Below, in pieces: positions 1 to 64,000 of a DNA stretch of 64,000 nt (its first letter is position 1; each line of letters starts with the position of its first letter). This stretch comes from Sphingopyxis sp. 113P3 (GTDB lineage: Bacteria > Pseudomonadota > Alphaproteobacteria > Sphingomonadales > Sphingomonadaceae). Under the pieces are notes generated by a model. It ran no database searches and was not told where the DNA came from. It worked only from the letters and a program-made list of their open reading frames with translations. The stretch covers positions 3,257,501 through 3,321,500 of the forward strand of contig NZ_CP009452.1 of assembly GCF_001278035.1 (NCBI RefSeq), written 5' to 3'. The translations under genes were made by a program, and so were the position numbers.

Positions 1-162
1 GCGCATCGCCTCGCGCGACTCGGCCTTGCGGTCCGCGGGCACGGCATCCTCAAGGTCAATGATCAGCATGTCGGCGGCAAGCGCATGCGCCTTTTCGAGC
101 GCACGCGCGTTGGAGGCAGGAACATAGAGGAGCGAGCGCGGGGCGAAATCGGCCTGTGTCAT
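1..162 (-). CDS. HpcH/HpaI aldolase / CitE-like CoA ester lyase, N-terminal fragment
   Basis: This is the first 54 codons of a gene that runs off the left edge of the window. It starts at the ATG whose complement is at 160-162. The translation carries [17 protein letters not shown] followed by [13 protein letters not shown], the start of the (beta/alpha)8 barrel of the citrate lyase beta / L-malyl-CoA lyase family, where the LEDAV segment lies near the metal and CoA site. Family members cleave or condense CoA thioesters such as malyl-CoA or citramalyl-CoA, and the substrate cannot be told from this fragment. The gene diverges from the stomatin/NfeD pair across about 80 bp. The family call is good, the specific reaction is unknown. 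Confidence 0.8.
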
Positions 163-242
163 GCGCTTTTGTCTGGCGCAACCGGACCATAGCCGCAATA
201 AGGAAGAGAGTTTGCACGGACGATTTGCGGGAGGGATGGTCT

Positions 243-1160
243 ATGTATTTCGCGATCACGCTGGTGGTCCTGGCGCTCGTCTTCCTGATCTGGGCGCTCA
301 CGCCGGTCCGGCAGGGCTATGCCTATACGATCGAGCGCTTCGGCCGCTACACGCACACCGCGCAGCCTGGACTCAACTTCATCATGCCGATCTTCGACCG
401 CGTCGGACGCAAGGTGAACATGATGGAGCAGGTGCTCGATATCCCGGGGCAGGAGATCATCACCAAGGACAATGCGATGGTCGCGGTCGACGGCGTCGTC
501 TTCTTCCAGGTCCTCGACGCGGCGAAGGCTGCCTACGAGGTGAGCGACCTCTACCTCTCGATCATGAACCTGACGACGACCAATCTCAGAACCGTGATGG
601 GCTCGATGGACCTCGACGAGACGCTGTCGAAGCGCGACGAGATCAACACCCGCCTGCTGCACGTGGTTGACGACGCGACCACGCCGTGGGGCGTCAAGAT
701 CACGCGTGTCGAGATCAAGGACATCCGGCCGCCGGCCGACATTTCGAACGCGATGGCCCGCCAGATGAAGGCCGAACGCGAGAAGCGCGCCGCCATCCTC
801 GAGGCCGAAGGCATGCGGGCCTCTGAAATTCTGCGCGCCGAAGGCGAGAAACAGGGCCAGATACTGCAGGCGGAAGGTCGCCGCGAGGCCGCGTTCCGCG
901 ACGCCGAAGCGCGCGAGCGCGAGGCTGAAGCCGAAGCCAAGGCAACGCAGATGGTTTCAGATGCGATCGCGAGCGGCAACGCCCAGGCGATCAACTATTT
1001 CGTTGCGCAGAAATATGTCGAAGCCGTGAGCCAGTTCGCGACCAGCCCGAACAGCAAGACCATCCTCTTCCCGGTCGAGGCAACCCAGCTCATCGGCACG
1101 CTGGGCGGCATCGGCGAACTCGCGAAGGACGCCCTCGCGAAACGCGACGGGGGCGCCTGA
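243..1160 (+). CDS. qmcA: SPFH/stomatin-family membrane protease-associated protein (QmcA-like)
   Basis: The protein has 305 residues, the same length as E. coli QmcA. A single N-terminal transmembrane helix (about residues 2-20) is followed by an SPFH/band-7 domain with the typical segments [15 protein letters not shown] and [16 protein letters not shown] long Ala/Glu/Arg-rich coiled coil (about residues 170-245) should drive oligomerisation. I chose the ATG at 243 because GGGAGGG lies just upstream and the reading frame upstream of it has no family character. The next gene is an NfeD protein one base away, and SPFH and NfeD proteins form well known membrane pairs. Such pairs organise membrane microdomains or modulate FtsH-type proteolysis. 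The exact role here is inferred from the family. Confidence 0.9.
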
Positions 1161-1161
1161 C

Positions 1162-1608
1162 ATGCCGGTCTGGCTGACCGACCTCGAGCCGCATTGGGCG
1201 TGGCTGTCGCTCGGCGTGCTGCTCGCTGCAGCCGAGATCGTTGCGCCGGGCTTTTTCCTGATCTGGATCGGCGCGGCTGCGATCGTCACCGGAGTGGTGG
1301 TCTGGGTTCTGCCGCTCAGCGTCCCGCTCCAGCTCGGCATCTTCGCTGTCCTTGCCTTCGTCGCCCTCTACGGCGGGCGACGCTGGCTGAGGGCGAACCC
1401 GATCACCTCGGCCGATCCGCACCTCAACCAGCGTGCCGGGCGGCTGGTCGGCGAGGTGCTGACGGTGACGAAAGCGATCGAGGACGGCCGCGGCCGCGCC
1501 AAGGTCGGCGACGGCGAATGGCCGGTGCGCGGCCCCGATGCGGCCGAGGGCGCGAAGGTCCGCGTGGTCAGTGCCGAAGGCGGCGTGCTGGTGGTGGACC
1601 ACGCTTGA
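1162..1608 (+). CDS. NfeD-family membrane protein
   Basis: This 148-residue protein starts one base after the stop of the stomatin-like gene, so the two are almost certainly co-translated. The N-terminal half contains hydrophobic helices (about residues 12-32 and 33-68, the latter probably two spans). The C-terminal half (about 85-148) has the small OB-fold seen in short NfeD proteins, with LVGEVLTVTKAIEDGRG and GAKVRVVSAEGGVLVV. It lacks the ClpP-like protease domain of long NfeD proteins, so it corresponds to the YbbJ-type partner of QmcA. It probably acts with the SPFH protein at the cytoplasmic membrane. Confidence 0.88.
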   Translation: MPVWLTDLEPHWAWLSLGVLLAAAEIVAPGFFLIWIGAAAIVTGVVVWVLPLSVPLQLGIFAVLAFVALYGGRRWLRANPITSADPHLNQRAGRLVGEVLTVTKAIEDGRGRAKVGDGEWPVRGPDAAEGAKVRVVSAEGGVLVVDHA

Positions 1609-1678
1609 GCCGATCGTCAGGAGCAGCGGTGCAAAATCGGTAAGTGGCGATCCTTTTTTGCGGTTTTATCGAAAGGGG

Positions 1679-2209
1679 TCAGCCGCCCCGAGGCCGCGAA
1701 TAGACCGCGACCGTCCCGCCAAGCGCGTCGCTTTCGCCGATTGGCTGAAACCCCAGTTTTGCCGCCACCCGCTCCGACGCCACATGCCCCTTGTCAATAA
1801 TGGATCGCACCTCGCCAGCGCCCAGACAGGTGTCGGCCCAGCCAAGCGCGGCGGTCATCGCCTCGGTGGCGTAGCCCGCACCCCAATGGTCCGCGTCAAA
1901 GGCCCATCCGGCCTCGGGCACGCCTTCGAGCTCGGCCATGCCGCGGCAGAAATAGCTGAGCCCGCCCATTCCGATCAGACGATCGGTGGCGCGATCGGCG
2001 AACACCCAATATCCAAAGCCCATCACCGGCCAAAGCCCCGCGGCGGCAAGAAACTTGCCCCAGCTCACGTCGGGGGTACGCGGCTCGCCCCCGATGAAAC
2101 GCGTCACACGCGGATCGGCCCACATCGCGATATGGTCGTCCTTGTCGGCCAGGCGAGGTTCGCGCAGGCGCAAACGGGGCGTCTCGATGACGGGCGCGGA
2201 TGCGATCAT
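1679..2209 (-). CDS. GNAT family N-acetyltransferase (RimJ/RimL-like)
   Basis: The 176-residue protein shows the fold of RimJ/RimL-type GNAT enzymes. It begins with IETPRLRLREPRLAD, has GYWVFADRATDRLIGMGGLSYF for the central beta strands, and carries the acetyl-CoA binding segment WGAGYATEAMTAALGWA (about residues 109-125). It ends with VASERVAAKLGFQPIGE. Family members acetylate protein N-termini, small amines or antibiotics, and nothing here fixes the acceptor. It converges on the NfeD gene and is followed on the same strand side by an unrelated ferritin-like hydrolase gene, so it looks like a single-gene unit. Confidence 0.85.
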   Translation of the reverse strand: MIASAPVIETPRLRLREPRLADKDDHIAMWADPRVTRFIGGEPRTPDVSWGKFLAAAGLWPVMGFGYWVFADRATDRLIGMGGLSYFCRGMAELEGVPEAGWAFDADHWGAGYATEAMTAALGWADTCLGAGEVRSIIDKGHVASERVAAKLGFQPIGESDALGGTVAVYSRPRGG

Positions 2210-2288
2210 CAGACAGCGCTATCAGCGCGGCCAGCGGACGACAAGAGCAGCCGAAACCCTGGTTTGGCGGCCCCCTTGCTATCTGCCG

Positions 2289-3164
2289 TCAGGCGGCGGC
2301 CGCCACCTTGTCGGCTCGCGTCACGGCATCGTCATAATCGCTTTCATATTTGGCGATCAGCGCGCGGTCGTCGTGGTTCCACGGGTGGAACCCCGGCATG
2401 AAATAGGCAAGCCAGGGCAGGAAGCTCTTGCGCAGGATGCCCGGCTTGCCGAGCAGATACCACCAGATGCGCGCCGTCACGCGCCAGCCGGCGAGCCCGT
2501 CCTGCGCGAGCAGCACCTTCATCCCGTGGACCCGCCTCGGCCAGAAGCGGGAGGTGACCGCGAGCATCATCAGAGACTTGGCCTTCCAGCGCCGCCAGCG
2601 GCTCCAATCCTTCGTCGCGTGCAGCCAGGTGTCATAGGCAACGCCCTTGTGCTCGATTTCCTCGATAGCGTGCCATTTCCACAGCTCGCCCCACTCGGGC
2701 TCGGCGCCCGTGTACATCCCGGGATTCCGGAGCATGATCGCGGCGAGCATCGCGGTATAATGCTCGAGCGCGATCGTCGCCATCAGGTTGACGATCGGCG
2801 GACGCTCACGGATCAGCTCCATCACATTGTCGACATCCGCCTCGAGTTCGGACAGATCATAGCCCGCCTCGGCAGCCTTGCGATTGAAGACCACATGCTC
2901 GCGGCTATGGATGACCTCCTGCTGCGTGAAGGCGCGGATTTCGCGGGCGAGCTTGTCGGGCACCCCGTCACGGTGCGCCTTTACCGCCTCGACGAACATG
3001 GCCTCACCCTTGGGAAAGGTCACCGACAGCGCGGTGTGAAAGGTCGAAGCAATGGGATCCCCGTTCAGCCACCAGCGCCCTTGCCGGTCGTCGCGGCCGA
3101 AGCGCCGGTCGCGCGGCGTAATCGAAAGATCGGCGGGAGTCGGGGAGAGCGAAAGGCTGGACAT
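2289..3164 (-). CDS. Metal-dependent hydrolase, PF10118-like ferritin-fold family
   Basis: The 291-residue protein carries three His/acid-rich helices: QQEVIHSREH (81-90), EHYTAML (134-140) and WHAIEEIEHKGVAYD (164-178). This spacing of E-x2-H motifs is typical of the family annotated as predicted metal-dependent hydrolases and resembles a ferritin-like di-metal site. The natural substrate of this family is not known to me. The gene is transcribed away from a TetR-type regulator about 70 bp upstream, so the regulator may control it. GAAGAAG a few bases before the ATG serves as the ribosome binding site. Confidence 0.8.
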   Translation of the reverse strand: MSSLSLSPTPADLSITPRDRRFGRDDRQGRWWLNGDPIASTFHTALSVTFPKGEAMFVEAVKAHRDGVPDKLAREIRAFTQQEVIHSREHVVFNRKAAEAGYDLSELEADVDNVMELIRERPPIVNLMATIALEHYTAMLAAIMLRNPGMYTGAEPEWGELWKWHAIEEIEHKGVAYDTWLHATKDWSRWRRWKAKSLMMLAVTSRFWPRRVHGMKVLLAQDGLAGWRVTARIWWYLLGKPGILRKSFLPWLAYFMPGFHPWNHDDRALIAKYESDYDDAVTRADKVAAAA

Positions 3165-3214
3165 ATCTTCTTCACCGGCGAATAGGGGGGAGGCGGCAGT
3201 GCCGCAGGGGCATA

Positions 3215-3227
3215 TAATTAGGAATTA
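3215..3227. promoter_or_regulatory. Candidate TetR operator in divergent promoter region
   Basis: The sequence TAATTAGGAATTA is a perfect inverted repeat (TAATT-AGG-AATTA). It overlaps a TATAAT hexamer at 3213-3218 and lies 7 bp before the TetR GTG start. It is an AT-rich island in GC-rich DNA between two diverging genes, the usual place for an autoregulatory TetR operator. Binding by this particular regulator is inferred only from position. Confidence 0.4.
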
Positions 3228-3233
3228 CTTACA

Positions 3234-5055
<1,822 letters not shown>

Positions 5056-6117
5056 TCACCGCGCCTCGAGCACCATGTTGAACGGGCCTTCGCTCGCGCG
5101 CCGAACCGTCTCGAAGCCGCCCTTGCGGATAATGTCCGATAGCCGAGCCTCACCCGCCTGCGCCCCCAGCGCCTCGCCGACCTCCTGGTCGAGCGAGGTG
5201 GGCACGCAGATCATCGTCGACGCATTGTAATAAAGGCGCCCGACCGGGTTCATATTCTCGGCGGGTGTGTCGCCTGCGATCGGCTCGACGATCATCCAGC
5301 GGCCTCCCGGAGCCAATATACGCCGCATATGCGCCGCGCAGCCGCGAGGATCGCCCATATCGTGCAGGCAGTCATACATGGTGATGAGGTCGAAGCCCTC
5401 CTCGGCAATATCCTTCGCTGCCGCAACCTCGAATCGCACGCGACCTTCATGGCCATGGCCTTCCGCATGCCGCCGCGCTTCGTCGATCGATGGCGCGTGG
5501 AAATCGAACCCGACGAACAAGCTTTGCGGAAAGGCGTCGGCCATCAGCAGGGTAGAGAAGCCGACCCCGCAGCCGACATCGGCGACTTTCGCCCCCTGGC
5601 GCAGCTTCTCCTCGACGCCATCGAGCGCCGGGATCCAGTTCTGGACGATATTGTTGACATAGCCTGGCCGAAAAAAGGCCCCGGTTGCGCAGAAGAGGCA
5701 GCCTGCGTGATCGCCCCAGCGCACGCCGGTGCCGCGGCGAAAACATTCTTCAACCTTGGGTTCAGCCTCGATCATCGCGGCGATCAGGTCGAAGGCGCCG
5801 GCGAGATAAACGGGGCTGTCGCGGTTGGCGAAAACCATCGCCTGCTCCGGTGACAGGCTGAACCGGTCCGAGGCCGGGTCATGGTCAATATAGCCGTTCG
5901 CTGCCTGCGCAAGAGCCCATTCGCGGACGTAACGCTCGTGCAGTGAGCCCGCGCGCAGCGCGAGTTCGGACGCCGTCGCGGGCGCCCCCGCAAGCGCATC
6001 GAACAGGCCGAGCCGCAAGCCCAGCCGCACCGTCGGCACGCTCATTCCGCCGCCCAGATCGCCGAGCATCTTGCCGACGAACATGTTGAGCCGGTCTTCA
6101 TCGATTCTTGCCGCCAT
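5056..6117 (-). CDS. Class I SAM-dependent methyltransferase with N-terminal winged-helix domain
   Basis: The 353-residue protein begins with a dimerisation/winged-helix region (MSVPTVRLGLRLGLFDALAG, about 25-45). It continues into a Rossmann methyltransferase domain with motif I VADVGCGVGFST (178-189) and a D-x-F-D motif after it. YDCLHDMGDP is the post-II region. The architecture matches small-molecule O- or C-methyltransferases related to Rv2258c-like proteins. I set the start at MAARIDEDRL (6117), because the longer upstream reading frame has no family character. The gene sits between obgE and proB on the opposite strand and its function in the cell is unknown. Confidence 0.85.
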   Translation of the reverse strand: MAARIDEDRLNMFVGKMLGDLGGGMSVPTVRLGLRLGLFDALAGAPATASELALRAGSLHERYVREWALAQAANGYIDHDPASDRFSLSPEQAMVFANRDSPVYLAGAFDLIAAMIEAEPKVEECFRRGTGVRWGDHAGCLFCATGAFFRPGYVNNIVQNWIPALDGVEEKLRQGAKVADVGCGVGFSTLLMADAFPQSLFVGFDFHAPSIDEARRHAEGHGHEGRVRFEVAAAKDIAEEGFDLITMYDCLHDMGDPRGCAAHMRRILAPGGRWMIVEPIAGDTPAENMNPVGRLYYNASTMICVPTSLDQEVGEALGAQAGEARLSDIIRKGGFETVRRASEGPFNMVLEAR

Positions 6118-6259
6118 CTGTCCTCTCCCGAAAAAGGGGTGCGCGACTCTCCAGAAGGGCTCGATGAGAAGAGCAGCATAGCATATTGCCTCAAAGTCAG
6201 CACCAAGGGCGCAGATATTCGCATTGGCACCTATGCACGCGCGCGCTATCGGCGGCACA

Positions 6260-7366
6260 ATGAGCCTGTTCCCACCCGCCTCCTGCCCCCGCCTGATCGT
6301 CAAGATCGGATCTGCGCTGCTCGTCGACACAGACGGCACCGTGCGGCGCGAGTGGCTCGCAGGGATCGCTGCCGATATCGCGGCGCGGGCGAAGGCAGGC
6401 CAGCAGGTCGCGGTCGTCTCGTCGGGCGCTATCGCGCTCGGCGCGCGGCGGCTGGGGCTCGCCAAGGGCGGACGCGCCAGTCTCGAGGATGCGCAGGCCG
6501 CCGCGGCCACGGGTCAGATCGCGCTAAGCCAGGTCTGGGCCGAGGTGCTGGGCGCGGAGGGTCTGACCGCCGCGCAGATGCTCGTCACCCTCGACGATCT
6601 GGAACATCGCCGTCGCTATCTCAACGCTGCGGCGACGCTCGATCGGCTTCTCAGCCTGGGGGTCGTGCCAGTCATCAACGAGAATGACAGTGTGGCGACC
6701 GCCGAGATCCGCTTCGGCGACAACGACCGGCTCGCCGCGCGCGTCGCGCAGGCAGCGGGCGCGTGCGGGGTCGTCCTTCTCTCCGACATCGACGGGCTTT
6801 ACGACCGCAACCCGGCGCTCGAGGGCGCCCGCCACATTGCGCGGGTCGACCGTATCGACGCTGCCATCGAGGCGATGGCGGACACAGGCTCTGCCTCGGG
6901 AATGGGCTCGGGCGGAATGGTGTCGAAGATTGCCGCAGCGCGGATCGCCGGCGCCGCGGGGGCGAATCTCGCCATCGCTTCGGGTCGGACCCCCCGGCCG
7001 CTGTCGACCGACGCGCGCCACACATTGTTCGTCGCGGATAAAGGCGCAAGCGCGCGCAAGGCGTGGCTAGCCGGCGGGCTGACCGCCAAGGGCCGGCTTT
7101 GGATCGACGCGGGGGCGGTGAAGGCGCTCGGCGGCGGGGCAAGCCTCCTCGCCGCGGGAGTGACGGGCGCGAGCGGAAACTTCCAGCGCGGCGACATTCT
7201 CGACATCGCGGACCCCGAGGGGCGCGTTGTCGCGCGCGGCCTCTCCGAATATCCCGCCGCCGACGTCGAGGCGATATTGGGGCTCGGCCGCGAGGCGCAG
7301 GAGGCGGCGCTCGGCTATGCTCCGCGCAGTGCCGTCGTCCACCGCGACCATCTGGTGCTCTTGTGA
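6260..7366 (+). CDS. proB: Glutamate 5-kinase
   Basis: The 368-residue enzyme phosphorylates glutamate in the first step of proline synthesis. The amino-acid kinase domain shows LIVKIGSALLV (12-22), VSSGAIALGARRLG, INENDSV and GSGGMVSKIAAA. A C-terminal PUA domain occupies about residues 275-350 (KGRLWIDAGAVKAL to RGDILDI). I placed the start at the ATG of MSLFPPASCPRLIVK (6260), since upstream codons do not belong to the family. The gene overlaps the next one by four bases (GTGA), so they are translationally coupled. proA is not in the window. Confidence 0.96.
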   Translation: MSLFPPASCPRLIVKIGSALLVDTDGTVRREWLAGIAADIAARAKAGQQVAVVSSGAIALGARRLGLAKGGRASLEDAQAAAATGQIALSQVWAEVLGAEGLTAAQMLVTLDDLEHRRRYLNAAATLDRLLSLGVVPVINENDSVATAEIRFGDNDRLAARVAQAAGACGVVLLSDIDGLYDRNPALEGARHIARVDRIDAAIEAMADTGSASGMGSGGMVSKIAAARIAGAAGANLAIASGRTPRPLSTDARHTLFVADKGASARKAWLAGGLTAKGRLWIDAGAVKALGGGASLLAAGVTGASGNFQRGDILDIADPEGRVVARGLSEYPAADVEAILGLGREAQEAALGYAPRSAVVHRDHLVLL

Positions 7367-8283
7367 CGACGCCGACGCTTGCGATGACCGGCGCGACCGG
7401 CTTCGTCGGCGGCGCAACCTTGAACCAGGCCGTCGCGGCGGGCTGGCGCGTGCGCGCGCTCACGCGCCGCCCGCAGCCCAAACGCGAAGGGGTGACGTGG
7501 ATCAAGGGTGCGCTGGACGAGCCCGACAGTCTCGCAGACATGGCGGCGGGCAGCGACGCGCTGCTCCACGTCGCGGGGGTCGTCAACGTGCCTACGCGCG
7601 CGGCATTCGAAGCCGGAAACGTGGTCGCGACGGGACAGGTCATCGACGCCGCGCGCCGTGCCGGCATCACGCGCTTCATCCATGTTTCCTCGCTTGCGGC
7701 GCGCGAACCCGCGATTTCCAATTATAGCTGGTCGAAAGCACGCGCCGAGACGATCGTTCGCGCGAGCGGACTCGACTGGACGATCGTGCGTCCGCCCGCG
7801 GTCTTCGGACCTGCTGACACCGAGATGCTCGACCTCTTTCGCATGGCCCGGCGCGGGGTGGCGCTGCTCCCGCCCAAGGGGCGCATGTCGGCGATCTATG
7901 TCGAGGAACTTGCGCGCCTCCTCGTTGCCCTTCTGGCCGACAGCGACGCGAGCATTGGTGCCACCTACGAGCCCGACGATGGCCGCCCGAACGGCTGGTC
8001 TCACCGCAGCTTTGCGCGCGCGATCGGCCGCGCTGTCGGACGCGGCCACGTCTCGACGCTCGCTGTGCCCCGCATGGTCCTGAAGGCGGGCGGCCGGCTC
8101 GACACGCTGGTCCGCCGGGACCGCGCCAAGCTGACCCCTGACCGCGCGCGCTATATTGCGCACCCCGACTGGGTGGTTGCCGCAGGCGCCCTCCCGCCTC
8201 CCGAGCTCTGGCGACCCGAAATCGCGACCAGCGACGCTCTGGCCGAAACGGTGCGCTGGTACCGCCGCGAAGGCTGGCTCTGA
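7363..8283 (+). CDS. Atypical/extended SDR NAD(P)-binding epimerase-like protein
   Basis: The 306-residue protein begins at a GTG that overlaps the proB stop codon (GTGA). The nucleotide-binding motif TGATGFVG lies at residues 9-16, and a Y-x3-K pair (Y121, K125) follows VSSLAAREP, as in extended or atypical SDRs. The family includes sugar epimerases and complex I NDUFA9-like proteins, and its substrate cannot be read from the sequence. Coupling to proB suggests co-expression but not a proline-pathway function. No ATG start exists at the right place, which makes the GTG start likely. Confidence 0.85.
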   Translation: MTTPTLAMTGATGFVGGATLNQAVAAGWRVRALTRRPQPKREGVTWIKGALDEPDSLADMAAGSDALLHVAGVVNVPTRAAFEAGNVVATGQVIDAARRAGITRFIHVSSLAAREPAISNYSWSKARAETIVRASGLDWTIVRPPAVFGPADTEMLDLFRMARRGVALLPPKGRMSAIYVEELARLLVALLADSDASIGATYEPDDGRPNGWSHRSFARAIGRAVGRGHVSTLAVPRMVLKAGGRLDTLVRRDRAKLTPDRARYIAHPDWVVAAGALPPPELWRPEIATSDALAETVRWYRREGWL

Positions 8284-8374
8284 TTGCAGGAGCGCCCCGT
8301 TGTCGATGCCCCCTTATGAGCCGCCGGTCGAAGCGTGCATTGCCAAGGATGGGCGCCGTCACTAGGTCTGGGGT

Positions 8375-10360
8375 ATGACCGACAGCACCGCCACACCGCC
8401 ACATGGCTCTCAGGGCCCGTGGGCCATCCCCGTCCGCCGCCCACTGCCGGGAGACGACGCGCCCAAATCGACCACCAGTTTCCCGCGCAAGGTCTGGCAT
8501 CTCCTCGTCGCAATCAAGGACGGGCTCGCGCTCGTCTTCCTCCTTATGTTCTTCGCGCTCCTCTTCGGCCTGCTCTCGAGCCGCCCCAACGCGGCGCTCC
8601 CGGTTCGCGAGGGCGCGCTGCTGCTTGAGCTCGACGGTATCGTTACCGAACAGCCGGCAGAAATCGACCCCTTTGCGGCGCTGTCCGGCGGTCAGGATTT
8701 CAAGGAATATCGTGTTCGCGACATCGTGCACGCACTCGAGACCGCCGCTGAGGACAAGCGGGTGACGTCGGTGGTGCTCGACCTCGACCGCTTTCTTGGC
8801 GGCGGCCAGGTCTCGCTTGCCGAAATTGGCACTGCGATCGACAAGGTACGCGCGAAGAAAAAGCCCGTGCTCGCCTTCGCCACTGCCTACACCACCGACA
8901 GCTATCAGATTGCCTCGCATGCCAGCGAAATCTGGTCGGACCCGATCGGCGGCGTCGCCATTGCGGGACCGGGGGGCTCGCACCTTTATTACAAGGGACT
9001 GATGGACCGGCTCGGCATCACCGCGCACATCTACCGCGTGGGCACCTTCAAGAGCGCCGTCGAACCCTTTCTGCGCACCGACCAGTCACCCGAGGCGAAA
9101 GAGGCCGACCTCGCCTACGCCTCGGTGCTGTGGGACAAATGGAGAAGTGACGTCAAAAAGGCGCGGCCAGCGGCGAAGATCGACGTCTTCATCGCCGACA
9201 CCCCCGGCCGCGTCAAAGCCGCCGGGAATGACCTTTCGAAGGCGTCGCTCGACGCGGGACTGGTCGACAGGGTCGGCAGCCGAATGGCGTTCCAGAGGCG
9301 CGTCGCTGAAATCAGCGGCGTCTACGACGATAGCCGCCCTTGGGAGTATAATGCGATCCCGCTCGACAATTGGGTGGCTGCCAACCCGCCTGGAAAGAAG
9401 GGCGCCGCGATCGCAGTCGTCCCGGTGATCGGCGAAATCGTCGATGGCGAGGCCTCGAACGGCACGGCAGGCGGCGAGACGATTGCGCAGCATGTCCTCG
9501 ACGCCGCGACCGACGAAAAGGTCAAGGCGATCGTCCTGCGTGTCGACTCCCCCGGAGGATCGGTGCTCGCTTCGGAAGAAATCCGTCAGGCGCTGCTCGC
9601 TGCGAAAACAAGGAAAAAGCCGATCGTCGTCTCGATGGCCAATGTCGCGGCATCGGGAGGCTATTGGGTGGCAACCCCTGCCGACCGCATTTTCGCCGAG
9701 CCGGACACGATCACCGGTTCGATCGGCGTTTTCGGCATCCTGCCGAGCTTTGACCAGGCACTCGCCAAGATCGGCATCACCGCTGACGGCATCGCGACGA
9801 CGCCGCTGTCGGGTCAGCCGGATTTGCTCGGCGGCGTGAATGATGCGTTCAACCAGCTCGCGCAGGCCAGTGTCGAGGATATCTACGCGCGCTTCACCGG
9901 GCTCGTCGCCAAGAGCCGCAAGCAGCCAGTGGAGAAGATCGAGGCGATTGCCGAAGGCCGCGTGTGGGCGGGCGGCACCGCGCGCCAGCTCGGCCTCGTC
10001 GATCAGTTTGGCGGCCTCACCGACGCGCTCGCGGCCGCTGCGAAACTCGCCAAGGTCGACGGCGATTACCACGCCAAATATTTTGAAGACGAGCCCAGCG
10101 AATTTTCAAGGATGCTCGCGGGACTTTTCGGCGCTGAGCAGGATGAGGCGGCTACCGCACCGCGCGGCTGGTTCGGCATTGCGGCGATGAGGCGCCAGCT
10201 CACCGAGCGGCGGCTGGCTGAGGACCTCGCGCTGCTGACCGAGGCGGGGTCGGTGCAGGCCGCGTGCCTGGACTGCCGCGCCTACCTGCCCGCCGTCCCG
10301 CGCGCGCAAAGACCTGCGACAAGTGGCTTCCTGGCAGGGCTTGCGCTTCTGCTGAAATGA
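8375..10360 (+). CDS. sppA: Signal peptide peptidase SppA, 67K type
   Basis: At 661 residues this is the long, two-repeat form of SppA. A single transmembrane helix (about residues 46-66) anchors it, with the catalytic part outside the membrane. The general-base lysine is in VGTFKSAVEPF (K226) in the first repeat, and the nucleophile serine is in NVAASGGYW (S427) in the second, the split Ser/Lys dyad of this family. The enzyme degrades cleaved signal peptides in the membrane. An unusual C-terminal stretch after about residue 600 is rich in Ala, Arg and Leu with two close cysteines (CLDCRAYLP), and I do not recognise it as a domain. Confidence 0.93.
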   Translation: MTDSTATPPHGSQGPWAIPVRRPLPGDDAPKSTTSFPRKVWHLLVAIKDGLALVFLLMFFALLFGLLSSRPNAALPVREGALLLELDGIVTEQPAEIDPFAALSGGQDFKEYRVRDIVHALETAAEDKRVTSVVLDLDRFLGGGQVSLAEIGTAIDKVRAKKKPVLAFATAYTTDSYQIASHASEIWSDPIGGVAIAGPGGSHLYYKGLMDRLGITAHIYRVGTFKSAVEPFLRTDQSPEAKEADLAYASVLWDKWRSDVKKARPAAKIDVFIADTPGRVKAAGNDLSKASLDAGLVDRVGSRMAFQRRVAEISGVYDDSRPWEYNAIPLDNWVAANPPGKKGAAIAVVPVIGEIVDGEASNGTAGGETIAQHVLDAATDEKVKAIVLRVDSPGGSVLASEEIRQALLAAKTRKKPIVVSMANVAASGGYWVATPADRIFAEPDTITGSIGVFGILPSFDQALAKIGITADGIATTPLSGQPDLLGGVNDAFNQLAQASVEDIYARFTGLVAKSRKQPVEKIEAIAEGRVWAGGTARQLGLVDQFGGLTDALAAAAKLAKVDGDYHAKYFEDEPSEFSRMLAGLFGAEQDEAATAPRGWFGIAAMRRQLTERRLAEDLALLTEAGSVQAACLDCRAYLPAVPRAQRPATSGFLAGLALLLK

Positions 10361-10388
10361 TGAACGCCCTGCCCGCAGAAAGATGCGG

Positions 10389-11291
10389 TCAGGCGGCGAC
10401 GAGAGCCTCCTTCGCATGCTTCGCGATCGCGTCCGTCAACGTGTCGACGAGGGCAAGCGGCAGATCGTGCCCCATTCCCGGAACCGTCATCAGGCGCGAA
10501 CCGGCGATACTGGCAGCGGTGTCGCGCCCGCCAGCGAGCGGCACGAGCGGATCATCTTCACCGTGGATGACGAGCGTTGGTGTCCTGATCGTCCTCAGCA
10601 TCGGGCGCCGGTCGCCGTCGGCAATGATCGCTGCCATCTGGCGCGCGACGCCCTGGGGGTAAAAGCCGCGCTCATAGTCGGCGCGTACCTGGCGCTGCAG
10701 CCGCGCTTCATCGGGCGGATAGCCGGGGCTACCGATCACCTGCGCCGCACGGACCGAATAGGCGATCATCTCCTCGGGGTCACCGCCCATCGGCCGGTTC
10801 GCAAGCACCCGCATCGCTTCCTTTCGGGCGCGTGGCAGGCGGCGATTGCCCGTCGTCGACATGATCGAGGTGAGTGAGAGCACGCGCGCGGGATAGCGCG
10901 CCGCGATATGCTGGGCGATCATGCCGCCCATCGATGCCCCGACAATATGCGCGCGCTGGACACCGAGCCCGTCGAGCAGCGCCACAGCGTCGGCAGCCAT
11001 GTCGGCGAGCGTATAGGCCGGGCGTACCGGCAGACCCAGCGCCGCCTTGACGAACATCCATTTGAGGTTCGGCACTCCCGCCGCCTCAAAGCGCGTCGAC
11101 AGGCCGACGTCGCGATTGTCATAGCGAATGGTCCGGAACCCGTGCACGTTCAGCGCATCGACGAATTCGTCCGGCCAGAGGGTCAATTGCCCGCCAAGCC
11201 CCATCACCAGCAGGATCACCGGCGCGTCGCGCGGTCCCTTGTCTTCATAGGTGATCGAAAGGCCGTTGGCGTTCGTCTGCTCGCTCGTCAT
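10389..11291 (-). CDS. Alpha/beta fold hydrolase
   Basis: The 300-residue protein has the nucleophile elbow GASMGG (S120), the acid in HGEDDPLVP and the histidine in GMGHDLP, which together form a complete Ser-Asp-His triad. GLGGQLTLWPDEF near residue 32 supplies the oxyanion-hole region. Members of this group include lactonases, esterases and C-C bond hydrolases. The start MTSEQTNANG lies 13 bp after the stop of the MpaB-like oxygenase gene, so the two are likely co-transcribed. Oxygenase and hydrolase could act on one substrate, but this is an inference. Confidence 0.88.
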   Translation of the reverse strand: MTSEQTNANGLSITYEDKGPRDAPVILLVMGLGGQLTLWPDEFVDALNVHGFRTIRYDNRDVGLSTRFEAAGVPNLKWMFVKAALGLPVRPAYTLADMAADAVALLDGLGVQRAHIVGASMGGMIAQHIAARYPARVLSLTSIMSTTGNRRLPRARKEAMRVLANRPMGGDPEEMIAYSVRAAQVIGSPGYPPDEARLQRQVRADYERGFYPQGVARQMAAIIADGDRRPMLRTIRTPTLVIHGEDDPLVPLAGGRDTAASIAGSRLMTVPGMGHDLPLALVDTLTDAIAKHAKEALVAA

Positions 11292-11304
11292 GTGCGCATA
11301 TCCG

Positions 11305-12633
11305 TCAGCTGACAATTGCGGGGCGATACTTGGCGGAATCGCTGGTGAATTCCGCGCGGCCATAGCCCGCGAGCTGGCGCTCGATCCGACGCACGAGCCG
11401 CCGGTCGGCGAGGCGGCGGAGACCCGGCAGGCGCGATGCCGCGCGGTAGGCCGCCATGCGCCCCGCGGCGGCGAGCATCGTCGCGCCATAGATCAGATGG
11501 TCCCGGCGCGATACCGGCACGCCGACCTCCGCGGCGCGCTCCTCGTCCCCGCTCAGAAAGGCCTTCACAAAGAAGACGCGGCTGACCGAACGCTCGAGCC
11601 GCCGTTTGATCCGGCCCTTGGGTGAGGCATCTGCCGACAGCTCCGCCTCCATCGTCGCGCGCAGCAGGCCGCCGCAGATGCTATCATCATATTCGTAGCG
11701 CAAGGTCGCACTGCGCGTGCGCCAGATGCGCACAATCTCCTGCGGGGTGTCGGCGAGCAGATCCTCGGGCAGGCCGAGAAGATAACAGCGGTAGCGCGCA
11801 AGCTCGACCCGCGCGCGTTCGAGCCGGGTGAAGCGGGTGCGCCCCTTCGCCAGCACCTCCTGCGACAGGAAATAGATGGGGATGAGCCCCGCGGGCATCT
11901 GGTCGAGCTGTGGGATCGGCACGCCATAGGTTTTGGCGTCCCACATATCCGGCCGCGAGAGAATGTTGACGCGCACCATCGCGTGCATCAGCCGCACCAT
12001 CGCCGCCGCCTTGAAGCCGGGTCCGAAGCGCTCGAGCGCCCCGGGCAGCGCGGTCGTGGCAAAAAAGGTCGCGGTCTCCTTGACGCGCCGCGCCGCGGTT
12101 GCGTGGCCGAGCGTGCCGGTGAGCGCCATGGGCAGCGCCGAATATTTGTTGAGGAAAGTCGCGATGAACGCCCCGCGGATCAGGAACGGGGAAAGGTTCG
12201 CCGTCGCATTGCGCTCATAAGCCGCACCCTCTTCGACGAGACCCATGTCGAGCCACGGCGGTTTCTGCTCCATTTCCCTGATCAGCGCCACCAGTTCGGC
12301 GGGCGCATCTTGAACGGCCTCAACGCCCCTGTCGCAGGCCTCGACCAGCATCGCGACGGTGCGCTGAAAGCCATAGCGCGGCATCAGCGCAGCGTAAGCG
12401 TCGCCGGTGCGATCGCCGAGCATCGTATATTCGCGGATGCGCGCAAGGAGCTGCGGGTCCTCCAGATAGGCCGCCCTGTCGGCTCCCCGGACCCGCCCGA
12501 GTTCGCTGACCGCATCGGGCTCGGGGGCCCAGCGTTCGGGAGGTCTGTCAAAATCGAAGCGCCCGAAAAGATCGGGAAGGGCCTCGGCCTGGCCGCGCAC
12601 CCGGTGGGCGATCGCGCTGACATCACTGTTCAT
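11305..12633 (-). CDS. DUF2236 / oxygenase MpaB-family protein
   Basis: The 442-residue protein resembles the DUF2236 family, which includes fungal MpaB and bacterial latex-clearing-protein relatives. Family features I can see are KETATFFATTALPGALERFG and the heme-side helix AAMVRLMHAMVR, whose Arg and His are typically conserved, plus a downstream helix with RYRCYLLGLPEDLL. Members are haem-dependent oxygenases or of unknown function. The protein is cytoplasmic or peripheral, with no signal peptide. It is transcribed between the TRIC-like channel gene and an alpha/beta hydrolase gene. The specific substrate is unknown. Confidence 0.82.
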   Translation of the reverse strand: MNSDVSAIAHRVRGQAEALPDLFGRFDFDRPPERWAPEPDAVSELGRVRGADRAAYLEDPQLLARIREYTMLGDRTGDAYAALMPRYGFQRTVAMLVEACDRGVEAVQDAPAELVALIREMEQKPPWLDMGLVEEGAAYERNATANLSPFLIRGAFIATFLNKYSALPMALTGTLGHATAARRVKETATFFATTALPGALERFGPGFKAAAMVRLMHAMVRVNILSRPDMWDAKTYGVPIPQLDQMPAGLIPIYFLSQEVLAKGRTRFTRLERARVELARYRCYLLGLPEDLLADTPQEIVRIWRTRSATLRYEYDDSICGGLLRATMEAELSADASPKGRIKRRLERSVSRVFFVKAFLSGDEERAAEVGVPVSRRDHLIYGATMLAAAGRMAAYRAASRLPGLRRLADRRLVRRIERQLAGYGRAEFTSDSAKYRPAIVS

Positions 12634-12669
12634 AAGGCGAACCTGCCACAGATTCGCGATTTGGCAAGC

Positions 12670-13299
12670 CTAGCCGCTATTCGCCCCGCGGTAAGCCGGA
12701 AGCCCCAAAGACCAATGGATTGCCGCGCCGCGAAGCCCGAAACCGGCGAGTGCGCCCGCAATCGCCGCAATGGCGGTGCCCGTCCCGAGCCACTCCAGCA
12801 GGAGGAAAAGGCCCGACGCCAGCGCCGCCGCCGTGACATAGACTTCGGGCCGCATGATGATCGAGGGCACGCCCGCGAGCACGTCGCGGATCGTCCCTCC
12901 GACGCAGCCGGTAATCACGCCCATCAGCAAAGCGGGCGCGGGAGGCACACCCCAGGCGATCGCCTTTGCAGTGCCGAACACCGCATAGCCCGCAAGCCCG
13001 ACGGCGTCCGCCCATTCGAGCAACTGTCCGCGCCACCAGCGCTCAGGCGTCACCCAGACGACGACCGCGATCGCAATGCACATTGCCGCGATCGCGCCGT
13101 CGTGCACCCAGAATACCGGCGCGCCGATGAGCAGGTCGCGCACGCTGCCGCCGCCGACCCCGGTGACGAGGGCAAAAAAGCTCGCGGTGACCAGCGTCTG
13201 CCGCAGCCGCACCGCCATGAGGGCACCCGACAGCGCAAAAACGCCGATGCCGACCAGATCGAGCAGGCGGATGACAAGCGCATTGTCGAAGCCCGGCAT
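12670..13299 (-). CDS. TRIC-type trimeric intracellular cation channel (UPF0126/YadS)
   Basis: The 209-residue protein has about seven hydrophobic helices and an internal duplication, each half carrying a glycine-rich signature: GVGGGSVRDLLIG (about 47-59) and GCVGGTIRDVLAG (about 131-143). These GG-x-x-RD motifs form the pore kinks of bacterial TRIC channels, which pass potassium as homotrimers. It lies in the cytoplasmic membrane. The gene begins 8 bp after the amidohydrolase stop and is part of the long minus-strand run that starts at mdh. Confidence 0.9.
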   Translation of the reverse strand: MPGFDNALVIRLLDLVGIGVFALSGALMAVRLRQTLVTASFFALVTGVGGGSVRDLLIGAPVFWVHDGAIAAMCIAIAVVVWVTPERWWRGQLLEWADAVGLAGYAVFGTAKAIAWGVPPAPALLMGVITGCVGGTIRDVLAGVPSIIMRPEVYVTAAALASGLFLLLEWLGTGTAIAAIAGALAGFGLRGAAIHWSLGLPAYRGANSG

Positions 13300-13307
13300 C
13301 GCCGCCG

Positions 13308-14645
13308 CTATTCCGCCGCCGGGCGTACGCCGCCGATGATCGACAGCGTAATGGCAGTTACCGCGTTGCGGATCGCAGGCTCTGCCAGCGGCGCGAAGAC
13401 GGGCGAATGATTGGTGGGTGCGGGCTCGCCTTTCGCCTTGAGGTCCGCAAGCACAGCGGGGTCATAGCCGCCGATACCGAAGAACACCGAGGGCACACCG
13501 GCCTCGACATATTCCGAATAATCCTCACTGCCCGACAGCGGCGCGGCGCTCGCGGGTGCGAAGACGAGCCCCTTGCCGAACACGGGCCCGAGCAGCGCGG
13601 CCGCCGCCGACGCCATCGCCTCGTCGTTCACCAGCGCGCCGGTGCCGCTCAGATAGGTGATCGTGGGCTCAGGAGCATTGCCCATCGCCGCTGCAGCTTT
13701 GGCAGCGCGCGCTGTTCCGGTGCGCAAGAGTTCGCGCACTGCGCCTGACTGCGAGCGAAGATTGACCTTCACCTCGGCGCTGTCGGGGATGATGTTGGGG
13801 GCGCTGCCCGCGTGGATCGCGCCCACCGTGAGCACACCGAACGCCGCCGGATCCTTCTCGCGGCTGATGAGGAGCTGCGCGTCGGTCACGAAGCGCGCGG
13901 CAATCGGAATCGGGTCAATCGTCGCAGCGGGCATCGACCCGTGGCCGCCGCGACCATGGAAGACAATCGAATAGCTGTCCGATGCCGACGAGGAGGGCCC
14001 CGCCTTGACCGCCACGACGCCCGAGGGAAGGTTGCTGACGTGCGCGGCAAAGCCGAAATCGGGTCTTGGAAATCGCGTGAGCAGCCCATCATCGAGCATC
14101 GCCCGCGCACCCTTCAGCGTTTCTTCGGCTGGCTGGCCGATCAGGACCACTGTGCCCGACCAGCGGTCGCGCATCGCCGACAATGCCTGCGCGACGCCGA
14201 TCAGATAGGCGACATGGGTGTCGTGGCCGCAGGCATGCATCACGGGCACATCCTTGCCCTCATAGGTCGCGCGCGCCTTGCTCGCCCAGGCAAGGCCGGT
14301 CTTTTCCTCCATCGGCAGCGCGTCCATGTCGGCGCGCACGAGGATGGTCGGGCCATCCCCATTTTTGAGTACGCCGACCACGCCGGTGCCGCCGACCTTC
14401 TCGGTCACGGCAAAGCCCGCCTTGCGCAGCTGCTGCGCCAGAATCCCGGCGGTGCGCACCTCCTGCATGGCGAGTTCGGGATGACGGTGGAGATCCTTGT
14501 AGATCGCCTCGAGCGCGGGATAATTTTCATCGAGCAGCGCCGACAGCCGCGCATGGGCGGCTGCGACGTCGGGCGCCGCCTGTGCACTTGTGGCCACCAA
14601 GGACAGGGCCAGCGAAGCCGCCCCCCAAAGTCCGCGCTTCGCCAT
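13308..14645 (-). CDS. Exported M20D-family amidohydrolase / carboxypeptidase
   Basis: The 445-residue protein starts with a Sec signal peptide (MAKRGLWGAASLALSLV, cleavage near AQA-AP, about residue 24). The M20 metal-binding motifs are RADMDALP (104-111) and HACGHDTH (137-144), and the catalytic glutamates are in GQPAEE. M20D enzymes hydrolyse N-acyl amino acids, hippurate or indole-acyl amides. Being exported, it probably works in the periplasm on peptides or N-acyl amino acids. The gene follows lpdA by 24 bp on the same strand. Confidence 0.92.
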   Translation of the reverse strand: MAKRGLWGAASLALSLVATSAQAAPDVAAAHARLSALLDENYPALEAIYKDLHRHPELAMQEVRTAGILAQQLRKAGFAVTEKVGGTGVVGVLKNGDGPTILVRADMDALPMEEKTGLAWASKARATYEGKDVPVMHACGHDTHVAYLIGVAQALSAMRDRWSGTVVLIGQPAEETLKGARAMLDDGLLTRFPRPDFGFAAHVSNLPSGVVAVKAGPSSSASDSYSIVFHGRGGHGSMPAATIDPIPIAARFVTDAQLLISREKDPAAFGVLTVGAIHAGSAPNIIPDSAEVKVNLRSQSGAVRELLRTGTARAAKAAAAMGNAPEPTITYLSGTGALVNDEAMASAAAALLGPVFGKGLVFAPASAAPLSGSEDYSEYVEAGVPSVFFGIGGYDPAVLADLKAKGEPAPTNHSPVFAPLAEPAIRNAVTAITLSIIGGVRPAAE

Positions 14646-14669
14646 GATCTGTTCCCCCTGTGCCCGCCG

Positions 14670-16067
14670 TCAGATGTGGATCGGTTTTCCCGTCACGGCC
14701 ATCGCGGCTTCCTTGATTGCCTCGCTATGCGTCGGATGCGCGTGGCAGGTGTAGGCGATATCCTCGCTGGTCGCACCGAATTCCATCGCCTGCGCGGCCT
14801 GCGCGATCATCGTGCCGGCAACGCTCGCGATGCACCAGACGCCGAGCACGCGATCGGTCTTTGCATCGGCAATAACCTTCACGAAGCCGTCGGGTTCATG
14901 GTTGGTCTTGGCGCGGCTGTTGGCGAGCATCGGGAATTTGCCGATCTTGACCTCGCCCTTCTCCTTCGCCGCTTCCTCGGTGAGCCCGACGCCAGCGATT
15001 TCGGGCCAGGTGTAGACAACCGACGGGATGACATCGTGGTTCACGATGCCGGTCTGCCCCGCGATATTCTCGGCGCAGGCGATACCTTCATCTTCGGCCT
15101 TGTGCGCGAGCATCGGACCGGGCACGACGTCACCGATCGCCCAGATGCCGCTGACCGCGGTGCGGAATCCATGGTCGATCTCGATCTGGCCGCGCTTGTT
15201 GACCTCGAGACCCGCCTTGTCGAGAGCGAGCCCGTCGGTGTTCGGGCGGCGGCCGATCGACACGAGAACGACATCGGCTTCGAGCGTCTCGGCCTCGCCG
15301 CCGGCCGCCGGCTCGAGCGTCAGCACGGCCTTTTTGCCCTTGACCTCGGCCTTGGTGACCTTGGTCTTGAGCTTGAACTCGATGCCCTGCTTCTTGAAAA
15401 TCTTGTTCGCCTCCTTGCGGACGTCGCCGTCCATGCCGGGCAGGATCTGATCGAGAAATTCGACGCAGGTGACCTTGGCGCCGAGACGGCGCCAGACGCT
15501 TCCGAGTTCGAGCCCGATCACGCCGCCACCGATCACGACCATGTGCCCCGGCACCTTCGCCAGTTCGAGCGCGCCGGTCGAATCGACAATCACGCCCTTT
15601 GCATTGTCGACCTCGACGCCCGGGAGCGGCGTAACCGAGGACCCGGTCGCGATGATGATATTCTTCGCGCGTACGGCCTTGCCCGCCACCTCGACGGTGT
15701 CGTTCGACGTGAAGCTGGCATAGCCTTTCAGCCAGTCGACCTTGTTCTTCTTGAAGAGGAACTCGATGCCGCCGGTCAGGCCCTTGACCGCATCCTTGCG
15801 CTGGCCGTGCATGGCGTCGAGGTCGAGCTGGGGTTTCACCTTGATCCCCATTTTCTCCATCGCGCCGCCGGCCGCGGCTTCAAAATATTCCGACGCATGC
15901 AGCATCGCCTTCGACGGGATGCAGCCGACGTTGAGGCAGGTGCCCCCCAGCGTCTCGCGCCCTTCGGCACAAGCGGTCTTGAGCCCCAGCTGCGCCGCGC
16001 GAATCGCGGCGACATAGCCGCCCGGACCGGCACCGATGACAAGGACGTCGTAGTCGTAATCAGCCAT
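14670..16067 (-). CDS. lpdA: Dihydrolipoyl dehydrogenase (E3)
   Basis: The 465-residue FAD enzyme reoxidises the dihydrolipoyl groups of 2-oxo-acid dehydrogenase complexes. The FAD motif GAGPGGYVAA opens the protein and the redox disulfide is GGTCLNVGCIPSK (C44, C49). The NAD-binding motif is VIGGGVIGLELG and the catalytic His/Glu pair is in HAHPTHSE near the C-terminus. I moved the start to MADYDYD (16067), because GGAG lies 6 nt before that ATG and an upstream in-frame ATG has none. It ends the odhB-sucA block, so it most likely serves the 2-oxoglutarate dehydrogenase complex. Confidence 0.97.
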   Translation of the reverse strand: MADYDYDVLVIGAGPGGYVAAIRAAQLGLKTACAEGRETLGGTCLNVGCIPSKAMLHASEYFEAAAGGAMEKMGIKVKPQLDLDAMHGQRKDAVKGLTGGIEFLFKKNKVDWLKGYASFTSNDTVEVAGKAVRAKNIIIATGSSVTPLPGVEVDNAKGVIVDSTGALELAKVPGHMVVIGGGVIGLELGSVWRRLGAKVTCVEFLDQILPGMDGDVRKEANKIFKKQGIEFKLKTKVTKAEVKGKKAVLTLEPAAGGEAETLEADVVLVSIGRRPNTDGLALDKAGLEVNKRGQIEIDHGFRTAVSGIWAIGDVVPGPMLAHKAEDEGIACAENIAGQTGIVNHDVIPSVVYTWPEIAGVGLTEEAAKEKGEVKIGKFPMLANSRAKTNHEPDGFVKVIADAKTDRVLGVWCIASVAGTMIAQAAQAMEFGATSEDIAYTCHAHPTHSEAIKEAAMAVTGKPIHI

Positions 16068-16084
16068 TATCAACTCCATTCGTC

Positions 16085-16154
16085 ATCCCGGCGGTGCCGG
16101 GATCGCTGGCGTCGAGGGCGGCGCCAGGGGGTAGCGGCCCCGGCTTGGCCGGGG
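16085..16154. repeat. Palindromic (REP-like) elements between odhB and lpdA
   Basis: Three inverted repeats are packed into the 95-bp gap. ATCCCGGC-3-GCCGGGAT spans 16085-16103, CTGGCG...CGCCAG spans 16106-16127, and CCCCGGC-TTG-GCCGGGG spans 16138-16154. The last matches the core of two more copies between mdh and sucD. They can fold as RNA hairpins inside the operon message and could stabilise or end upstream segments. Confidence 0.6.
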
Positions 16155-16162
16155 CGACGTCT

Positions 16163-17398
16163 TTACAAATCGATGAGCAGCCGCGTGGGATCCTCGATCG
16201 CTTCCTTGATCGTCTTGAGGAAGGTCACCGCCTCACGGCCGTCGACCAGACGGTGGTCGTAGCTGAGCGCCAGATACATCATCGGGCGGATCACGATCTC
16301 GCCGTTCCGGACAACCGGGCGGTCCTCGATGCGGTGGAGACCGAGAACGGCCGACTGCGGCGGGTTGATGATCGGTGTCGACATGAGGCCGCCGAACACG
16401 CCGCCGTTCGAGATGGTGAAGGTGCCGCCGGTCATGTCTTCCATCGTCAGCGTGCCTTCCTTGGCCCGCTTGCCAAGGTCGGCGATCGCCTTTTCGATCT
16501 CGGCAAAGGACAGGCTTTCGGCATTGCGGACGATCGGCACGACGAGCCCGTTGGGCGCACTGACCGCCACCGAGACGTCGAGATAATCATGATAGACGAT
16601 CTCGTCGCCATCGATCCGTGCATTGACCGCGGGGATGTCATGCGCAGCAAGCGCGACCGCCTTGGTGAAAAAGCTCATGAAGCCGAGGCGAACGCCATGT
16701 TTCTTCTCGAAACTCTCGCGATATTTCTCGCGCGTCTCAATCACCGCCGACATGTCGCAGTCGTTGAAGGTGGTCAGCATCGCCGCGGTGTCCTGCGCCG
16801 ACTTCAGCCGCTTGGCGATCGTCTGGCGCATGCGCGTCATCTTGACCCGCTCTTCGCGGCGGCCCGGGGCACCGCTCGCAGCCGGGGCCGGTGTGGCGGC
16901 GGCAGATGCCGGAGCGGCCGCGGACGCGTCGGGAGCGGCATTGGCGGCGGCAAGCACGTCCTCCTTGGTCAGCCGGCCGTCCTTGCCTGTCCCCTTGATC
17001 TTGCTCGGATCGAGGCCATGCTCGAGCACCAGCCGCCGCACCGCAGGCGACAGCGTCGGGACCGTGTCGGCCGCCTCGCCCGTCGCAGCGGGAGCGGGCG
17101 CGGCGGCTTCGGCCTTCGCCGCCGGAGCGGGTGATGGAGCCGCCGCGGCGGGGTTGCCCGCGCCCGCCTCGATCGTCGCAATCACCGCGCCGACATTGAC
17201 CGTGTCGCCGACCGCGGCGACCTGCTGGCCCATCACGCCGGCGACCGGGGAGGGCACCTCGACCGCGACCTTGTCGGTTTCAAGGCTCGCGATCGGTTCG
17301 TCGACCGCGACCGCATCGCCCGGCTGTTTCAGCCATTCGCCGATCGTCGCTTCGGTGACGCTTTCGCCGAGGGTGGGAACTTTGACTTCGGTGCTCAT
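16163..17398 (-). CDS. odhB: Dihydrolipoyllysine succinyltransferase (E2 of 2-oxoglutarate dehydrogenase)
   Basis: The 411-residue protein has one lipoyl domain with the lipoylated lysine in [10 protein letters not shown] (K43). An Ala/Pro-rich linker follows, then an E3-binding domain (about 116-150, [20 protein letters not shown]), a second linker, and the catalytic acyltransferase domain. That domain ends in [11 protein letters not shown], where H382 and D386 are catalytic. Succinyl groups pass from the SucA-bound intermediate to CoA. The gene lies 21 bp after sucA and 95 bp before lpdA, the standard order for this complex. Confidence 0.97.
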
Positions 17399-17419
17399 GG
17401 GGTCATTCCTTGCGGGAGA

Positions 17420-20233
17420 TCAGGCTTTTTTCTTGGTACGGCGAATTTCGGCGCGAACGCTGAGGTCGAGCGCATCGGCGACGAGCGCGGCCTGCTCGGT
17501 CTGATGGCGGCTCATCAGACCCGTCGCGGGCGATGCCGCGGCGGCGCGGCCAGCATAGCGCGGGCGCATCCCCTTGTGACCCGCCGCATTCAGGCTTTCC
17601 TCGATCAGCGATTCAACGAAGAACCAGGCCCCATTGTTGCGCGGCTCTTCCTGCGCCCAAACCACCTCCTGAAGATTTGTCATCCGCTTGAGACGGATGG
17701 CAAGCGCTTCTCCCGGGAAGGGGTAGAGCTGTTCGATGCGCACCACGCTGACGTCTTCGAGACCCGCGCTGTCGCGCGCCTCCATCAAATCGTAGGCGAC
17801 CTTGCCCGAGCAGAGCACCAGCCGCCGGATCTTGTCGTCGGCGGGCGGCGTCATGTCGGATTTGATGCGCATGAAATGACTGTCGCCGAGGAACTCGTCG
17901 CGGCTGCTGACCGCGAGCTTGTGCCGCAGGAGCGACTTGGGCGTCATGATGATCAGCGGCTTGCGGAAGTCGCGGAGCATCTGGCGGCGCAATACGTGGA
18001 AATAATTGGCCGGCGTCGTGATGTTGCAGACCTGGATATTGTCGCCCGCGCAGAGCTGGAGGAAGCGTTCAAGACGTGCCGAACTATGCTCGGGGCCCTG
18101 CCCTTCATAGCCATGCGGCAACAGCATCACGAGGCCGTTGGCGCGCAGCCATTTGGCTTCCCCGCTCGCGATGAACTGGTCGATCATGATCTGCGCGCCG
18201 TTGGCGAAGTCGCCGAACTGCGCCTCCCAGAGCACAAGGCTCTTGGGATCGGCCATCGCATAGCCATATTCGAAGCCGAGCACGCCATATTCGCTCAGCG
18301 GGCTGTCGAGCACCTCGAAGCGGCCGTGCGGCAGCGTCTTCAATGGCACATATTTCGCCTCGGTCGTCTGGTCGACCCAGACGGCGTGGCGCTGGCTGAA
18401 CGTACCGCGCCCCGAATCCTGACCCGACAGGCGGACCTGATATCCTTCGCTCAGCAGCGTACCGAATGCGAGCGCCTCGCCGGTCGCCCAGTCGAAATTT
18501 TCGCCCGTCTTGAACATCTCCGCGCGCGCGTCGATCACGCGGCGGAGCGTCTTGTGGACGTCGACATCGTCGGGGATGGTGGTGATTGCGCGGCCGACCG
18601 CGTCGAACAGCTTGCTCGTCACCCCGGTTTCGACGTTGCGGCGGTTGCCGTCATCATCCTTGGGCGCGTAGAGGCCCGACCAGCGGCCAGCGAACCAGTC
18701 CGCCTTGTTGGGTTTGTAATCGGCGCCGAGTTTGAATTCCTCTTCAAGGTGCGCGATGAATTCGGCGCGATGCCGCGTGACAAAATCGGCGTCGATCACG
18801 CCTTCGTCGACGAGGCGCGCCGCAAACAGCTCGCTCACCGGCGGGTGCTGCCGGATCGTCTTGTACATCAGCGGCTGGGTGAAGCTCGGCTCGTCGCCCT
18901 CATTGTGGCCGAAGCGGCGATAGCACCACATGTCGATGACGATGTCGCGCTTGAACTGCTGGCGGAAATCGATCGCGAGCTTGCACGCGAATGTCACCGC
19001 CTCGGGGTCATCGCCGTTGACGTGAAGGATTGGCGCCTGGACGCCCTTGGCGACATCCGAGGGGTAGGGTGAGGAGCGCGCGAATTGCGGGCTCGTCGTG
19101 AATCCGATCTGGTTGTTGACGATGAAATGGATGCAGCCGCCGGTGTTGTATCCGCGCACGCCCGAGAAGCCGAGGCATTCCCAGACGATCCCCTGCCCTG
19201 CAAAGGCTGCGTCGCCGTGGATCAGCACGGGCAGCACCTGCTCATGCTTGCCAAGGTCGTCACGGTGGACCTGCTGCGCGCGCACCTTGCCGAGCACGAC
19301 AGGATCGACCGCCTCGAGGTGCGAGGGGTTGGGGACGAGCGACATGTGGACGCTGATCCCGTCAAACTCGCGGTCGGTCGAGGTGCCGAGGTGATATTTG
19401 ACATCGCCCGACCCGCCTACATCGGTGGGGTTGGCGCTCCCGCCATGGAATTCGTGGAAAATGACGCGGTAGGGCTTCGCCATCACATTGGCGAGCATGT
19501 TGAGCCGCCCGCGATGCGCCATGCCATAGACGATTTCGCGGACGCCGTACTGGCCGCCATATTTGATGATGGCTTCCATCGCCGGAATCATCGCCTCGCC
19601 GCCATCGAGCCCGAAGCGCTTGGTCCCGACATATTTCTTGGCGAGAAACTTCTCCCACTCCTCGGCGTCGATCACCTTCTTGAGGATCGCCTGCTTGCCC
19701 TCGGGGGTGAACTCGACGCGCTTGTCGGCACCCTCCATCCGGTCCTGGAGGAACCGCCGTTCCTCGACATCGGAGATATGCATATATTCGAGGCCGACAT
19801 GACCGCAGTAATTGGATTGCAGGATCGCGACGATCTCACGCACGCTCGCCTTTTCCAGACCGAGCGTTCCGCCCAGGAAGATCGGCCGGTCCTGGTCCGC
19901 GCCGACGAACCCGTGATATTCCGGTGTCAGGTCGGCGGGCAGCTCGCGCTTCGACAGACCAAGCGGATCCAGCTTTGCCGCCAGGTGCCCGCGCACACGA
20001 TAGGTGCGGATCAGCATCATCGCGCGGATCGCCTCGTCGGCGGCACGCTCGACCTCGGCGTTCGAAAGCGGCTGCCCGGCCTTGGCGGCTGCAGCCTTTA
20101 CCGCAACCTGCATCTGCTGCGGATCGAGCGCGGCCGTCAGGTCGTCGGCGTCGATCAGGGGCCAGTTCTTCGGCGCCCAGCTCGGGCCGGCCTGCGGCTC
20201 GTCGATGTCAAAGCTCTGTCGTTCGAGGTTCAT
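17420..20233 (-). CDS. sucA: 2-oxoglutarate dehydrogenase E1 component
   Basis: The protein has about 937 residues and is the thiamine-diphosphate-dependent E1 subunit. It decarboxylates 2-oxoglutarate and reductively succinylates the lipoyl arm of OdhB. Family landmarks are YGMAHRGRLN, the ThDP segment HGDAAFAGQGIVWE, the GHNEGDEPSFTQP motif, and EAQFGDFANGAQ with LPHGYEGQGPEHSS in the transketolase-like second half. I place the start at MNLERQSFD (20233). A second ATG four codons upstream (20245) is possible. The gene follows sucD and precedes odhB and lpdA. Confidence 0.97.
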   Translation of the reverse strand: MNLERQSFDIDEPQAGPSWAPKNWPLIDADDLTAALDPQQMQVAVKAAAAKAGQPLSNAEVERAADEAIRAMMLIRTYRVRGHLAAKLDPLGLSKRELPADLTPEYHGFVGADQDRPIFLGGTLGLEKASVREIVAILQSNYCGHVGLEYMHISDVEERRFLQDRMEGADKRVEFTPEGKQAILKKVIDAEEWEKFLAKKYVGTKRFGLDGGEAMIPAMEAIIKYGGQYGVREIVYGMAHRGRLNMLANVMAKPYRVIFHEFHGGSANPTDVGGSGDVKYHLGTSTDREFDGISVHMSLVPNPSHLEAVDPVVLGKVRAQQVHRDDLGKHEQVLPVLIHGDAAFAGQGIVWECLGFSGVRGYNTGGCIHFIVNNQIGFTTSPQFARSSPYPSDVAKGVQAPILHVNGDDPEAVTFACKLAIDFRQQFKRDIVIDMWCYRRFGHNEGDEPSFTQPLMYKTIRQHPPVSELFAARLVDEGVIDADFVTRHRAEFIAHLEEEFKLGADYKPNKADWFAGRWSGLYAPKDDDGNRRNVETGVTSKLFDAVGRAITTIPDDVDVHKTLRRVIDARAEMFKTGENFDWATGEALAFGTLLSEGYQVRLSGQDSGRGTFSQRHAVWVDQTTEAKYVPLKTLPHGRFEVLDSPLSEYGVLGFEYGYAMADPKSLVLWEAQFGDFANGAQIMIDQFIASGEAKWLRANGLVMLLPHGYEGQGPEHSSARLERFLQLCAGDNIQVCNITTPANYFHVLRRQMLRDFRKPLIIMTPKSLLRHKLAVSSRDEFLGDSHFMRIKSDMTPPADDKIRRLVLCSGKVAYDLMEARDSAGLEDVSVVRIEQLYPFPGEALAIRLKRMTNLQEVVWAQEEPRNNGAWFFVESLIEESLNAAGHKGMRPRYAGRAAAASPATGLMSRHQTEQAALVADALDLSVRAEIRRTKKKA

Positions 20234-20325
20234 TGTCGTTTCCATTCTCGGGGGAGGAATGGCAGGAGAAGGATAAGGGGATCCGCGCCCGCCGGCAATG
20301 CAAAGCCGCCCGCGGGCGCAGGTCC

Positions 20326-21216
20326 TCAGACGCGTTCCTTCAGCACTTCGGCAAGCGTGGTGCCGAGTTCGGACGGGCTCGCCGACACGGTAATGCCCGC
20401 GGCCTCCATCGCGGCGATCTTGCTTTCTGCGTCGCCCTTGCCGCCCGACACGATCGCGCCGGCGTGGCCCATGCGGCGTCCCGGAGGCGCCGTGCGGCCC
20501 GCGATGAAGCCGACCATCGGCTTCTTGCGGCCGCGCTTCGCCTCGTCGATCAGGAACTGCGCCGCCTGCTCCTCGGCGTCGCCGCCGATCTCGCCGATCA
20601 TGATGATCGACTTGGTTTCATCGTCGGCGAGGAAGAGTTCGAGCACGTCGATGAAGTTGGTGCCATTGACCGGGTCCCCGCCGATGCCGACGGCGGTCGT
20701 CTGGCCCAGCCCGACGTTCGAGGTCTGAAACACCGCTTCATAGGTCAGCGTACCGGAGCGCGAGACGACACCGACGCTGCCCTTCTTGAAGATCGAACCC
20801 GGCATGATGCCGATCTTGCACTCGTCAGGCGTCAGCACGCCCGGGCAGTTCGGGCCGATCAGCCGCGATTTCGATCCCGAAAGGGCGCGCTTGACCTTCA
20901 CCATGTCGAGCACGGGAATGCCCTCGGTGATCGCGACAATAAGCTCGATCTCGGCATCGATCGCCTCGAGGATCGAGTCCGCTGCGAACGGCGGCGGAAC
21001 ATAGATGACCGATGCGGTCGCACCGGTCGCATGCTTGGCTTCGGCGACCGTATCGAACATCGGCAGGCCGATATGGGTCGTCCCGCCCTTGCCCGGCGTC
21101 ACGCCGCCGACCATCTGCGTGCCATAGGCGAGCGCCTGTTCGGTATGGAAGGTGCCGGTTGCACCCGTCATGCCTTGCGTGATGACCTTGGTATTCTTGT
21201 CGATGAGAATGGACAT
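20326..21216 (-). CDS. sucD: Succinyl-CoA synthetase alpha subunit
   Basis: The 296-residue protein binds CoA through its N-terminal Rossmann domain ([20 protein letters not shown]). It carries the phosphohistidine in [12 protein letters not shown] (H251), which relays phosphate between succinyl phosphate and the nucleotide. The start is MSILIDKN (21216), the conserved family start. The beta subunit gene sucC, which usually precedes sucD directly, is absent: the gap to mdh is only about 80 bp and filled by palindromes. The beta subunit must be encoded elsewhere in the genome. Confidence 0.96.
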
Positions 21217-21239
21217 AGTCTGGCTTCCGTTTCGCATTT

Positions 21240-21290
21240 CCCCGGCGGAAGCCGGGGTCCATCGGGGGAGATCCCCGGCGTGAGCCGGGG
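21240..21290. repeat. Two CCCCGGC/GCCGGGG palindromes between mdh and sucD
   Basis: Two copies of the same palindrome fill the gap: CCCCGGC-GGAA-GCCGGGG at 21240-21257 and CCCCGGC-GTGA-GCCGGGG at 21273-21290. They match the element at 16138-16154. Each can form a 7-bp GC stem in the mRNA of the operon. They have the look of a dispersed REP-type element. Confidence 0.65.
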
Positions 21291-21298
21291 AGCAGAAA

Positions 21299-22563
<1,265 letters not shown>

Positions 22564-23106
22564 ATGGTCAGACGCAGCGCCGCCGGATTGGCTTTCGCTC
22601 TCTCGCTTAGCATTGCCGCGCCGACCCAGGCCAGCGAGAAGGGCTGGGACGACGCCGGCACGATCGCGAAAAATGCCCTGGTCGTCGCCGCCTTTGGCGT
22701 GCCGGCTGTGCAAGGCGACTGGGAAGGCGTTCTCGAGGCTGGCGGGAGCGTCGGCGGCACGATCCTGATCACCCAGGGCCTCAAGCAAGCCTTTCCGTCG
22801 CGCCGTCCGGATGGCAGTGACAACAAGAGTTTTCCCTCAGGCCACGCATCGACGAGCTTCGCTGCCGCAGCGACTCTTCACAATCGCTATGGCTGGGAAG
22901 CGGGATTGCCTGCCTATATCGTCGCCTCCTTCGTCGGATTGAGCCGCGTCGAGGCGAAACGGCACCGGGTGGGCGACGTGCTCGCGGGGGCGGTGATCGG
23001 CACTGCGACGGGACATCTCGTCACGACCAGGGCGAACGAGCGCGTCCAGCTCCTTCCCTGGGGCGATACGAAGAGCGCGGGCGTCGATGTGACCTTGCGT
23101 TTCTAG
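22564..23106 (+). CDS. Exported PAP2-family phosphatase
   Basis: The 180-residue protein starts with a signal peptide (MVRRSAAGLAFALSLSIAA, cleavage near QAS, about residue 24). It contains all three PAP2 motifs: K-x6-RP in KQAFPSRRP, PSGH in SFPSGHAS, and SR-x5-H-x3-D in SRVEAKRHRVGD. Such enzymes remove phosphate from phosphatidic acid, undecaprenyl pyrophosphate or similar lipid phosphates. The soluble, exported form without six clear membrane spans suggests a periplasmic acid-phosphatase-like role. AAGGAG precedes the chosen ATG. The gene stands alone before a deacetylase gene. Confidence 0.88.
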   Translation: MVRRSAAGLAFALSLSIAAPTQASEKGWDDAGTIAKNALVVAAFGVPAVQGDWEGVLEAGGSVGGTILITQGLKQAFPSRRPDGSDNKSFPSGHASTSFAAAATLHNRYGWEAGLPAYIVASFVGLSRVEAKRHRVGDVLAGAVIGTATGHLVTTRANERVQLLPWGDTKSAGVDVTLRF

Positions 23107-23147
23107 GGGGCAAACGGCGCTTAACTCTCCCTTATCCCGGCCTTGCT

Positions 23148-24203
23148 ATGGCCCGTATCATGACGCGGGCGATCATCAGCTTTGATACCGAAATGTCGGC
23201 CGGCCTCCACCAGCGGGGGTTCGATGCGCGTGCCAACTTCGAAAGCTCGATTCTCGGCCGCTGCCGCGACGGCGATTTCGGTATCCATTTCCAGATGGAC
23301 ATGCTCGACCGCTTCGGCCTCAAGGGCGTGTTCTTCGTCGATCCGATGCCTGCCCTCGTGCTCGGTCCGAAAATCGTCGAAGCGATCGTCCAGCCAATCG
23401 TCCGCCGCGGACACGAGGTCCAGCTCCACATTCATACCGAGTGGCTGCGGTTTGCGCGGCTGAACCCGGTGGGCCGCATGACGGGGCGCAACATCGGCGA
23501 CTTTCCGCTCGCAGCGCAAAAAAGACTGATCGGGCTCGCCAGCGACATGTTGACCCGGTCGGGTGCGCCGCGCCCCATCGCTTTTCGCGCCGGGAATTTC
23601 GGCGCGAACGACGACACCTTGCGCGCGCTCGCAGCGCTCGGCTTCCAGTATGACAGCAGCTTCAACGCGGCCTGGGTAGGCCAGGGCTGCGCGATCACGC
23701 TCGACCCCGACAACCTTGGCATGCGCTATCACCACGGCGTCTGCGAGGTTCCCGTTAGCGGCCTGCTCGAGGACGCCGAACGCTTTCGCCCAGCGCAGCT
23801 GTGCGCGATGTCGGAGGAGGAGATGCGCGACGCGCTCGACCATGTCGCGGCGCGCGGTGCGATCCAATTCTCCGCCTTCAGCCACAGCTTCGAGCTTCTC
23901 AGCCGGGACCGCGCCGTACCCAACCGGCTCGCGATCGCGCGGATGGAGGCGCTGTGCCGCGCGGTTGCCGAAGACGCGCGGGTAACGAGCGGCGGCTTTT
24001 CCGGGCTGCCCCTGCCGCCACCCGAGCCGGGCCGCATCCATGTTGCAAAGCCGCGCATGCTGCGAACCGTTCGCCGCCGGATCGAGCAGGCGATCGGGCA
24101 TGTCGCCCATGAGCTGCGCTATGTTCGCAGTCTCATCTATGTGGCGCTCAACTCATCACGCTGGGGCGGCGCGATCAGCGGCATCATCCTGGCCGTGGCC
24201 TAG
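23148..24203 (+). CDS. Polysaccharide deacetylase-like (NodB-homology) protein
   Basis: The 351-residue protein starts with AIISFDTEMSAGLHQRG, where the aspartate corresponds to the catalytic base region of NodB domains. It continues with GHEVQLHIHTEW, whose histidines should bind the metal, and FRAGNFGANDDTLRALAALG. There is no signal peptide, so it may act on a cytoplasmic or membrane-bound glycan precursor. The last 48 bp overlap the end of zapE on the other strand. MTRAII four codons in (23160) is an alternative start. The substrate is unknown. Confidence 0.82.
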   Translation: MARIMTRAIISFDTEMSAGLHQRGFDARANFESSILGRCRDGDFGIHFQMDMLDRFGLKGVFFVDPMPALVLGPKIVEAIVQPIVRRGHEVQLHIHTEWLRFARLNPVGRMTGRNIGDFPLAAQKRLIGLASDMLTRSGAPRPIAFRAGNFGANDDTLRALAALGFQYDSSFNAAWVGQGCAITLDPDNLGMRYHHGVCEVPVSGLLEDAERFRPAQLCAMSEEEMRDALDHVAARGAIQFSAFSHSFELLSRDRAVPNRLAIARMEALCRAVAEDARVTSGGFSGLPLPPPEPGRIHVAKPRMLRTVRRRIEQAIGHVAHELRYVRSLIYVALNSSRWGGAISGIILAVA

Positions 24204-25295
24204 CGCCAGATAGTCATCCGACTGCATCTCGGCGAGCCGGCTCGCGGTGCGTTCGAACTCGAAGGCCCCATCGCCCGCGACGTAGAGCGCGTCGGGCTCC
24301 GCCGCCGCGCTCGCAAGCAGCTTGACCTTATATTCGTAAAGTGCGTCGATCAGCGTGACGAAGCGCGCGGCCTCGTTGCGGTTTTCAGGCCCCATGCGCG
24401 GGATGCCGACGAGGATCACGGCATGAAAATGCCGCGCGACGGCGAGATAGTCGGCCGCGCCGCGCGCTTCGCCGCACAGGCGCTTGAACGAGAAGACCGC
24501 AACACCCTTGAGCGCCTTCGGCACATGCAGCGTCCGTCCTCCGCCGACGTCAAGGTCCAGCGAAGGGACATGCGCGCGGTCCTCGGGCGGATAGTCGGTA
24601 AGGCGAAAGAAGGCGGCGGAAAGCGCTTCGGTCGCTGCCGCGTCGGCAGGGACGAACCAGCGCCTGCCATCGCCGAGCCGGTGCCGGCGATAATCGGTCG
24701 GGCCGTTCAAACCCATGACGTCGAGCCGCGCCTCGATGAGCGCGATGAAGGGGAGAAAATGCTCCCGGTTGAGCCCGTCCTTGTAGAGGTCGCGAGGCGG
24801 CCGGTTCGAGGTAGCGACCACAGTGACCCCGCACCCGATCAGCGCGGTGAACAGGCGCGAGAGGATCATGGCATCGGCACTGTTGTTCACCACCATTTCG
24901 TCAAAGGCGAGACAGCGGACATTTTCCGCGAGCGACGCCGCGACGATCGGGATAGGATCGCCTGCCTCGCTCTTTCGCACCTCGCGCATCCGGGCGTGAA
25001 CCTCCTGCATGAAGGCATGAAAATGGACGCGCCGCTTTCGCTGGATGCCGAGCCGATCATAGAAGAGGTCCATCAGCATCGACTTGCCGCGCCCGACCGC
25101 GCCCCAGAGATAGACGCCGCGCGGGGATTCGGCCTTGCGGCCGGCAATCCGCCACAACAGGCTGCCGCGCGGCGGCGATGCCTCCAGCTCCGCCTGCAGC
25201 CAGTTCAATCGCTCGGCGGCGGCCCGCTGCTCGGGATCGGACTTGAGTTCACCGGCGGCAACGAGCGCATCATAGGCCGCAAGGACCGATGTCAC
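24156..25295 (-). CDS. zapE: Cell division protein ZapE (AFG1-family ATPase)
   Basis: The 379-residue ATPase has Walker A in WGAVGRGKSMLMDLF (P-loop 65-72), a Walker B region CLAFDEMVVNN, and the AFG1 signature HFHAFMQEVHARM. ZapE interacts with FtsZ and supports Z-ring function under stress or low oxygen, and mitochondrial AFG1 assists respiratory-complex assembly. Here its start overlaps the thioesterase stop (ATGA), which in turn overlaps sdhB. The three genes form a tight operon linking the ATPase to a respiratory complex subunit. Confidence 0.94.
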   Translation of the reverse strand: MTSVLAAYDALVAAGELKSDPEQRAAAERLNWLQAELEASPPRGSLLWRIAGRKAESPRGVYLWGAVGRGKSMLMDLFYDRLGIQRKRRVHFHAFMQEVHARMREVRKSEAGDPIPIVAASLAENVRCLAFDEMVVNNSADAMILSRLFTALIGCGVTVVATSNRPPRDLYKDGLNREHFLPFIALIEARLDVMGLNGPTDYRRHRLGDGRRWFVPADAAATEALSAAFFRLTDYPPEDRAHVPSLDLDVGGGRTLHVPKALKGVAVFSFKRLCGEARGAADYLAVARHFHAVILVGIPRMGPENRNEAARFVTLIDALYEYKVKLLASAAAEPDALYVAGDGAFEFERTASRLAEMQSDDYLALGHGQDDAADRAAPA

Positions 25296-25783
25296 TTGGG
25301 GCTCGCCTTTCGGATCGTGCCCGCAAAGCTCAAGACGATATGATCGTCATTTGCGCCCTGCACGACCAGTCCGCGCAGAAAGATGAGCCGGCCGGTCTCG
25401 CGCACCAGTTCAACAAGGGCATCGAGCGGCTCGCCGATCCGCCCGGCACCCACGAACTGCGTCGAAAGATCGAGCGTCACCGAATGGCCGGCATCGAGCG
25501 ACCCGAACTGGTGCGAGGCCGCGAACAGCGCAACGTCGACGAGCCCGAGCGATACCGCGCCATGGACATTGTCGCCGAGATTGCTGTGCCTGCGCTCAGG
25601 AAGCATGCGCACACGGGCACGCGGCCGGCCATCCGAGGTCGGCGGTTCGGCGCGGACCGACAAAGGTTCAAGATAGGCGTTGAACCGCGTGGGGTCCCTG
25701 AGGTTCCAGCTAACCCAGCCGTCGTCGAGCGCCACCGCGCTGAAATGTTCGCCGCGCTTCGGTTCCTCGATACTGTCGTTCAC
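25292..25783 (-). CDS. PaaI-family hotdog thioesterase
   Basis: The 163-residue protein starts at a GTG that overlaps the sdhB stop (GTGA) and ends by overlapping the zapE start (ATGA). The hotdog fold is indicated by [15 protein letters not shown], the catalytic-helix region [20 protein letters not shown] (about 68-87), and the final strands [20 protein letters not shown] and [10 protein letters not shown]. PaaI-like enzymes hydrolyse acyl-CoA thioesters. A longer in-frame ATG far upstream would overlap sdhB by 270 bp and is rejected. Its link to succinate dehydrogenase is positional only. Confidence 0.85.
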
Positions 25784-26562
25784 ACCTGCCGCTCGGCCTC
25801 GAGCTTCTTGATCTCGGCAATCGCGCGCGCCGGGCTCAGTCCCTTGGGACAGGCGTTGGCGCAATTCATGATCGTGTGGCAGCGATAGAGGCGGAACGGG
25901 TCTTCGAGCTCGTCGAGCCGTTCGCCGGTATATTCGTCGCGGCTGTCGGCGAGCCAGCGATAGGCCTGGAGCAGGATTGCGGGGCCCAGGAACTTGTCGC
26001 TGTTCCACCAATAGCTCGGGCAGCTGGTCGAGCAGCAGGCGCACAGAATGCATTCATAAAGACCGTCGAGCTTTTCGCGCTCTTCGGGCGACTGGAGGCG
26101 CTCCTTGCCGCTCGGCGTCGTCGTCTTGGTCTTCAGCCACGGCTCGATCGAGGCATATTGCGCATAGAAATGCGTAAAGTCGGGAACGAGGTCCTTGATC
26201 ACTTCCATATGCGGCAGCGGAGTGATCGTGATGTCGCCCTTCAGATCCTCGATCGCGGTGGTGCAGGCGAGGCCGTTCTTGCCATTCATGTTCATCGAGC
26301 AGCTGCCGCAGATGCCTTCGCGGCACGAGCGGCGGAAGGTCAGCGTCGAATCCTGCTCGCTCTTCATCTTGATGAGTGCATCGAGCACCATCGGGCCGCA
26401 GGTTTCGGTGTCGATCTCGAAGGTGTCGAAATACGGATTGCGGCCGCTGTCGGGATTGTAGCGATAGACTTTGAACTTCTTGACGCGGGTCGCCCCCTCG
26501 GCCTTGTGGACCGTGCCGTTCTTCTCGATACGGCTGTTCTTGGGCAGGCGAAATTCGGCCAT
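25780..26562 (-). CDS. sdhB: Succinate dehydrogenase iron-sulfur subunit
   Basis: The 260-residue protein carries all three Fe-S clusters of complex II. The [2Fe-2S] motif is [15 protein letters not shown], the [4Fe-4S] motif is [12 protein letters not shown] and the [3Fe-4S] motif is [14 protein letters not shown]. The start [10 protein letters not shown] is preceded by AGGGAG. The sdhC, sdhD and sdhA genes are not adjacent, as the region upstream holds a divergent flippase gene. sdhB is instead the first gene of an operon with a thioesterase and zapE. Confidence 0.97.
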
Positions 26563-26679
26563 GTCGCGGGCTCCCTTGTGCAATCGCGCGCTGCCTAGAC
26601 CCGATTCACGGAGTCGACAAGGGGTTGAAAGCGCGAAAGCTGCTGGCGAGCGAGGAAGCAAGTCGCTAGGGGCGCTGCG

Positions 26680-28215
26680 ATGAGCGATGACGCCGCCGCC
26701 TCCCCTGCCGTCACCAGCCGCCACGTCGCGCGCGGCCTCGGCACGACCGTGCTCGCGCGCCTGGGGGCGGTGGTCGAAATCGTCGCGCAGCCGCTTTATG
26801 TGCTGATGTTCGGGCTCGCGGGCTACGGCCTCTATGCCGTGCTCTGGGCGACGATCAACCTTCTTGAGAATATCTTCGACACGGGGATGACGAGCGCCAT
26901 GCAGCGCACGGTGCCCCAATCGGCGAGCGACGGCGAAGCTGCGGCGGCACTACGCACCGCAATGTTTTTCGGCGTTGGCCCGTGCCTGATCGTTGCGGCC
27001 CTGATCGCAGCCTTCGCCGCCGATCTGGCGCCGCTGCTCAACGTCGCCGAAAAGGACCGGCCGCTCGTCATTCCCGCGATCCAGCTCTTTGTCTGGGCGC
27101 TGCCGCTCTGGGCTTTCGTCGAGATTGCGACCTCGGCGATGCGCGCGCGCATGGTGTTCGGGGCCGAGATCCGGCTGCGCATTGTCTGGGAACAGATCAT
27201 GCGCCTCGTCTTCGCCGGGCTCTTTTTCGCGGGCGGCCTCGGCCTCAAGGGGCTGTTCATCGCGCATCTCTGCTCGCTGGCCGTAACCGCCTTCCTCTGC
27301 GTTCGCCTGCTCGCGCGCTATTACAGCTTCGCTGACCTCTGGCGCGGTCCGTGGACCAGCGTCAGTGCGCGCAGCACTTTCTGGGCTGGTCTCTCGATCC
27401 TGCCCTCCAACGTTATCGCGCGGCTATTCGGCGATGCCCCCGCGCTGATTCTCAACTTGCTGCTTCCAGGCGCTGCGGGCGCGGCGGCGGCGGGACTCTT
27501 TACCATCGCGCGCAAGCTCTCGAGCGTCGTCCAGCTCGTTCGCATCGCCTTTGTCTATGTCCTCGCCCCTCTTGCGGCGAGTGCCGAGCGGTCCGACCGC
27601 GCGCAGGTTGCCGACATCTACGCCTATGCGACACGCCTGATCTTCGCGATCGCCTTGCCGCTCGCCGCCGTGCTCGCCGCGGGCAGCTCGTCGCTGCTCG
27701 GCCTGTTCGGGGCGCAGGCGCATATCGCGCAGGCCGCGGTCATCATCCTGCTCTTTGCGCGTGCTCTCGAGGCCGTGCTCGGGATTTCGCTCCCGGTACT
27801 TCAGGTGGTTGCGGCCTTCCGCCACCAGCTCACCGCGAGCATCCTGGGCGTAATCGTCGCAGTCGGCGCGGGCTGGGTGATTGTCGGCCACATGGACGCG
27901 CTGACCGGCGTTACCCTCGCCATGTCGATCGGCCTCGTCGTGATGGCGGGCATTCCGATGATCCAGCTCGCCGCGGGCGAGCGCCTCCATCCTTTTGACC
28001 ATCAATTCCCGAAGGTCGCATCGATCGGCCTTGCGATCACCCTTGGTTCAGGCACCATCGCGCTGCTCGCGAGCCGCCTGCCCGATCCGCTCGCGCTACC
28101 ACTGATCGCGATCATTGCCGCAGGTGCCATCTGGCTCTCGCTACGCTTCGCCCTGCCCGGCGCCGACCGCGCTTCGCTTGGCAAGACCGCGCGGCGACTG
28201 CGCCTTGTAAGGTAA
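26680..28215 (+). CDS. Polysaccharide/lipopolysaccharide flippase (MOP superfamily, Wzx-like)
   Basis: The 511-residue protein is almost entirely hydrophobic, with about 12-14 membrane helices and short charged loops. The N-terminal segment [20 protein letters not shown] and the [20 protein letters not shown] region are typical of Wzx-like polysaccharide exporters in the MATE/MOP superfamily. These flip lipid-linked oligosaccharides across the inner membrane. It heads a rightward group of envelope-related genes. A GC-rich inverted repeat (CCCGCGC...GCGCGGG, 28228-28251) follows the stop and might limit read-through. The cargo is unknown. Confidence 0.85.
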
Positions 28216-28423
28216 TAGCGAGACGTTCCCGCGCTTCTCGCCAGGCGCGGGCCGAAGCCTCGCGCCTTCCTTCCGGTAAAAGGGATCGCGAGCACCTCCC
28301 TCATTGGGGGGCGAGCGAAATGGATGGCGAGTTCCTTCATCCACGGTCTTATTTTGGCCGCAAATTCTGGTAGAGGGGTCGCCACTTTTTTACGCCGCGA
28401 TCGCGGCCAACAGGCGGAACTTT

Positions 28424-29164
28424 ATGTACCAGCAAGAACTCGCCCGCAGCGGCAAGCGCCTTTTCTTCATTCGCGGCACCTATATTTACATCACCATCGC
28501 GATCTCGGTGCTGATTGCCTGGTGCTCAAAGGATTGGGGACCGTTCAAATCCGCGGCCGGCGATTGCGCCTGGTTCTGGGTATCGCTGGCCGTTGCAAGC
28601 GCCGGCGCAATCATCCGCGTCTTCACCAGCGGCTGGGCCGCGCTCGGCACCTCGGGCCGCGCCAAGGTCGCCGCCGAGGCGAGCGAACTCAACACGACCG
28701 GCCCTTACAGCCTGGTACGCAACCCGCTTTACGTCGGGCGCATCCTCAATTTCACCGGCCTCGCGATGCTCTCGGGAAGCTGGGTGTTCGGCGCGATCGT
28801 CTTCCTCCTCGCCATCCTCATCTACGAGCGCATCTCGATCTATGAAGAAGAATTCCTGCGCGAAAAATTCGGCGCGGCGCATGCCGAGTGGGCGAAGGAC
28901 GTTCCCGCGCTCCTCCCTCGCCTCACGGGCTGGGTGAAGCCGAAATACCCCTTCTGGTGGAAGCGCATGATCTGGCGCGAACAGAACAAGCTTTTCCTCC
29001 TCGCAACGACCGTCTTTCTGACCTGGTTTGCACGCCTCGATTTCAATGTCGACGCGCTGACACCCGCGCAGTGGAATTGGGTCTATGCCTATGGAGCGCT
29101 CGTCGTCGTCCGCTTCTTCATCGGCGGGCTCAAGATGATCGGCTTCTTCAAGGAACTGAGCTGA
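28424..29164 (+). CDS. Isoprenylcysteine/phospholipid methyltransferase-like membrane protein (ICMT/PEMT family)
   Basis: The 246-residue membrane protein has four to five hydrophobic helices and the family signature YSLVRNPLYVGRILNFTG, the SAM-binding region of ICMT/PEMT-type methyltransferases. The acidic EEEFLREKFG motif downstream also belongs to that family. I chose MYQQELARSG (28424) as the start, since the longer upstream reading has no family character. Substrates in bacteria are mostly unknown and could be lipids. It is followed after 4 bp by a kinase gene, so the two are co-translated. Confidence 0.82.
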   Translation: MYQQELARSGKRLFFIRGTYIYITIAISVLIAWCSKDWGPFKSAAGDCAWFWVSLAVASAGAIIRVFTSGWAALGTSGRAKVAAEASELNTTGPYSLVRNPLYVGRILNFTGLAMLSGSWVFGAIVFLLAILIYERISIYEEEFLREKFGAAHAEWAKDVPALLPRLTGWVKPKYPFWWKRMIWREQNKLFLLATTVFLTWFARLDFNVDALTPAQWNWVYAYGALVVVRFFIGGLKMIGFFKELS

Positions 29165-29168
29165 GCGC

Positions 29169-29858
29169 ATGGGGGAGCAGCTTGCTCCCCTGATCGCCGT
29201 GGTCGGCAGCGACGGGTCGGGAAAATCGACCCTGTCGGCGGACCTGCTTGCCCATATCCAGAAGACCCGCCGCGCCGAGGCGGGCTACCTCGGCCTCGGA
29301 TCGGGCGAACAGGGACGGCGGATCGGGCGCTGGCCAATCATCGGACCTCCGCTCCACCGCTGGCTCGACGGCATCGCCGACCGCTTGCGCGATCCGGAGG
29401 CGCCGATCCCGGGCCTGCTCGCCGCGCGCTACGCTCTCCGCCGATCGAAGCGGCGGCGCGCAAAGTTCGACGCGCTGGTTGCGCAGCGCCGCGCCGGCAT
29501 AACCGTCGTTACCGACCGCTATCCCCAGCAAGAGGTCCCAGGTCTTCACGACGGCCCGATCCTCGCGGGCCGGGCGACCAGCCCGCGCCTCGCTGCGATC
29601 CAGTCCGAAGAGCGTGCGCTTTACGCCGAAATGGCGGCCTATGTGCCGACGCTGGTCATCCGCCTTCACGTCGACGTCGACACGGTGATGGCGCGCAAGC
29701 CCGACCACGACCGCGCGCTGATCACGCGCAAGGTCGAGACGGTCCCCTTGCTCACGATGGGCGGGGCGCCGATCGTCGATATCGACGCGACAATTCCCTA
29801 TGAAGAGGAGCTCGCGCTGGCGATGGCCGCGGTCGACAAGGCGCTGGCCTCGGCCTGA
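29169..29858 (+). CDS. P-loop nucleoside/thymidylate kinase-like protein
   Basis: The 229-residue protein has a Walker A P-loop VVGSDGSGKST (11-21) and a later TDRYPQQEVPGL that resembles the DR(Y/F) motif of thymidylate kinases. Yet the overall sequence is not that of the housekeeping Tmk, with an Arg-rich insertion (LRRSKRRRAKFD). Related proteins occur in glycan and lipid gene clusters with unknown substrates. It lies 4 bp behind the ICMT-like gene. I regard phosphorylation of a nucleotide or lipid-linked sugar as possible, but unproven. Confidence 0.75.
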   Translation: MGEQLAPLIAVVGSDGSGKSTLSADLLAHIQKTRRAEAGYLGLGSGEQGRRIGRWPIIGPPLHRWLDGIADRLRDPEAPIPGLLAARYALRRSKRRRAKFDALVAQRRAGITVVTDRYPQQEVPGLHDGPILAGRATSPRLAAIQSEERALYAEMAAYVPTLVIRLHVDVDTVMARKPDHDRALITRKVETVPLLTMGGAPIVDIDATIPYEEELALAMAAVDKALASA

Positions 29859-29951
29859 GGGGCCGATCTCGGCGGAACGCTGAGCCGCCGCAGCGCTGGC
29901 CTGCCTTCGGTCAGCCTCGCCCCCCTTCGAAGCGCTCGTGCCGGGCGGTCT

Positions 29952-30716
29952 TTATCTCCGCCCCGCCATAATCGTCTCGATCAACGCGATATCGGCAGGT
30001 TTGTCGGCGTCGATGCACGCCTCGCCCTCTGACATTGGAACGACCTTCGCCGTCAATCCGAAGCGCCGCCCGGCGCGCGCAACGCCCTGGTGGATAGTGA
30101 CCAACCGCAGCACCACGGCAAGCAGCAGCGCCGGACCAAAGGCGGCGATGATCTTCAGTCCCTTCTTGCGGTCGCGTTCGATCCGCCCCCAGAAGTCGAG
30201 AAGGGGCAGCACGCGGCGCCCACGCAGGCGAAAAAGGTTCGCACCCGACCACCAGCCGCCGCGGAACTTGAGCCAGGTGCGCTTCGATTCGGGGTAGCGT
30301 GCAAGCAGCACATCATGTTCAACCATCGCCACCGCGACGTCGCTATCCTCGGCGCCGACCAGGAATTCGGCGATCATCGCCGGGGTCAACAGCACATTGT
30401 CGGCGGTCGTCACCAGCACCGGCGCGTCGCCCTCGGGCAGCGCGGCAGCGAGCGAACTGCTGATCCCCTGCCCCGAGTCCGCGAAATGCAGGTCTGCAAA
30501 GCCGTCAAGGTTCGCCGCGGCAGCGAGCTCGGCGCTGTCCTGCGCGAGAATGGTGATCGGTCCCACGAGCGGCGACGCGCGGAGCGCGCCCACGACATGC
30601 GCAAGCATCGGCCGACCAGCGATTGAAAGCAGCGCCTTGGTCGACACGCCGCTGCCGGTCAGCAGCGGATCGGGGCCGGGCCGACTGCCGGCCAGGACGA
30701 TGGCGGGGATCGTCAC
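29952..30716 (-). CDS. NTP-transferase (MobA-like) domain protein
   Basis: The 254-residue protein opens with IPAIVLAGSRPGPDPLL and STKALLSIAGRPMLAHV, the nucleotide-binding glycine-rich loop and lysine region of MobA/GlmU-type nucleotidyltransferases. LVTTADNVLL provides the metal-binding Asp. The C-terminal third (about 165-230) has a basic, hydrophobic stretch (GLKIIAAFGPALLLAVVLRL) that may associate with the membrane. It starts inside the preceding esterase gene (ATGA overlap). A role in making a CDP- or GDP-activated lipid or sugar head group is plausible but inferred. Confidence 0.78.
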   Translation of the reverse strand: MTIPAIVLAGSRPGPDPLLTGSGVSTKALLSIAGRPMLAHVVGALRASPLVGPITILAQDSAELAAAANLDGFADLHFADSGQGISSSLAAALPEGDAPVLVTTADNVLLTPAMIAEFLVGAEDSDVAVAMVEHDVLLARYPESKRTWLKFRGGWWSGANLFRLRGRRVLPLLDFWGRIERDRKKGLKIIAAFGPALLLAVVLRLVTIHQGVARAGRRFGLTAKVVPMSEGEACIDADKPADIALIETIMAGRR

Positions 30717-31636
30717 TGCGCAGCCTCCGCCTGCGGGGCGACGCGCCGCGCGGTGACCCCGCGCAGGAAATCGCTCGCCTCGGCCAGCACCGGTCCTCTT
30801 GTGCGGAAGGGCGCTGCGAGGGCCATGACGATGCCGGTGTGGCCGACACCCGGATAGATGCGAAGGCTCGCTGCGCCGCCCGCCGCCCGAACCGCCGCGA
30901 CGAGATTCTGACTGTTGCGCGGCCGCACCGTTTCATCCTCGTCCCCGGTCGCGAGCCAGAGCGGAGGCGCGTCCCCGCGAGCAAAGGCGATCGGCTGCGT
31001 TTTCTCGGCGGGGCGGACCTTGCCCATCGCCTTGTCGGCGTGGCCGCCCTTCTCTATCGGCAGAAAATCATAGGGACCCGCGAGGCCCGCAACGCCGCGG
31101 ATCGCTGCGGGGTCGCTCCCCGCGCCGCGCAGCCACTGCGGATCGAGCGCGAGCATCACCGCATTATAGGCGCCCGCCGAATGGCCCATCAGCGCAATGC
31201 GGTCGGGATCGCCGCCGAACCTGCCGATATGTGCCCCAACCCACGCGACCGCCGCCGCGCTGTCGTGGAGAAAATCTGACCAATGCGCCTTGGGGGCGAG
31301 TCTGTAGTCGGGAATGACGGTCACGAACCCCGCTTCGGCGAGCGCCCGGCCGGCAAAACCATAATGTTCGCGGTCGCCGTTGCTCCAGCCGCCCCCATAG
31401 AAGAAGGTGACCACCGGGAGGCGATCGTCGGAACCGGCCCCTTCGGGCACCCAGATGTCGAGAAGATGGCGGGGATCATCGCCATAGGGCACGCCCGCCG
31501 CCGCGCGGCGCGCACCCCGGCCCCCGAGCAGCCGGTCGGCCATATCGAGGGAACGGGCGCCGCCCGCGACAACGGCCTTCGCGCCGCCACCGAACAGCAG
31601 GAGAAGTACGGCCGCGAATAAAAGGAATTTGATCAA
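30713..31636 (-). CDS. Membrane-anchored or exported alpha/beta hydrolase (esterase/lipase, BD-FAE-like)
   Basis: The protein has about 307 residues if it starts at a TTG (31636), the only plausible start before a hydrophobic N-terminal segment (IKFLLFAAVLLLLFGGG) that acts as a signal or anchor. FFYGGGWSNGD forms the oxyanion region (HGG-like), GHSAGAYN holds the nucleophile S153, and the Asp/His are in GDEDETVRP and GVGHTGIV. Such esterases resemble feruloyl-esterase or carboxylesterase types. It overlaps the nucleotidyltransferase gene by four bases. GGGA lies upstream of the TTG. Confidence 0.8.
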   Translation of the reverse strand: MIKFLLFAAVLLLLFGGGAKAVVAGGARSLDMADRLLGGRGARRAAAGVPYGDDPRHLLDIWVPEGAGSDDRLPVVTFFYGGGWSNGDREHYGFAGRALAEAGFVTVIPDYRLAPKAHWSDFLHDSAAAVAWVGAHIGRFGGDPDRIALMGHSAGAYNAVMLALDPQWLRGAGSDPAAIRGVAGLAGPYDFLPIEKGGHADKAMGKVRPAEKTQPIAFARGDAPPLWLATGDEDETVRPRNSQNLVAAVRAAGGAASLRIYPGVGHTGIVMALAAPFRTRGPVLAEASDFLRGVTARRVAPQAEAAQ

Positions 31637-31750
31637 CCGCGATTCCCTGACATCGTGACCCTTCCATCCCCCCCGCGCCCTACAGGCGCCCGCGCCCGCG
31701 AACAAGCGCCATGGCACGCCACCTTTTCCCCCCTCGGGCGTAGGAGAGGA

Positions 31751-32581
31751 ATGACCCGCTGTTTCCTCCGCCCCGCCCTCGTCTGCAACAACCAGAGCGG
31801 CAGCCACGATCCCGCGATTCACGAAGCCCTCGTTGCCGCCTGCGCGGAGGCCGGCGCGCCGCTCGCTGCCACCTTCATGCTCCCCGAAGACGAGATCCCG
31901 GCCCCCGCGGCGCTGCGCGCGAAAGCTATCGACCTCTTACTTGTGTGGACCGGCGACGGGACGATCAATGCGGCGGCAAGCAAAGCGGCGGGTTGGGACG
32001 GCGCCGTGCTGCCGCTTCCCGGCGGCACGCTCAACCTCTTGTCGAAAAGACTCCACGGCGACCGGCCCGCACCCGAAATTCTGGCCGATGCGCTCGTCGG
32101 GAAGGGAGAGCGGCGCGCCATTCCGATCATTCGCAGCGAGGAGGGCAACGCCTTCATCACGATTGTAGCGGGACCCGCCACCCGCTGGGCCGAAGTGCGC
32201 GAGACCATGCGGCAGGACGGGATTGTCGAGGCGAGCCGCGCTGCTCCCGAGGCGCTCGATGAAATGCTGAATGCGCCGGGTGTCCGCGTCGCAGGCGAGG
32301 GCGCGGCCTATCCTGCGATCGTCCTGACCCCGACCAAAGCCGGCGTTCGTGCCGACGGCATATTGACCGAAGGAGCGGCCGATGTGCTGCGTCACGGTCT
32401 CGCCTGGCTTGGCGGAGATTTTCGCGAAGGGCCGAACGAAGCGATTACGTGCAGCGAGACGATCATCCTCGAAAGCGAGACCCCGATAAGCCTTGAATAT
32501 GACGGCGAGCTTCGTGAAATTTCCTCGCCTGCGCGCTTCGCGCTCGGCACCAGCGCGGTCGACTTCGTCGCGACGGCATGA
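31751..32581 (+). CDS. Diacylglycerol/sphingosine kinase-family protein
   Basis: The 276-residue protein shows the lipid-kinase fold: CNNQSGSHDPAI near the N-terminus, the nucleotide loop WTGDGTINAAAS (normally GGDGT) and PLPGGTLNLLSK (normally PxGTxN). The first glycine of GGDGT is replaced by threonine, a mild deviation. Family members phosphorylate diacylglycerol or long-chain bases. Sphingomonads make sphingolipids, which makes this interesting, but the substrate cannot be assigned. AGGAGAGGA precedes the ATG. It overlaps the metallophosphoesterase gene by four bases (ATGA). Confidence 0.82.
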   Translation: MTRCFLRPALVCNNQSGSHDPAIHEALVAACAEAGAPLAATFMLPEDEIPAPAALRAKAIDLLLVWTGDGTINAAASKAAGWDGAVLPLPGGTLNLLSKRLHGDRPAPEILADALVGKGERRAIPIIRSEEGNAFITIVAGPATRWAEVRETMRQDGIVEASRAAPEALDEMLNAPGVRVAGEGAAYPAIVLTPTKAGVRADGILTEGAADVLRHGLAWLGGDFREGPNEAITCSETIILESETPISLEYDGELREISSPARFALGTSAVDFVATA

Positions 32582-33432
32582 CGCTGCTTTTCCACATCAG
32601 CGATCTCCATTTCGGGCTTGAAGATCCTGCCGCGCTCGCCTGGTTCGCCGATTGCGTCACGCGCGAGCGGCCCGCCGCGGTGCTGATCACAGGCGACCTC
32701 ACGATGCGCGCGCGGAGGCGCGAGTTTGCCGCGGCCTGCACGTGGATCAGCGCGCTGGATGTGCCGGTGACGGTCGAGGTCGGCAACCATGATCTTCCCT
32801 ATTTCAACCTCGTTGAGCGTTTCTTCGACCCGTATCGGCGAATCCGGGGAATCCGGTCGCTAGTCGAACGCGAGCTCGATCTGCCCGGCGTCGCGATCGT
32901 GCCGCTCAAGACGACGGCGCGCGCGCAGTGGCGGCTCGACTGGTCGAAGGGCCGCGTTGCGCCGCAAGCCCTCGCCCATACGCTTGCCTTGATCGATGGC
33001 GCGCCCGCGGGCAGCCGCATCATTGTCACCGCCCATCATCCGCTGGTCGAGGCCGGAACGAGAGGCCGGGCGCTCACGCGGGGCGGCGCGGCCGCGCTGC
33101 GCGAACTCGCGGCCCGCGGGGTCACAGCAGTGCTGACCGGGCATGTTCACGATGCCTTCGATCTCATCCAGCCGACCCCTGCGGGACCCATCCGGATGAT
33201 TGGCGCTGGAACGCTGTCGCAGCGCATCCGGTCGACCCCGCCGAGCTTCAACGCGCTCAGCCTCGACCCCGCGACGGGCGCACTCGAGGTCGGGGTGCGC
33301 AACCTCGCGGCCGCCCCGACCCCCGATATGCAGATCCGCGACATCCCGCCCGACGCGCTGCCCCCGCGCGAGCCTGGCGATCCCGTCGCGCCCATCGGCG
33401 CCGTGCCCCCGGTCGACCCGCCGGTGCATTGA
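32578..33432 (+). CDS. Calcineurin-like metallophosphoesterase
   Basis: The 284-residue protein has all signature motifs of the family: HISDLHFG, GDLTMR, VGNHD, TAHHPLVE and GHVHDAF. These provide the Asp, His and Asn ligands of a di-metal site. It has no signal peptide, so it is probably cytoplasmic. The start overlaps the stop of the lipid-kinase gene, implying coupled synthesis. It might act as a phosphatase or phosphodiesterase on the lipid kinase product or a related lipid phosphate, but that is inference from context. Confidence 0.88.
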   Translation: MTLLFHISDLHFGLEDPAALAWFADCVTRERPAAVLITGDLTMRARRREFAAACTWISALDVPVTVEVGNHDLPYFNLVERFFDPYRRIRGIRSLVERELDLPGVAIVPLKTTARAQWRLDWSKGRVAPQALAHTLALIDGAPAGSRIIVTAHHPLVEAGTRGRALTRGGAAALRELAARGVTAVLTGHVHDAFDLIQPTPAGPIRMIGAGTLSQRIRSTPPSFNALSLDPATGALEVGVRNLAAAPTPDMQIRDIPPDALPPREPGDPVAPIGAVPPVDPPVH

Positions 33433-33481
33433 CGCCGCGTATCTTCCCGTTAGGTTGCAAGAAAAAACGGGATGAGGGAAG

Positions 33482-34573
33482 ATGCTGACAAGAGGTGATG
33501 ATTATCCGCTGCACCAGACGAGCGAGCCGGTTGCCTTCGCCGGGACCGACCGCAATTTCTACGACCGCTATTTCTTCAACGGCTATAGCCCCGACGGTTC
33601 GGTCTTTTTCGCGGCAGCGATGGGTTTCTATCCCCAGCTCGGCATCGTCGACGCAAGTTTTTGCGTCATTGTTGACGGGGTCCAGCACAATCTGCGCGCG
33701 AGCCGACGTTCAGCAGGCGAGCGTCTCGATCTCAGCGTCGGCCCGATCGCGGTCGATATCGACACGCCGCTTGAGGTTCTGACGCTCAGGATCTCGCCCG
33801 GCGATGGTCCGCTTGCCGGCGAGCTGACCTTTACCGGACGCCATTTTCCGATCGAGGAGCCACGCTTCGTCCGCCGCAACGGCACGCGAATGTTCATGGA
33901 CTACACGCGCATGACGCAGAACGGGCGCTGGTCGGGCTGGCTGTCGGTCGATGGCGAGCGCGTCGCGATCGGCGACGGCTGGACGGGCACGCGCGACCGG
34001 AGCTGGGGCATCCGGCCGGTGGGGGCAAGCGAGCCGCAACCGCCGCCCGAGGGCAATTTTAACCAGTTCTTCTGGCTGTGGACCCCGTGCAATTTCGAGG
34101 GATGCTCACTCTTCTTTCACAGCAACGACGACGCTGCGGGCGACGCCTGGAACCGACGCGCGGTGATCGTGGGTGACAGCGGAAGCGAACATCATTTCGC
34201 TCGCGCGGCCTTTTCCCTCGATTGGCAAAAGGGCTCGCGGCGGATTGCGAGGATGACCGCCGACCTTGGCGCCGGGCGCGCGCTGACGCTGACGCCCTCC
34301 GGGCCCATTTTCGCGATGAGCGGGCTTGGCTACACTCACCCTGTCTGGGGTCACGGCCTCGACCACGGCGCCGAGCTCGCGGTGGCGCACGACAGCCTGT
34401 CGGAGGCCGAGCGCGGCTGGGGAAATCCGCTGGCAATGCATATCCAGGCGCTCGTCGCGGCCGAGCTCAGCGATGGCAGCGCGGTGCACCGGGGCGTCGG
34501 CGTCCTTGAGCAATTGTTCGTCGGCCCGCACGCCCCGACCGGCCTTTCCGGCCTGATGGACCCCGCGCGATGA
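33482..34573 (+). CDS. AttH/CrtC-like lipocalin-fold protein (function unknown)
   Basis: The 363-residue protein has no signal peptide and a beta-rich sequence with GWTGTRDRSWGIRPVG. This GxRDRSWGxRP pattern recurs in proteins related to AttH and hydroxyneurosporene synthase (CrtC). It also has NFNQFFWLWTPCNFEGCSLFFH. Members bind or hydrate hydrophobic molecules, but no function is established for this branch. GAGGGAAG precedes the ATG. It overlaps the next gene, an APH-like phosphotransferase, by four bases, so the two proteins likely act together. Confidence 0.6.
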   Translation: MLTRGDDYPLHQTSEPVAFAGTDRNFYDRYFFNGYSPDGSVFFAAAMGFYPQLGIVDASFCVIVDGVQHNLRASRRSAGERLDLSVGPIAVDIDTPLEVLTLRISPGDGPLAGELTFTGRHFPIEEPRFVRRNGTRMFMDYTRMTQNGRWSGWLSVDGERVAIGDGWTGTRDRSWGIRPVGASEPQPPPEGNFNQFFWLWTPCNFEGCSLFFHSNDDAAGDAWNRRAVIVGDSGSEHHFARAAFSLDWQKGSRRIARMTADLGAGRALTLTPSGPIFAMSGLGYTHPVWGHGLDHGAELAVAHDSLSEAERGWGNPLAMHIQALVAAELSDGSAVHRGVGVLEQLFVGPHAPTGLSGLMDPAR

Positions 34574-35613
34574 GCTTTCCGACGTCGCCGGAGGCGATGA
34601 CCCCGGCGTGGCTTGCCGAGGCAATGGGACAGGAAGCGTCGGCGCTCGACGGCTTCACCGCAACCAAGGTCGGCACGGGGCAGATGTGCGACAGTTTCCG
34701 CCTCACGCTCGACTGGGCACCCAGCGTCGACGCGCCCCCGACGGTCATCGCCAAATGCCCGAGCCACGATGAGGCGAGCCGCCATATCGCCAAGCTCACG
34801 GGCACCTACGTCAAGGAGGTGAGCTGGTATCGCGAACTGGCGAAGGGCAGCGGCGTCGCCGCCCCCCAATGCCATTATGCCGACATCGCCGCCAATGAGG
34901 TCGATTTCATCCTCCTGCTCAGCGACCTCGCCCCCGCGCGGCAGGGCGACCAGCTTGCCGGACTGGGGCCGCGCGCGCTGGATCCATGCATCGACGCCGC
35001 GGCGGGACTTCATGCGCTGCTGTGGAATGACGCACGGCTCGACGCCCTCCCCTGGCTCGCCCGCGATAGCGGCGACATCGTTCGCGCACTTTTCCCTCAG
35101 CTCTACCTCGGCTTTCGCGAACGCTACGCGGCGCGCCTCGCGCCCGAAGTGCTCGACGTCGGCGCGGGCCTGGTCGAGCGTCTTGACGCATGGCTGACGC
35201 GCCAGCCCGCTGCGCGGACGATCGTCCATGGCGACCTGCGTATCGACAACATCCTCTTTGCCCCGGACGGAGACCGATGCTGGCTCGTCGACTGGCAGAC
35301 GCTCGGCCGGGGCAGCGGCGCGACCGATCTTGCCTATCTGGTCGGAACGAGCATCGCCGATCCCAGCGATCGCGCGGCTGCCGACCGCCCGGCTTTCGAC
35401 CGCTGGCTCGCCGCGCTCAGCGCCCGCGGCGTCGACCCCGACCCCGAGGGGCTATGGACCGATTACCGGATCGGTGCGCTTAGTGGCTATTTCATGGCGG
35501 TGTTCGCCTCGATGAACGTCGAGCGCACCGAGCGCGGCGACGAGATGTTTGCGGTGATGGCCGAACGTCCAGCGCGCCAGGCGCTCGCGCTGGGGAGCCT
35601 CGATCTGCTCTAG
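34570..35613 (+). CDS. Aminoglycoside-phosphotransferase/choline-kinase-like protein
   Basis: The 347-residue protein has the kinase catalytic loop VHGDLRIDNILF and the DFG-like LVDWQTLGRG, typical of APH/choline kinase folds. TKVGTGQMCDSFRL fits the nucleotide loop. Such proteins phosphorylate small molecules or act in lipid and acyl-CoA metabolism, as in the ACAD10/11-like branch. The start sits within the AttH-like stop (ATGA), so the two are translationally coupled. This looks chromosomal and not like a transferable resistance gene. A G·U-containing hairpin terminator lies between this gene and rpsI. Confidence 0.8.
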   Translation: MSFPTSPEAMTPAWLAEAMGQEASALDGFTATKVGTGQMCDSFRLTLDWAPSVDAPPTVIAKCPSHDEASRHIAKLTGTYVKEVSWYRELAKGSGVAAPQCHYADIAANEVDFILLLSDLAPARQGDQLAGLGPRALDPCIDAAAGLHALLWNDARLDALPWLARDSGDIVRALFPQLYLGFRERYAARLAPEVLDVGAGLVERLDAWLTRQPAARTIVHGDLRIDNILFAPDGDRCWLVDWQTLGRGSGATDLAYLVGTSIADPSDRAAADRPAFDRWLAALSARGVDPDPEGLWTDYRIGALSGYFMAVFASMNVERTERGDEMFAVMAERPARQALALGSLDLL

Positions 35614-35726
35614 GCGGGTTGTCGCAGCGCGGCGGCACCATGGAGATGGGGACGAGCAAAGGCCGCGGGCCGTGCGCGCATCGAGCTTTCGTGCCCGGCC
35701 GGTCCGGTCCGGGCTCTCATAGAATA

Positions 35727-35752
35727 AGGGCGGCCCGTTGCCGGACCGCCCT
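35727..35752. terminator. Hairpin terminator between convergent APH-like gene and rpsI
   Basis: An 11-bp stem with one G·U pair and a 4-nt TTGC loop is formed by AGGGCGGCCCG and CGGACCGCCCT. It lies about 115 bp past the phosphotransferase stop and 32 bp past the rpsI stop. Flanking T-runs are short on both sides, so it may act bidirectionally as a moderate terminator. Confidence 0.65.
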
Positions 35753-35783
35753 TCTCTGTTCCACCCGTCGGCGGAAAAGATGA

Positions 35784-36281
35784 TCAGCGCTTCGAGAACT
35801 GGAAGCTGCGGCGGGCCTTGGCCTTGCCGTACTTCTTACGCTCCACTGCGCGGCTGTCGCGGGTCAGGAAGCCAGCCGACTTCACTGCGCCGCGGAGCGC
35901 AGGTTCAAAGCGGGTCAGTGCCTGCGCGATGCCGTGCAGCACCGCCCCGGCCTGGCCCGAGAGCCCGCCGCCCTTGACGGTCGCGACAACGTCATACTGG
36001 CCAACGCGATCGGTCAGGCCGAAGGGCTGGTTGATGACGAGGCGCAGCGTCGGACGCGCGAAATAGACTTCCTGGTCGCGGCCGTTGACGGTGATCTTGC
36101 CCGTGCCGGGCTTGACCCACACGCGCGCGACGGCGTCCTTGCGGCGGCCGGTCGCGTAAGCGCGGCCCTGCTTGTCGACCTGCTTTTCGCGGAGCGGAGC
36201 GGTCGGGGCGGCCGGAGCGACGGTGCCTTCGACGGCGCCGGCGAGGTCCTTGAGATCGGTCATGGTCTGTTCGTCAGCCAT
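35784..36281 (-). CDS. rpsI: 30S ribosomal protein S9
   Basis: The 165-residue protein ends in the conserved basic tail [17 protein letters not shown], whose last residues reach the ribosomal P site and contact t[23 protein letters not shown] is the family signature. An Ala/Pro-rich N-terminal extension of about 35 residues precedes the core, common in alphaproteobacteria. Its ATG shares one base with the rplM stop (TAATG), so the pair is translationally coupled, the universal rplM-rpsI order. Confidence 0.98.
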
Positions 36282-36760
36282 TATGCACCCACCTTGTTCT
36301 TGCGGTTCATCGACGCGACGTCGAGCACTTCGGGGTTCTGCGCGGCGTGCGGATGTTCGCTGCCGGCGAAGATGCGCAGGTTGCGCATCTGCTGGCGGCC
36401 AAGGGGGCCGCGCGGGATCATGCGTTCAACGGCCTTTTCGAGCACGCGCTCGGGGAAGCGGCCTTCCAGAACCTTCTGGGGGCTGGTTTCCTTGATGCCG
36501 CCGGCATAGCCGGTGTGCTTGTAGTAGCGCTTGTCGGCCAGCTTGTTGCCGGTAAAGGCCACTTTCTCCGCGTTGATGACGATGACATTGTCACCGCAAT
36601 CGACATGCGGGGTAAAGCTCGGCTTGTGCTTGCCGCGCAGGATGTTGGCGATGATCGAAGCAACCCGGCCCACGACCAGGCCGTCGGCGTCGATCAGCAC
36701 CCATTTCTTTTCGACCGTTGCGGCATTCGCCGACTGGGTCGTCTTGGTCAGCGCCTTCAT
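36281..36760 (-). CDS. rplM: 50S ribosomal protein L13
   Basis: The 159-residue protein has [21 protein letters not shown] and the [17 protein letters not shown] and [12 protein letters not shown] segments of L13. AAGGAG precedes [10 protein letters not shown]13 binds 23S rRNA early in 50S assembly. It is the first gene of the rplM-rpsI operon. A candidate promoter and small leader hairpins upstream are listed separately. Confidence 0.98.
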
Positions 36761-36832
36761 GGCACGCTCCTTGAAAAGATGGACGAGGGTGACAGGATCA
36801 GGATCCGCCGCCCCAAATAAGCCGCGCCGCCA

Positions 36833-36859
36833 GCCCTCAGAGGGCGAAGCGGCGCTTCG
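36833..36859 (-). other. Tandem hairpins in the rplM leader
   Basis: Two adjacent perfect small stems, GCCCT-CAG-AGGGC and CGAAGC-GGC-GCTTCG (sharing one base), lie about 75-100 nt before the rplM ATG. If transcription begins near the promoter-like site at 36.92 kb, they form part of a ~150-nt leader. A regulatory role, for example autogenous control by L13, is only a possibility. Confidence 0.35.
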
Positions 36860-36915
36860 GAGCGGCCCAATGACGATAAGCGGGCTGAAAGTCAAGCTCT
36901 GCGCGGCTTTGCTGA

Positions 36916-36951
36916 CGGGTATTATAATACCTTAGTGGTCAGCTGGGGTGC
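36916..36951 (-). promoter_or_regulatory. Candidate rplM-rpsI promoter with perfect palindrome at -10
   Basis: GGTATTATAATACC (36916-36929) is a perfect 14-bp palindrome containing TATTAT and TATAAT hexamers. On the minus strand TTGCAC (36951-36946) precedes TATTAT by 18 bp. It lies between ctaA and rplM, about 155 bp upstream of rplM. The palindrome might also be a protein-binding site. Confidence 0.4.
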
Positions 36952-36971
36952 AAAGGCGGACGCCGGCAGGC

Positions 36972-38003
36972 TCAATTGGCCCCCTGCGTCCGGCCCAGAC
37001 GGTGGAGCCCCGCCGCCGCGACCGCGACGAGAATCGCGCCGGTCACCTGATGCAGCACGGCGATCCACATGGAAACGCCGGTGATCACGGTGAGGATGCC
37101 GAGCGTCATCTGCGCTGCGACGACCAGCAAAAGCCACCGCGCCTCGGTCCGCCCACCGCGCCGCCGCAAAGTCCGCGCGAGCAGCAGCAGCGCGAGCGCT
37201 GCCGCCCACGACCACCATCGATGGAGGAAATGGATGAGGAAGGGATCGTTGGTGATGGCCAGCCAGACTCCGCCCGACCAGTCGATCCCCTCGGGCACGA
37301 AATGATCGTTCATCAATGGCCAGCTGCTCGCGACATAGCCGGCATTGAGCCCGGCGGTCCAGGCGCCGAGCAGAAGCTGGACAAGGAGAATCGCGATCAC
37401 CACGGTCGCAGCAAGGGTAAGCCGCGCAGGACGCGCCGCGGGGTCGCCTGCCAGCACCCTAAGATCGCGCGCCGTCCAGACGAGACCGCCGAGCAGGAAA
37501 AGTGCAGTCAGCAAATGCGTGGCGAGGCGAAAATGGCTAACGTCGGTGCGCGTGACAAGGCCCGAGGCGACCATCCACCAGCCGATCGCGCCCTGCAGCC
37601 CGACGAGCGCGGCGAGCGCAAACAGCCGCCAGCCATATCCCGCCGGAACCGCCCGTCGCAGCGCATACCAGGCCAGCGGCACGAGCAGCGCCATGCCGAC
37701 CAGCCGGCCGAGAATGCGGTGAAGCCATTCCCAGAAAAAAATGCCCTTGAAGGCCGCGAGAGACATGCCCGCATTGATCTCCTTATACTCGGGGATCTGC
37801 TGGTACTTCTCGAATTCCGCCTGCCACGCCGCGTCGGTGAGCGGCGGCAGCACGCCCGACACCGGCTTCCATTCGGTAATCGACAGCCCCGATTCGGTGA
37901 GGCGTGTAATGCCGCCAACCGCGACCACCGCGATCACGAGCAAGGCGACGGCCCAAAGCCAGCGCGAAAGCGCCGCGGGACGGGGATGGGCGACCTGGGT
38001 CAT
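36972..38003 (-). CDS. ctaA: Heme A synthase (COX15/CtaA)
   Basis: The 343-residue membrane protein has eight hydrophobic helices arranged as two four-helix halves. Haem-ligand histidines are in WEWLHRILGRL, HFRLATHL, IHFLHRWWSW and VLHQVTGA. GGITRLTESGLSITEWKPVSG is the COX15 signature. It oxidises haem O to haem A for aa3-type cytochrome oxidases. The start MTQVAHPRP sits just behind an inverted repeat that overlaps its SD (see 38012-38035). It diverges from an M48 peptidase gene. Confidence 0.95.
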   Translation of the reverse strand: MTQVAHPRPAALSRWLWAVALLVIAVVAVGGITRLTESGLSITEWKPVSGVLPPLTDAAWQAEFEKYQQIPEYKEINAGMSLAAFKGIFFWEWLHRILGRLVGMALLVPLAWYALRRAVPAGYGWRLFALAALVGLQGAIGWWMVASGLVTRTDVSHFRLATHLLTALFLLGGLVWTARDLRVLAGDPAARPARLTLAATVVIAILLVQLLLGAWTAGLNAGYVASSWPLMNDHFVPEGIDWSGGVWLAITNDPFLIHFLHRWWSWAAALALLLLARTLRRRGGRTEARWLLLVVAAQMTLGILTVITGVSMWIAVLHQVTGAILVAVAAAGLHRLGRTQGAN

Positions 38004-38011
38004 GCGCCGCC

Positions 38012-38035
38012 CTATCGTCGCTCGCCGGACGATAG
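38012..38035 (-). promoter_or_regulatory. Hairpin overlapping ctaA ribosome binding site
   Basis: CTATCGTC-8-GACGATAG is a perfect 8-bp inverted repeat ending 8 nt before the ctaA ATG. The only SD-like bases (AGGG) straddle the end of its 3' arm. In mRNA this hairpin could restrict ribosome access, or as DNA it could be an operator for the divergent region. Confidence 0.4.
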
Positions 38036-38107
38036 GCAAGGGGGCGAAAGGCTCCGCGCGGTTGAAAGTCATGGCCGCGGCCGGCCGCCGCTGGTAACAG
38101 GCGCGCG

Positions 38108-39043
38108 ATGCGGTGGCCGCTCCTCCTTACGCCCGTGCTCGTCGGCATGCTCGCAGCCCCCGCCGGCGCGCGCAGCCTGTCCGACATCGCCGCCTTCGCA
38201 ACCGAGGAAGCGCGGTTCGCGGCCGTATCCCATCGCCTGGTCCGCGCGGGCGCTGGCTGGTGCCCCGACCTCATGCCGCAGCCCGGCTGGCTGCTCGAGG
38301 ACCGGCGGCGGTTCGATGACGATGAGTTGAGCGCGGTCGCGCAGGTCTATGACGCGCCGGGTGACGGGCCATTCATTGCCGCCATCGCGCCGGGCTCGGT
38401 CGCAGATCGTGCGGGTCTCGTGCGCGGAACAGTCATAGCGGCGATCAACGGCCACCCCGTCGAGACGCCGGGCGACGAGGCGACGATCCGTATCGACACG
38501 GTGATCGTTACGCTCGCAGCACTCGACCCGGCGGAAGCACTGACGATCACCGACCGGGCCGGACGCTCCTACCGGATCGAGGCCGCTCCGGGGTGCGCCA
38601 GCGCCTTCCGTCTCGAGCGCAAAGGCGCTCAGGCGGCTGCCAACGGCGTGCTGGTGCGCCTTCGGTTCGATCTCGCCCGCGAGATCACCGACGAGGCCGA
38701 GCTGGCGGCAGTGGTCGCGCACGAACTTGCCCACAACATATTGCGGCACCGCGCCCGGCTCGCCGCGGCGCCGCAGGGCCGTTCGGCCCGCCTCGTCCGT
38801 GCGACCGAACTCGAGGCCGACCGGCTGTCGGTTTGGCTGATGAACGATGCAGGCTATGACCCCCAGGCCGCGGTGCGTTTCTGGAGGCGGCACAAGCGGC
38901 CGCTGATCCGTGCCGCGACTCATCCGCCGCGCAGCGAGCGTATCGCCGCGATCGAGGCGGAAATAGCGTCCCTGGTCGCGGCCCGCGCTGCCGACCCGCG
39001 CGCTCGTCCACCCCTCGCGGCCGCGCCGCCACCCTTGGAATAA
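38108..39043 (+). CDS. Exported M48-type metallopeptidase with PDZ domain
   Basis: The 311-residue protein has a signal peptide (MRWPLLLTPVLVGMLAAPAGA, about 21 residues), then a PDZ-like segment (about 85-155, DGPFIAAIAPGSVADRAGLV). An M48-like zinc site follows: HELAHNILRH (205-214) with the third ligand glutamate in TELEADRL (234-240). It ends in an Arg/Ala/Pro-rich tail. It probably degrades or remodels envelope proteins in the periplasm. The divergent neighbour is ctaA. The exact substrate is unknown. Confidence 0.85.
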   Translation: MRWPLLLTPVLVGMLAAPAGARSLSDIAAFATEEARFAAVSHRLVRAGAGWCPDLMPQPGWLLEDRRRFDDDELSAVAQVYDAPGDGPFIAAIAPGSVADRAGLVRGTVIAAINGHPVETPGDEATIRIDTVIVTLAALDPAEALTITDRAGRSYRIEAAPGCASAFRLERKGAQAAANGVLVRLRFDLAREITDEAELAAVVAHELAHNILRHRARLAAAPQGRSARLVRATELEADRLSVWLMNDAGYDPQAAVRFWRRHKRPLIRAATHPPRSERIAAIEAEIASLVAARAADPRARPPLAAAPPPLE

Positions 39044-39100
39044 GGGCGCGCACGCCTATTTTGGAAGCCTCCTACCCCCTTTTTGCAAAGGATCGACGCC

Positions 39101-39652
39101 ATGACCAAAGAGACCGCCATTTTCGCCGGGGGTTGCTTTTGGTGCACCGAAGCGGTGTTCCAGTCGCTCGCCGGCGTCGAGAGCGTCGAAAGCGGCTACA
39201 CCGGCGGCCACGCAGCAAACCCCACCTACAAGCAGGTTTGCTCGGGCAACACCGGTCATGCCGAGGCGATCCGTATCGGTTATGATCCTGCGGTGATTTC
39301 CTATGACGAGCTGCTCGACGTCTTTTTCGCGACGCACGACCCGACGCAGCTCAATCGCCAGGGCAACGATATCGGCACCCAGTACCGCAGCGCGATTTTC
39401 CCGCTCGACGAGGCGCAGGAAGCCGCGGCGCGCGCCGGGATTTTGCGCGCGCAGGAGGACCGCGCCGAACCGATCGTAACCGCGATCGAACCGCTGTCGG
39501 ACTGGTACCCGGCTGAGGATTATCATCAGGCCTATTGGGAAGGGGAAGGCCAGCGCAACCCCTATTGCCTCGCCACGATTCCTCCGAAGCTTGCCAAGCT
39601 GCGCAAGGGCTTTGCCGACCGATTGCGCAGCGACGAGGCGCCGGCATCCTGA
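39101..39652 (+). CDS. msrA: Peptide-methionine (S)-S-oxide reductase
   Basis: The 183-residue enzyme has the catalytic GCFWCTE motif (C12) and the family segments [20 protein letters not shown] and [19 protein letters not shown]. It reduces methionine-S-sulfoxide in proteins after oxidative damage. I take MTKETAIF (39101) as the start since AAAGGATC precedes it. It is monocistronic between the M48 peptidase gene and the yfi operon. No msrB lies nearby. Confidence 0.97.
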
Positions 39653-39742
39653 ACGATCGGTGTTGCATATCGGCCGCATGACGTCATTTTTCATTGACTC
39701 TCAAGCGGTTTGGACTGGCGGTCCCGGCCATGTTGGGGCAGC

Positions 39743-40315
39743 GTGATCCCCGCAGTTAGGGATCACCGGGTGTCAGCGTCGTTATTTCTGTTCTGGGCCG
39801 TATTCGCCACACCGCAAATGTCGGTTCAGGCCGCAAGCCAGACGATCATCGAAAATGGCGAGGCGGGCCTGGCGCGGGCCGTGAACCGGATGGTCGGTGG
39901 TATCATCGCCTATGTGCGCTGGCCGCACAGCCGCGGCACCGCCCCCCGCACCCTGTGCCTGGTCGGCACGCCGCGACTGACCAGCTCGATCGCGCCCGAC
40001 ATGCCGGGCGATGGTCAGGTGCTCGTTCGCCAGGCAACGGCCGGCGGAGTGATGACCGCCGGCGACTGCGACATCCTGTTCCTCGGCCGAACGGCCGAGG
40101 GCGATCGCCGGCGCCTCATCGAATGGGTCCGCGGGCAGCCGACGCTGACCATCACCGACGATGACCCAGGCTGCCGCAAAGGCGCGATGTTCTGCCTCGC
40201 CCGCAAGCCGGCCGGGCTCAGCTTTTCGGTCAATCTCGACGCGATCGGCCGCGGGCCGCTCCGCGTCGATCCGCGCGTGCTGCGGATCGGCGGCGCCGAG
40301 GGAGACGGGTCATGA
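39743..40315 (+). CDS. yfiR: YfiR-family periplasmic regulator (DUF4154)
   Basis: The protein has about 190 residues if it starts at the GTG of VIPAVRDHR (39743). A second GTG (39770) is possible but would remove the basic start of the signal peptide (LFLFWAVFATPQMSVQA). The mature part shows the YfiR features: GIIAYVRWP, a conserved tryptophan/proline pair at the domain start, CLVGTPRL, and paired cysteines in DDPGCRKGAMFCLA. YfiR represses the diguanylate cyclase YfiN in the periplasm. It overlaps the cyclase gene by 4 nt (ATGA). Confidence 0.85.
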   Translation: MIPAVRDHRVSASLFLFWAVFATPQMSVQAASQTIIENGEAGLARAVNRMVGGIIAYVRWPHSRGTAPRTLCLVGTPRLTSSIAPDMPGDGQVLVRQATAGGVMTAGDCDILFLGRTAEGDRRRLIEWVRGQPTLTITDDDPGCRKGAMFCLARKPAGLSFSVNLDAIGRGPLRVDPRVLRIGGAEGDGS

Positions 40316-41511
40316 CCGACCGGGCTCCGCGGGGGACCACCCTCCAAAAACTGATATCGCGCTTTCATTTCGGAATCACCCTGCTCGCCGTCGCGCTGTC
40401 GGGGATTACCATTCTCCTCGCAGGCATCACCGCGATGCGCGGCCATGCCGACCGCAATATCGAGCTCGCAGCGCAGCTCGGCGCTTATGGTGTCGAGCCC
40501 GCGCTCGTCTTCAATGATCCACAGGCGGCGCGCGATGGGCTGAAACCGCTGACCGATATTCCCGGCATCGCCCGCCTGCGCGTGCTCGACGACCGCGGTC
40601 ACGCGCTCGTCGAATGGAGTTCGCCGAGGCGCGACCCGGCGCCCATCCTCACTCGCCTCTTCTTCCCCGAGCCCTTTGCGCTCACGGTCCGCCGCAATGG
40701 TTCGGCGATCGGCTCGATCGAGGTGTGGGGCGATTCGACCACGCTCACCGGCTATGTCCGCATCGGCCTGCTCGCTGGCCTCGCATGTCTGCTGATTACC
40801 GCGCTGGGAACCATCGCGCTTGCGCGCCGATTCGAGTATGAGCTCGTCAAGCCGCTCAATGAAATTGCCACCGTAGCGCACGACGTGCGGCTCCACCGCC
40901 GCTTCGATAAGCGGGTAAAAAACCTCAGTATCGCTGAGCTCGACCGGCTTGGGGGCGACATCAACGCGCTGCTCGACGAGCTCGATGGCTGGCGGGGCCA
41001 TATGGAGGATGAGCGGGCGGCGCTTGCGCATCGGGCCGCGCACGACCCGCTGACGTCGATGCCCAACCGCTCGGCTTTCGATGAAGAACTCGACTGCCGT
41101 CTCGAAGCGGCGGCTGCCCAGGGTCGCCGATTGGCGCTGCTGTTCATCGACGTCGACAATTTCAAGACGGTGAATGACGGCCATGGTCATGCTGCGGGTG
41201 ACGCCGTTCTCATCGCAATCGCACGGCAAATCCGCGCGGCACTGCGCCCAGGCGATTTCGCGGCTCGCATCGGCGGCGACGAATTCGTCGTGGTCATCGA
41301 CCCGGTCGACCCCGCAGCCCTCCCAGGGGCGCTCGCCGAGCGGATCCACGCCAGCGTCGCGGGGCCAGTCGAACTTCCAGGCGGCGAGTCTTACGACACC
41401 GCGATCAGCATAGGCGCGGCGCTCTACCCCGAGGACGGCCATGATGCGGCGGCGTTGCTGACCGCTGCCGACGCCGCCATGTATGAAGATAAGCTCAGCC
41501 ATCGTTCCTGA
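40312..41511 (+). CDS. yfiN: Diguanylate cyclase YfiN/TpbB-like (CHASE8-HAMP-GGDEF)
   Basis: The 399-residue protein has a first membrane helix (about 20-43), a periplasmic CHASE8-like sensor (about 45-145), a second helix (about 150-172), a HAMP-like linker and a GGDEF domain. The active-site loop is IGGDEF (GGDEF 321-325), and the product-inhibition I-site RPGD (312-315) lies five residues before it, so cyclic-di-GMP feedback is expected. In the YfiBNR system YfiR holds this cyclase inactive and YfiB relieves it. Together they control biofilm formation and motility. It shares its stop region with yfiB (TGATG). Confidence 0.93.
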   Translation: MTDRAPRGTTLQKLISRFHFGITLLAVALSGITILLAGITAMRGHADRNIELAAQLGAYGVEPALVFNDPQAARDGLKPLTDIPGIARLRVLDDRGHALVEWSSPRRDPAPILTRLFFPEPFALTVRRNGSAIGSIEVWGDSTTLTGYVRIGLLAGLACLLITALGTIALARRFEYELVKPLNEIATVAHDVRLHRRFDKRVKNLSIAELDRLGGDINALLDELDGWRGHMEDERAALAHRAAHDPLTSMPNRSAFDEELDCRLEAAAAQGRRLALLFIDVDNFKTVNDGHGHAAGDAVLIAIARQIRAALRPGDFAARIGGDEFVVVIDPVDPAALPGALAERIHASVAGPVELPGGESYDTAISIGAALYPEDGHDAAALLTAADAAMYEDKLSHRS

Positions 41512-42020
41512 TGCGAGGATATGCCGTGACCCAACCCCGCCCCTGGCTTCGCCCGCTTTTTCTGACCTTCCTCACCGCTCTTCTTGCGGCCTGCCAGAGC
41601 ATGCCGGACCCCTCCCCCTTCACCCGGGAGCAGATCGCGGCGCTGCAATCGGAGGGCTTTATCGAGACCGATGAGGGCTGGGAACTGACGCTCAATGAAC
41701 GGCTGCTCTTTCCGATCGACGAAAGCCGGTTGCAGCCGGGCCAGGGCGAGCGCATCGCGAAGCTCGCAGGCCATCTGATATCGGTAGGTATCTCCACTGC
41801 CCGGGTCGAAGGACATAGCGATTCGACAGGGACCGAGGCGCACAACCTCAAGCTCTCCCAGGCACGCGCCGAGGCCGTCGCCGAGCCGATGCGCGCAAGC
41901 GGCATGACGTTCACGCCCGACCAGATCGTGGGCCGCGGCGAGGCCGATCCCTTGTCGAGCAACGCGACGGCCGTGGGGCGTCAGGACAATCGCCGCGTTG
42001 TCGTGATCGTGACGCCCTGA
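41511..42020 (+). CDS. yfiB: YfiB-like OmpA-family lipoprotein
   Basis: The 169-residue protein has a lipoprotein signal with lipobox LLAAC (C28). An OmpA-C peptidoglycan-binding domain follows (GHLISVGISTARVEGHSDSTG and GRGEADPLSSN with the final NRRVVVIVTP). The ATG at 41511 overlaps the yfiN stop, while the GTG at 41526 behind GAGG is an alternative start. YfiB sequesters YfiR at the outer membrane or peptidoglycan in response to envelope stress, releasing YfiN activity. Gene order R-N-B is complete. Confidence 0.9.
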   Translation: MRGYAVTQPRPWLRPLFLTFLTALLAACQSMPDPSPFTREQIAALQSEGFIETDEGWELTLNERLLFPIDESRLQPGQGERIAKLAGHLISVGISTARVEGHSDSTGTEAHNLKLSQARAEAVAEPMRASGMTFTPDQIVGRGEADPLSSNATAVGRQDNRRVVVIVTP

Positions 42021-42203
42021 TCCCGCGCCGCCGAACCGCGCGAGAGGCGCCCCATCGGCACCTCCAAAGAGCGCGCCCGCGCTGGTGACAACCCTTCCGC
42101 TGCTCGTTACAACCTTGCTCGGTGCAGCAAGGACTCGCGACCCAATGACGAGATCCGCGGCATCGCAGCAGGTGCTGCCGGGTCGTCGGCACGGGCTTTG
42201 GCT

Positions 42204-42218
42204 GCACCCCGAGGGTGC
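42204..42218 (+). other. Small hairpin before the AlsS-like gene
   Basis: GCACCC-CGA-GGGTGC is a perfect 6-bp stem with a 3-nt loop, ending 24 nt before the ATG at 42242. The rest of the ~220-bp gap after yfiB contains no gene that I can support. It might be a leader hairpin. Confidence 0.35.
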
Positions 42219-42241
42219 GATGCAAGAGGGGGCGACGACGC

Positions 42242-43888
42242 ATGACAAAAGCATCCGACCTGTTCATCGAATGTCTTGAGGAAGAGGGCGTCGAATATAT
42301 TTTCGGCGTGCCGGGGGAAGAGAATCTGGACTTTCTCGACAGCCTTTCGCGGTCGAAGAAGATCAAGCTGATCCTGACGCGCCACGAACAAGGCGCAGGC
42401 TTCATGGCCGCAACCTATGGCCGCCACACCGGGAAGACAGGCGTGTGTCTTGCGACCCTGGGTCCGGGCGCCACAAATTTTGTCACCGCGGCCGCCTATG
42501 CCCAGCTCGGCGGGATGCCGATGATGATGATTACAGGCCAGAAGCCGATCAAGAAATCGAAACAGGGCCGTTTCCAGATCCTCGATGTCTGCTCGATGAT
42601 GTCGCCGATCACAAAATATACGCACCAGATGGCCTCGGCGGACAATATACCGAGCCGCGTGCGCGAGGCCTTCCGGCTCGCCGAAGAGGAAAAGCCGGGC
42701 GCGGTGCATATCGAGCTCCCCGAGGATATTGCCGACGAACACACCGACAGTACGCCGCTCAAACGCAGCCATTCGCGTCGGCCGACCGCCGACGTCAAAT
42801 CGATCCGCGAGGCGGTGAAGGCGCTTGAAAGCGCAAAATCGCCGGTCCTCGTGATCGGTGCGGGCGCAAACCGCACGATGACGAGCCGTATGCTGCTCCA
42901 GTTCATCGAGAAGACCGGCATTCCCTTCCTCACCACCCAGCTTGGCAAGGGCGTGATTGACGAACGGCATCCGAAATTTCTGGGTTGCGCCGCGCTGTCT
43001 GCGGGCGACTTCGTTCACCGTGCGGTCGAGGCATCGGACTGCATCGTCAACATCGGACACGACGTGATCGAAAAGCCGCCCTTCTTCATGCAGCGTGGCG
43101 GCCCGACGGTGATCCATGTGTCGACCAAGACCGCAGAGGTCGATCCTGTCTATTTTCCGAATATCGAGGTGATCGGCGATATCGCCAATGCGATATGGCA
43201 GATGAAGGAAGATATCGTTCCCAGCGGCGGCTGGGCGTTCGATCATCTGCTCGCCTATCGCAAGGCCGAAGTCGATCATACCGCGCCGCTCGCCATGGAC
43301 GAGCGCTTCCCGATCTTCCCGCCGCATCTCGTGCAGCAAGTGCGCGACGCGATGCCCGACGACGGCATCATCTGCCTCGACAATGGCGTCTATAAAATCT
43401 GGTTCGCGCGCGGCTATACCGCGTGCCGGCCGAACACGGTGCTGCTCGATAACGCGCTCGCCACGATGGGCGCCGGTCTGCCGTCGGCAATGATGTCGTC
43501 GATGCTCTATCCCGATCGCAAGGTCATGGCGATCTGCGGCGACGGCGGGTTCATGATGAACAGCCAGGAAATGGAGACCGCGGTGCGCCTCGGCCTCAAT
43601 CTCACCGTGCTGATCCTCAACGACAACAGCTATGGCATGATCCGCTGGAAACAGGCGAATATGGGTTTCAAGGATTGGGGGCTGACCTATGGCAACCCCG
43701 ATTTCGTCAAATATGCCGAAAGCTATGGCGCCAAGGGCTACCGGGTCGAAAGCGCTGCGCATTTGAAGGACCTTCTTGCCCATACGCGCGATACGCCGGG
43801 GGTGCACCTGATCGATTGCCCGGTCGATTATTCGGAGAACGACCAGATTTTGAACATCGACATCAAACGGCTGTCGAAAGAACTTTGA
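42242..43888 (+). CDS. Acetolactate synthase-like ThDP enzyme (AlsS type)
   Basis: The 548-residue protein begins MTKASDLFIECLEEEG, close to catabolic acetolactate synthases (AlsS). The catalytic glutamate is in TRHEQGAG (E49), and the ThDP motif is GDGGFMMNSQEMETAVR ... ILNDN. No regulatory small subunit accompanies it, which fits AlsS more than IlvB. AlsS converts two pyruvates to acetolactate, but relatives act on other 2-oxo acids. The start at 42242 follows GGGG. The next gene is an aldehyde dehydrogenase 129 bp downstream, so the pair could handle an oxo acid and the aldehyde derived from it. Confidence 0.85.
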   Translation: MTKASDLFIECLEEEGVEYIFGVPGEENLDFLDSLSRSKKIKLILTRHEQGAGFMAATYGRHTGKTGVCLATLGPGATNFVTAAAYAQLGGMPMMMITGQKPIKKSKQGRFQILDVCSMMSPITKYTHQMASADNIPSRVREAFRLAEEEKPGAVHIELPEDIADEHTDSTPLKRSHSRRPTADVKSIREAVKALESAKSPVLVIGAGANRTMTSRMLLQFIEKTGIPFLTTQLGKGVIDERHPKFLGCAALSAGDFVHRAVEASDCIVNIGHDVIEKPPFFMQRGGPTVIHVSTKTAEVDPVYFPNIEVIGDIANAIWQMKEDIVPSGGWAFDHLLAYRKAEVDHTAPLAMDERFPIFPPHLVQQVRDAMPDDGIICLDNGVYKIWFARGYTACRPNTVLLDNALATMGAGLPSAMMSSMLYPDRKVMAICGDGGFMMNSQEMETAVRLGLNLTVLILNDNSYGMIRWKQANMGFKDWGLTYGNPDFVKYAESYGAKGYRVESAAHLKDLLAHTRDTPGVHLIDCPVDYSENDQILNIDIKRLSKEL

Positions 43889-43898
43889 TTTTCCGCTC

Positions 43899-44011
43899 CC
43901 CTCCCGCGAAAGGAGGGCAGCGAGACCTGCCAGCCTGCTGGCTCGTCGCGGCGGCGTGGCAGACCGCGCCGCTGCTGGCCCACCCCCGACCCCTCCAGCA
44001 AGAAGGAGGGG
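43899..44011. repeat. Two C-rich hairpin elements between AlsS-like and aldehyde dehydrogenase genes
   Basis: CCCTCC-7-GGAGGG (43899-43917) and CCCCTCC-8-GGAGGGG (43990-44011) flank a GC-rich stretch. A stronger copy, CCCCTCCCC-5-GGGGAGGGG, occurs at 58081-58103. The 3' arm of the second hairpin holds the Shine-Dalgarno of the aldehyde dehydrogenase gene, so folding could hide it. Confidence 0.55.
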
Positions 44012-44017
44012 GGAGAA

Positions 44018-45457
44018 ATGGAAATGAAACTCAAGGACGTCTACCCGCTCTACCTCAACAACAAGGCGGTGCAGCCCAACACCGACCTTGCCGTCACTGA
44101 CAAGTACACAGGCGAGGTCGCCTTCCGCACCGCGCTTGCAACCCCGGAGGTAATCGACGAGGCGATTGCGGGCGCGGTGCGTGCCGCCGAACCGATGGCA
44201 CGGCTCGCAAGCTTCGAGAAGCAGGATGTCCTCAACCATTGCGTCGCACGGTTCCGGGAACGCTTCGACGAGCTTGCCTATGCGCTGTGCGTCGAGGCGG
44301 GAAAGCCCATCGCTGACGCGGAGGGCGAGGTCACGCGGCTGATCGACACCTTCCGCATTGCCGCCGAGGAGGCGGTGCGCAACTATGGCGAGGTTCAACC
44401 GCTCGACATCTCGGCGCGCGCCAAGGGCTATATGGGGATGTGGAAGCGCGTCCCGATTGGCCCGTGCAGCTTCATCTCGCCCTTCAACTTCCCGCTCAAC
44501 CTTGCAGCGCACAAGGTCGCCCCGGCAATTGCGATGGGCTGCCCCTTTGTGATGAAGCCGGCGTCAATGACGCCGCTGGGCGCGATCATCATGGGCGAGG
44601 TGCTCGCCGAATGCGACATATTGCCCGAGGGCGCGTTCAGCATCCTGCCCGCCACCCGCGACGGCGCAGACCTCTTCACGACCGACGAGCGGCTGAAACT
44701 GCTGAGCTTCACCGGCTCGCCCGGCGTCGGCTGGGATCTGAAAGCGAAGGCCGGGAAGAAGAAGGTCATTCTTGAACTCGGCGGCAATGCAGCGGTGATC
44801 GTCGACAAGGACGCCGACCTCGATCATGCACTCGCCCGAATCATCTTCGGCGCCTTCTACCAGTCGGGACAGTCGTGCATCGGGGTGCAGCGGATCATCA
44901 TCCATGCCGATATTTACGATCAGTTCCGCGACATGCTCGTCGCAAAGACGAAAACCCTCGTCGCGGGCGATCCAAAGGACCGCAAGACCTTCATCGGCCC
45001 GATGATCTCCGAGAAGGAAGCCGCGCGGCTGGCAGGCTGGATCGACGAGGCGGTGGCGAACGGCGCGAAGCTCCTCGTCGGGGGCAAGCGCGAGGGCGCG
45101 ATGCTCGAGGCAACGTTGCTCGAAGGGGTCGACCGCAGCGCCATGGCTTACCGCGAGGAAGCCTTCGGTCCGCTCGCGATCCTCTCCAAATTCACCGACT
45201 GGAATGAGGCCCTCGCCGAGATCAATGACAGCAAGTTCGGGCTTCAGGCCGGACTGTTCACGCGTGACATCAACCAGGTGCTCGAGGCGTGGGACCGGCT
45301 CGACGTCGGCGGGGTGGTCGTGAACGATGTCTCCTCCTACCGCGTTGACAACATGCCTTATGGCGGGGTCAAGGATTCGGGGCTCGGCCGTGAAGGCATT
45401 CGCTTCGCGATGGAGGATATGAGCGAAATCCGCAATCTGGTGATCCGCCGGGTCTGA
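44018..45457 (+). CDS. NAD(P)-dependent aldehyde dehydrogenase
   Basis: The 479-residue enzyme belongs to the aldehyde dehydrogenase superfamily. The catalytic thiol is in SGQSCIGVQ (C287), the base glutamate in LELGGNA (E253), and SPFNFPLN contributes the oxyanion asparagine. It is closest in style to GapN/lactaldehyde/succinate-semialdehyde-type enzymes. The substrate is unknown. GGAGG sits 8 nt before the ATG at 44018, and MKLKDVYP two codons later is an alternative start. It follows the AlsS-like gene on the same strand. Confidence 0.93.
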   Translation: MEMKLKDVYPLYLNNKAVQPNTDLAVTDKYTGEVAFRTALATPEVIDEAIAGAVRAAEPMARLASFEKQDVLNHCVARFRERFDELAYALCVEAGKPIADAEGEVTRLIDTFRIAAEEAVRNYGEVQPLDISARAKGYMGMWKRVPIGPCSFISPFNFPLNLAAHKVAPAIAMGCPFVMKPASMTPLGAIIMGEVLAECDILPEGAFSILPATRDGADLFTTDERLKLLSFTGSPGVGWDLKAKAGKKKVILELGGNAAVIVDKDADLDHALARIIFGAFYQSGQSCIGVQRIIIHADIYDQFRDMLVAKTKTLVAGDPKDRKTFIGPMISEKEAARLAGWIDEAVANGAKLLVGGKREGAMLEATLLEGVDRSAMAYREEAFGPLAILSKFTDWNEALAEINDSKFGLQAGLFTRDINQVLEAWDRLDVGGVVVNDVSSYRVDNMPYGGVKDSGLGREGIRFAMEDMSEIRNLVIRRV

Positions 45458-45535
45458 CCTTCCGCGTGCCCCCCGCTAAATGCTTGCGTGTCCTCCTGCA
45501 CCTGGAGGCGCAGGCGTGTTAGGCGAATAAATCGC

Positions 45536-45579
45536 TTGCCACAGGCGCGCTACAAATGTAGCTAGGCTACAAATGTAGC
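45536..45579 (+). promoter_or_regulatory. BlaI-type promoter/operator with two identical sites
   Basis: Two identical 14-mers, GCTACAAATGTAGC, lie at 45549-45562 and 45566-45579, separated by TAG. Each has the TACA-N2-TGTA core known from BlaI/MecI operators. A candidate promoter, TTGCCA (45536-45541) with TAGCTA 17 bp later (45559-45564), runs straight through the first site, so repressor binding would block RNA polymerase. The region directly precedes the BlaI-like gene. Confidence 0.75.
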
Positions 45580-45595
45580 GCAAAAGGTGATTCGC

Positions 45596-45973
45596 ATGCT
45601 GTCCAGTTTGCCCCCGCGGGAACGCGAAATCGTCGATATCCTTTATGAAAATGGTCCCTCGACCGTGCCGGAAATCGCCGCGGCGCTGAGCGACGCCCTG
45701 TCCGGCTCGGCAATCCGCGCAATGCTGAAGCGGCTCGAGGGCAAAGGCTTTGTCGCGCGCGAGCCTTCCGACCGCGGCTTCCTCTATGCTCCGAGCGTCG
45801 AGGGCAAGGCCGCGAGCAAGTCGGCGCTGAGCCAGGTCGTGCGCGTCTTCTTCAATGGCTCGCCAACGAGCGCCGCTGCGGCGCTGCTCGGCATGCAGGA
45901 TGAGATGAGCGCGTCCGAACTCGACGAGCTTGAAAAGCTGATCGCCGAGGCGCGCGACGCGAGGAGGACATGA
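45596..45973 (+). CDS. BlaI/MecI-family transcriptional repressor
   Basis: The 125-residue protein starts LPPREREIVDILYENGPSTV, the winged-helix HTH of the BlaI/MecI/CopY family (about 5-70). A C-terminal dimerisation part (about 80-120) follows. Such repressors bind TACA/TGTA operators and are inactivated by cleavage or release after signalling from an M56 protease. AAGG at good spacing favours the ATG at 45596 over the GTG at 45587. Two operator copies precede it, and its stop overlaps the start of the M56 gene (ATGA), giving the classical repressor-protease pair. Confidence 0.92.
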   Translation: MLSSLPPREREIVDILYENGPSTVPEIAAALSDALSGSAIRAMLKRLEGKGFVAREPSDRGFLYAPSVEGKAASKSALSQVVRVFFNGSPTSAAAALLGMQDEMSASELDELEKLIAEARDARRT

Positions 45974-47643
45974 TGATCACCGCAACCCTGCTCGCCGGGA
46001 TCGCCTGGAAATCGGCGCTGATCGCCGGCCTTACCCTGCTGCTCCTTCGCCTCGCGCGCACCCGATCGGCCGCAGAGCGCTCCTTGATTGCGCATGTCGG
46101 CCTCGCAGCCCTCCTCGCGCTCCCGGTCGCAGCCTTGCTGCTTCCGATCTGGGCGCCGCTGCCTGCCGCCTGGTTTGCCGAGGCCGCCCCCGCGGCGGCA
46201 AGCGCGCCAGCGGCAGGCTCGGTCGCTGCCGATCTCGCTTCCGTCGCGGTCTCGGTCTCGGGCACGGCCCAGTCCGTCGCCGCGGAGGCCCCGGCGTCGT
46301 GGCTCGCTTCATTGCCCCCGCTCGCCGATCTTGCGCTCCTTTTCTATTCGCTGCCCCTCGCCCTGCTTTTTGCGACGATGCTCGTCGCCGTCGTGCGGCT
46401 GTTCGCCATGCGCGGGCGTGCTGACGTGCTCGTCCAGCCCTCGTGGCTCTCGGCGCTTGCCGAAGCTCAGCGGCGCATGGGCTTCAAGCACGGCACCGCG
46501 CTCCTGGTCAGTGAGGAGCTGCGTTCGCCGATCAGCTGGGGCGTGCTGCGTCCGACGATCGTCCTCAGCCCCAAGGCGGTCGAAGCGGTCAGCGAAGCCG
46601 AAGCGATCATCGCGCACGAGCTTGCTCACGTGGCTCGGCTCGACTGGGCGAAGCTGCTCTCCGCGCGGCTCGCCTGCGCAATATTCTGGTTCAACCCGCT
46701 CGTCTGGATGCTGGCGCGCGAGAGCCACCAGTTGCGCGAGGAAGCCGCGGACGATGCAGTTCTTCTCGCCGACATTGATGGCCCCGACTATGCAACCCTG
46801 CTCGTCGGCGCGGCGCGCCACGACAACAAGGGTACGCTGATCGCAGCGCACGGCGTGGCGCCGGGCAAGAACAGCCTCAAGCGCCGGATTACCCGCGTCC
46901 TCGATACGCGGGCGAGACGCGGCCCGCCCAGCGCAAGCTGGTTTGCAATGACGCTTGCCTTTCTCGCCGGTGTCACCGTCCCTCTCGCCGCCTTCTCGGC
47001 AACGGGCGCGCGCTTTGCGGACGAAAGGGAAAACGCCCTCGCCGCACCTGTGCCTGCCGCGACGCCCATGGCGGCGGCGAGCGCGCCAGGGAAAGAGGCG
47101 CCCGCCACCGCTCAGGCCGGACTGCCGGTCGACCAGCTCGTCAGCATGAAGGCGATGGGGGTCACTCCCGACGATGTGCGCGGAATGCACGGCAACAAGG
47201 GCCTCGACCCCGACGACGTGATCGCGGCCAAGGCCGTGGGCGCCACCCCTGCCTATCTCGGCCGGATGCGCGCCCTGTTTCCGGGCGCAGACACAGATGA
47301 TCTGATCGGTGCGGCAGCCCTCGGAATCGACCCCGGCTACGCCCGCGAGGTGCAGTCCTATTTCCCCGGCCTTGACCTTGACGACCTCGCCGGCATGCGG
47401 GCGGTCGGCGTCACCGGAGACTTCATAAGCGAGACACGCAAGTCGGGCGTGCGCATAGCGGACCCCGACGAGGCGATCGAGCTTCGGGTCACCCGCGGGG
47501 TCAATATCTCGCAGGTGGTCTCGCAGACCCTCGGCACCGCGACGAGTGCAGCCTCGACAAATGCCCGCAGCAAGGGCCCCGGATCGCGCACCGAAACCCC
47601 TGAGCCACCTGCCCCCCCGCAGCCGCCCGCAACGAACGACTGA
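45970..47643 (+). CDS. M56 (BlaR1-like) membrane metallopeptidase with C-terminal repeat domain
   Basis: The 557-residue protein has two N-terminal hydrophobic helices, more helices near residues 115-145, and the M56 zinc motif HELAHVARLDW (HELAH 216-220) with EEAADDAVL following. A further helix at about 320-340 precedes a periplasmic tail. That tail lacks a penicillin-binding domain. Instead it has Ala/Pro linkers and four repeats of about 28 residues starting at 387, 412, 440 and 468, with the pattern (L)D-x-D-D-(L/V)-x3-(K/R)A-(V/L)-G-(V/I)-T-P-x-Y. It should cleave or inactivate the BlaI-like repressor on sensing a signal, probably through the repeats. Confidence 0.88.
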   Translation: MMITATLLAGIAWKSALIAGLTLLLLRLARTRSAAERSLIAHVGLAALLALPVAALLLPIWAPLPAAWFAEAAPAAASAPAAGSVAADLASVAVSVSGTAQSVAAEAPASWLASLPPLADLALLFYSLPLALLFATMLVAVVRLFAMRGRADVLVQPSWLSALAEAQRRMGFKHGTALLVSEELRSPISWGVLRPTIVLSPKAVEAVSEAEAIIAHELAHVARLDWAKLLSARLACAIFWFNPLVWMLARESHQLREEAADDAVLLADIDGPDYATLLVGAARHDNKGTLIAAHGVAPGKNSLKRRITRVLDTRARRGPPSASWFAMTLAFLAGVTVPLAAFSATGARFADERENALAAPVPAATPMAAASAPGKEAPATAQAGLPVDQLVSMKAMGVTPDDVRGMHGNKGLDPDDVIAAKAVGATPAYLGRMRALFPGADTDDLIGAAALGIDPGYAREVQSYFPGLDLDDLAGMRAVGVTGDFISETRKSGVRIADPDEAIELRVTRGVNISQVVSQTLGTATSAASTNARSKGPGSRTETPEPPAPPQPPATND

Positions 47644-47651
47644 CGCCGGCC

Positions 47652-47667
47652 GCCCGGCCCGCCGGGC
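47652..47667 (+). other. GC-rich hairpin between M56 gene and repeat-protein gene
   Basis: GCCCGGC-CC-GCCGGGC forms a strong stem 10 bp behind the M56 stop. No T-run follows. It sits in the largest gap (119 bp) of this operon and could attenuate transcription into the downstream genes. Confidence 0.35.
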
Positions 47668-47762
47668 GCTGACGAATAGCCCCAACCCCAAGAACGAAAA
47701 ACGCCGCATCAGCGGCGAGCGACGGTGCTCGCCCGCGATCCGCGGCACGAAGGAGACATGCC

Positions 47763-48515
47763 ATGAAAGCCCTGATCGTTACCGCGAGTCTCGCGATGCT
47801 CTCCGCGCTGGCCTCGACGGCTCCGCTGCAGTCCACAGGCGCACCCCCCGTGATGACCGACATCCGCTGGGACATGCTCCCCCCCGAGGGCAGCCGCGAG
47901 ATCGACAATCCGCGCCTGCACATCCGTTCGGATCGATCGAGCAGCACCCTCGCGCTGGATGGATCGCGCCCCGAAACTGCGGCGGCACAGCGGGCGCTTG
48001 CGGGCGCCGCCGGACCGGTCGCCTTCGCTGTGACGCACGAGGCGGGCACGCTCGCCTGCGACGGCCGGCTGTCGCGCCGATACGAAGGCGGGGGCGGCTG
48101 CCGGTTCGCCGCCGCCCCCGGCTTTGAACAGGCGCTCGCTAAGCACGGGATCAGGCCGAGCGATCGAAGTGACCTGCTCGCAATGCTTCTCGCCAATGCC
48201 ACGATCGAGCTTGCCGACGGGCTGTCGCGTGCCGGGCTTCCCCCACAGGATGCGGACGAGCTGGTCGCCGCCGCAGCGCTGCGCGTCACACCCGCCTATG
48301 TCCGCGATCTGCGCGCGGCGCCAATGAAGCTCACCTCGCTCGACGACGTCTTCGCCTGCCGCGCTCTTGGCATAAACGCCGCCTACGTCCGTGAGCTGGC
48401 GGGCGCGGGCTATACCGATCTCTCGCTTGAGGATGTTATTTCGATGAAGGCGCTCGGCGTCACCGGCGACTATGCCCGGCGGATGAATGCAGCCGCGGCG
48501 GAGGTGAGCCAGTGA
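47763..48515 (+). CDS. Exported protein with BlaR-type repeats (function unknown)
   Basis: The 250-residue protein has a signal peptide (MKALIVTASLAMLSALAS, about 20 residues). A region without known domains follows, containing two cysteines in LACDG and GGGCRF (a likely disulfide). Three copies of the repeat found in the M56 tail begin at residues 159, 190 and 220 (for example LSLEDVISMKALGVTGDYARRM). AAGGAG precedes the ATG, and its stop overlaps the TonB-receptor start (GTGA). Shared repeats with the M56 protein suggest that the two interact or bind the same ligand in the periplasm. No function is known to me. Confidence 0.75.
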   Translation: MKALIVTASLAMLSALASTAPLQSTGAPPVMTDIRWDMLPPEGSREIDNPRLHIRSDRSSSTLALDGSRPETAAAQRALAGAAGPVAFAVTHEAGTLACDGRLSRRYEGGGGCRFAAAPGFEQALAKHGIRPSDRSDLLAMLLANATIELADGLSRAGLPPQDADELVAAAALRVTPAYVRDLRAAPMKLTSLDDVFACRALGINAAYVRELAGAGYTDLSLEDVISMKALGVTGDYARRMNAAAAEVSQ

Positions 48516-50611
48516 GAATCGCCGCCAGCCTGCTCACCATAGCTGCCCTTCTTTTTGTCCAACCCGCGCGCGCGCAAGACGCTCCGGCGAGCGGCGATGC
48601 GCCGCTGCCTGAAGCCGCAAGGAGCGCAACGCTCGCGAAAGCGCTTGCGGGGAAAGTCTATACTCCCGCTGACTTTGTCCGATATGCGCCGCGCAACGCC
48701 CTTGACATGCTGAACCAGGTTCCCGGTTTTGCGATACGCGAGACCGAGACGGTGCGGGGACTGGGACAGGCGACAGGGAACGTGCTGTTCAACGGCGCGC
48801 GGCCCTCGACCAAATCGGACACGATCGCCACCCAGTTGACGCGCATCCCCGCCGCCAACGTCGAGCGGATCGAGATTGTCGACGGCGCGAGCCTCGATCT
48901 TCCGGGCCTTTCAGGGCAGGTTGCGAACATCGTCTTTCGCGCCGACAGCTTCTCCGGGCAATTCTCCTGGAAACCCGAATTCCGGGCGCATTACACCGAC
49001 CCCCTGTTCACCCGGGCCGATATTTCGGTGCGGGGGCGCAAGGGTGATCTTGAATATGAGCTTGGCATCAACAACGACACGAGTTCGCGCAGCGGTGCGG
49101 GTGGCGGCACCGTCATCACCGACGGCACGGGCGCGGTCCTCGAGCACCGCAAGGACATCTGGAATACCCATTATGACACGCCCAAGCTCTCCGCCAAGCT
49201 GACCTGGGACCCCGCGGGCGACAGCATCGCAAATCTTGGAGCGCATGTTCAGCGCCGCTGGTATCGCTATGACGAAGCCGGCGCCTGGAGAGCGCCCGGC
49301 GGGCTCGATCGCCTCCGGACCGTGCGCGAGACCGAGACGACCTGGAATTACGAGCTTGGCGGGGATTATCAGTTCGGCCTCGGCGCCGGAAAGCTCAAGC
49401 TGATCGGTCTTCGCCGGTTCAGCCACGAGCCGGTGTCCCAGGAGGTGGTCCTACGCCCCACCGACGGCTCGCCCGCGAGCGGCGATCGCTTCACCCAGAC
49501 AGGCGACGTCGGCGAAACAATCGCCCGGGGAGAATATGACTGGAAGATGCTCGGCGGCGACTGGCAGCTATCGGGCGAGGCGGCCTTCAACACACTGCGG
49601 AGCGTTGCACGGCTCTACACGCTTGACCCGGCCAACGACGATTTCGCCGAACTGCCCTTCCCGCAAGGCACGGGCGGGGTGAGCGAAGACCGCTATGAGG
49701 CTCTCCTCAGCTTCGGCCGCAAACTCACGGACAAGCTATCCTTCCAGCTCGTCGCGGGGGCCGAGCACTCGACCTTGACCCAGGACGGTGCAAACGGGCT
49801 CGAACGCAGCTTCTTCCGGCCCAAGGGATCGCTGACCCTTGCCTGGATCCCCACCGCGGGTCTCGATCTGTCGCTCAAGGCACAGCGACAGATCGAGCAG
49901 CTCGATTTCTACGACTTTCTGGCGCGCGCTTTCCTCAATGACGACAACAACAACGTCGGAAACGCCGACCTGCGCCCGCAGCAGAACTGGCGCTTCGAGT
50001 TCGAGGCGAACAAATCGCTCGGCCGGTGGGGGTCGACCAAGCTTCAACTCGTCTATGTCGATGCGGAGGATTTCGTCGATGTCGTTCCGGTCGACGGGGG
50101 CGAGTCGGTCGGCAATATCGCCAAGGCATGGGCGGCAGCGGTCGCGTGGTCGGCGACGATCAATCTCGACCCTGCAGGACTGAAGGGCGTGAAGATCGAC
50201 CTGAGCGTCGACATCGAGAAATCGGGGCTGCGCGACCCCTTTACCGGCGAGACGCGCCAATGGAGCGGGTTTCAGGATCGCTCGGCGGAGTTCTCGCTTC
50301 GCCATGACATTCCCGCGAGCAACTGGGCCTGGGGTGCCACGGCCGTCTACGGTCGCTACCAGCCCAATTACCGGCGCAATGAGGTCAACCGCACGTGGGA
50401 GGGCCCGGTGTTCGCTTCGCTGTTCGTCGAGAACAAGGATGTCATGGGAATGACCGTGCGCGCCGAGCTCTCCAATGCGATCGACGCGCGGTCCCGGCGC
50501 GAGAGGACGGTATACGAAGGTCTGCGGGGGGAAAGTCCGATTGCCTTCCACGAAAGCCGCGACCGACTGATCGGGCCGATCTTCAAATTCTCGGTGCGCG
50601 GGAAATTCTAG
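48512..50611 (+). CDS. TonB-dependent outer-membrane receptor
   Basis: The 699-residue protein begins at a GTG overlapping the previous stop. It has a signal peptide (MRIAASLLTIAALLFVQPARA, about 21 residues), a plug domain (about 45-150, DMLNQVPGFAIRETETVRGLG and VERIEIVDGAS), and a long beta-barrel ending in the outer-membrane C-terminal pattern KFSVRGKF with terminal Phe. Barrel strands show the alternating aromatic pattern throughout. It transports an unknown ligand, possibly iron chelate, carbohydrate or peptide. It is the only receptor in this operon and its expression is likely controlled by the BlaI-M56 pair. Confidence 0.92.
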   Translation: MRIAASLLTIAALLFVQPARAQDAPASGDAPLPEAARSATLAKALAGKVYTPADFVRYAPRNALDMLNQVPGFAIRETETVRGLGQATGNVLFNGARPSTKSDTIATQLTRIPAANVERIEIVDGASLDLPGLSGQVANIVFRADSFSGQFSWKPEFRAHYTDPLFTRADISVRGRKGDLEYELGINNDTSSRSGAGGGTVITDGTGAVLEHRKDIWNTHYDTPKLSAKLTWDPAGDSIANLGAHVQRRWYRYDEAGAWRAPGGLDRLRTVRETETTWNYELGGDYQFGLGAGKLKLIGLRRFSHEPVSQEVVLRPTDGSPASGDRFTQTGDVGETIARGEYDWKMLGGDWQLSGEAAFNTLRSVARLYTLDPANDDFAELPFPQGTGGVSEDRYEALLSFGRKLTDKLSFQLVAGAEHSTLTQDGANGLERSFFRPKGSLTLAWIPTAGLDLSLKAQRQIEQLDFYDFLARAFLNDDNNNVGNADLRPQQNWRFEFEANKSLGRWGSTKLQLVYVDAEDFVDVVPVDGGESVGNIAKAWAAAVAWSATINLDPAGLKGVKIDLSVDIEKSGLRDPFTGETRQWSGFQDRSAEFSLRHDIPASNWAWGATAVYGRYQPNYRRNEVNRTWEGPVFASLFVENKDVMGMTVRAELSNAIDARSRRERTVYEGLRGESPIAFHESRDRLIGPIFKFSVRGKF

Positions 50612-50663
50612 CGGTGATCGGCCCGCCCTGAGAAACCAACGTCCTGCCCCCTCGCGCAGTTGA

Positions 50664-51800
<1,137 letters not shown>

Positions 51801-51810
51801 CCTTCAAAGC

Positions 51811-52836
51811 CTAGGTGTACGCATCGATTGCGGCGAGGTGGCGAGCACGCTCATCCTCCTCGAGAAACGATCCTGAAAAGCTGTTGCGCGCCAGCGTGAC
51901 AAGTTCGGCGCGTGACAGGTCGAGCGCATCGGCGACAGCCTGATAATTGGCGTTCACATACCCCCCGAAATAGGAAGGATCGTCCGAATTGACCGTCGCG
52001 GCGAGTCCGGCTTCAAGCATCCGCCGGAGCGGGTGCGCCGCCATGTCATCGACGACGCGGAGCTTGAGATTTGAAAGCGGGCAGACGGTGAGGCACACCC
52101 CTGCGTCGGCGAGGCGGCGAACAAGCGCGGGATCCTCGAGGCTACGGTTGCCATGGTCGATCCGGTCGACCTTGAGAAAGTCGAGTGCTTCTTCCACATA
52201 GGCAGGTGGACCTTCTTCGCCGGCATGCGCGACAAGCTTCAATCCCAAAGAGCGCGCGAGGGCGAAGACCCGCGCGAACTTCGAGGGCGGATGGCCGACC
52301 TCCGACGAATCGAGCCCGACGCCGTCGATGCGCGCGATAAAGGGCAGCGCAGCATCGAGCGTCGCCTCGGCGTCCGCCTCGCTGAGATGACGAAGAAAGC
52401 AGAGGATCAGTTTCGAGGTCAGACCGTGCTGCTCGCGCGCCTCATCGAGCGCGCGGGCAATGCCTGCGATCACGGTCTCGAAGGCGACCCCGCGCTCGGT
52501 ATGCCCCTGCGGATCGAAAAAAATCTCGACGTGGCGGACATTGTCTGCACGCGCGCGGGCGAGATACGCGGCCGTGAGTTCGTAGAAATCCTCTTCGGTG
52601 ACGAGAACGCTCATTCCCTGGTAATAGATGTCGAGAAAATCCTGGAGGTTCGAAAAGGCATAGGCCTCGCGTACTTCCTCGACGCTCGCGAAGGGAATGG
52701 CGACGCCGTTGCGCTGCGCGAGCCTGAACATGAGCGCGGGTTCGAGCGAGCCTTCGATATGGAGATGCAGCTCCGCCTTAGGGAGCTCTGCGATGAACGC
52801 CGCCCGCTCGGCGGCCGAGGCAAAGCCGTCAGCCAT
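51811..52836 (-). CDS. Adenine deaminase, type 2 (adenosine deaminase family)
   Basis: The 341-residue enzyme has the metal site HLHIEGSLEP (H24, H26), HAGEEG, the catalytic DHGNRS region, and NSDDPSYFGGYVNANY. The SDDPxYFGG signature is that of fungal Aah1-like adenine deaminases and their bacterial relatives rather than of true adenosine deaminases. The reaction would then be adenine to hypoxanthine. The start MADGFASAAE overlaps the stop of the phosphoribosyltransferase gene by 8 bp. Together they form a purine salvage pair. The family call is firm, the substrate is inferred. Confidence 0.88.
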   Translation of the reverse strand: MADGFASAAERAAFIAELPKAELHLHIEGSLEPALMFRLAQRNGVAIPFASVEEVREAYAFSNLQDFLDIYYQGMSVLVTEEDFYELTAAYLARARADNVRHVEIFFDPQGHTERGVAFETVIAGIARALDEAREQHGLTSKLILCFLRHLSEADAEATLDAALPFIARIDGVGLDSSEVGHPPSKFARVFALARSLGLKLVAHAGEEGPPAYVEEALDFLKVDRIDHGNRSLEDPALVRRLADAGVCLTVCPLSNLKLRVVDDMAAHPLRRMLEAGLAATVNSDDPSYFGGYVNANYQAVADALDLSRAELVTLARNSFSGSFLEEDERARHLAAIDAYT

Positions 52837-53407
52837 GGGATGCCTTCTCCTCACGAAGAATAATCGCTGCCTCAGGCTTGTGGCGGCGGATTTCGTCGAC
52901 CGACAGGCCGTGGAATTCGTGCGGAAAGATCAGCCAGCGGTCGGTCTCGTGAACGAAAAAGTCGGGAGCGAGGTCGGTGACGTTGCGGCGCGGCTTGTAC
53001 CAGACGGTCGCAATGCGGATGTCGCGCGGCATATTATGGCGGCAGCGCGCCCGTAGTTCGCCCAGAAAGGCTCGGATGCTCCGCCCCGAATCGAACACGT
53101 CGTCGATGATGAGAAGGCGGTCGTCGGGGTTGAGCGTGTCGATCAGATAACCGAGCGCAAACACCTTCACTTCAGAGTCCTGCCGGTCGATATCATGGTA
53201 GGAAGAGGTACGGATCGCGATATGGTCGCAAGGCCGCCCGTGATAGTCGAGCAGTTCCTGGACCGCGATTCCGACCGGCGCGCCGCCGCGCCAGATGCCG
53301 ACAAGATGGGTCGGCGCAAAGCCGCTTTCGAGGATCTGCATGCCGAGGCGCAGCGAATCGGCGAGCAGGCTGTTCGCGTCGATGTAGATTTTCCTGTCGT
53401 CGCTCAT
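52829..53407 (-). CDS. Phosphoribosyltransferase (purine salvage, likely hypoxanthine type)
   Basis: The 192-residue protein has the PRPP loop LLIIDDVFDSGRSI and a substrate-side loop VGIWRGGAPVG, typical of type I phosphoribosyltransferases. The start MSDDRKIYIDA (53407) removes a short upstream stretch. It precedes the adenine deaminase gene with an 8-bp overlap. Converting hypoxanthine plus PRPP to IMP would consume the deaminase product. Xanthine or guanine as substrate cannot be excluded. Confidence 0.85.
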   Translation of the reverse strand: MSDDRKIYIDANSLLADSLRLGMQILESGFAPTHLVGIWRGGAPVGIAVQELLDYHGRPCDHIAIRTSSYHDIDRQDSEVKVFALGYLIDTLNPDDRLLIIDDVFDSGRSIRAFLGELRARCRHNMPRDIRIATVWYKPRRNVTDLAPDFFVHETDRWLIFPHEFHGLSVDEIRRHKPEAAIILREEKASHG

Positions 53408-53453
53408 GACCCGCGGTTTAGGCCTGCCCCGCTCCGCTCGCAAGCTGAGCCCG

Positions 53454-54452
53454 TCAAACGGTCAGCACGATCTTTCCGACATGCGCGCCGGCCTGCATCC
53501 GCATATGGGCAGCGGCAGCTTCGGCGAGCGGGAAAACCTCGTCCATCGCGGGCTTCCACGCGCCTTCGCAGAGCAGCGGCCAGACGGCGCGGTGGATCTC
53601 GTCGGCGAGCGCAGCCTTGAACTCGGCGCTGCGCGCGCGCAGCGTCGAACCGGTCAGCGTCAGACGCCGCCGCATCACGTCCGACATGTCGATTTCCGCC
53701 TTCGCGCCGCGCTGAAAGGCGATGCTGACGTGGCGGCCATCCTCTGCGAGCGCTGCAAGGTTGCGCGGCACATAATCGCCGCCGACCATGTCGAGCACAG
53801 CATCGACCCCGCGTCCGCGGGTAAAGGCCTTCGCCGCGGCGACATAATCCTCGTTCGAATAATCGACGGCGAGGTCGGCGCCGAGCGCGCGCGCCGCCTC
53901 GCACTTTTCCGCACTGCCGCAGGTCACGACAGTTCGGATGTCGAACAGGCGGCAGAGCCCGATCGCGGTGGTGCCGATGCCGCTGGTACCGCCATGGACG
54001 AGCACCGTGTCCCCTTCCTTCACCCAGGCGCGCTCGAAGAGGTTGTGCCAGACCGTAAACATCGTCTCGGGCAGCGCCGCAGCCTCGGCCATCGAAAAGC
54101 CCTTGGGCACCGGCAGGCAGCTTCCTGCCGGCGCGACGCAATATTCGGCATAGCCGCCGCCAGCGACGAGCGCGCACACGGCTTGCCCCATGAGTTCCGG
54201 GTCGCCCCCCGGGCCGATCGCGGCGACGGTGCCTGCAACCTCAAGCCCTGGCAGGTCGGACGCGCCCGGCGGCGGCGGATAATATCCCATGCGCTGCAGC
54301 ACGTCGGGGCGATTGACCCCGGCGGCCGAAACGCGAATCAGCACCTCGCCGGGACCGGGGCGCGGCACGGCGCGCGTCTCGGACAAGAGAACCTCTGGCC
54401 CGCCCGGTTCGCTGATGGCGACGGCGGTCATCCGTTCGGGCAGGCTGGTCAC
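53454..54452 (-). CDS. NADPH:quinone oxidoreductase (zinc-independent MDR superfamily)
   Basis: The protein has about 332 residues from the GTG at 54452 (preceded by GGGGG), reading MTSLPERMTAVAISEPGGPE. MDR features are AGVNRPDVLQRMGYYPPPPG, the nucleotide-binding VLVHGGTSGIGTTAIG, and the lack of the structural-zinc cysteines of alcohol dehydrogenases. It resembles the PIG3/QOR group, which reduces quinones with NADPH. The ATG at 54431 is an alternative start with no SD. It lies 46 bp upstream of the phosphoribosyltransferase gene on the same strand but probably is not functionally linked. Confidence 0.9.
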   Translation of the reverse strand: MTSLPERMTAVAISEPGGPEVLLSETRAVPRPGPGEVLIRVSAAGVNRPDVLQRMGYYPPPPGASDLPGLEVAGTVAAIGPGGDPELMGQAVCALVAGGGYAEYCVAPAGSCLPVPKGFSMAEAAALPETMFTVWHNLFERAWVKEGDTVLVHGGTSGIGTTAIGLCRLFDIRTVVTCGSAEKCEAARALGADLAVDYSNEDYVAAAKAFTRGRGVDAVLDMVGGDYVPRNLAALAEDGRHVSIAFQRGAKAEIDMSDVMRRRLTLTGSTLRARSAEFKAALADEIHRAVWPLLCEGAWKPAMDEVFPLAEAAAAHMRMQAGAHVGKIVLTV

Positions 54453-54569
54453 CCTATTTCCCCCACTTTGCATATATTTCTCGATTGGCGCGCCTTATTG
54501 ACAGGCGAGGCGCGCGGGTCAACAGTCGCGCGCTTTCGAAATGCAGGGACCAGCGAGAAAGGACACGCC

Positions 54570-54767
54570 ATGGACGATGACGACCTTCCCCGCCGCCAGG
54601 GCGACGCGCTCGCGGCCCTGACCCGCCAGCCGCTGGACCCGCTGTCCCTCGACGAACTCGACGAGCGTATTGCCGTGCTCCAGGCGGAAATCGAGCGCGT
54701 CCGGGCGCACAAGGCCGCCGCGGGAAGTTTCAAGGCGAGCGCGGAGGCGCTGTTCAGGAAGGGGTAG
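54570..54767 (+). CDS. DUF1192 family small protein
   Basis: The 65-residue protein matches the short DUF1192 proteins of alphaproteobacteria. It has an acidic start (MDDDDLPRR), PLSLDELDERIAVLQAEIERV and AAAGSFKASAEALFRKG. A single amphipathic helix (about 28-50) with a coiled-coil character is expected. The function is unknown. AAAGGA precedes the ATG. Its stop codon abuts the stop of the convergent cytochrome b561 gene with no base between them. Confidence 0.85.
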   Translation: MDDDDLPRRQGDALAALTRQPLDPLSLDELDERIAVLQAEIERVRAHKAAAGSFKASAEALFRKG

Positions 54768-55310
54768 TTACCCCGCCGGACGCATCCGCACGAGAAGCTT
54801 GTCCTTGAGGACATAGTGGTGGAAGAGCGCGGCGGCGGCATGGAGGCCGATCAGCCAATATCCGATCGTGCCACCCAATTCGTGGAGCGCCTCGATCGTC
54901 TCGGCGAGACCCTCGTTCGGGGCGATGAGCGGCGGCAGCTCAATACCGAAAAACGGGATGGGTTTTCCATCGGCGCTCAGGATGAGCCAGCCGGCGAGCG
55001 GCATGCCGATCATGAGCAGATAAAGAGCAGAATGGGTCAGACCCGCGGTCCACCGCCGCCAGGCAGGTTCCGCCAGGGGTGCCGGTGCCGGCCAGACCAG
55101 CCGCGCCCCTATCCGGATCCACACGAGCGCGAAGACCAGGAGGCCGAGCATGAAATGCCATTGCTTGAACTCCTCGCGGATGTCGCTGCCTTTTGGCCAG
55201 AACTCCCTGAACTCGATCGCCGCATAGACGGCGGTTATGACGAGCAGCATCAGCCAGTGAAGCAGGATCGATGCCTGGGCATAATGTCCGGAGTGGTTGG
55301 CAGCTTTCAT
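54768..55310 (-). CDS. Cytochrome b561-type membrane protein
   Basis: The 180-residue protein has four membrane helices and haem-ligand histidines in SILLHWLMLL, FKQWHFMLG, ALHELGG/GLHAAAA and LFHHYVL, the CybB-like pattern. It ferries electrons within the membrane from the quinol pool and may scavenge superoxide. MKAANHSGHYAQ is the start, behind GAGGGAGAA. A perfect FNR/FixK-type dyad lies about 50 bp upstream, so low oxygen probably controls it. It converges on the DUF1192 gene. Confidence 0.9.
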   Translation of the reverse strand: MKAANHSGHYAQASILLHWLMLLVITAVYAAIEFREFWPKGSDIREEFKQWHFMLGLLVFALVWIRIGARLVWPAPAPLAEPAWRRWTAGLTHSALYLLMIGMPLAGWLILSADGKPIPFFGIELPPLIAPNEGLAETIEALHELGGTIGYWLIGLHAAAALFHHYVLKDKLLVRMRPAG

Positions 55311-55357
55311 GGAATTTTCTCCCTCGCGCCACGCACCACAATATTGCCCTTCGGGCA

Positions 55358-55371
55358 TTGATCCTGATCAA
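55358..55371. promoter_or_regulatory. FNR/FixK-type box
   Basis: TTGATCCTGATCAA is a perfect TTGAT-N4-ATCAA dyad, the consensus for FNR/FixK/CRP-family oxygen regulators. It lies 48 bp upstream of the cytochrome b561 start and about 200 bp upstream of clpA, so it most likely regulates the cytochrome gene. No well-placed -10 for a class II site was found, but a TATTGT occurs downstream of it. Confidence 0.6.
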
Positions 55372-55568
55372 CGCTGGCGGCGATCGAGGCGCCGGACCTC
55401 CGCCTTCGCCCAGCGGTCAATTTCCCAACGAAGCGTTAACCATAGTGCAAGCCTGATATCCTATTTTAGCTCCTGCCTCCGCTTTTCCCTTGCGGCGGGG
55501 CGGCGGCATCGCCACCTTAGCGTCCTAGGGGCGGCCTCTCCCCGGCTCGTCCCGCAAGGAGAACGACC

Positions 55569-57905
55569 ATGCCGTCCTTTTCGGAGTCCCTCGAAAAGAC
55601 CCTGCACAACGCGCTGAAAGCCGCGTCCGAGCGTCACCACGAATATGCGACGCTCGAGCATCTGCTCTATGCGCTGATCGACGATGATCACGCAGCAGAG
55701 GTCATGCGCGCCTGCGGTGTCACGCTCGACGATCTCCAGTCGGCGGTGGTCCATTATCTCGACACCGAACTCGATAGCCTGAAGGTGGAAGGACACAGCG
55801 ACCCCAGCCCCACCAGCGGTTTCCAGCGCGTCGTCCAGCGTGCCATTCTGCACGTCCAGTCCTCGGGCAAGGATGAGGTGACGGGCGCCAACGTCCTCGT
55901 TGCGCTTTTTTCCGAACGCGAAAGCTATGCGGTCTATTTCCTCCAGCAGCAGGATCTGACCCGCCTCGACGCCGTCTCCTATCTCAGCCACGGCGTCGGC
56001 AAGGGCGGCAAGCCCGCCGCGCAGGCGGAACCTGAAGAAAAGGAAGAAGCGAAAGACAAGGAGGGTGCGAAGAACAAGAAGGAAACCGCGCTCGACCAGT
56101 TCACCGTCAACCTCAACGAGAAGGCGAAGGGCGGCAAGGTCGATCCGCTGATCGGCCGCAGCGCCGAGGTCGACCGCACGATCCAGATCCTCTGCCGCCG
56201 CAGCAAGAACAACCCGCTTTATGTGGGCGACCCGGGCGTTGGCAAGACCGCGATCGCCGAGGGACTCGCGCGCAAGATCGTCGAGGGCGACGTGCCCGAG
56301 GTTCTGAAGGAAGCGGTAATCTATTCGCTCGATATGGGCGCGCTCCTCGCCGGTACGCGTTACCGCGGCGATTTCGAGGAGCGGCTGAAACAGGTCGTGT
56401 CCGAACTCGAAGGTCTGCCGCACGCGATCCTCTTCATCGACGAGATCCACACGGTCATTGGTGCCGGGGCCACCAGCGGCGGCGCGATGGACGCCTCGAA
56501 CCTGTTGAAACCCGCGCTATCGGGGGGCGTCATCCGCTGCATCGGGTCGACGACCTACAAGGAGTTTCGCAATCACTTCGAGAAGGACCGCGCGCTGCTG
56601 CGCCGTTTCCAGAAGATCGACGTCATCGAACCGAGCCTTGAAGACACGAAGAAGATTCTCGCCGGGCTGCGCGAAGCGTTCGAGAGGCATCACAACGTCA
56701 AATATACGAACGACGCCATCAACGCCGCGGTCGACCTCTCGGCGCGCTACATCAACGACCGAAAGCTCCCCGACAAGGCGATCGACGTGATCGACGAAGT
56801 CGGCGCGATGCAGATGCTGGTGCCGCCTTCGAAGCGGCGCAAGACGATCACGGCCAAGGAGATTGAGGCCGTGATCGCGACCATGGCGCGCATCCCGCCC
56901 AAATCGGTGTCGAGCGACGACAAGCGGGTGCTCGAAACGCTCGAAACCGACCTCAAGCGCGTAGTGTTCGGCCAGAATGTCGCAATCGAGGTCCTGTCTT
57001 CGGCGATCAAGCTGAGCCGCGCAGGCCTGCGCGATCCCGAAAAGCCGATCGGCAACTATCTCTTCTCGGGTCCCACCGGCGTCGGCAAGACCGAGGTTGC
57101 AAAGCAGCTGGCGCACCTGCTCGGCATTCCGCTCCAGCGCTTTGACATGTCGGAATATATGGAGCGGCACAGCGTGTCGCGTCTGATCGGCGCGCCTCCG
57201 GGCTATGTCGGCTACGACCAGGGCGGACTCCTGACTGATGCGATCGACCAGAATCCGCATTGCGTACTGCTGCTCGACGAGATCGAGAAGGCACACCCCG
57301 ACCTGTTCAATATCCTCTTGCAGGTGATGGATCACGGCCGGCTGACCGACCATCACGGCAAGACGGTCGATTTTCGCAACGTCATCCTCATCATGACGAC
57401 CAACGCGGGCGCGAGCGACATGGCGCGCGAGTCGATCGGGTTTGGCCAGGCGACGCGCGAGGATGCGCAGGAGGAAGCGGTGAAGAACCTCTTCACCCCG
57501 GAGTTCCGCAACCGCCTCGATGCGATCGTGCCGTTCGGCTATCTGCCGCCCGAGGTCGTTGCGCGTGTGGTCGACAAGTTCATCCTCGAACTTGAGCTCC
57601 AGCTCGCCGATCGCAACGTCCACATCCAGCTCGACGAGGCGGCGCGCGGGTGGCTGACCACGAAAGGCTATGACAAGCTCTATGGTGCGCGCCCGATGGG
57701 CCGCCTGATCCAGGAAAAGATCAAGCAGCCGCTCGCCGAGGAACTGCTCTTCGGCAAGCTCGTCCACGGCGGCGAGGTCAAGGTGAAGATGAAGGAGGGC
57801 GAGGACGCCAAGGTCGGCAACCCCCTCACCTTCGAAATTACCCCCGCGCCGCCCAAGGGCGGCAAGGGCAAGGCGAAGGGCAAGGCCGAAAAAGTAGCAG
57901 AATGA
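55569..57905 (+). CDS. clpA: ATP-dependent Clp protease ATP-binding subunit ClpA
   Basis: The 778-residue unfoldase has an N-terminal Clp-N domain (about 1-145), two AAA modules with Walker A GDPGVGKT (220-227) and GPTGVGKT (501-508), and the ClpP-binding loop region near IGFG. A charged Lys/Glu-rich linker (about 155-175) is longer than in E. coli ClpA, and the C-terminus ends in a Gly/Lys-rich tail (GGKGKAKGKAEKV). It feeds substrates to ClpP, with N-end-rule substrates brought by ClpS. clpS, often just upstream, is not here. AAGGAG precedes the ATG. Confidence 0.96.
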   Translation: MPSFSESLEKTLHNALKAASERHHEYATLEHLLYALIDDDHAAEVMRACGVTLDDLQSAVVHYLDTELDSLKVEGHSDPSPTSGFQRVVQRAILHVQSSGKDEVTGANVLVALFSERESYAVYFLQQQDLTRLDAVSYLSHGVGKGGKPAAQAEPEEKEEAKDKEGAKNKKETALDQFTVNLNEKAKGGKVDPLIGRSAEVDRTIQILCRRSKNNPLYVGDPGVGKTAIAEGLARKIVEGDVPEVLKEAVIYSLDMGALLAGTRYRGDFEERLKQVVSELEGLPHAILFIDEIHTVIGAGATSGGAMDASNLLKPALSGGVIRCIGSTTYKEFRNHFEKDRALLRRFQKIDVIEPSLEDTKKILAGLREAFERHHNVKYTNDAINAAVDLSARYINDRKLPDKAIDVIDEVGAMQMLVPPSKRRKTITAKEIEAVIATMARIPPKSVSSDDKRVLETLETDLKRVVFGQNVAIEVLSSAIKLSRAGLRDPEKPIGNYLFSGPTGVGKTEVAKQLAHLLGIPLQRFDMSEYMERHSVSRLIGAPPGYVGYDQGGLLTDAIDQNPHCVLLLDEIEKAHPDLFNILLQVMDHGRLTDHHGKTVDFRNVILIMTTNAGASDMARESIGFGQATREDAQEEAVKNLFTPEFRNRLDAIVPFGYLPPEVVARVVDKFILELELQLADRNVHIQLDEAARGWLTTKGYDKLYGARPMGRLIQEKIKQPLAEELLFGKLVHGGEVKVKMKEGEDAKVGNPLTFEITPAPPKGGKGKAKGKAEKVAE

Positions 57906-58156
57906 CGGAGAGCCATTGGCGCGTCAGATGGGGCTGCTGAGAACATCATGGTCGATGAGCGGGATATTCTGCACGCCTTGGCGTCTGTCCAATGAGATGC
58001 CGATATGGAGGTTGCTCGCACGCGTATGGAGCGCTGAAAGTCGGAGCCTGAGACGCGCGCCAGGTGGATGGCCCGCCAAACCCCTCCCCTTCCGGGGGAG
58101 GGGCTTCGGCGCTTGCAGAGCTAGCTTTTTGACCCTCTGGCGCCTATATCATCCCC
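57906..58156. other. clpA-map intergenic region with no supported gene
   Basis: This 251-bp gap holds only short, unconvincing reading frames. Its one clear structure is the hairpin CCCCTCCCC-5-GGGGAGGGG at 58081-58103, followed by a short T-run at 58126-58130 (GCTTTTT). The hairpin and T-run are too far apart to be a classical terminator but could still help to separate clpA from map. Confidence 0.5.
58081..58103. repeat. CCCCTCCCC/GGGGAGGGG hairpin element
   Basis: A perfect 9-bp inverted repeat around a TTCCG loop. Weaker copies of the same C-rich type occur at 43899-43917 and 43990-44011. Dispersed, intergenic and hairpin-forming, it looks like a REP-type element, possibly also a transcription terminator between clpA and map. 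Confidence 0.6.
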
Positions 58157-58996
58157 ATGTACGATTATGTATCTGTAACGACCGCCGATGCTGCGGCCCC
58201 GACCCCCGTGCGCGACGGCACGATCAAGCTGCACGATGAGGCGGGTTTTGCCGGTATGCGCAAGGCGGGCCGGCTGTCCGCCGAGATTCTCGACGCGCTC
58301 GTCCCCTTCATACGGCCCGGCGTGACGACCGCGGCGATCGACGAGCTTGTCCGCACAATGATGCTGGCGGGCGGCGGGATCCCCGCCACGCTCGGCTATC
58401 GCGGCTTTACCCACAGCTGTTGCACCAGCATCAACCATGTTGTCTGTCACGGAATTCCTGACGACAAGCCGCTGCGCGAGGGCGACATCATCAATGTCGA
58501 CGTCACCAGCATCGTTGACGGATGGCACGGCGACACCAGCCGCATGTATCTCGTCGGCGAGGTGCCAATCAAGGCGCGGCGACTCGTCGAAGTGACCTAT
58601 GAATGCCTGATGCTGGGCATCGAGCAGGCAAAGCCCGGCAACAGGATGGGCGATGTCGCACATGCGATCCAGAGCCATGCCGAGCGTCACCGCTATTCGG
58701 TGGTCCGCGATTTTTGCGGCCACGGGCTCGGCCAGATGTTCCACGACGCGCCCGAGGTCGTCCACGCCGGGCGCCCCGGCACGGGCCCTGAACTGAGGCC
58801 CGGCATGTTCTTCACCATCGAGCCGATGATCAATACCGGCAAATATGCGGTGAAGATGCTGCCCGACGGATGGACTGCGGTCACGCGTGACCGCTCGCTC
58901 TCCGCGCAGTTCGAGCACAGCATCGGCATCACCGAAGACGGGTGCGAGATTTTCACCGCAAGTCCGCAGGGGCTGAACGCGCCGCCCTGGCAATAA
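58157..58996 (+). CDS. map: Type I methionine aminopeptidase
   Basis: The 279-residue enzyme removes N-terminal methionine. Metal ligands are in IINVDVTSIVDG (Asp), GWHGDTSRM (Asp), FCGHGLGQMFH (His), FTIEPM (Glu) and AQFEHSIG (Glu), the full set for a di-metal centre. An N-terminal stretch of about 20 residues precedes the core. It stands behind the clpA gap and ahead of the quinohaemoprotein gene, with about 130 bp separating it from the latter. Confidence 0.96.
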   Translation: MYDYVSVTTADAAAPTPVRDGTIKLHDEAGFAGMRKAGRLSAEILDALVPFIRPGVTTAAIDELVRTMMLAGGGIPATLGYRGFTHSCCTSINHVVCHGIPDDKPLREGDIINVDVTSIVDGWHGDTSRMYLVGEVPIKARRLVEVTYECLMLGIEQAKPGNRMGDVAHAIQSHAERHRYSVVRDFCGHGLGQMFHDAPEVVHAGRPGTGPELRPGMFFTIEPMINTGKYAVKMLPDGWTAVTRDRSLSAQFEHSIGITEDGCEIFTASPQGLNAPPWQ

Positions 58997-59078
58997 TGGG
59001 GGGCCCACGGGGTCGGATACCGGGTTCACCCCTCGCCTTCTGCTTTTCCCCCTTGCACCCCGCCCCCTTCCGGCGCAG

Positions 59079-59098
59079 ACTTGACGTAAACGTCAAGT
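59079..59098. promoter_or_regulatory. 20-bp palindrome upstream of quinohaemoprotein gene
   Basis: ACTTGACGTAAACGTCAAGT consists of perfect 9-bp arms around AA. It contains a TTGACG hexamer that could be a -35 box, with TCGAAT 19 bp downstream, a spacing typical of MerR-type promoters. The form resembles MerR-family (LiuR-like) sites. It lies 27 bp before the ATG at 59125, so it very likely controls this gene. Confidence 0.55.
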
Positions 59099-59124
59099 AT
59101 AGGCGTCGAATGGGAGAGCATTAA

Positions 59125-61311
59125 ATGGCGAAGAAGGTCTTTTCGGCAGCGCTGCTGGGCGGCGCGATGCTGGCGCTGGCGGCGTGCAACGCGTCGAAGA
59201 ACGACAGTATCTCGGGCGGCGGTTCGCTCGATGAGGCCGAAAAGGCGAGCGAAACCTTGCTCAAGACCGGCGGCACCGGCGACGATTGGGGCGGCATCGG
59301 CTATAGCTATGATGAACAGCGCTTCAGCCCGCTGACCGACATCAACGACAAGAATGTCGGCGACCTCGGAATCGCCTGGTACGCCGATCTCGAGGATGCG
59401 CGCGGGCAGGAGGCGACCCCCGTCGTCGTCGATGGCGTGCTCTACGTCAGCCACGCCTGGTCAAAGGTCGATGCGTGGGACGCCGCGACCGGCAGGAAGC
59501 TGTGGAGCTTTGACCCCGAGGTCCCTGGCGAGCGCGCAGTCAGTGCGTGCTGCGACGTCGTCAATCGCGGCGTCGCTGTGTGGGGCGACAAGGTCTTTGT
59601 CGGAACGCTCGATGGCCGCCTCATCGCCCTCGACCGCAAGACGGGTCAGCAAATCTGGTCGACGCAGACCTTTGACAAGCGCAAGCCCTATACGATCACC
59701 GGGGCCCCGCGCGTCGTGAAGGACATGGTGCTGATCGGCAATGGCGGCGCCGAATTCGGGGTACGCGGCTATGTCACCGCCTATGACGCCGATACGGGCA
59801 AGCAGCGCTGGCGCTTCTACACCGTGCCCAATCCCGACAAGCGCGCCGACAACGCCGCGAGCGACGCCATCTTTGCTTCGAAAGCCAATGCCACCTGGTC
59901 CGACGAGGGGGAGTGGAAAGTCTCGGGCGGCGGCGGCACGGTCTGGGACGCGATTGTCTATGACAAGGATCTCGACCAGATCTATCTGGGCGTCGGTAAC
60001 GGCAACCCCTGGAACCACGGAACGCGCTCCAACGGCGAGGGCGATAACTGGTTCCTGTCCTCGGTCGTCGCTCTCGACGCTGTGACCGGTGCCTATAAAT
60101 GGCATTATCAGGAAACCCCGGCCGAAACGTGGGACTATACCGCGACCCAGCCGATCATCCTTGCCGAGCAGATGATCGACGGCAGGCCGGTGAAGGTCTT
60201 GTACCATGCACCCAAGAACGGCTTCTTCTTCACGATCGACCGCGCGACGGGCACGCTGATCGACGCCAAGCCCTTCGTCGACGGGATCAACTGGGCAACG
60301 GGCTATGACCTTGCGACGGGCCGTCCGATCGAAAATCCCGAATCGCGCTTCTACAAGACGGGCAAGCCCTTCATCGCCGTTCCGGGCGCGCTCGGCGCGC
60401 ACAATTGGCATCCGATGAGCTTCAATCCGAAGACGGGCCTTGTCTATATCCCGGCGCAGCAGATCCCGCAGGGCTATCTTCAGGACATGGACGAGCTCGA
60501 CAAGCGAAAGGTGCTCGGATTCAACGTCGGCACCTCGCTCAACAAGACGATGCTGCCTGACGACGTCGCCGCTTTCAAGGCCGCGGTCGCCGCAACGACA
60601 GGACGCCTCGTCGCCTTCGACCCGCGCACCGGAAAGGTCGCCTGGGGCGTCGACTATCCAGCCGCCTGGAACGGCGGCACGATGACAACGGCAGGCAACC
60701 TCGTCTTCCAGGGCACGAGCACCGGCCGCTTTCGCGCCTATTCGGCCGACAGCGGCAAGCAGCTCCTCGACCTCGACATGCAGTCGGGCATCGTCAGCGC
60801 GCCGTCGACCTTCCGCGTGGGCGGCGTTCAGCATATCGCCTTCCAGACCGGCAAGGGCGGCGCCTTTCCGCTCGTCGCAGGCGTAGCGGGCGGGGTAACG
60901 CGCAAGGTGCCGAACCTGCCGCGCCTCGTCGTGCTCAAGCTCGGCGGTACCGTGCAGCTCCCCGCGCCCCCGGCGACCACGACGCTCGCGTGGAACCCGC
61001 CGCCGCAATTCGGCAGTGCGGCCCAGGTCGCGGCGGGCAAGGCACACTATGGTCGCTATTGCCAAGTCTGCCATGGAGACAGCGCGATCGGCAATGGCTT
61101 CACGCCAGACCTTCGCGTCTCCGGCACCCTCTCCAGCGCCGATGCGTGGAAGAGCGTGATCCTCGACGGCGCGCTCCAGGATCGGGGCATGGTCAGCTTC
61201 GCCCGTGTCCTCACCGCCGCCGATGCCGAGGCGATCCGTTCCTACGTCATCGACCGCTCGAACTGGACCAAGGCCAATCTGCCAGACGCATCGGCGCCGG
61301 TCGGGCGGTAA
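59125..61311 (+). CDS. PQQ-dependent quinohaemoprotein alcohol dehydrogenase (type II, lipoprotein)
   Basis: The 728-residue protein starts with a lipoprotein signal whose lipobox ends at LALAAC (C21). An eight-bladed PQQ propeller contains the vicinal cysteine pair SACCD (C142-C143), which stacks on PQQ, and WDYTATQ (D337) for calcium and catalysis. A C-terminal cytochrome c domain has CQVCH (C646, C649, H650). Threonine two residues after D337 argues against a lanthanide-type enzyme, which has an aspartate there. It oxidises alcohols or aldehydes in the periplasm and passes electrons to cytochromes. No pqq synthesis genes lie in the window. Confidence 0.93.
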   Translation: MAKKVFSAALLGGAMLALAACNASKNDSISGGGSLDEAEKASETLLKTGGTGDDWGGIGYSYDEQRFSPLTDINDKNVGDLGIAWYADLEDARGQEATPVVVDGVLYVSHAWSKVDAWDAATGRKLWSFDPEVPGERAVSACCDVVNRGVAVWGDKVFVGTLDGRLIALDRKTGQQIWSTQTFDKRKPYTITGAPRVVKDMVLIGNGGAEFGVRGYVTAYDADTGKQRWRFYTVPNPDKRADNAASDAIFASKANATWSDEGEWKVSGGGGTVWDAIVYDKDLDQIYLGVGNGNPWNHGTRSNGEGDNWFLSSVVALDAVTGAYKWHYQETPAETWDYTATQPIILAEQMIDGRPVKVLYHAPKNGFFFTIDRATGTLIDAKPFVDGINWATGYDLATGRPIENPESRFYKTGKPFIAVPGALGAHNWHPMSFNPKTGLVYIPAQQIPQGYLQDMDELDKRKVLGFNVGTSLNKTMLPDDVAAFKAAVAATTGRLVAFDPRTGKVAWGVDYPAAWNGGTMTTAGNLVFQGTSTGRFRAYSADSGKQLLDLDMQSGIVSAPSTFRVGGVQHIAFQTGKGGAFPLVAGVAGGVTRKVPNLPRLVVLKLGGTVQLPAPPATTTLAWNPPPQFGSAAQVAAGKAHYGRYCQVCHGDSAIGNGFTPDLRVSGTLSSADAWKSVILDGALQDRGMVSFARVLTAADAEAIRSYVIDRSNWTKANLPDASAPVGR

Positions 61312-61337
61312 GCGGCGGGCGTATCGCGCTCTGACTT

Positions 61338-61355
61338 GCGCCGCAAAAGCGGCGC
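61338..61355 (+). terminator. Hairpin after quinohaemoprotein gene
   Basis: GCGCCGC-AAAA-GCGGCGC is a perfect 7-bp stem with a four-base loop, 27 nt after the stop codon. No T-run follows, so it may be a Rho-assisted or weak terminator or a 3'-end stabiliser. Confidence 0.45.
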
Positions 61356-61538
61356 CGGTGATCCCTTGGTGACGAGACGTTCCTTCTCTCGTGCGGCACG
61401 ACATTCGGGCAACCCCGATCGACCGCCCGGCGCCCGCAATGCCGCTTTTTTAGGCACCGCCGACGCCTGAGTGCCCACCCCTTGGGCAATGCCGCGATCG
61501 ATCGCCGGAAATCTCCGCAAAAGGCCGCGATTCGCCAA

Positions 61539-61555
61539 TTGGCACGGCTCTTGAT
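61539..61555 (+). promoter_or_regulatory. Sigma-54-type (-24/-12) promoter of glnBA
   Basis: TTGGCACGGCTCTTGAT matches the YTGGCACG-N4-TTGCW consensus in all key positions except A for C in the -12 element. GG and GA are separated by 10 bp as required. It lies about 115 bp before the glnB start, the expected place for nitrogen control by NtrC/RpoN. Confidence 0.6.
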
Positions 61556-61628
61556 TGGTGCAAGATGGCGGGACACCGCACCGACTCGACCGGCCAAACC
61601 GGACCAGGCGCGCCTGATCCGGCATTGA

Positions 61629-62006
<378 letters not shown>

Positions 62007-62078
62007 GGTCCGCCTCCGCCCATCCAGTTCAACACCCCCGGACGACCGGGACATCATCGCAAGAAGGACGTTCAGACC

Positions 62079-63491
62079 ATGGCCACCAAGCCCAAGGATA
62101 TCATTGCGCGGATCAAGGAAAACGACATCGAGTGGGTCGACCTGCGTTTCACCGACCCCAAGGGCAAATGGCAGCATCTCACGATGTGCGCCGGCGTGAT
62201 CGATGAGGATGCACTCGAAGATGGGCTCATGTTCGACGGTTCGTCGATCGCCGGCTGGAAGGCGATCAACGAAAGCGACATGATCCTGAAGCCCGACCTC
62301 GAGGCGGTTTATGACGACCCCTTCTCGGCGACCCCGATGCTCGTCATCTTCTGCGACATCGTCGAGCCCTCGACCGGCGAAGGCTATGCGCGCGACCCGC
62401 GCACGACCGCGAAGCGCGCCGAGGCGTATCTCGGCTCAACGGGCATCGGCGACACCGTCTATGTCGGTCCCGAGGCGGAATTCTTCATGTTTGACGATGT
62501 GCGGTTCGAAACCGGCTACAACAAGTCGGGTTTCGAGATCGACGATGTCGAGCTGCCGACCAACACCGGCCGCAGCTATGAAGGCGGCAATCTTGCGCAC
62601 CGTCCGCGCGCCAAGGGCGGCTATTTCCCCGTCGCGCCGGTCGACAGCGCGGTCGACATCCGCGCCGAGATGGTCTCGACGATGCTCGAACTCGGCCTGC
62701 CGTGCGACAAGCATCATCACGAAGTCGCCGCAGCGCAGCACGAACTCGGCCTGACCTTCGGGACGCTGACCCAGACCGCCGACCGCATGCAGATCTACAA
62801 ATATGTCGTGCACCAGGTCGCGCACGCCTACGGCAAGACGGCGACCTTCATGCCCAAGCCGATCAAGGACGACAACGGCAGCGGCATGCACACGCACTTC
62901 TCGATCTGGGAAAAGGGCAAGCCGCTTTTTGCCGGAAACGGCTATGCGGGCCTCAGCGACATGTGCCTTTACTTCATCGGCGGCGTCATCAAGCACGCCA
63001 AGGCCCTCAACGCCTTCACCAACCCGACGACGAACAGCTACAAGCGTCTTGTTCCGGGCTTTGAGGCGCCGGTGCTGCTTGCCTATTCGAGCCGCAACCG
63101 TTCGGCATCGTGCCGCATCCCCTATGGCGCGGGCGCCAAGGCGAAGCGCGTCGAGTTCCGCTTCCCCGACGCGATGGCGAACCCCTATTTGTGCTATGCG
63201 GCGCTGCTGATGGCGGGTCTCGACGGCATTCAGAACAAGATCCATCCCGGCGAGGCAATGGACAAGAATCTCTATGACCTGCCGCCCGAGGAACTGAAGG
63301 AAGTGCCGACCGTGTGCGGCAGCTTGCGCGAAGCGCTGGAATCGCTGACGGCCGACCACGACTTCCTGCTGAAGGGCGACGTGTTCTCGAAGGATCAGAT
63401 CGAGGCCTATATCGAACTGAAGTGGGACGAGGTCTATCGCTTCGAGCAGACCCCGAGCCCGGTCGAATTCGACATGTACTACAGCGCCTGA
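62079..63491 (+). CDS. glnA: Glutamine synthetase type I
   Basis: The 470-residue enzyme joins ammonia and glutamate using ATP. It has the GS signature FDGSSIAGW, the ATP/metal motif [13 protein letters not shown], and the adenylylation loop [12 protein letters not shown] with Tyr399, which GlnE modifies. [15 protein letters not shown] and [15 protein letters not shown] further support the call. It is coupled with glnB and ends in a strong terminator. Confidence 0.98.
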
Positions 63492-63518
63492 TCCTTCGCG
63501 ATTGGCGGGGTAAGACGG

Positions 63519-63556
63519 GGGGCGTCCGGCTCGAGGGGAGCCGGGCGCCCCTTTTT
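63519..63556 (+). terminator. Rho-independent terminator of glnBA
   Basis: A 14-bp stem with one G·U pair is formed by GGGGCGTCCGGCTC and GAGCCGGGCGCCCC around a GAGGG loop, directly followed by TTTTT. It lies about 28 bp after the glnA stop. This is the clearest intrinsic terminator in the window. Confidence 0.88.
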
Positions 63557-63649
63557 GCTGGAGAAAGGAGCCCCCGATGGCGGGCCGGGAACTTCCTGCC
63601 TCCGCCACCCATTTCATCTTCGCGAGGGGAAAGCCGCGAAGGAAAGATC

Positions 63650-64000
63650 ATGGTCGCCCCTCTCACCGCCACTGCCATCAACTGTTCGCTCTCGACCGGC
63701 GGCCGCGAAAGTTCGACCGATGCAATGCTGGCGGTACTCACCGAGCATTTCGAGGCGGAGGGGGTGAGCGTCGAAGGCCCGATCCCGATCGCAGCGCACG
63801 ACGTCAAATGGGGCGTCACATCGGATGAAGGCGAAGGCGACGACTGGCCGCAAATCCGCGAGCGCATCCTCGCGGCTGACATCCTCATATTCGGCACTCC
63901 GATCTGGATGGGACAAGCCTCGAGCGTCGCGAAGCTGGTCATGGAGCGGATGGACGCCTTCCTCTCCGAAACCGACGACAAGGGCCGCATGCCGAGCTAT
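63650..64000 (+). CDS. Flavodoxin-family NAD(P)H-dependent FMN reductase, N-terminal fragment
   Basis: The first 117 codons of a gene are visible, cut by the right edge. The reading starts MVAPLTATAINCSLSTGGRE, with the phosphate-binding loop N-C-S-L-S typical of PF03358 flavin reductases. It continues with ADILIFGTPIWMGQASSVAK, the family's second flavin-contact loop (GTPIWMG). AAGGAAAG precedes the ATG. It should bind FMN and reduce a flavin, quinone or azo compound with NAD(P)H. It was found by direct translation of the sequence end. Confidence 0.85.
   Translation, partial: MVAPLTATAINCSLSTGGRESSTDAMLAVLTEHFEAEGVSVEGPIPIAAHDVKWGVTSDEGEGDDWPQIRERILAADILIFGTPIWMGQASSVAKLVMERMDAFLSETDDKGRMPSY

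Follow-up and report, generated by a model that had tools for sequence, protein, structure and literature searches.

The window (the whole stretch of DNA analysed, 64,000 nucleotides from Sphingopyxis sp. 113P3) contains at 45.54–50.61 kb four genes in tandem on the + strand, encoding a BlaI-family repressor, an M56 membrane metalloprotease, a putatively exported repeat protein (REP) and a TonB-dependent receptor (TBDT). This tandem had been proposed from the letters of the DNA alone (the sequence-only reading), and it is borne out by matches to PF03965, PF05569 and PF07715 where the repressor, the protease and the receptor had been placed. The 4-nt overlaps described there are also real: ATGA at 45970 joins BlaI to M56, and GTGA at 48512 joins REP to TBDT. 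Overlaps of the same length are found in 15 out of 20 Sphingopyxis loci for BlaI/M56 and in 18 out of 20 for REP/TBDT, the latter suggesting coupled translation. M56 and REP are separated by a gap (119 nt in the window; 105–142 nt across the 20 genus loci) with an intercistronic stem-loop, GGCGAGC/GCTCGCC (47714..47733, + strand), whose arms are almost invariant across 20 aligned leaders: 19 of them have the core GCGAGC...GCTCG, and the 20th has GCTTG. Judged by sequence, BlaI-M56-REP-TBDT is one conserved unit.

The repressor gene (45596..45973, + strand) encodes 125 a.a. from its ATG, and the protein matches PF03965 (Penicillinase_R) with 76.5 bits (cut-off 22.6; E-value 2.7e-21). The start listed for this gene is a GTG at 45587, which would give 128 a.a.; we doubt it because this GTG is out of frame in several relatives while the ATG matching 45596 is kept. 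Comparison of the relatives suggests that the GTG instead lies inside the probable ribosome-binding site of blaI, AAGGTGATT (45584..45592, + strand). The CopY copper repressor has a C-terminal cysteine metal motif; BlaI contains no cysteine, and a motif of the CopY type was not found in it.

Two identical copies of a perfect 14-bp palindrome, GCTACAAATGTAGC, are found upstream of blaI at 45549..45562 and 45566..45579 (17 bp from start to start); these are the upstream sites to which the sequence-only reading had referred. Both contain the TACA/TGTA dyad that is the consensus of BlaI-type operators, and such dyads are present at BlaI's own promoter in the window and in all 20 genus loci; BlaI probably binds at the paired palindromes. 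Among 31 regions with two exact sites, the spacing is 16 bp in 19, 17 bp in eight, 18 bp in three and 21 bp in one. Beyond the pair, CTACANNTGTAG is absent from the rest of the window even with one mismatch allowed (0.16 occurrences are expected in the window by chance, and four out of 100 shuffles reach two), and it has a single other occurrence in the 4.66-Mb genome. A putative −35-like element, TTGCCA (45536..45541, + strand), lies 7 nt upstream of the first palindrome and may mark the operon promoter. CTTGC is found shortly before the first palindrome in 31 out of 32 upstream regions (the window, 20 genus loci and 11 loci from other genera), the palindrome being exact or, in L145, decayed; the remaining region, L146, has CTTGA. 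A consensus promoter scan did not call the operon promoter at the −35-like element. The candidate −10 element is unconvincing.

The M56 protein (557 a.a.; 45970..47643, + strand) matches PF05569 with 102 bits (E-value 4.3e-29) and carries HELAH at residues 216–220, with H216, E217 and H220 showing no variation in 25 alignment rows. BlaR1 cryo-EM chains were the best matches in a structure search with its model, which places helices at residues 5–28, 34–57, 118–150 and 322–341 and the protease between the last two (mean pLDDT 73). The predicted order is thus BlaR1-like, with the protease between helices 3 and 4 and the sensor region after helix 4. No penicillin-binding domain was found in M56 in Pfam or NCBIfam at E-values up to 0.1: Pfam finds the protease domain alone, and the NCBIfam BlaR1 match ends at residue 313. 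The claim that neither a penicillin-binding sensor nor a beta-lactamase is present holds for the four genes by Pfam and NCBIfam. The C-terminal part of M56 (residues 384–508; 47119..47493, + strand) is a helical-repeat region (model helices 387–508) whose repeat is common with REP (37% identity, E-value 4.6e-11); the region is predicted to be periplasmic, and we propose it as the sensor.

REP (250 a.a.; 47763..48515, + strand) has a signal-like N-terminus, a beta domain (residues 30–117) and 29-a.a. helical repeats (residues 131–249), and its structure model has a pLDDT of 90.5. It has no family match in Pfam or NCBIfam at E-values up to 0.1. The earlier description of an exported repeat protein is right about the repeats, but these are not a property of REP alone, as the M56 C-terminus has the same repeat. 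Two metagenomic proteins (P0055 and P0064) have M56 fused to REP; in both, the M56 domain is represented by its later part alone. Relatives of REP are also found among proteins named from Thermoanaerobaculia. REP may act as a co-sensor with the M56 repeats. The REP profile also matches TAL-repeat chains in PDB (best E-value 4.2e-16), in the repeat region only and without Pfam or Foldseek support: none of the 26 REP members has a Pfam TAL match, and Foldseek gave no match for REP at E-values ≤0.001. TAL repeats are 33–35 a.a. long, whereas those of REP are of 29 a.a. and REP is predicted to be exported; we read the resemblance as generic helical-hairpin similarity.

The receptor (699 a.a.; 48512..50611, + strand; its GTG start overlaps the REP stop) has Plug (PF07715; 34.5 bits, E-value 3.1e-8) as its sole Pfam domain, with no Pfam match for the barrel and no STN signalling domain found by Pfam at E-values up to 0.1. 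It is 41–88% identical to 15 relatives and conserved over its full length to the C-terminal Phe (16 rows).

Conservation of the gene order in relatives had been suggested as a check, and the order is conserved: the four genes and the paired palindromes are present in 20 out of 20 Sphingopyxis loci fetched (a sample of the 48 with a match). The palindrome core, GCTACAAATGTAG, is found in 48 out of 60 genus genomes, which are exactly the 48 with this M56, and in none of the 12 without it. We binned 79 named loci into 42 Sphingopyxis-like loci and 37 others. The former have BlaI in 40, REP in 42, TBDT in 40 and two operators in 40, all misses being at contig ends. The latter have BlaI in all 37, REP in 28, an adjacent TBDT in 24 (two of these, at L225 and L232, score about 295 bits and come from a subfamily further removed) and two or more operators in 32, with fewer than two exact operators in the other five. 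REP is missing in nine of the 37 (a contig end cuts two of the nine) and an adjacent TBDT in 13 (four are cut by a contig end, and L226 is missed by the distance rule alone), so neither is indispensable. In two genomes (G336 and G314) the operon lacks this TBDT, and a TBDT of the same family is found elsewhere (1001 and 1000 bits, respectively), preceded by CTTGC and a pair of palindromes with a 16-bp spacing. As the paired operator has been kept at these two genes despite their different location, the receptor belongs to the regulon, which supports the earlier view of it as an output. The G336 operon still includes receptor-like genes: ∼2.7 kb past REP, after an 889-a.a. gene, there are two genes distantly related to this TBDT (264 and 234 bits). 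In G260, where the TBDT is also missing from the operon, no other exact operator was found. A further 19 M56 loci from the family all have BlaI next to M56, and none has a match to the profile of this TBDT or of REP.

The Staphylococcus BlaI-BlaR1 and MecI-MecR1 systems share with this locus the repressor family, TACA/TGTA dyads near the promoter and an adjacent M56 protease. M56 here differs from BlaR1/MecR1 in that helical repeats, not a penicillin-binding sensor, make up the C-terminus, and the outputs differ as well: beta-lactamase or PBP2a in Staphylococcus, the TonB receptor and REP here. A beta-lactamase or PBP target was not found in the operon, where REP has no family and the receptor matches Plug only. 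In FecIR-type signalling a TonB receptor is likewise governed by a transmembrane signalling pair, a sigma factor and an anti-sigma factor; here the receptor has no STN (Pfam), and a repressor and a protease replace the two factors. The sequence-only reading had inferred a new sensing type. A BlaI-M56 circuit without a penicillin-binding sensor stands, but BlaI/M56 pairs for other signals are already known: according to excerpts of two papers, the cyanobacterial PetR-PetP, a pair of the same type, answers copper rather than beta-lactams (PMC7896320, PMC13421787). The circuit would therefore be a variant, not a new kind. The PetR-PetP regulon is described in an excerpt as very small, with four proteins (PMC7896320); its outputs include plastocyanin and cytochrome c6, and those excerpts mention no TonB receptor or REP (PMC7896320, PMC13421787).

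We consider it fairly probable that the locus is a derepression circuit in which BlaI and M56 control an envelope module, with the repeat solenoid plus REP as the sensor. The sequences themselves show what this reading builds on: the components are there, the paired operator is found in the genus strictly where the operon is, the receptor belongs to the regulon, M56 and REP have repeats in common, and proteins exist in which the two are fused. BlaI dimers would sit on both tandem palindromes, which closely follow the −35-like element and overlap the promoter, and would keep the four-gene operon low. M56 would cross the inner membrane such that the zinc protease faces the cytoplasm and the helical repeats face the periplasm; an extracytoplasmic signal, possibly from the envelope or a nutrient and read by these repeats together with REP, would activate the protease. 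Active M56 would then cut BlaI and turn the operon on, giving more sensor, REP and outer-membrane receptor. As to the signal, a ligand of the receptor and envelope damage have about equal chances.

The receptor's ligand, once in the periplasm, might be recognised by REP or by the repeats of M56 and induce its own transporter (positive feedback). Such a scheme would fit a receptor that belongs to the regulon in cis or trans, as well as the REP/receptor overlap; the four conserved genes include no inner-membrane transporter or catabolic gene, however, and most other operator-linked genes in relatives are unlike uptake genes, and we regard substrate-induced uptake as somewhat unlikely. We are similarly doubtful that the circuit senses wall or outer-membrane stress or antimicrobials, the receptor being one of several envelope outputs. 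Extra perfect operators in relatives precede exported DUF2807 proteins at seven out of 17 extra loci, and a sister BlaI-M56 pair lies upstream of a YkuD L,D-transpeptidase (L259), both of which favour such sensing. We know of no function for DUF2807, though; in this genome two DUF2807 genes pass the family cut-off and neither has an operator site, and a third operator in seven Sphingopyxis genomes serves a Lumazine_bd_2-type protein.

Two further explanations concern the signal and the reach of the repressor. M56 might answer beta-lactams directly or via wall fragments, its protease domain and the repressor being of the BlaR1/BlaI kind; the missing penicillin-binding domain, the NCBIfam BlaR1 match that stops at residue 313 and the lack of a beta-lactamase among the four genes make this very improbable. 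It is also improbable that BlaI controls only itself and M56, with REP and the receptor under a promoter of their own after the 119-nt gap and its stem-loop. The conserved gap would suit such a promoter, but the paired operator is retained at both receptor genes that lie away from the operon, and the promoter scan gave no + strand call in the gap (a weak test, as the presumed promoter of the operon is missed by it too).

BlaI/M56 pairs are mostly known from beta-lactam resistance, and the derepression circuit that we favour links such a pair to an outer-membrane receptor through gene order, operator and regulon alike. Tentatively, it may be a Sphingomonadaceae proteolytic counterpart of FecIR, in which BlaI/M56, with its repeat sensor split between the M56 solenoid and secreted REP, would be dedicated to switching one family of TonB receptors; its regulon would be wider in some genera, with DUF2807 and other exported proteins, and its signal would be one not known so far for any BlaI/M56 pair. 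The pair is also tied to REP, an undescribed exported partner that is elsewhere fused to the protease; the uncharacterised REP family and the likewise uncharacterised sensor module of 29-a.a. helical repeats on M56 proteases provide a signalling hypothesis that is directly testable in culturable bacteria.

The genes for the BlaI repressor, the M56 membrane protease, the exported repeat protein (REP) and the TonB-dependent receptor (TBDT), at 45.54–50.61 kb of the window, all lie on the + strand, flanked by an aldehyde dehydrogenase gene and an MreB-like gene, and two identical 14-bp palindromes (45549–45562 and 45566–45579), 17 bp apart, stand upstream of the BlaI gene. The window itself covers C1:3257501-3321500 in a genome of 4.66 Mb. 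With one mismatch at most, CTACANNTGTAG occurs twice in the whole window, both times at the operon, against 0.16 expected copies; two copies were reached in four of 100 shuffled windows. The 13-mer GCTACAAATGTAG is present in 48 of 60 Sphingopyxis genomes, while its backward control gives three forward matches and one reverse match over all 60. These are exactly the 48 genomes with a window-type M56 protein (E-values up to 1e-30), a split of 48/48 versus 0/12 among genomes that are akin and hence do not make 60 independent tests.

The sequence-only reading had proposed the four genes as one unit, and their order is indeed kept in relatives: all 20 genus loci fetched (of the 48) have it, each with two exact sites. 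We also examined 79 named loci, which were chosen by M56 similarity, describe the window-type M56 clade only and come in many cases from genomes that duplicate those of our other samples. The 42 that we binned as Sphingopyxis-like encode BlaI in 40 cases, REP in 42 and TBDT in 40, with two operators in 40, and every miss is at a contig end. The M56 match is split across two frames at G056:C1:64529-66248 and in L201 (Sphingopyxis sp. PET50), possibly by a frameshift or assembly error.

The remaining 37 named loci belong to other genera (titles include Sphingomonas, Sphingobium, Novosphingobium, Tsuneonella, Altererythrobacter, Parvularcula and Asticcacaulis, among others); BlaI is found in 37, REP in 28, a TBDT within 250 nt in 24 (two of them, in L225 and L232, from a more distant subfamily, about 295 bits) and at least two operators in 32. 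Among the 13 loci without an adjacent TBDT, a contig end cuts four, L226 falls outside the 250-nt rule with a TBDT frame starting 296 nt downstream, and L227 has a related TBDT (341 bits) upstream on the opposite strand. In two uncultured Sphingomonas (L219:9772-13847 and L220:9948-13941) a glycoside-hydrolase-16 gene (by Pfam in L219, by a similar frame in L220) follows BlaI-M56-REP, as does a large frame that looks like a TonB receptor of another type. A separate set of 13 loci, from other genera of the same taxonomic order, has BlaI and M56 in 11, REP in 10 and the receptor as the following gene in eight. Two of these (L151 and L152, both from G319) have REP-like genes without the remaining operon genes: no BlaI or M56 match was found within the 15 kb fetched, and the perfect 14-mer is absent from that genome.

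As far as tested, association with this receptor family characterises the M56 clade that bears the repeats and not M56 proteins generally. A search for PF05569 gave matches in 47 of 69 genomes of the family, from which 20 M56 loci were fetched as control, one being the window locus itself (the positive control). All 19 others have a BlaI match, and none has a match to the REP profile or to the TBDT profile, the latter built from the window family and not a general TonB-receptor model; it is these zero counts that argue for a clade-specific link. The window genome has one further BlaI-M56 pair (C1:485739-486943; L005:7725-9781), whose M56 protein has no repeats; a single TACATTTGTA lies in the preceding 150 nt, the flanks differ, and inspection by eye found no REP or TBDT in the adjoining frames. 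Near several fetched family pairs of this second type is a frame that we take to resemble quinolinate synthase NadA. A sister pair without repeats in G189 (L259:3407-7019) has a single operator-like site and is followed by a YkuD L,D-transpeptidase gene. Elsewhere in the window genome, ACTACAAATGTAGT is found at L006:1501-1512 (G000:C1:633168), 53 nt 5' of an S41-family peptidase gene, which alone is at chance level.

It is likely that the receptor is an output of the circuit, and the distribution of the operator in other genera argues for this most strongly. The perfect 14-mer is found in 11 of 13 other-genus genomes (39 forward matches versus seven for the backward control; about 0.08 per 2.5 Mb expected from base composition), and all 17 sites outside BlaI-M56-REP operons were fetched. 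At two of them, in G336 and G314, the palindromes are paired, come with a CTTGC box and precede a same-family TBDT gene, so that gene and operator stay together wherever the gene lies. Two findings qualify this: about 2.7 kb past REP, G336 additionally carries two distantly related TBDT genes (264 and 234 bits), and in G260, where the operon lacks the receptor gene, the genome holds no further exact site. As a side observation, seven sites (L281, L283, L284, L285, L289, L292 and L297) are followed after 18–26 nt by a gene for an exported DUF2807 (head GIN) protein, which may point to a wider regulon. Two more sites belong to sister BlaI-M56 pairs, one (paired) to an S15-like hydrolase, one to an FmdA-like protein, one (L291) to an exported protein, presumably a hydrolase by its look, and one (L294) to a gene without a Pfam match; in L286 and L290 the site abuts the start codon and is probably a chance occurrence.

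Within Sphingopyxis, a further operator copy is found in seven of 48 genomes (G005, G020, G046, G025, G007, G018 and G008; loci L091-L097), each time before the same small exported protein (Lumazine_bd_2, PF12893, 2.2e-25; one scanned), with an Arr-like rifampin ADP-ribosyltransferase frame (PF12120; one scanned) on the far side of the site in six. Proteins of this type occur in 15 of 60 genus genomes and are absent from the window genome. Upstream of the 15 genes we found the exact site in seven, a decayed pair in one and other DNA without an operator in four; two are cut by a contig end and one upstream region was unread.

Of 32 upstream regions, 31 have CTTGC ahead of the first palindrome, which suggests that BlaI bound to both palindromes would cover part of the promoter; a -10 element could not be identified convincingly. 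A stem-loop (window 47714–47733) in the 119-nt gap between the M56 and REP genes is nearly invariant in Sphingopyxis: its core is found in 19 of the 20 leaders aligned (the twentieth, L050, has GCTTG; the genus leaders L044 and L059 are omitted from the alignment), and its arms are too uniform for a covariation test. Leaders in other genera mostly have a different fold. A speculative role for the stem-loop would be to balance the levels of regulator and output mRNA.

In the M56 model (mean pLDDT 73), four long helices are placed as membrane spans would be, the protease sits between helices three and four, and the top Foldseek matches are BlaR1 structures (E 2.7e-5); past the fourth helix come a low-confidence linker and about four helical repeats. 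In the REP model (pLDDT 90.5) a signal-like N-terminal segment is followed by a beta domain, two cysteines of which are conserved in at least 90% of alignment rows, and by four 29-aa repeats of the M56 kind. The REP repeat profile gives sequence matches to TAL-effector repeat chains in the PDB, which we read as a generic helical-hairpin likeness. REP-like proteins outside the family carry names from Thermoanaerobaculia, with a short repeat match from Balneolaceae. In two metagenomic proteins the whole REP is fused to the protease (P0055, BLASTP 7e-22 to window REP, residues 15–241; P0064, hhalign with alignment A2, probability 100, E 2e-49, 288 columns), and this fusion suggests that the separate REP works together with the M56 sensor. 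Both may be partial genes, since PF05569 matches over its later part only (positions 198–293 and 102–267 of 296, respectively).

Its repressor, operator and protease make the window system similar to BlaI-BlaR1, but the sensor and the targets that define BlaI-BlaR1 are not found in it. The general mechanism of such pairs is outlined in PMC7593790, and PMC7896320 and PMC13421787 describe PetR-PetP as the same kind of pair reading another signal. Sequence comparison gives good support to a BlaI/M56 circuit at this locus, with putative BlaI binding, cleavage and induction. No published description was found in the literature searched and, as far as that literature shows, this is an undescribed system of the BlaI/M56 kind, real and conserved.
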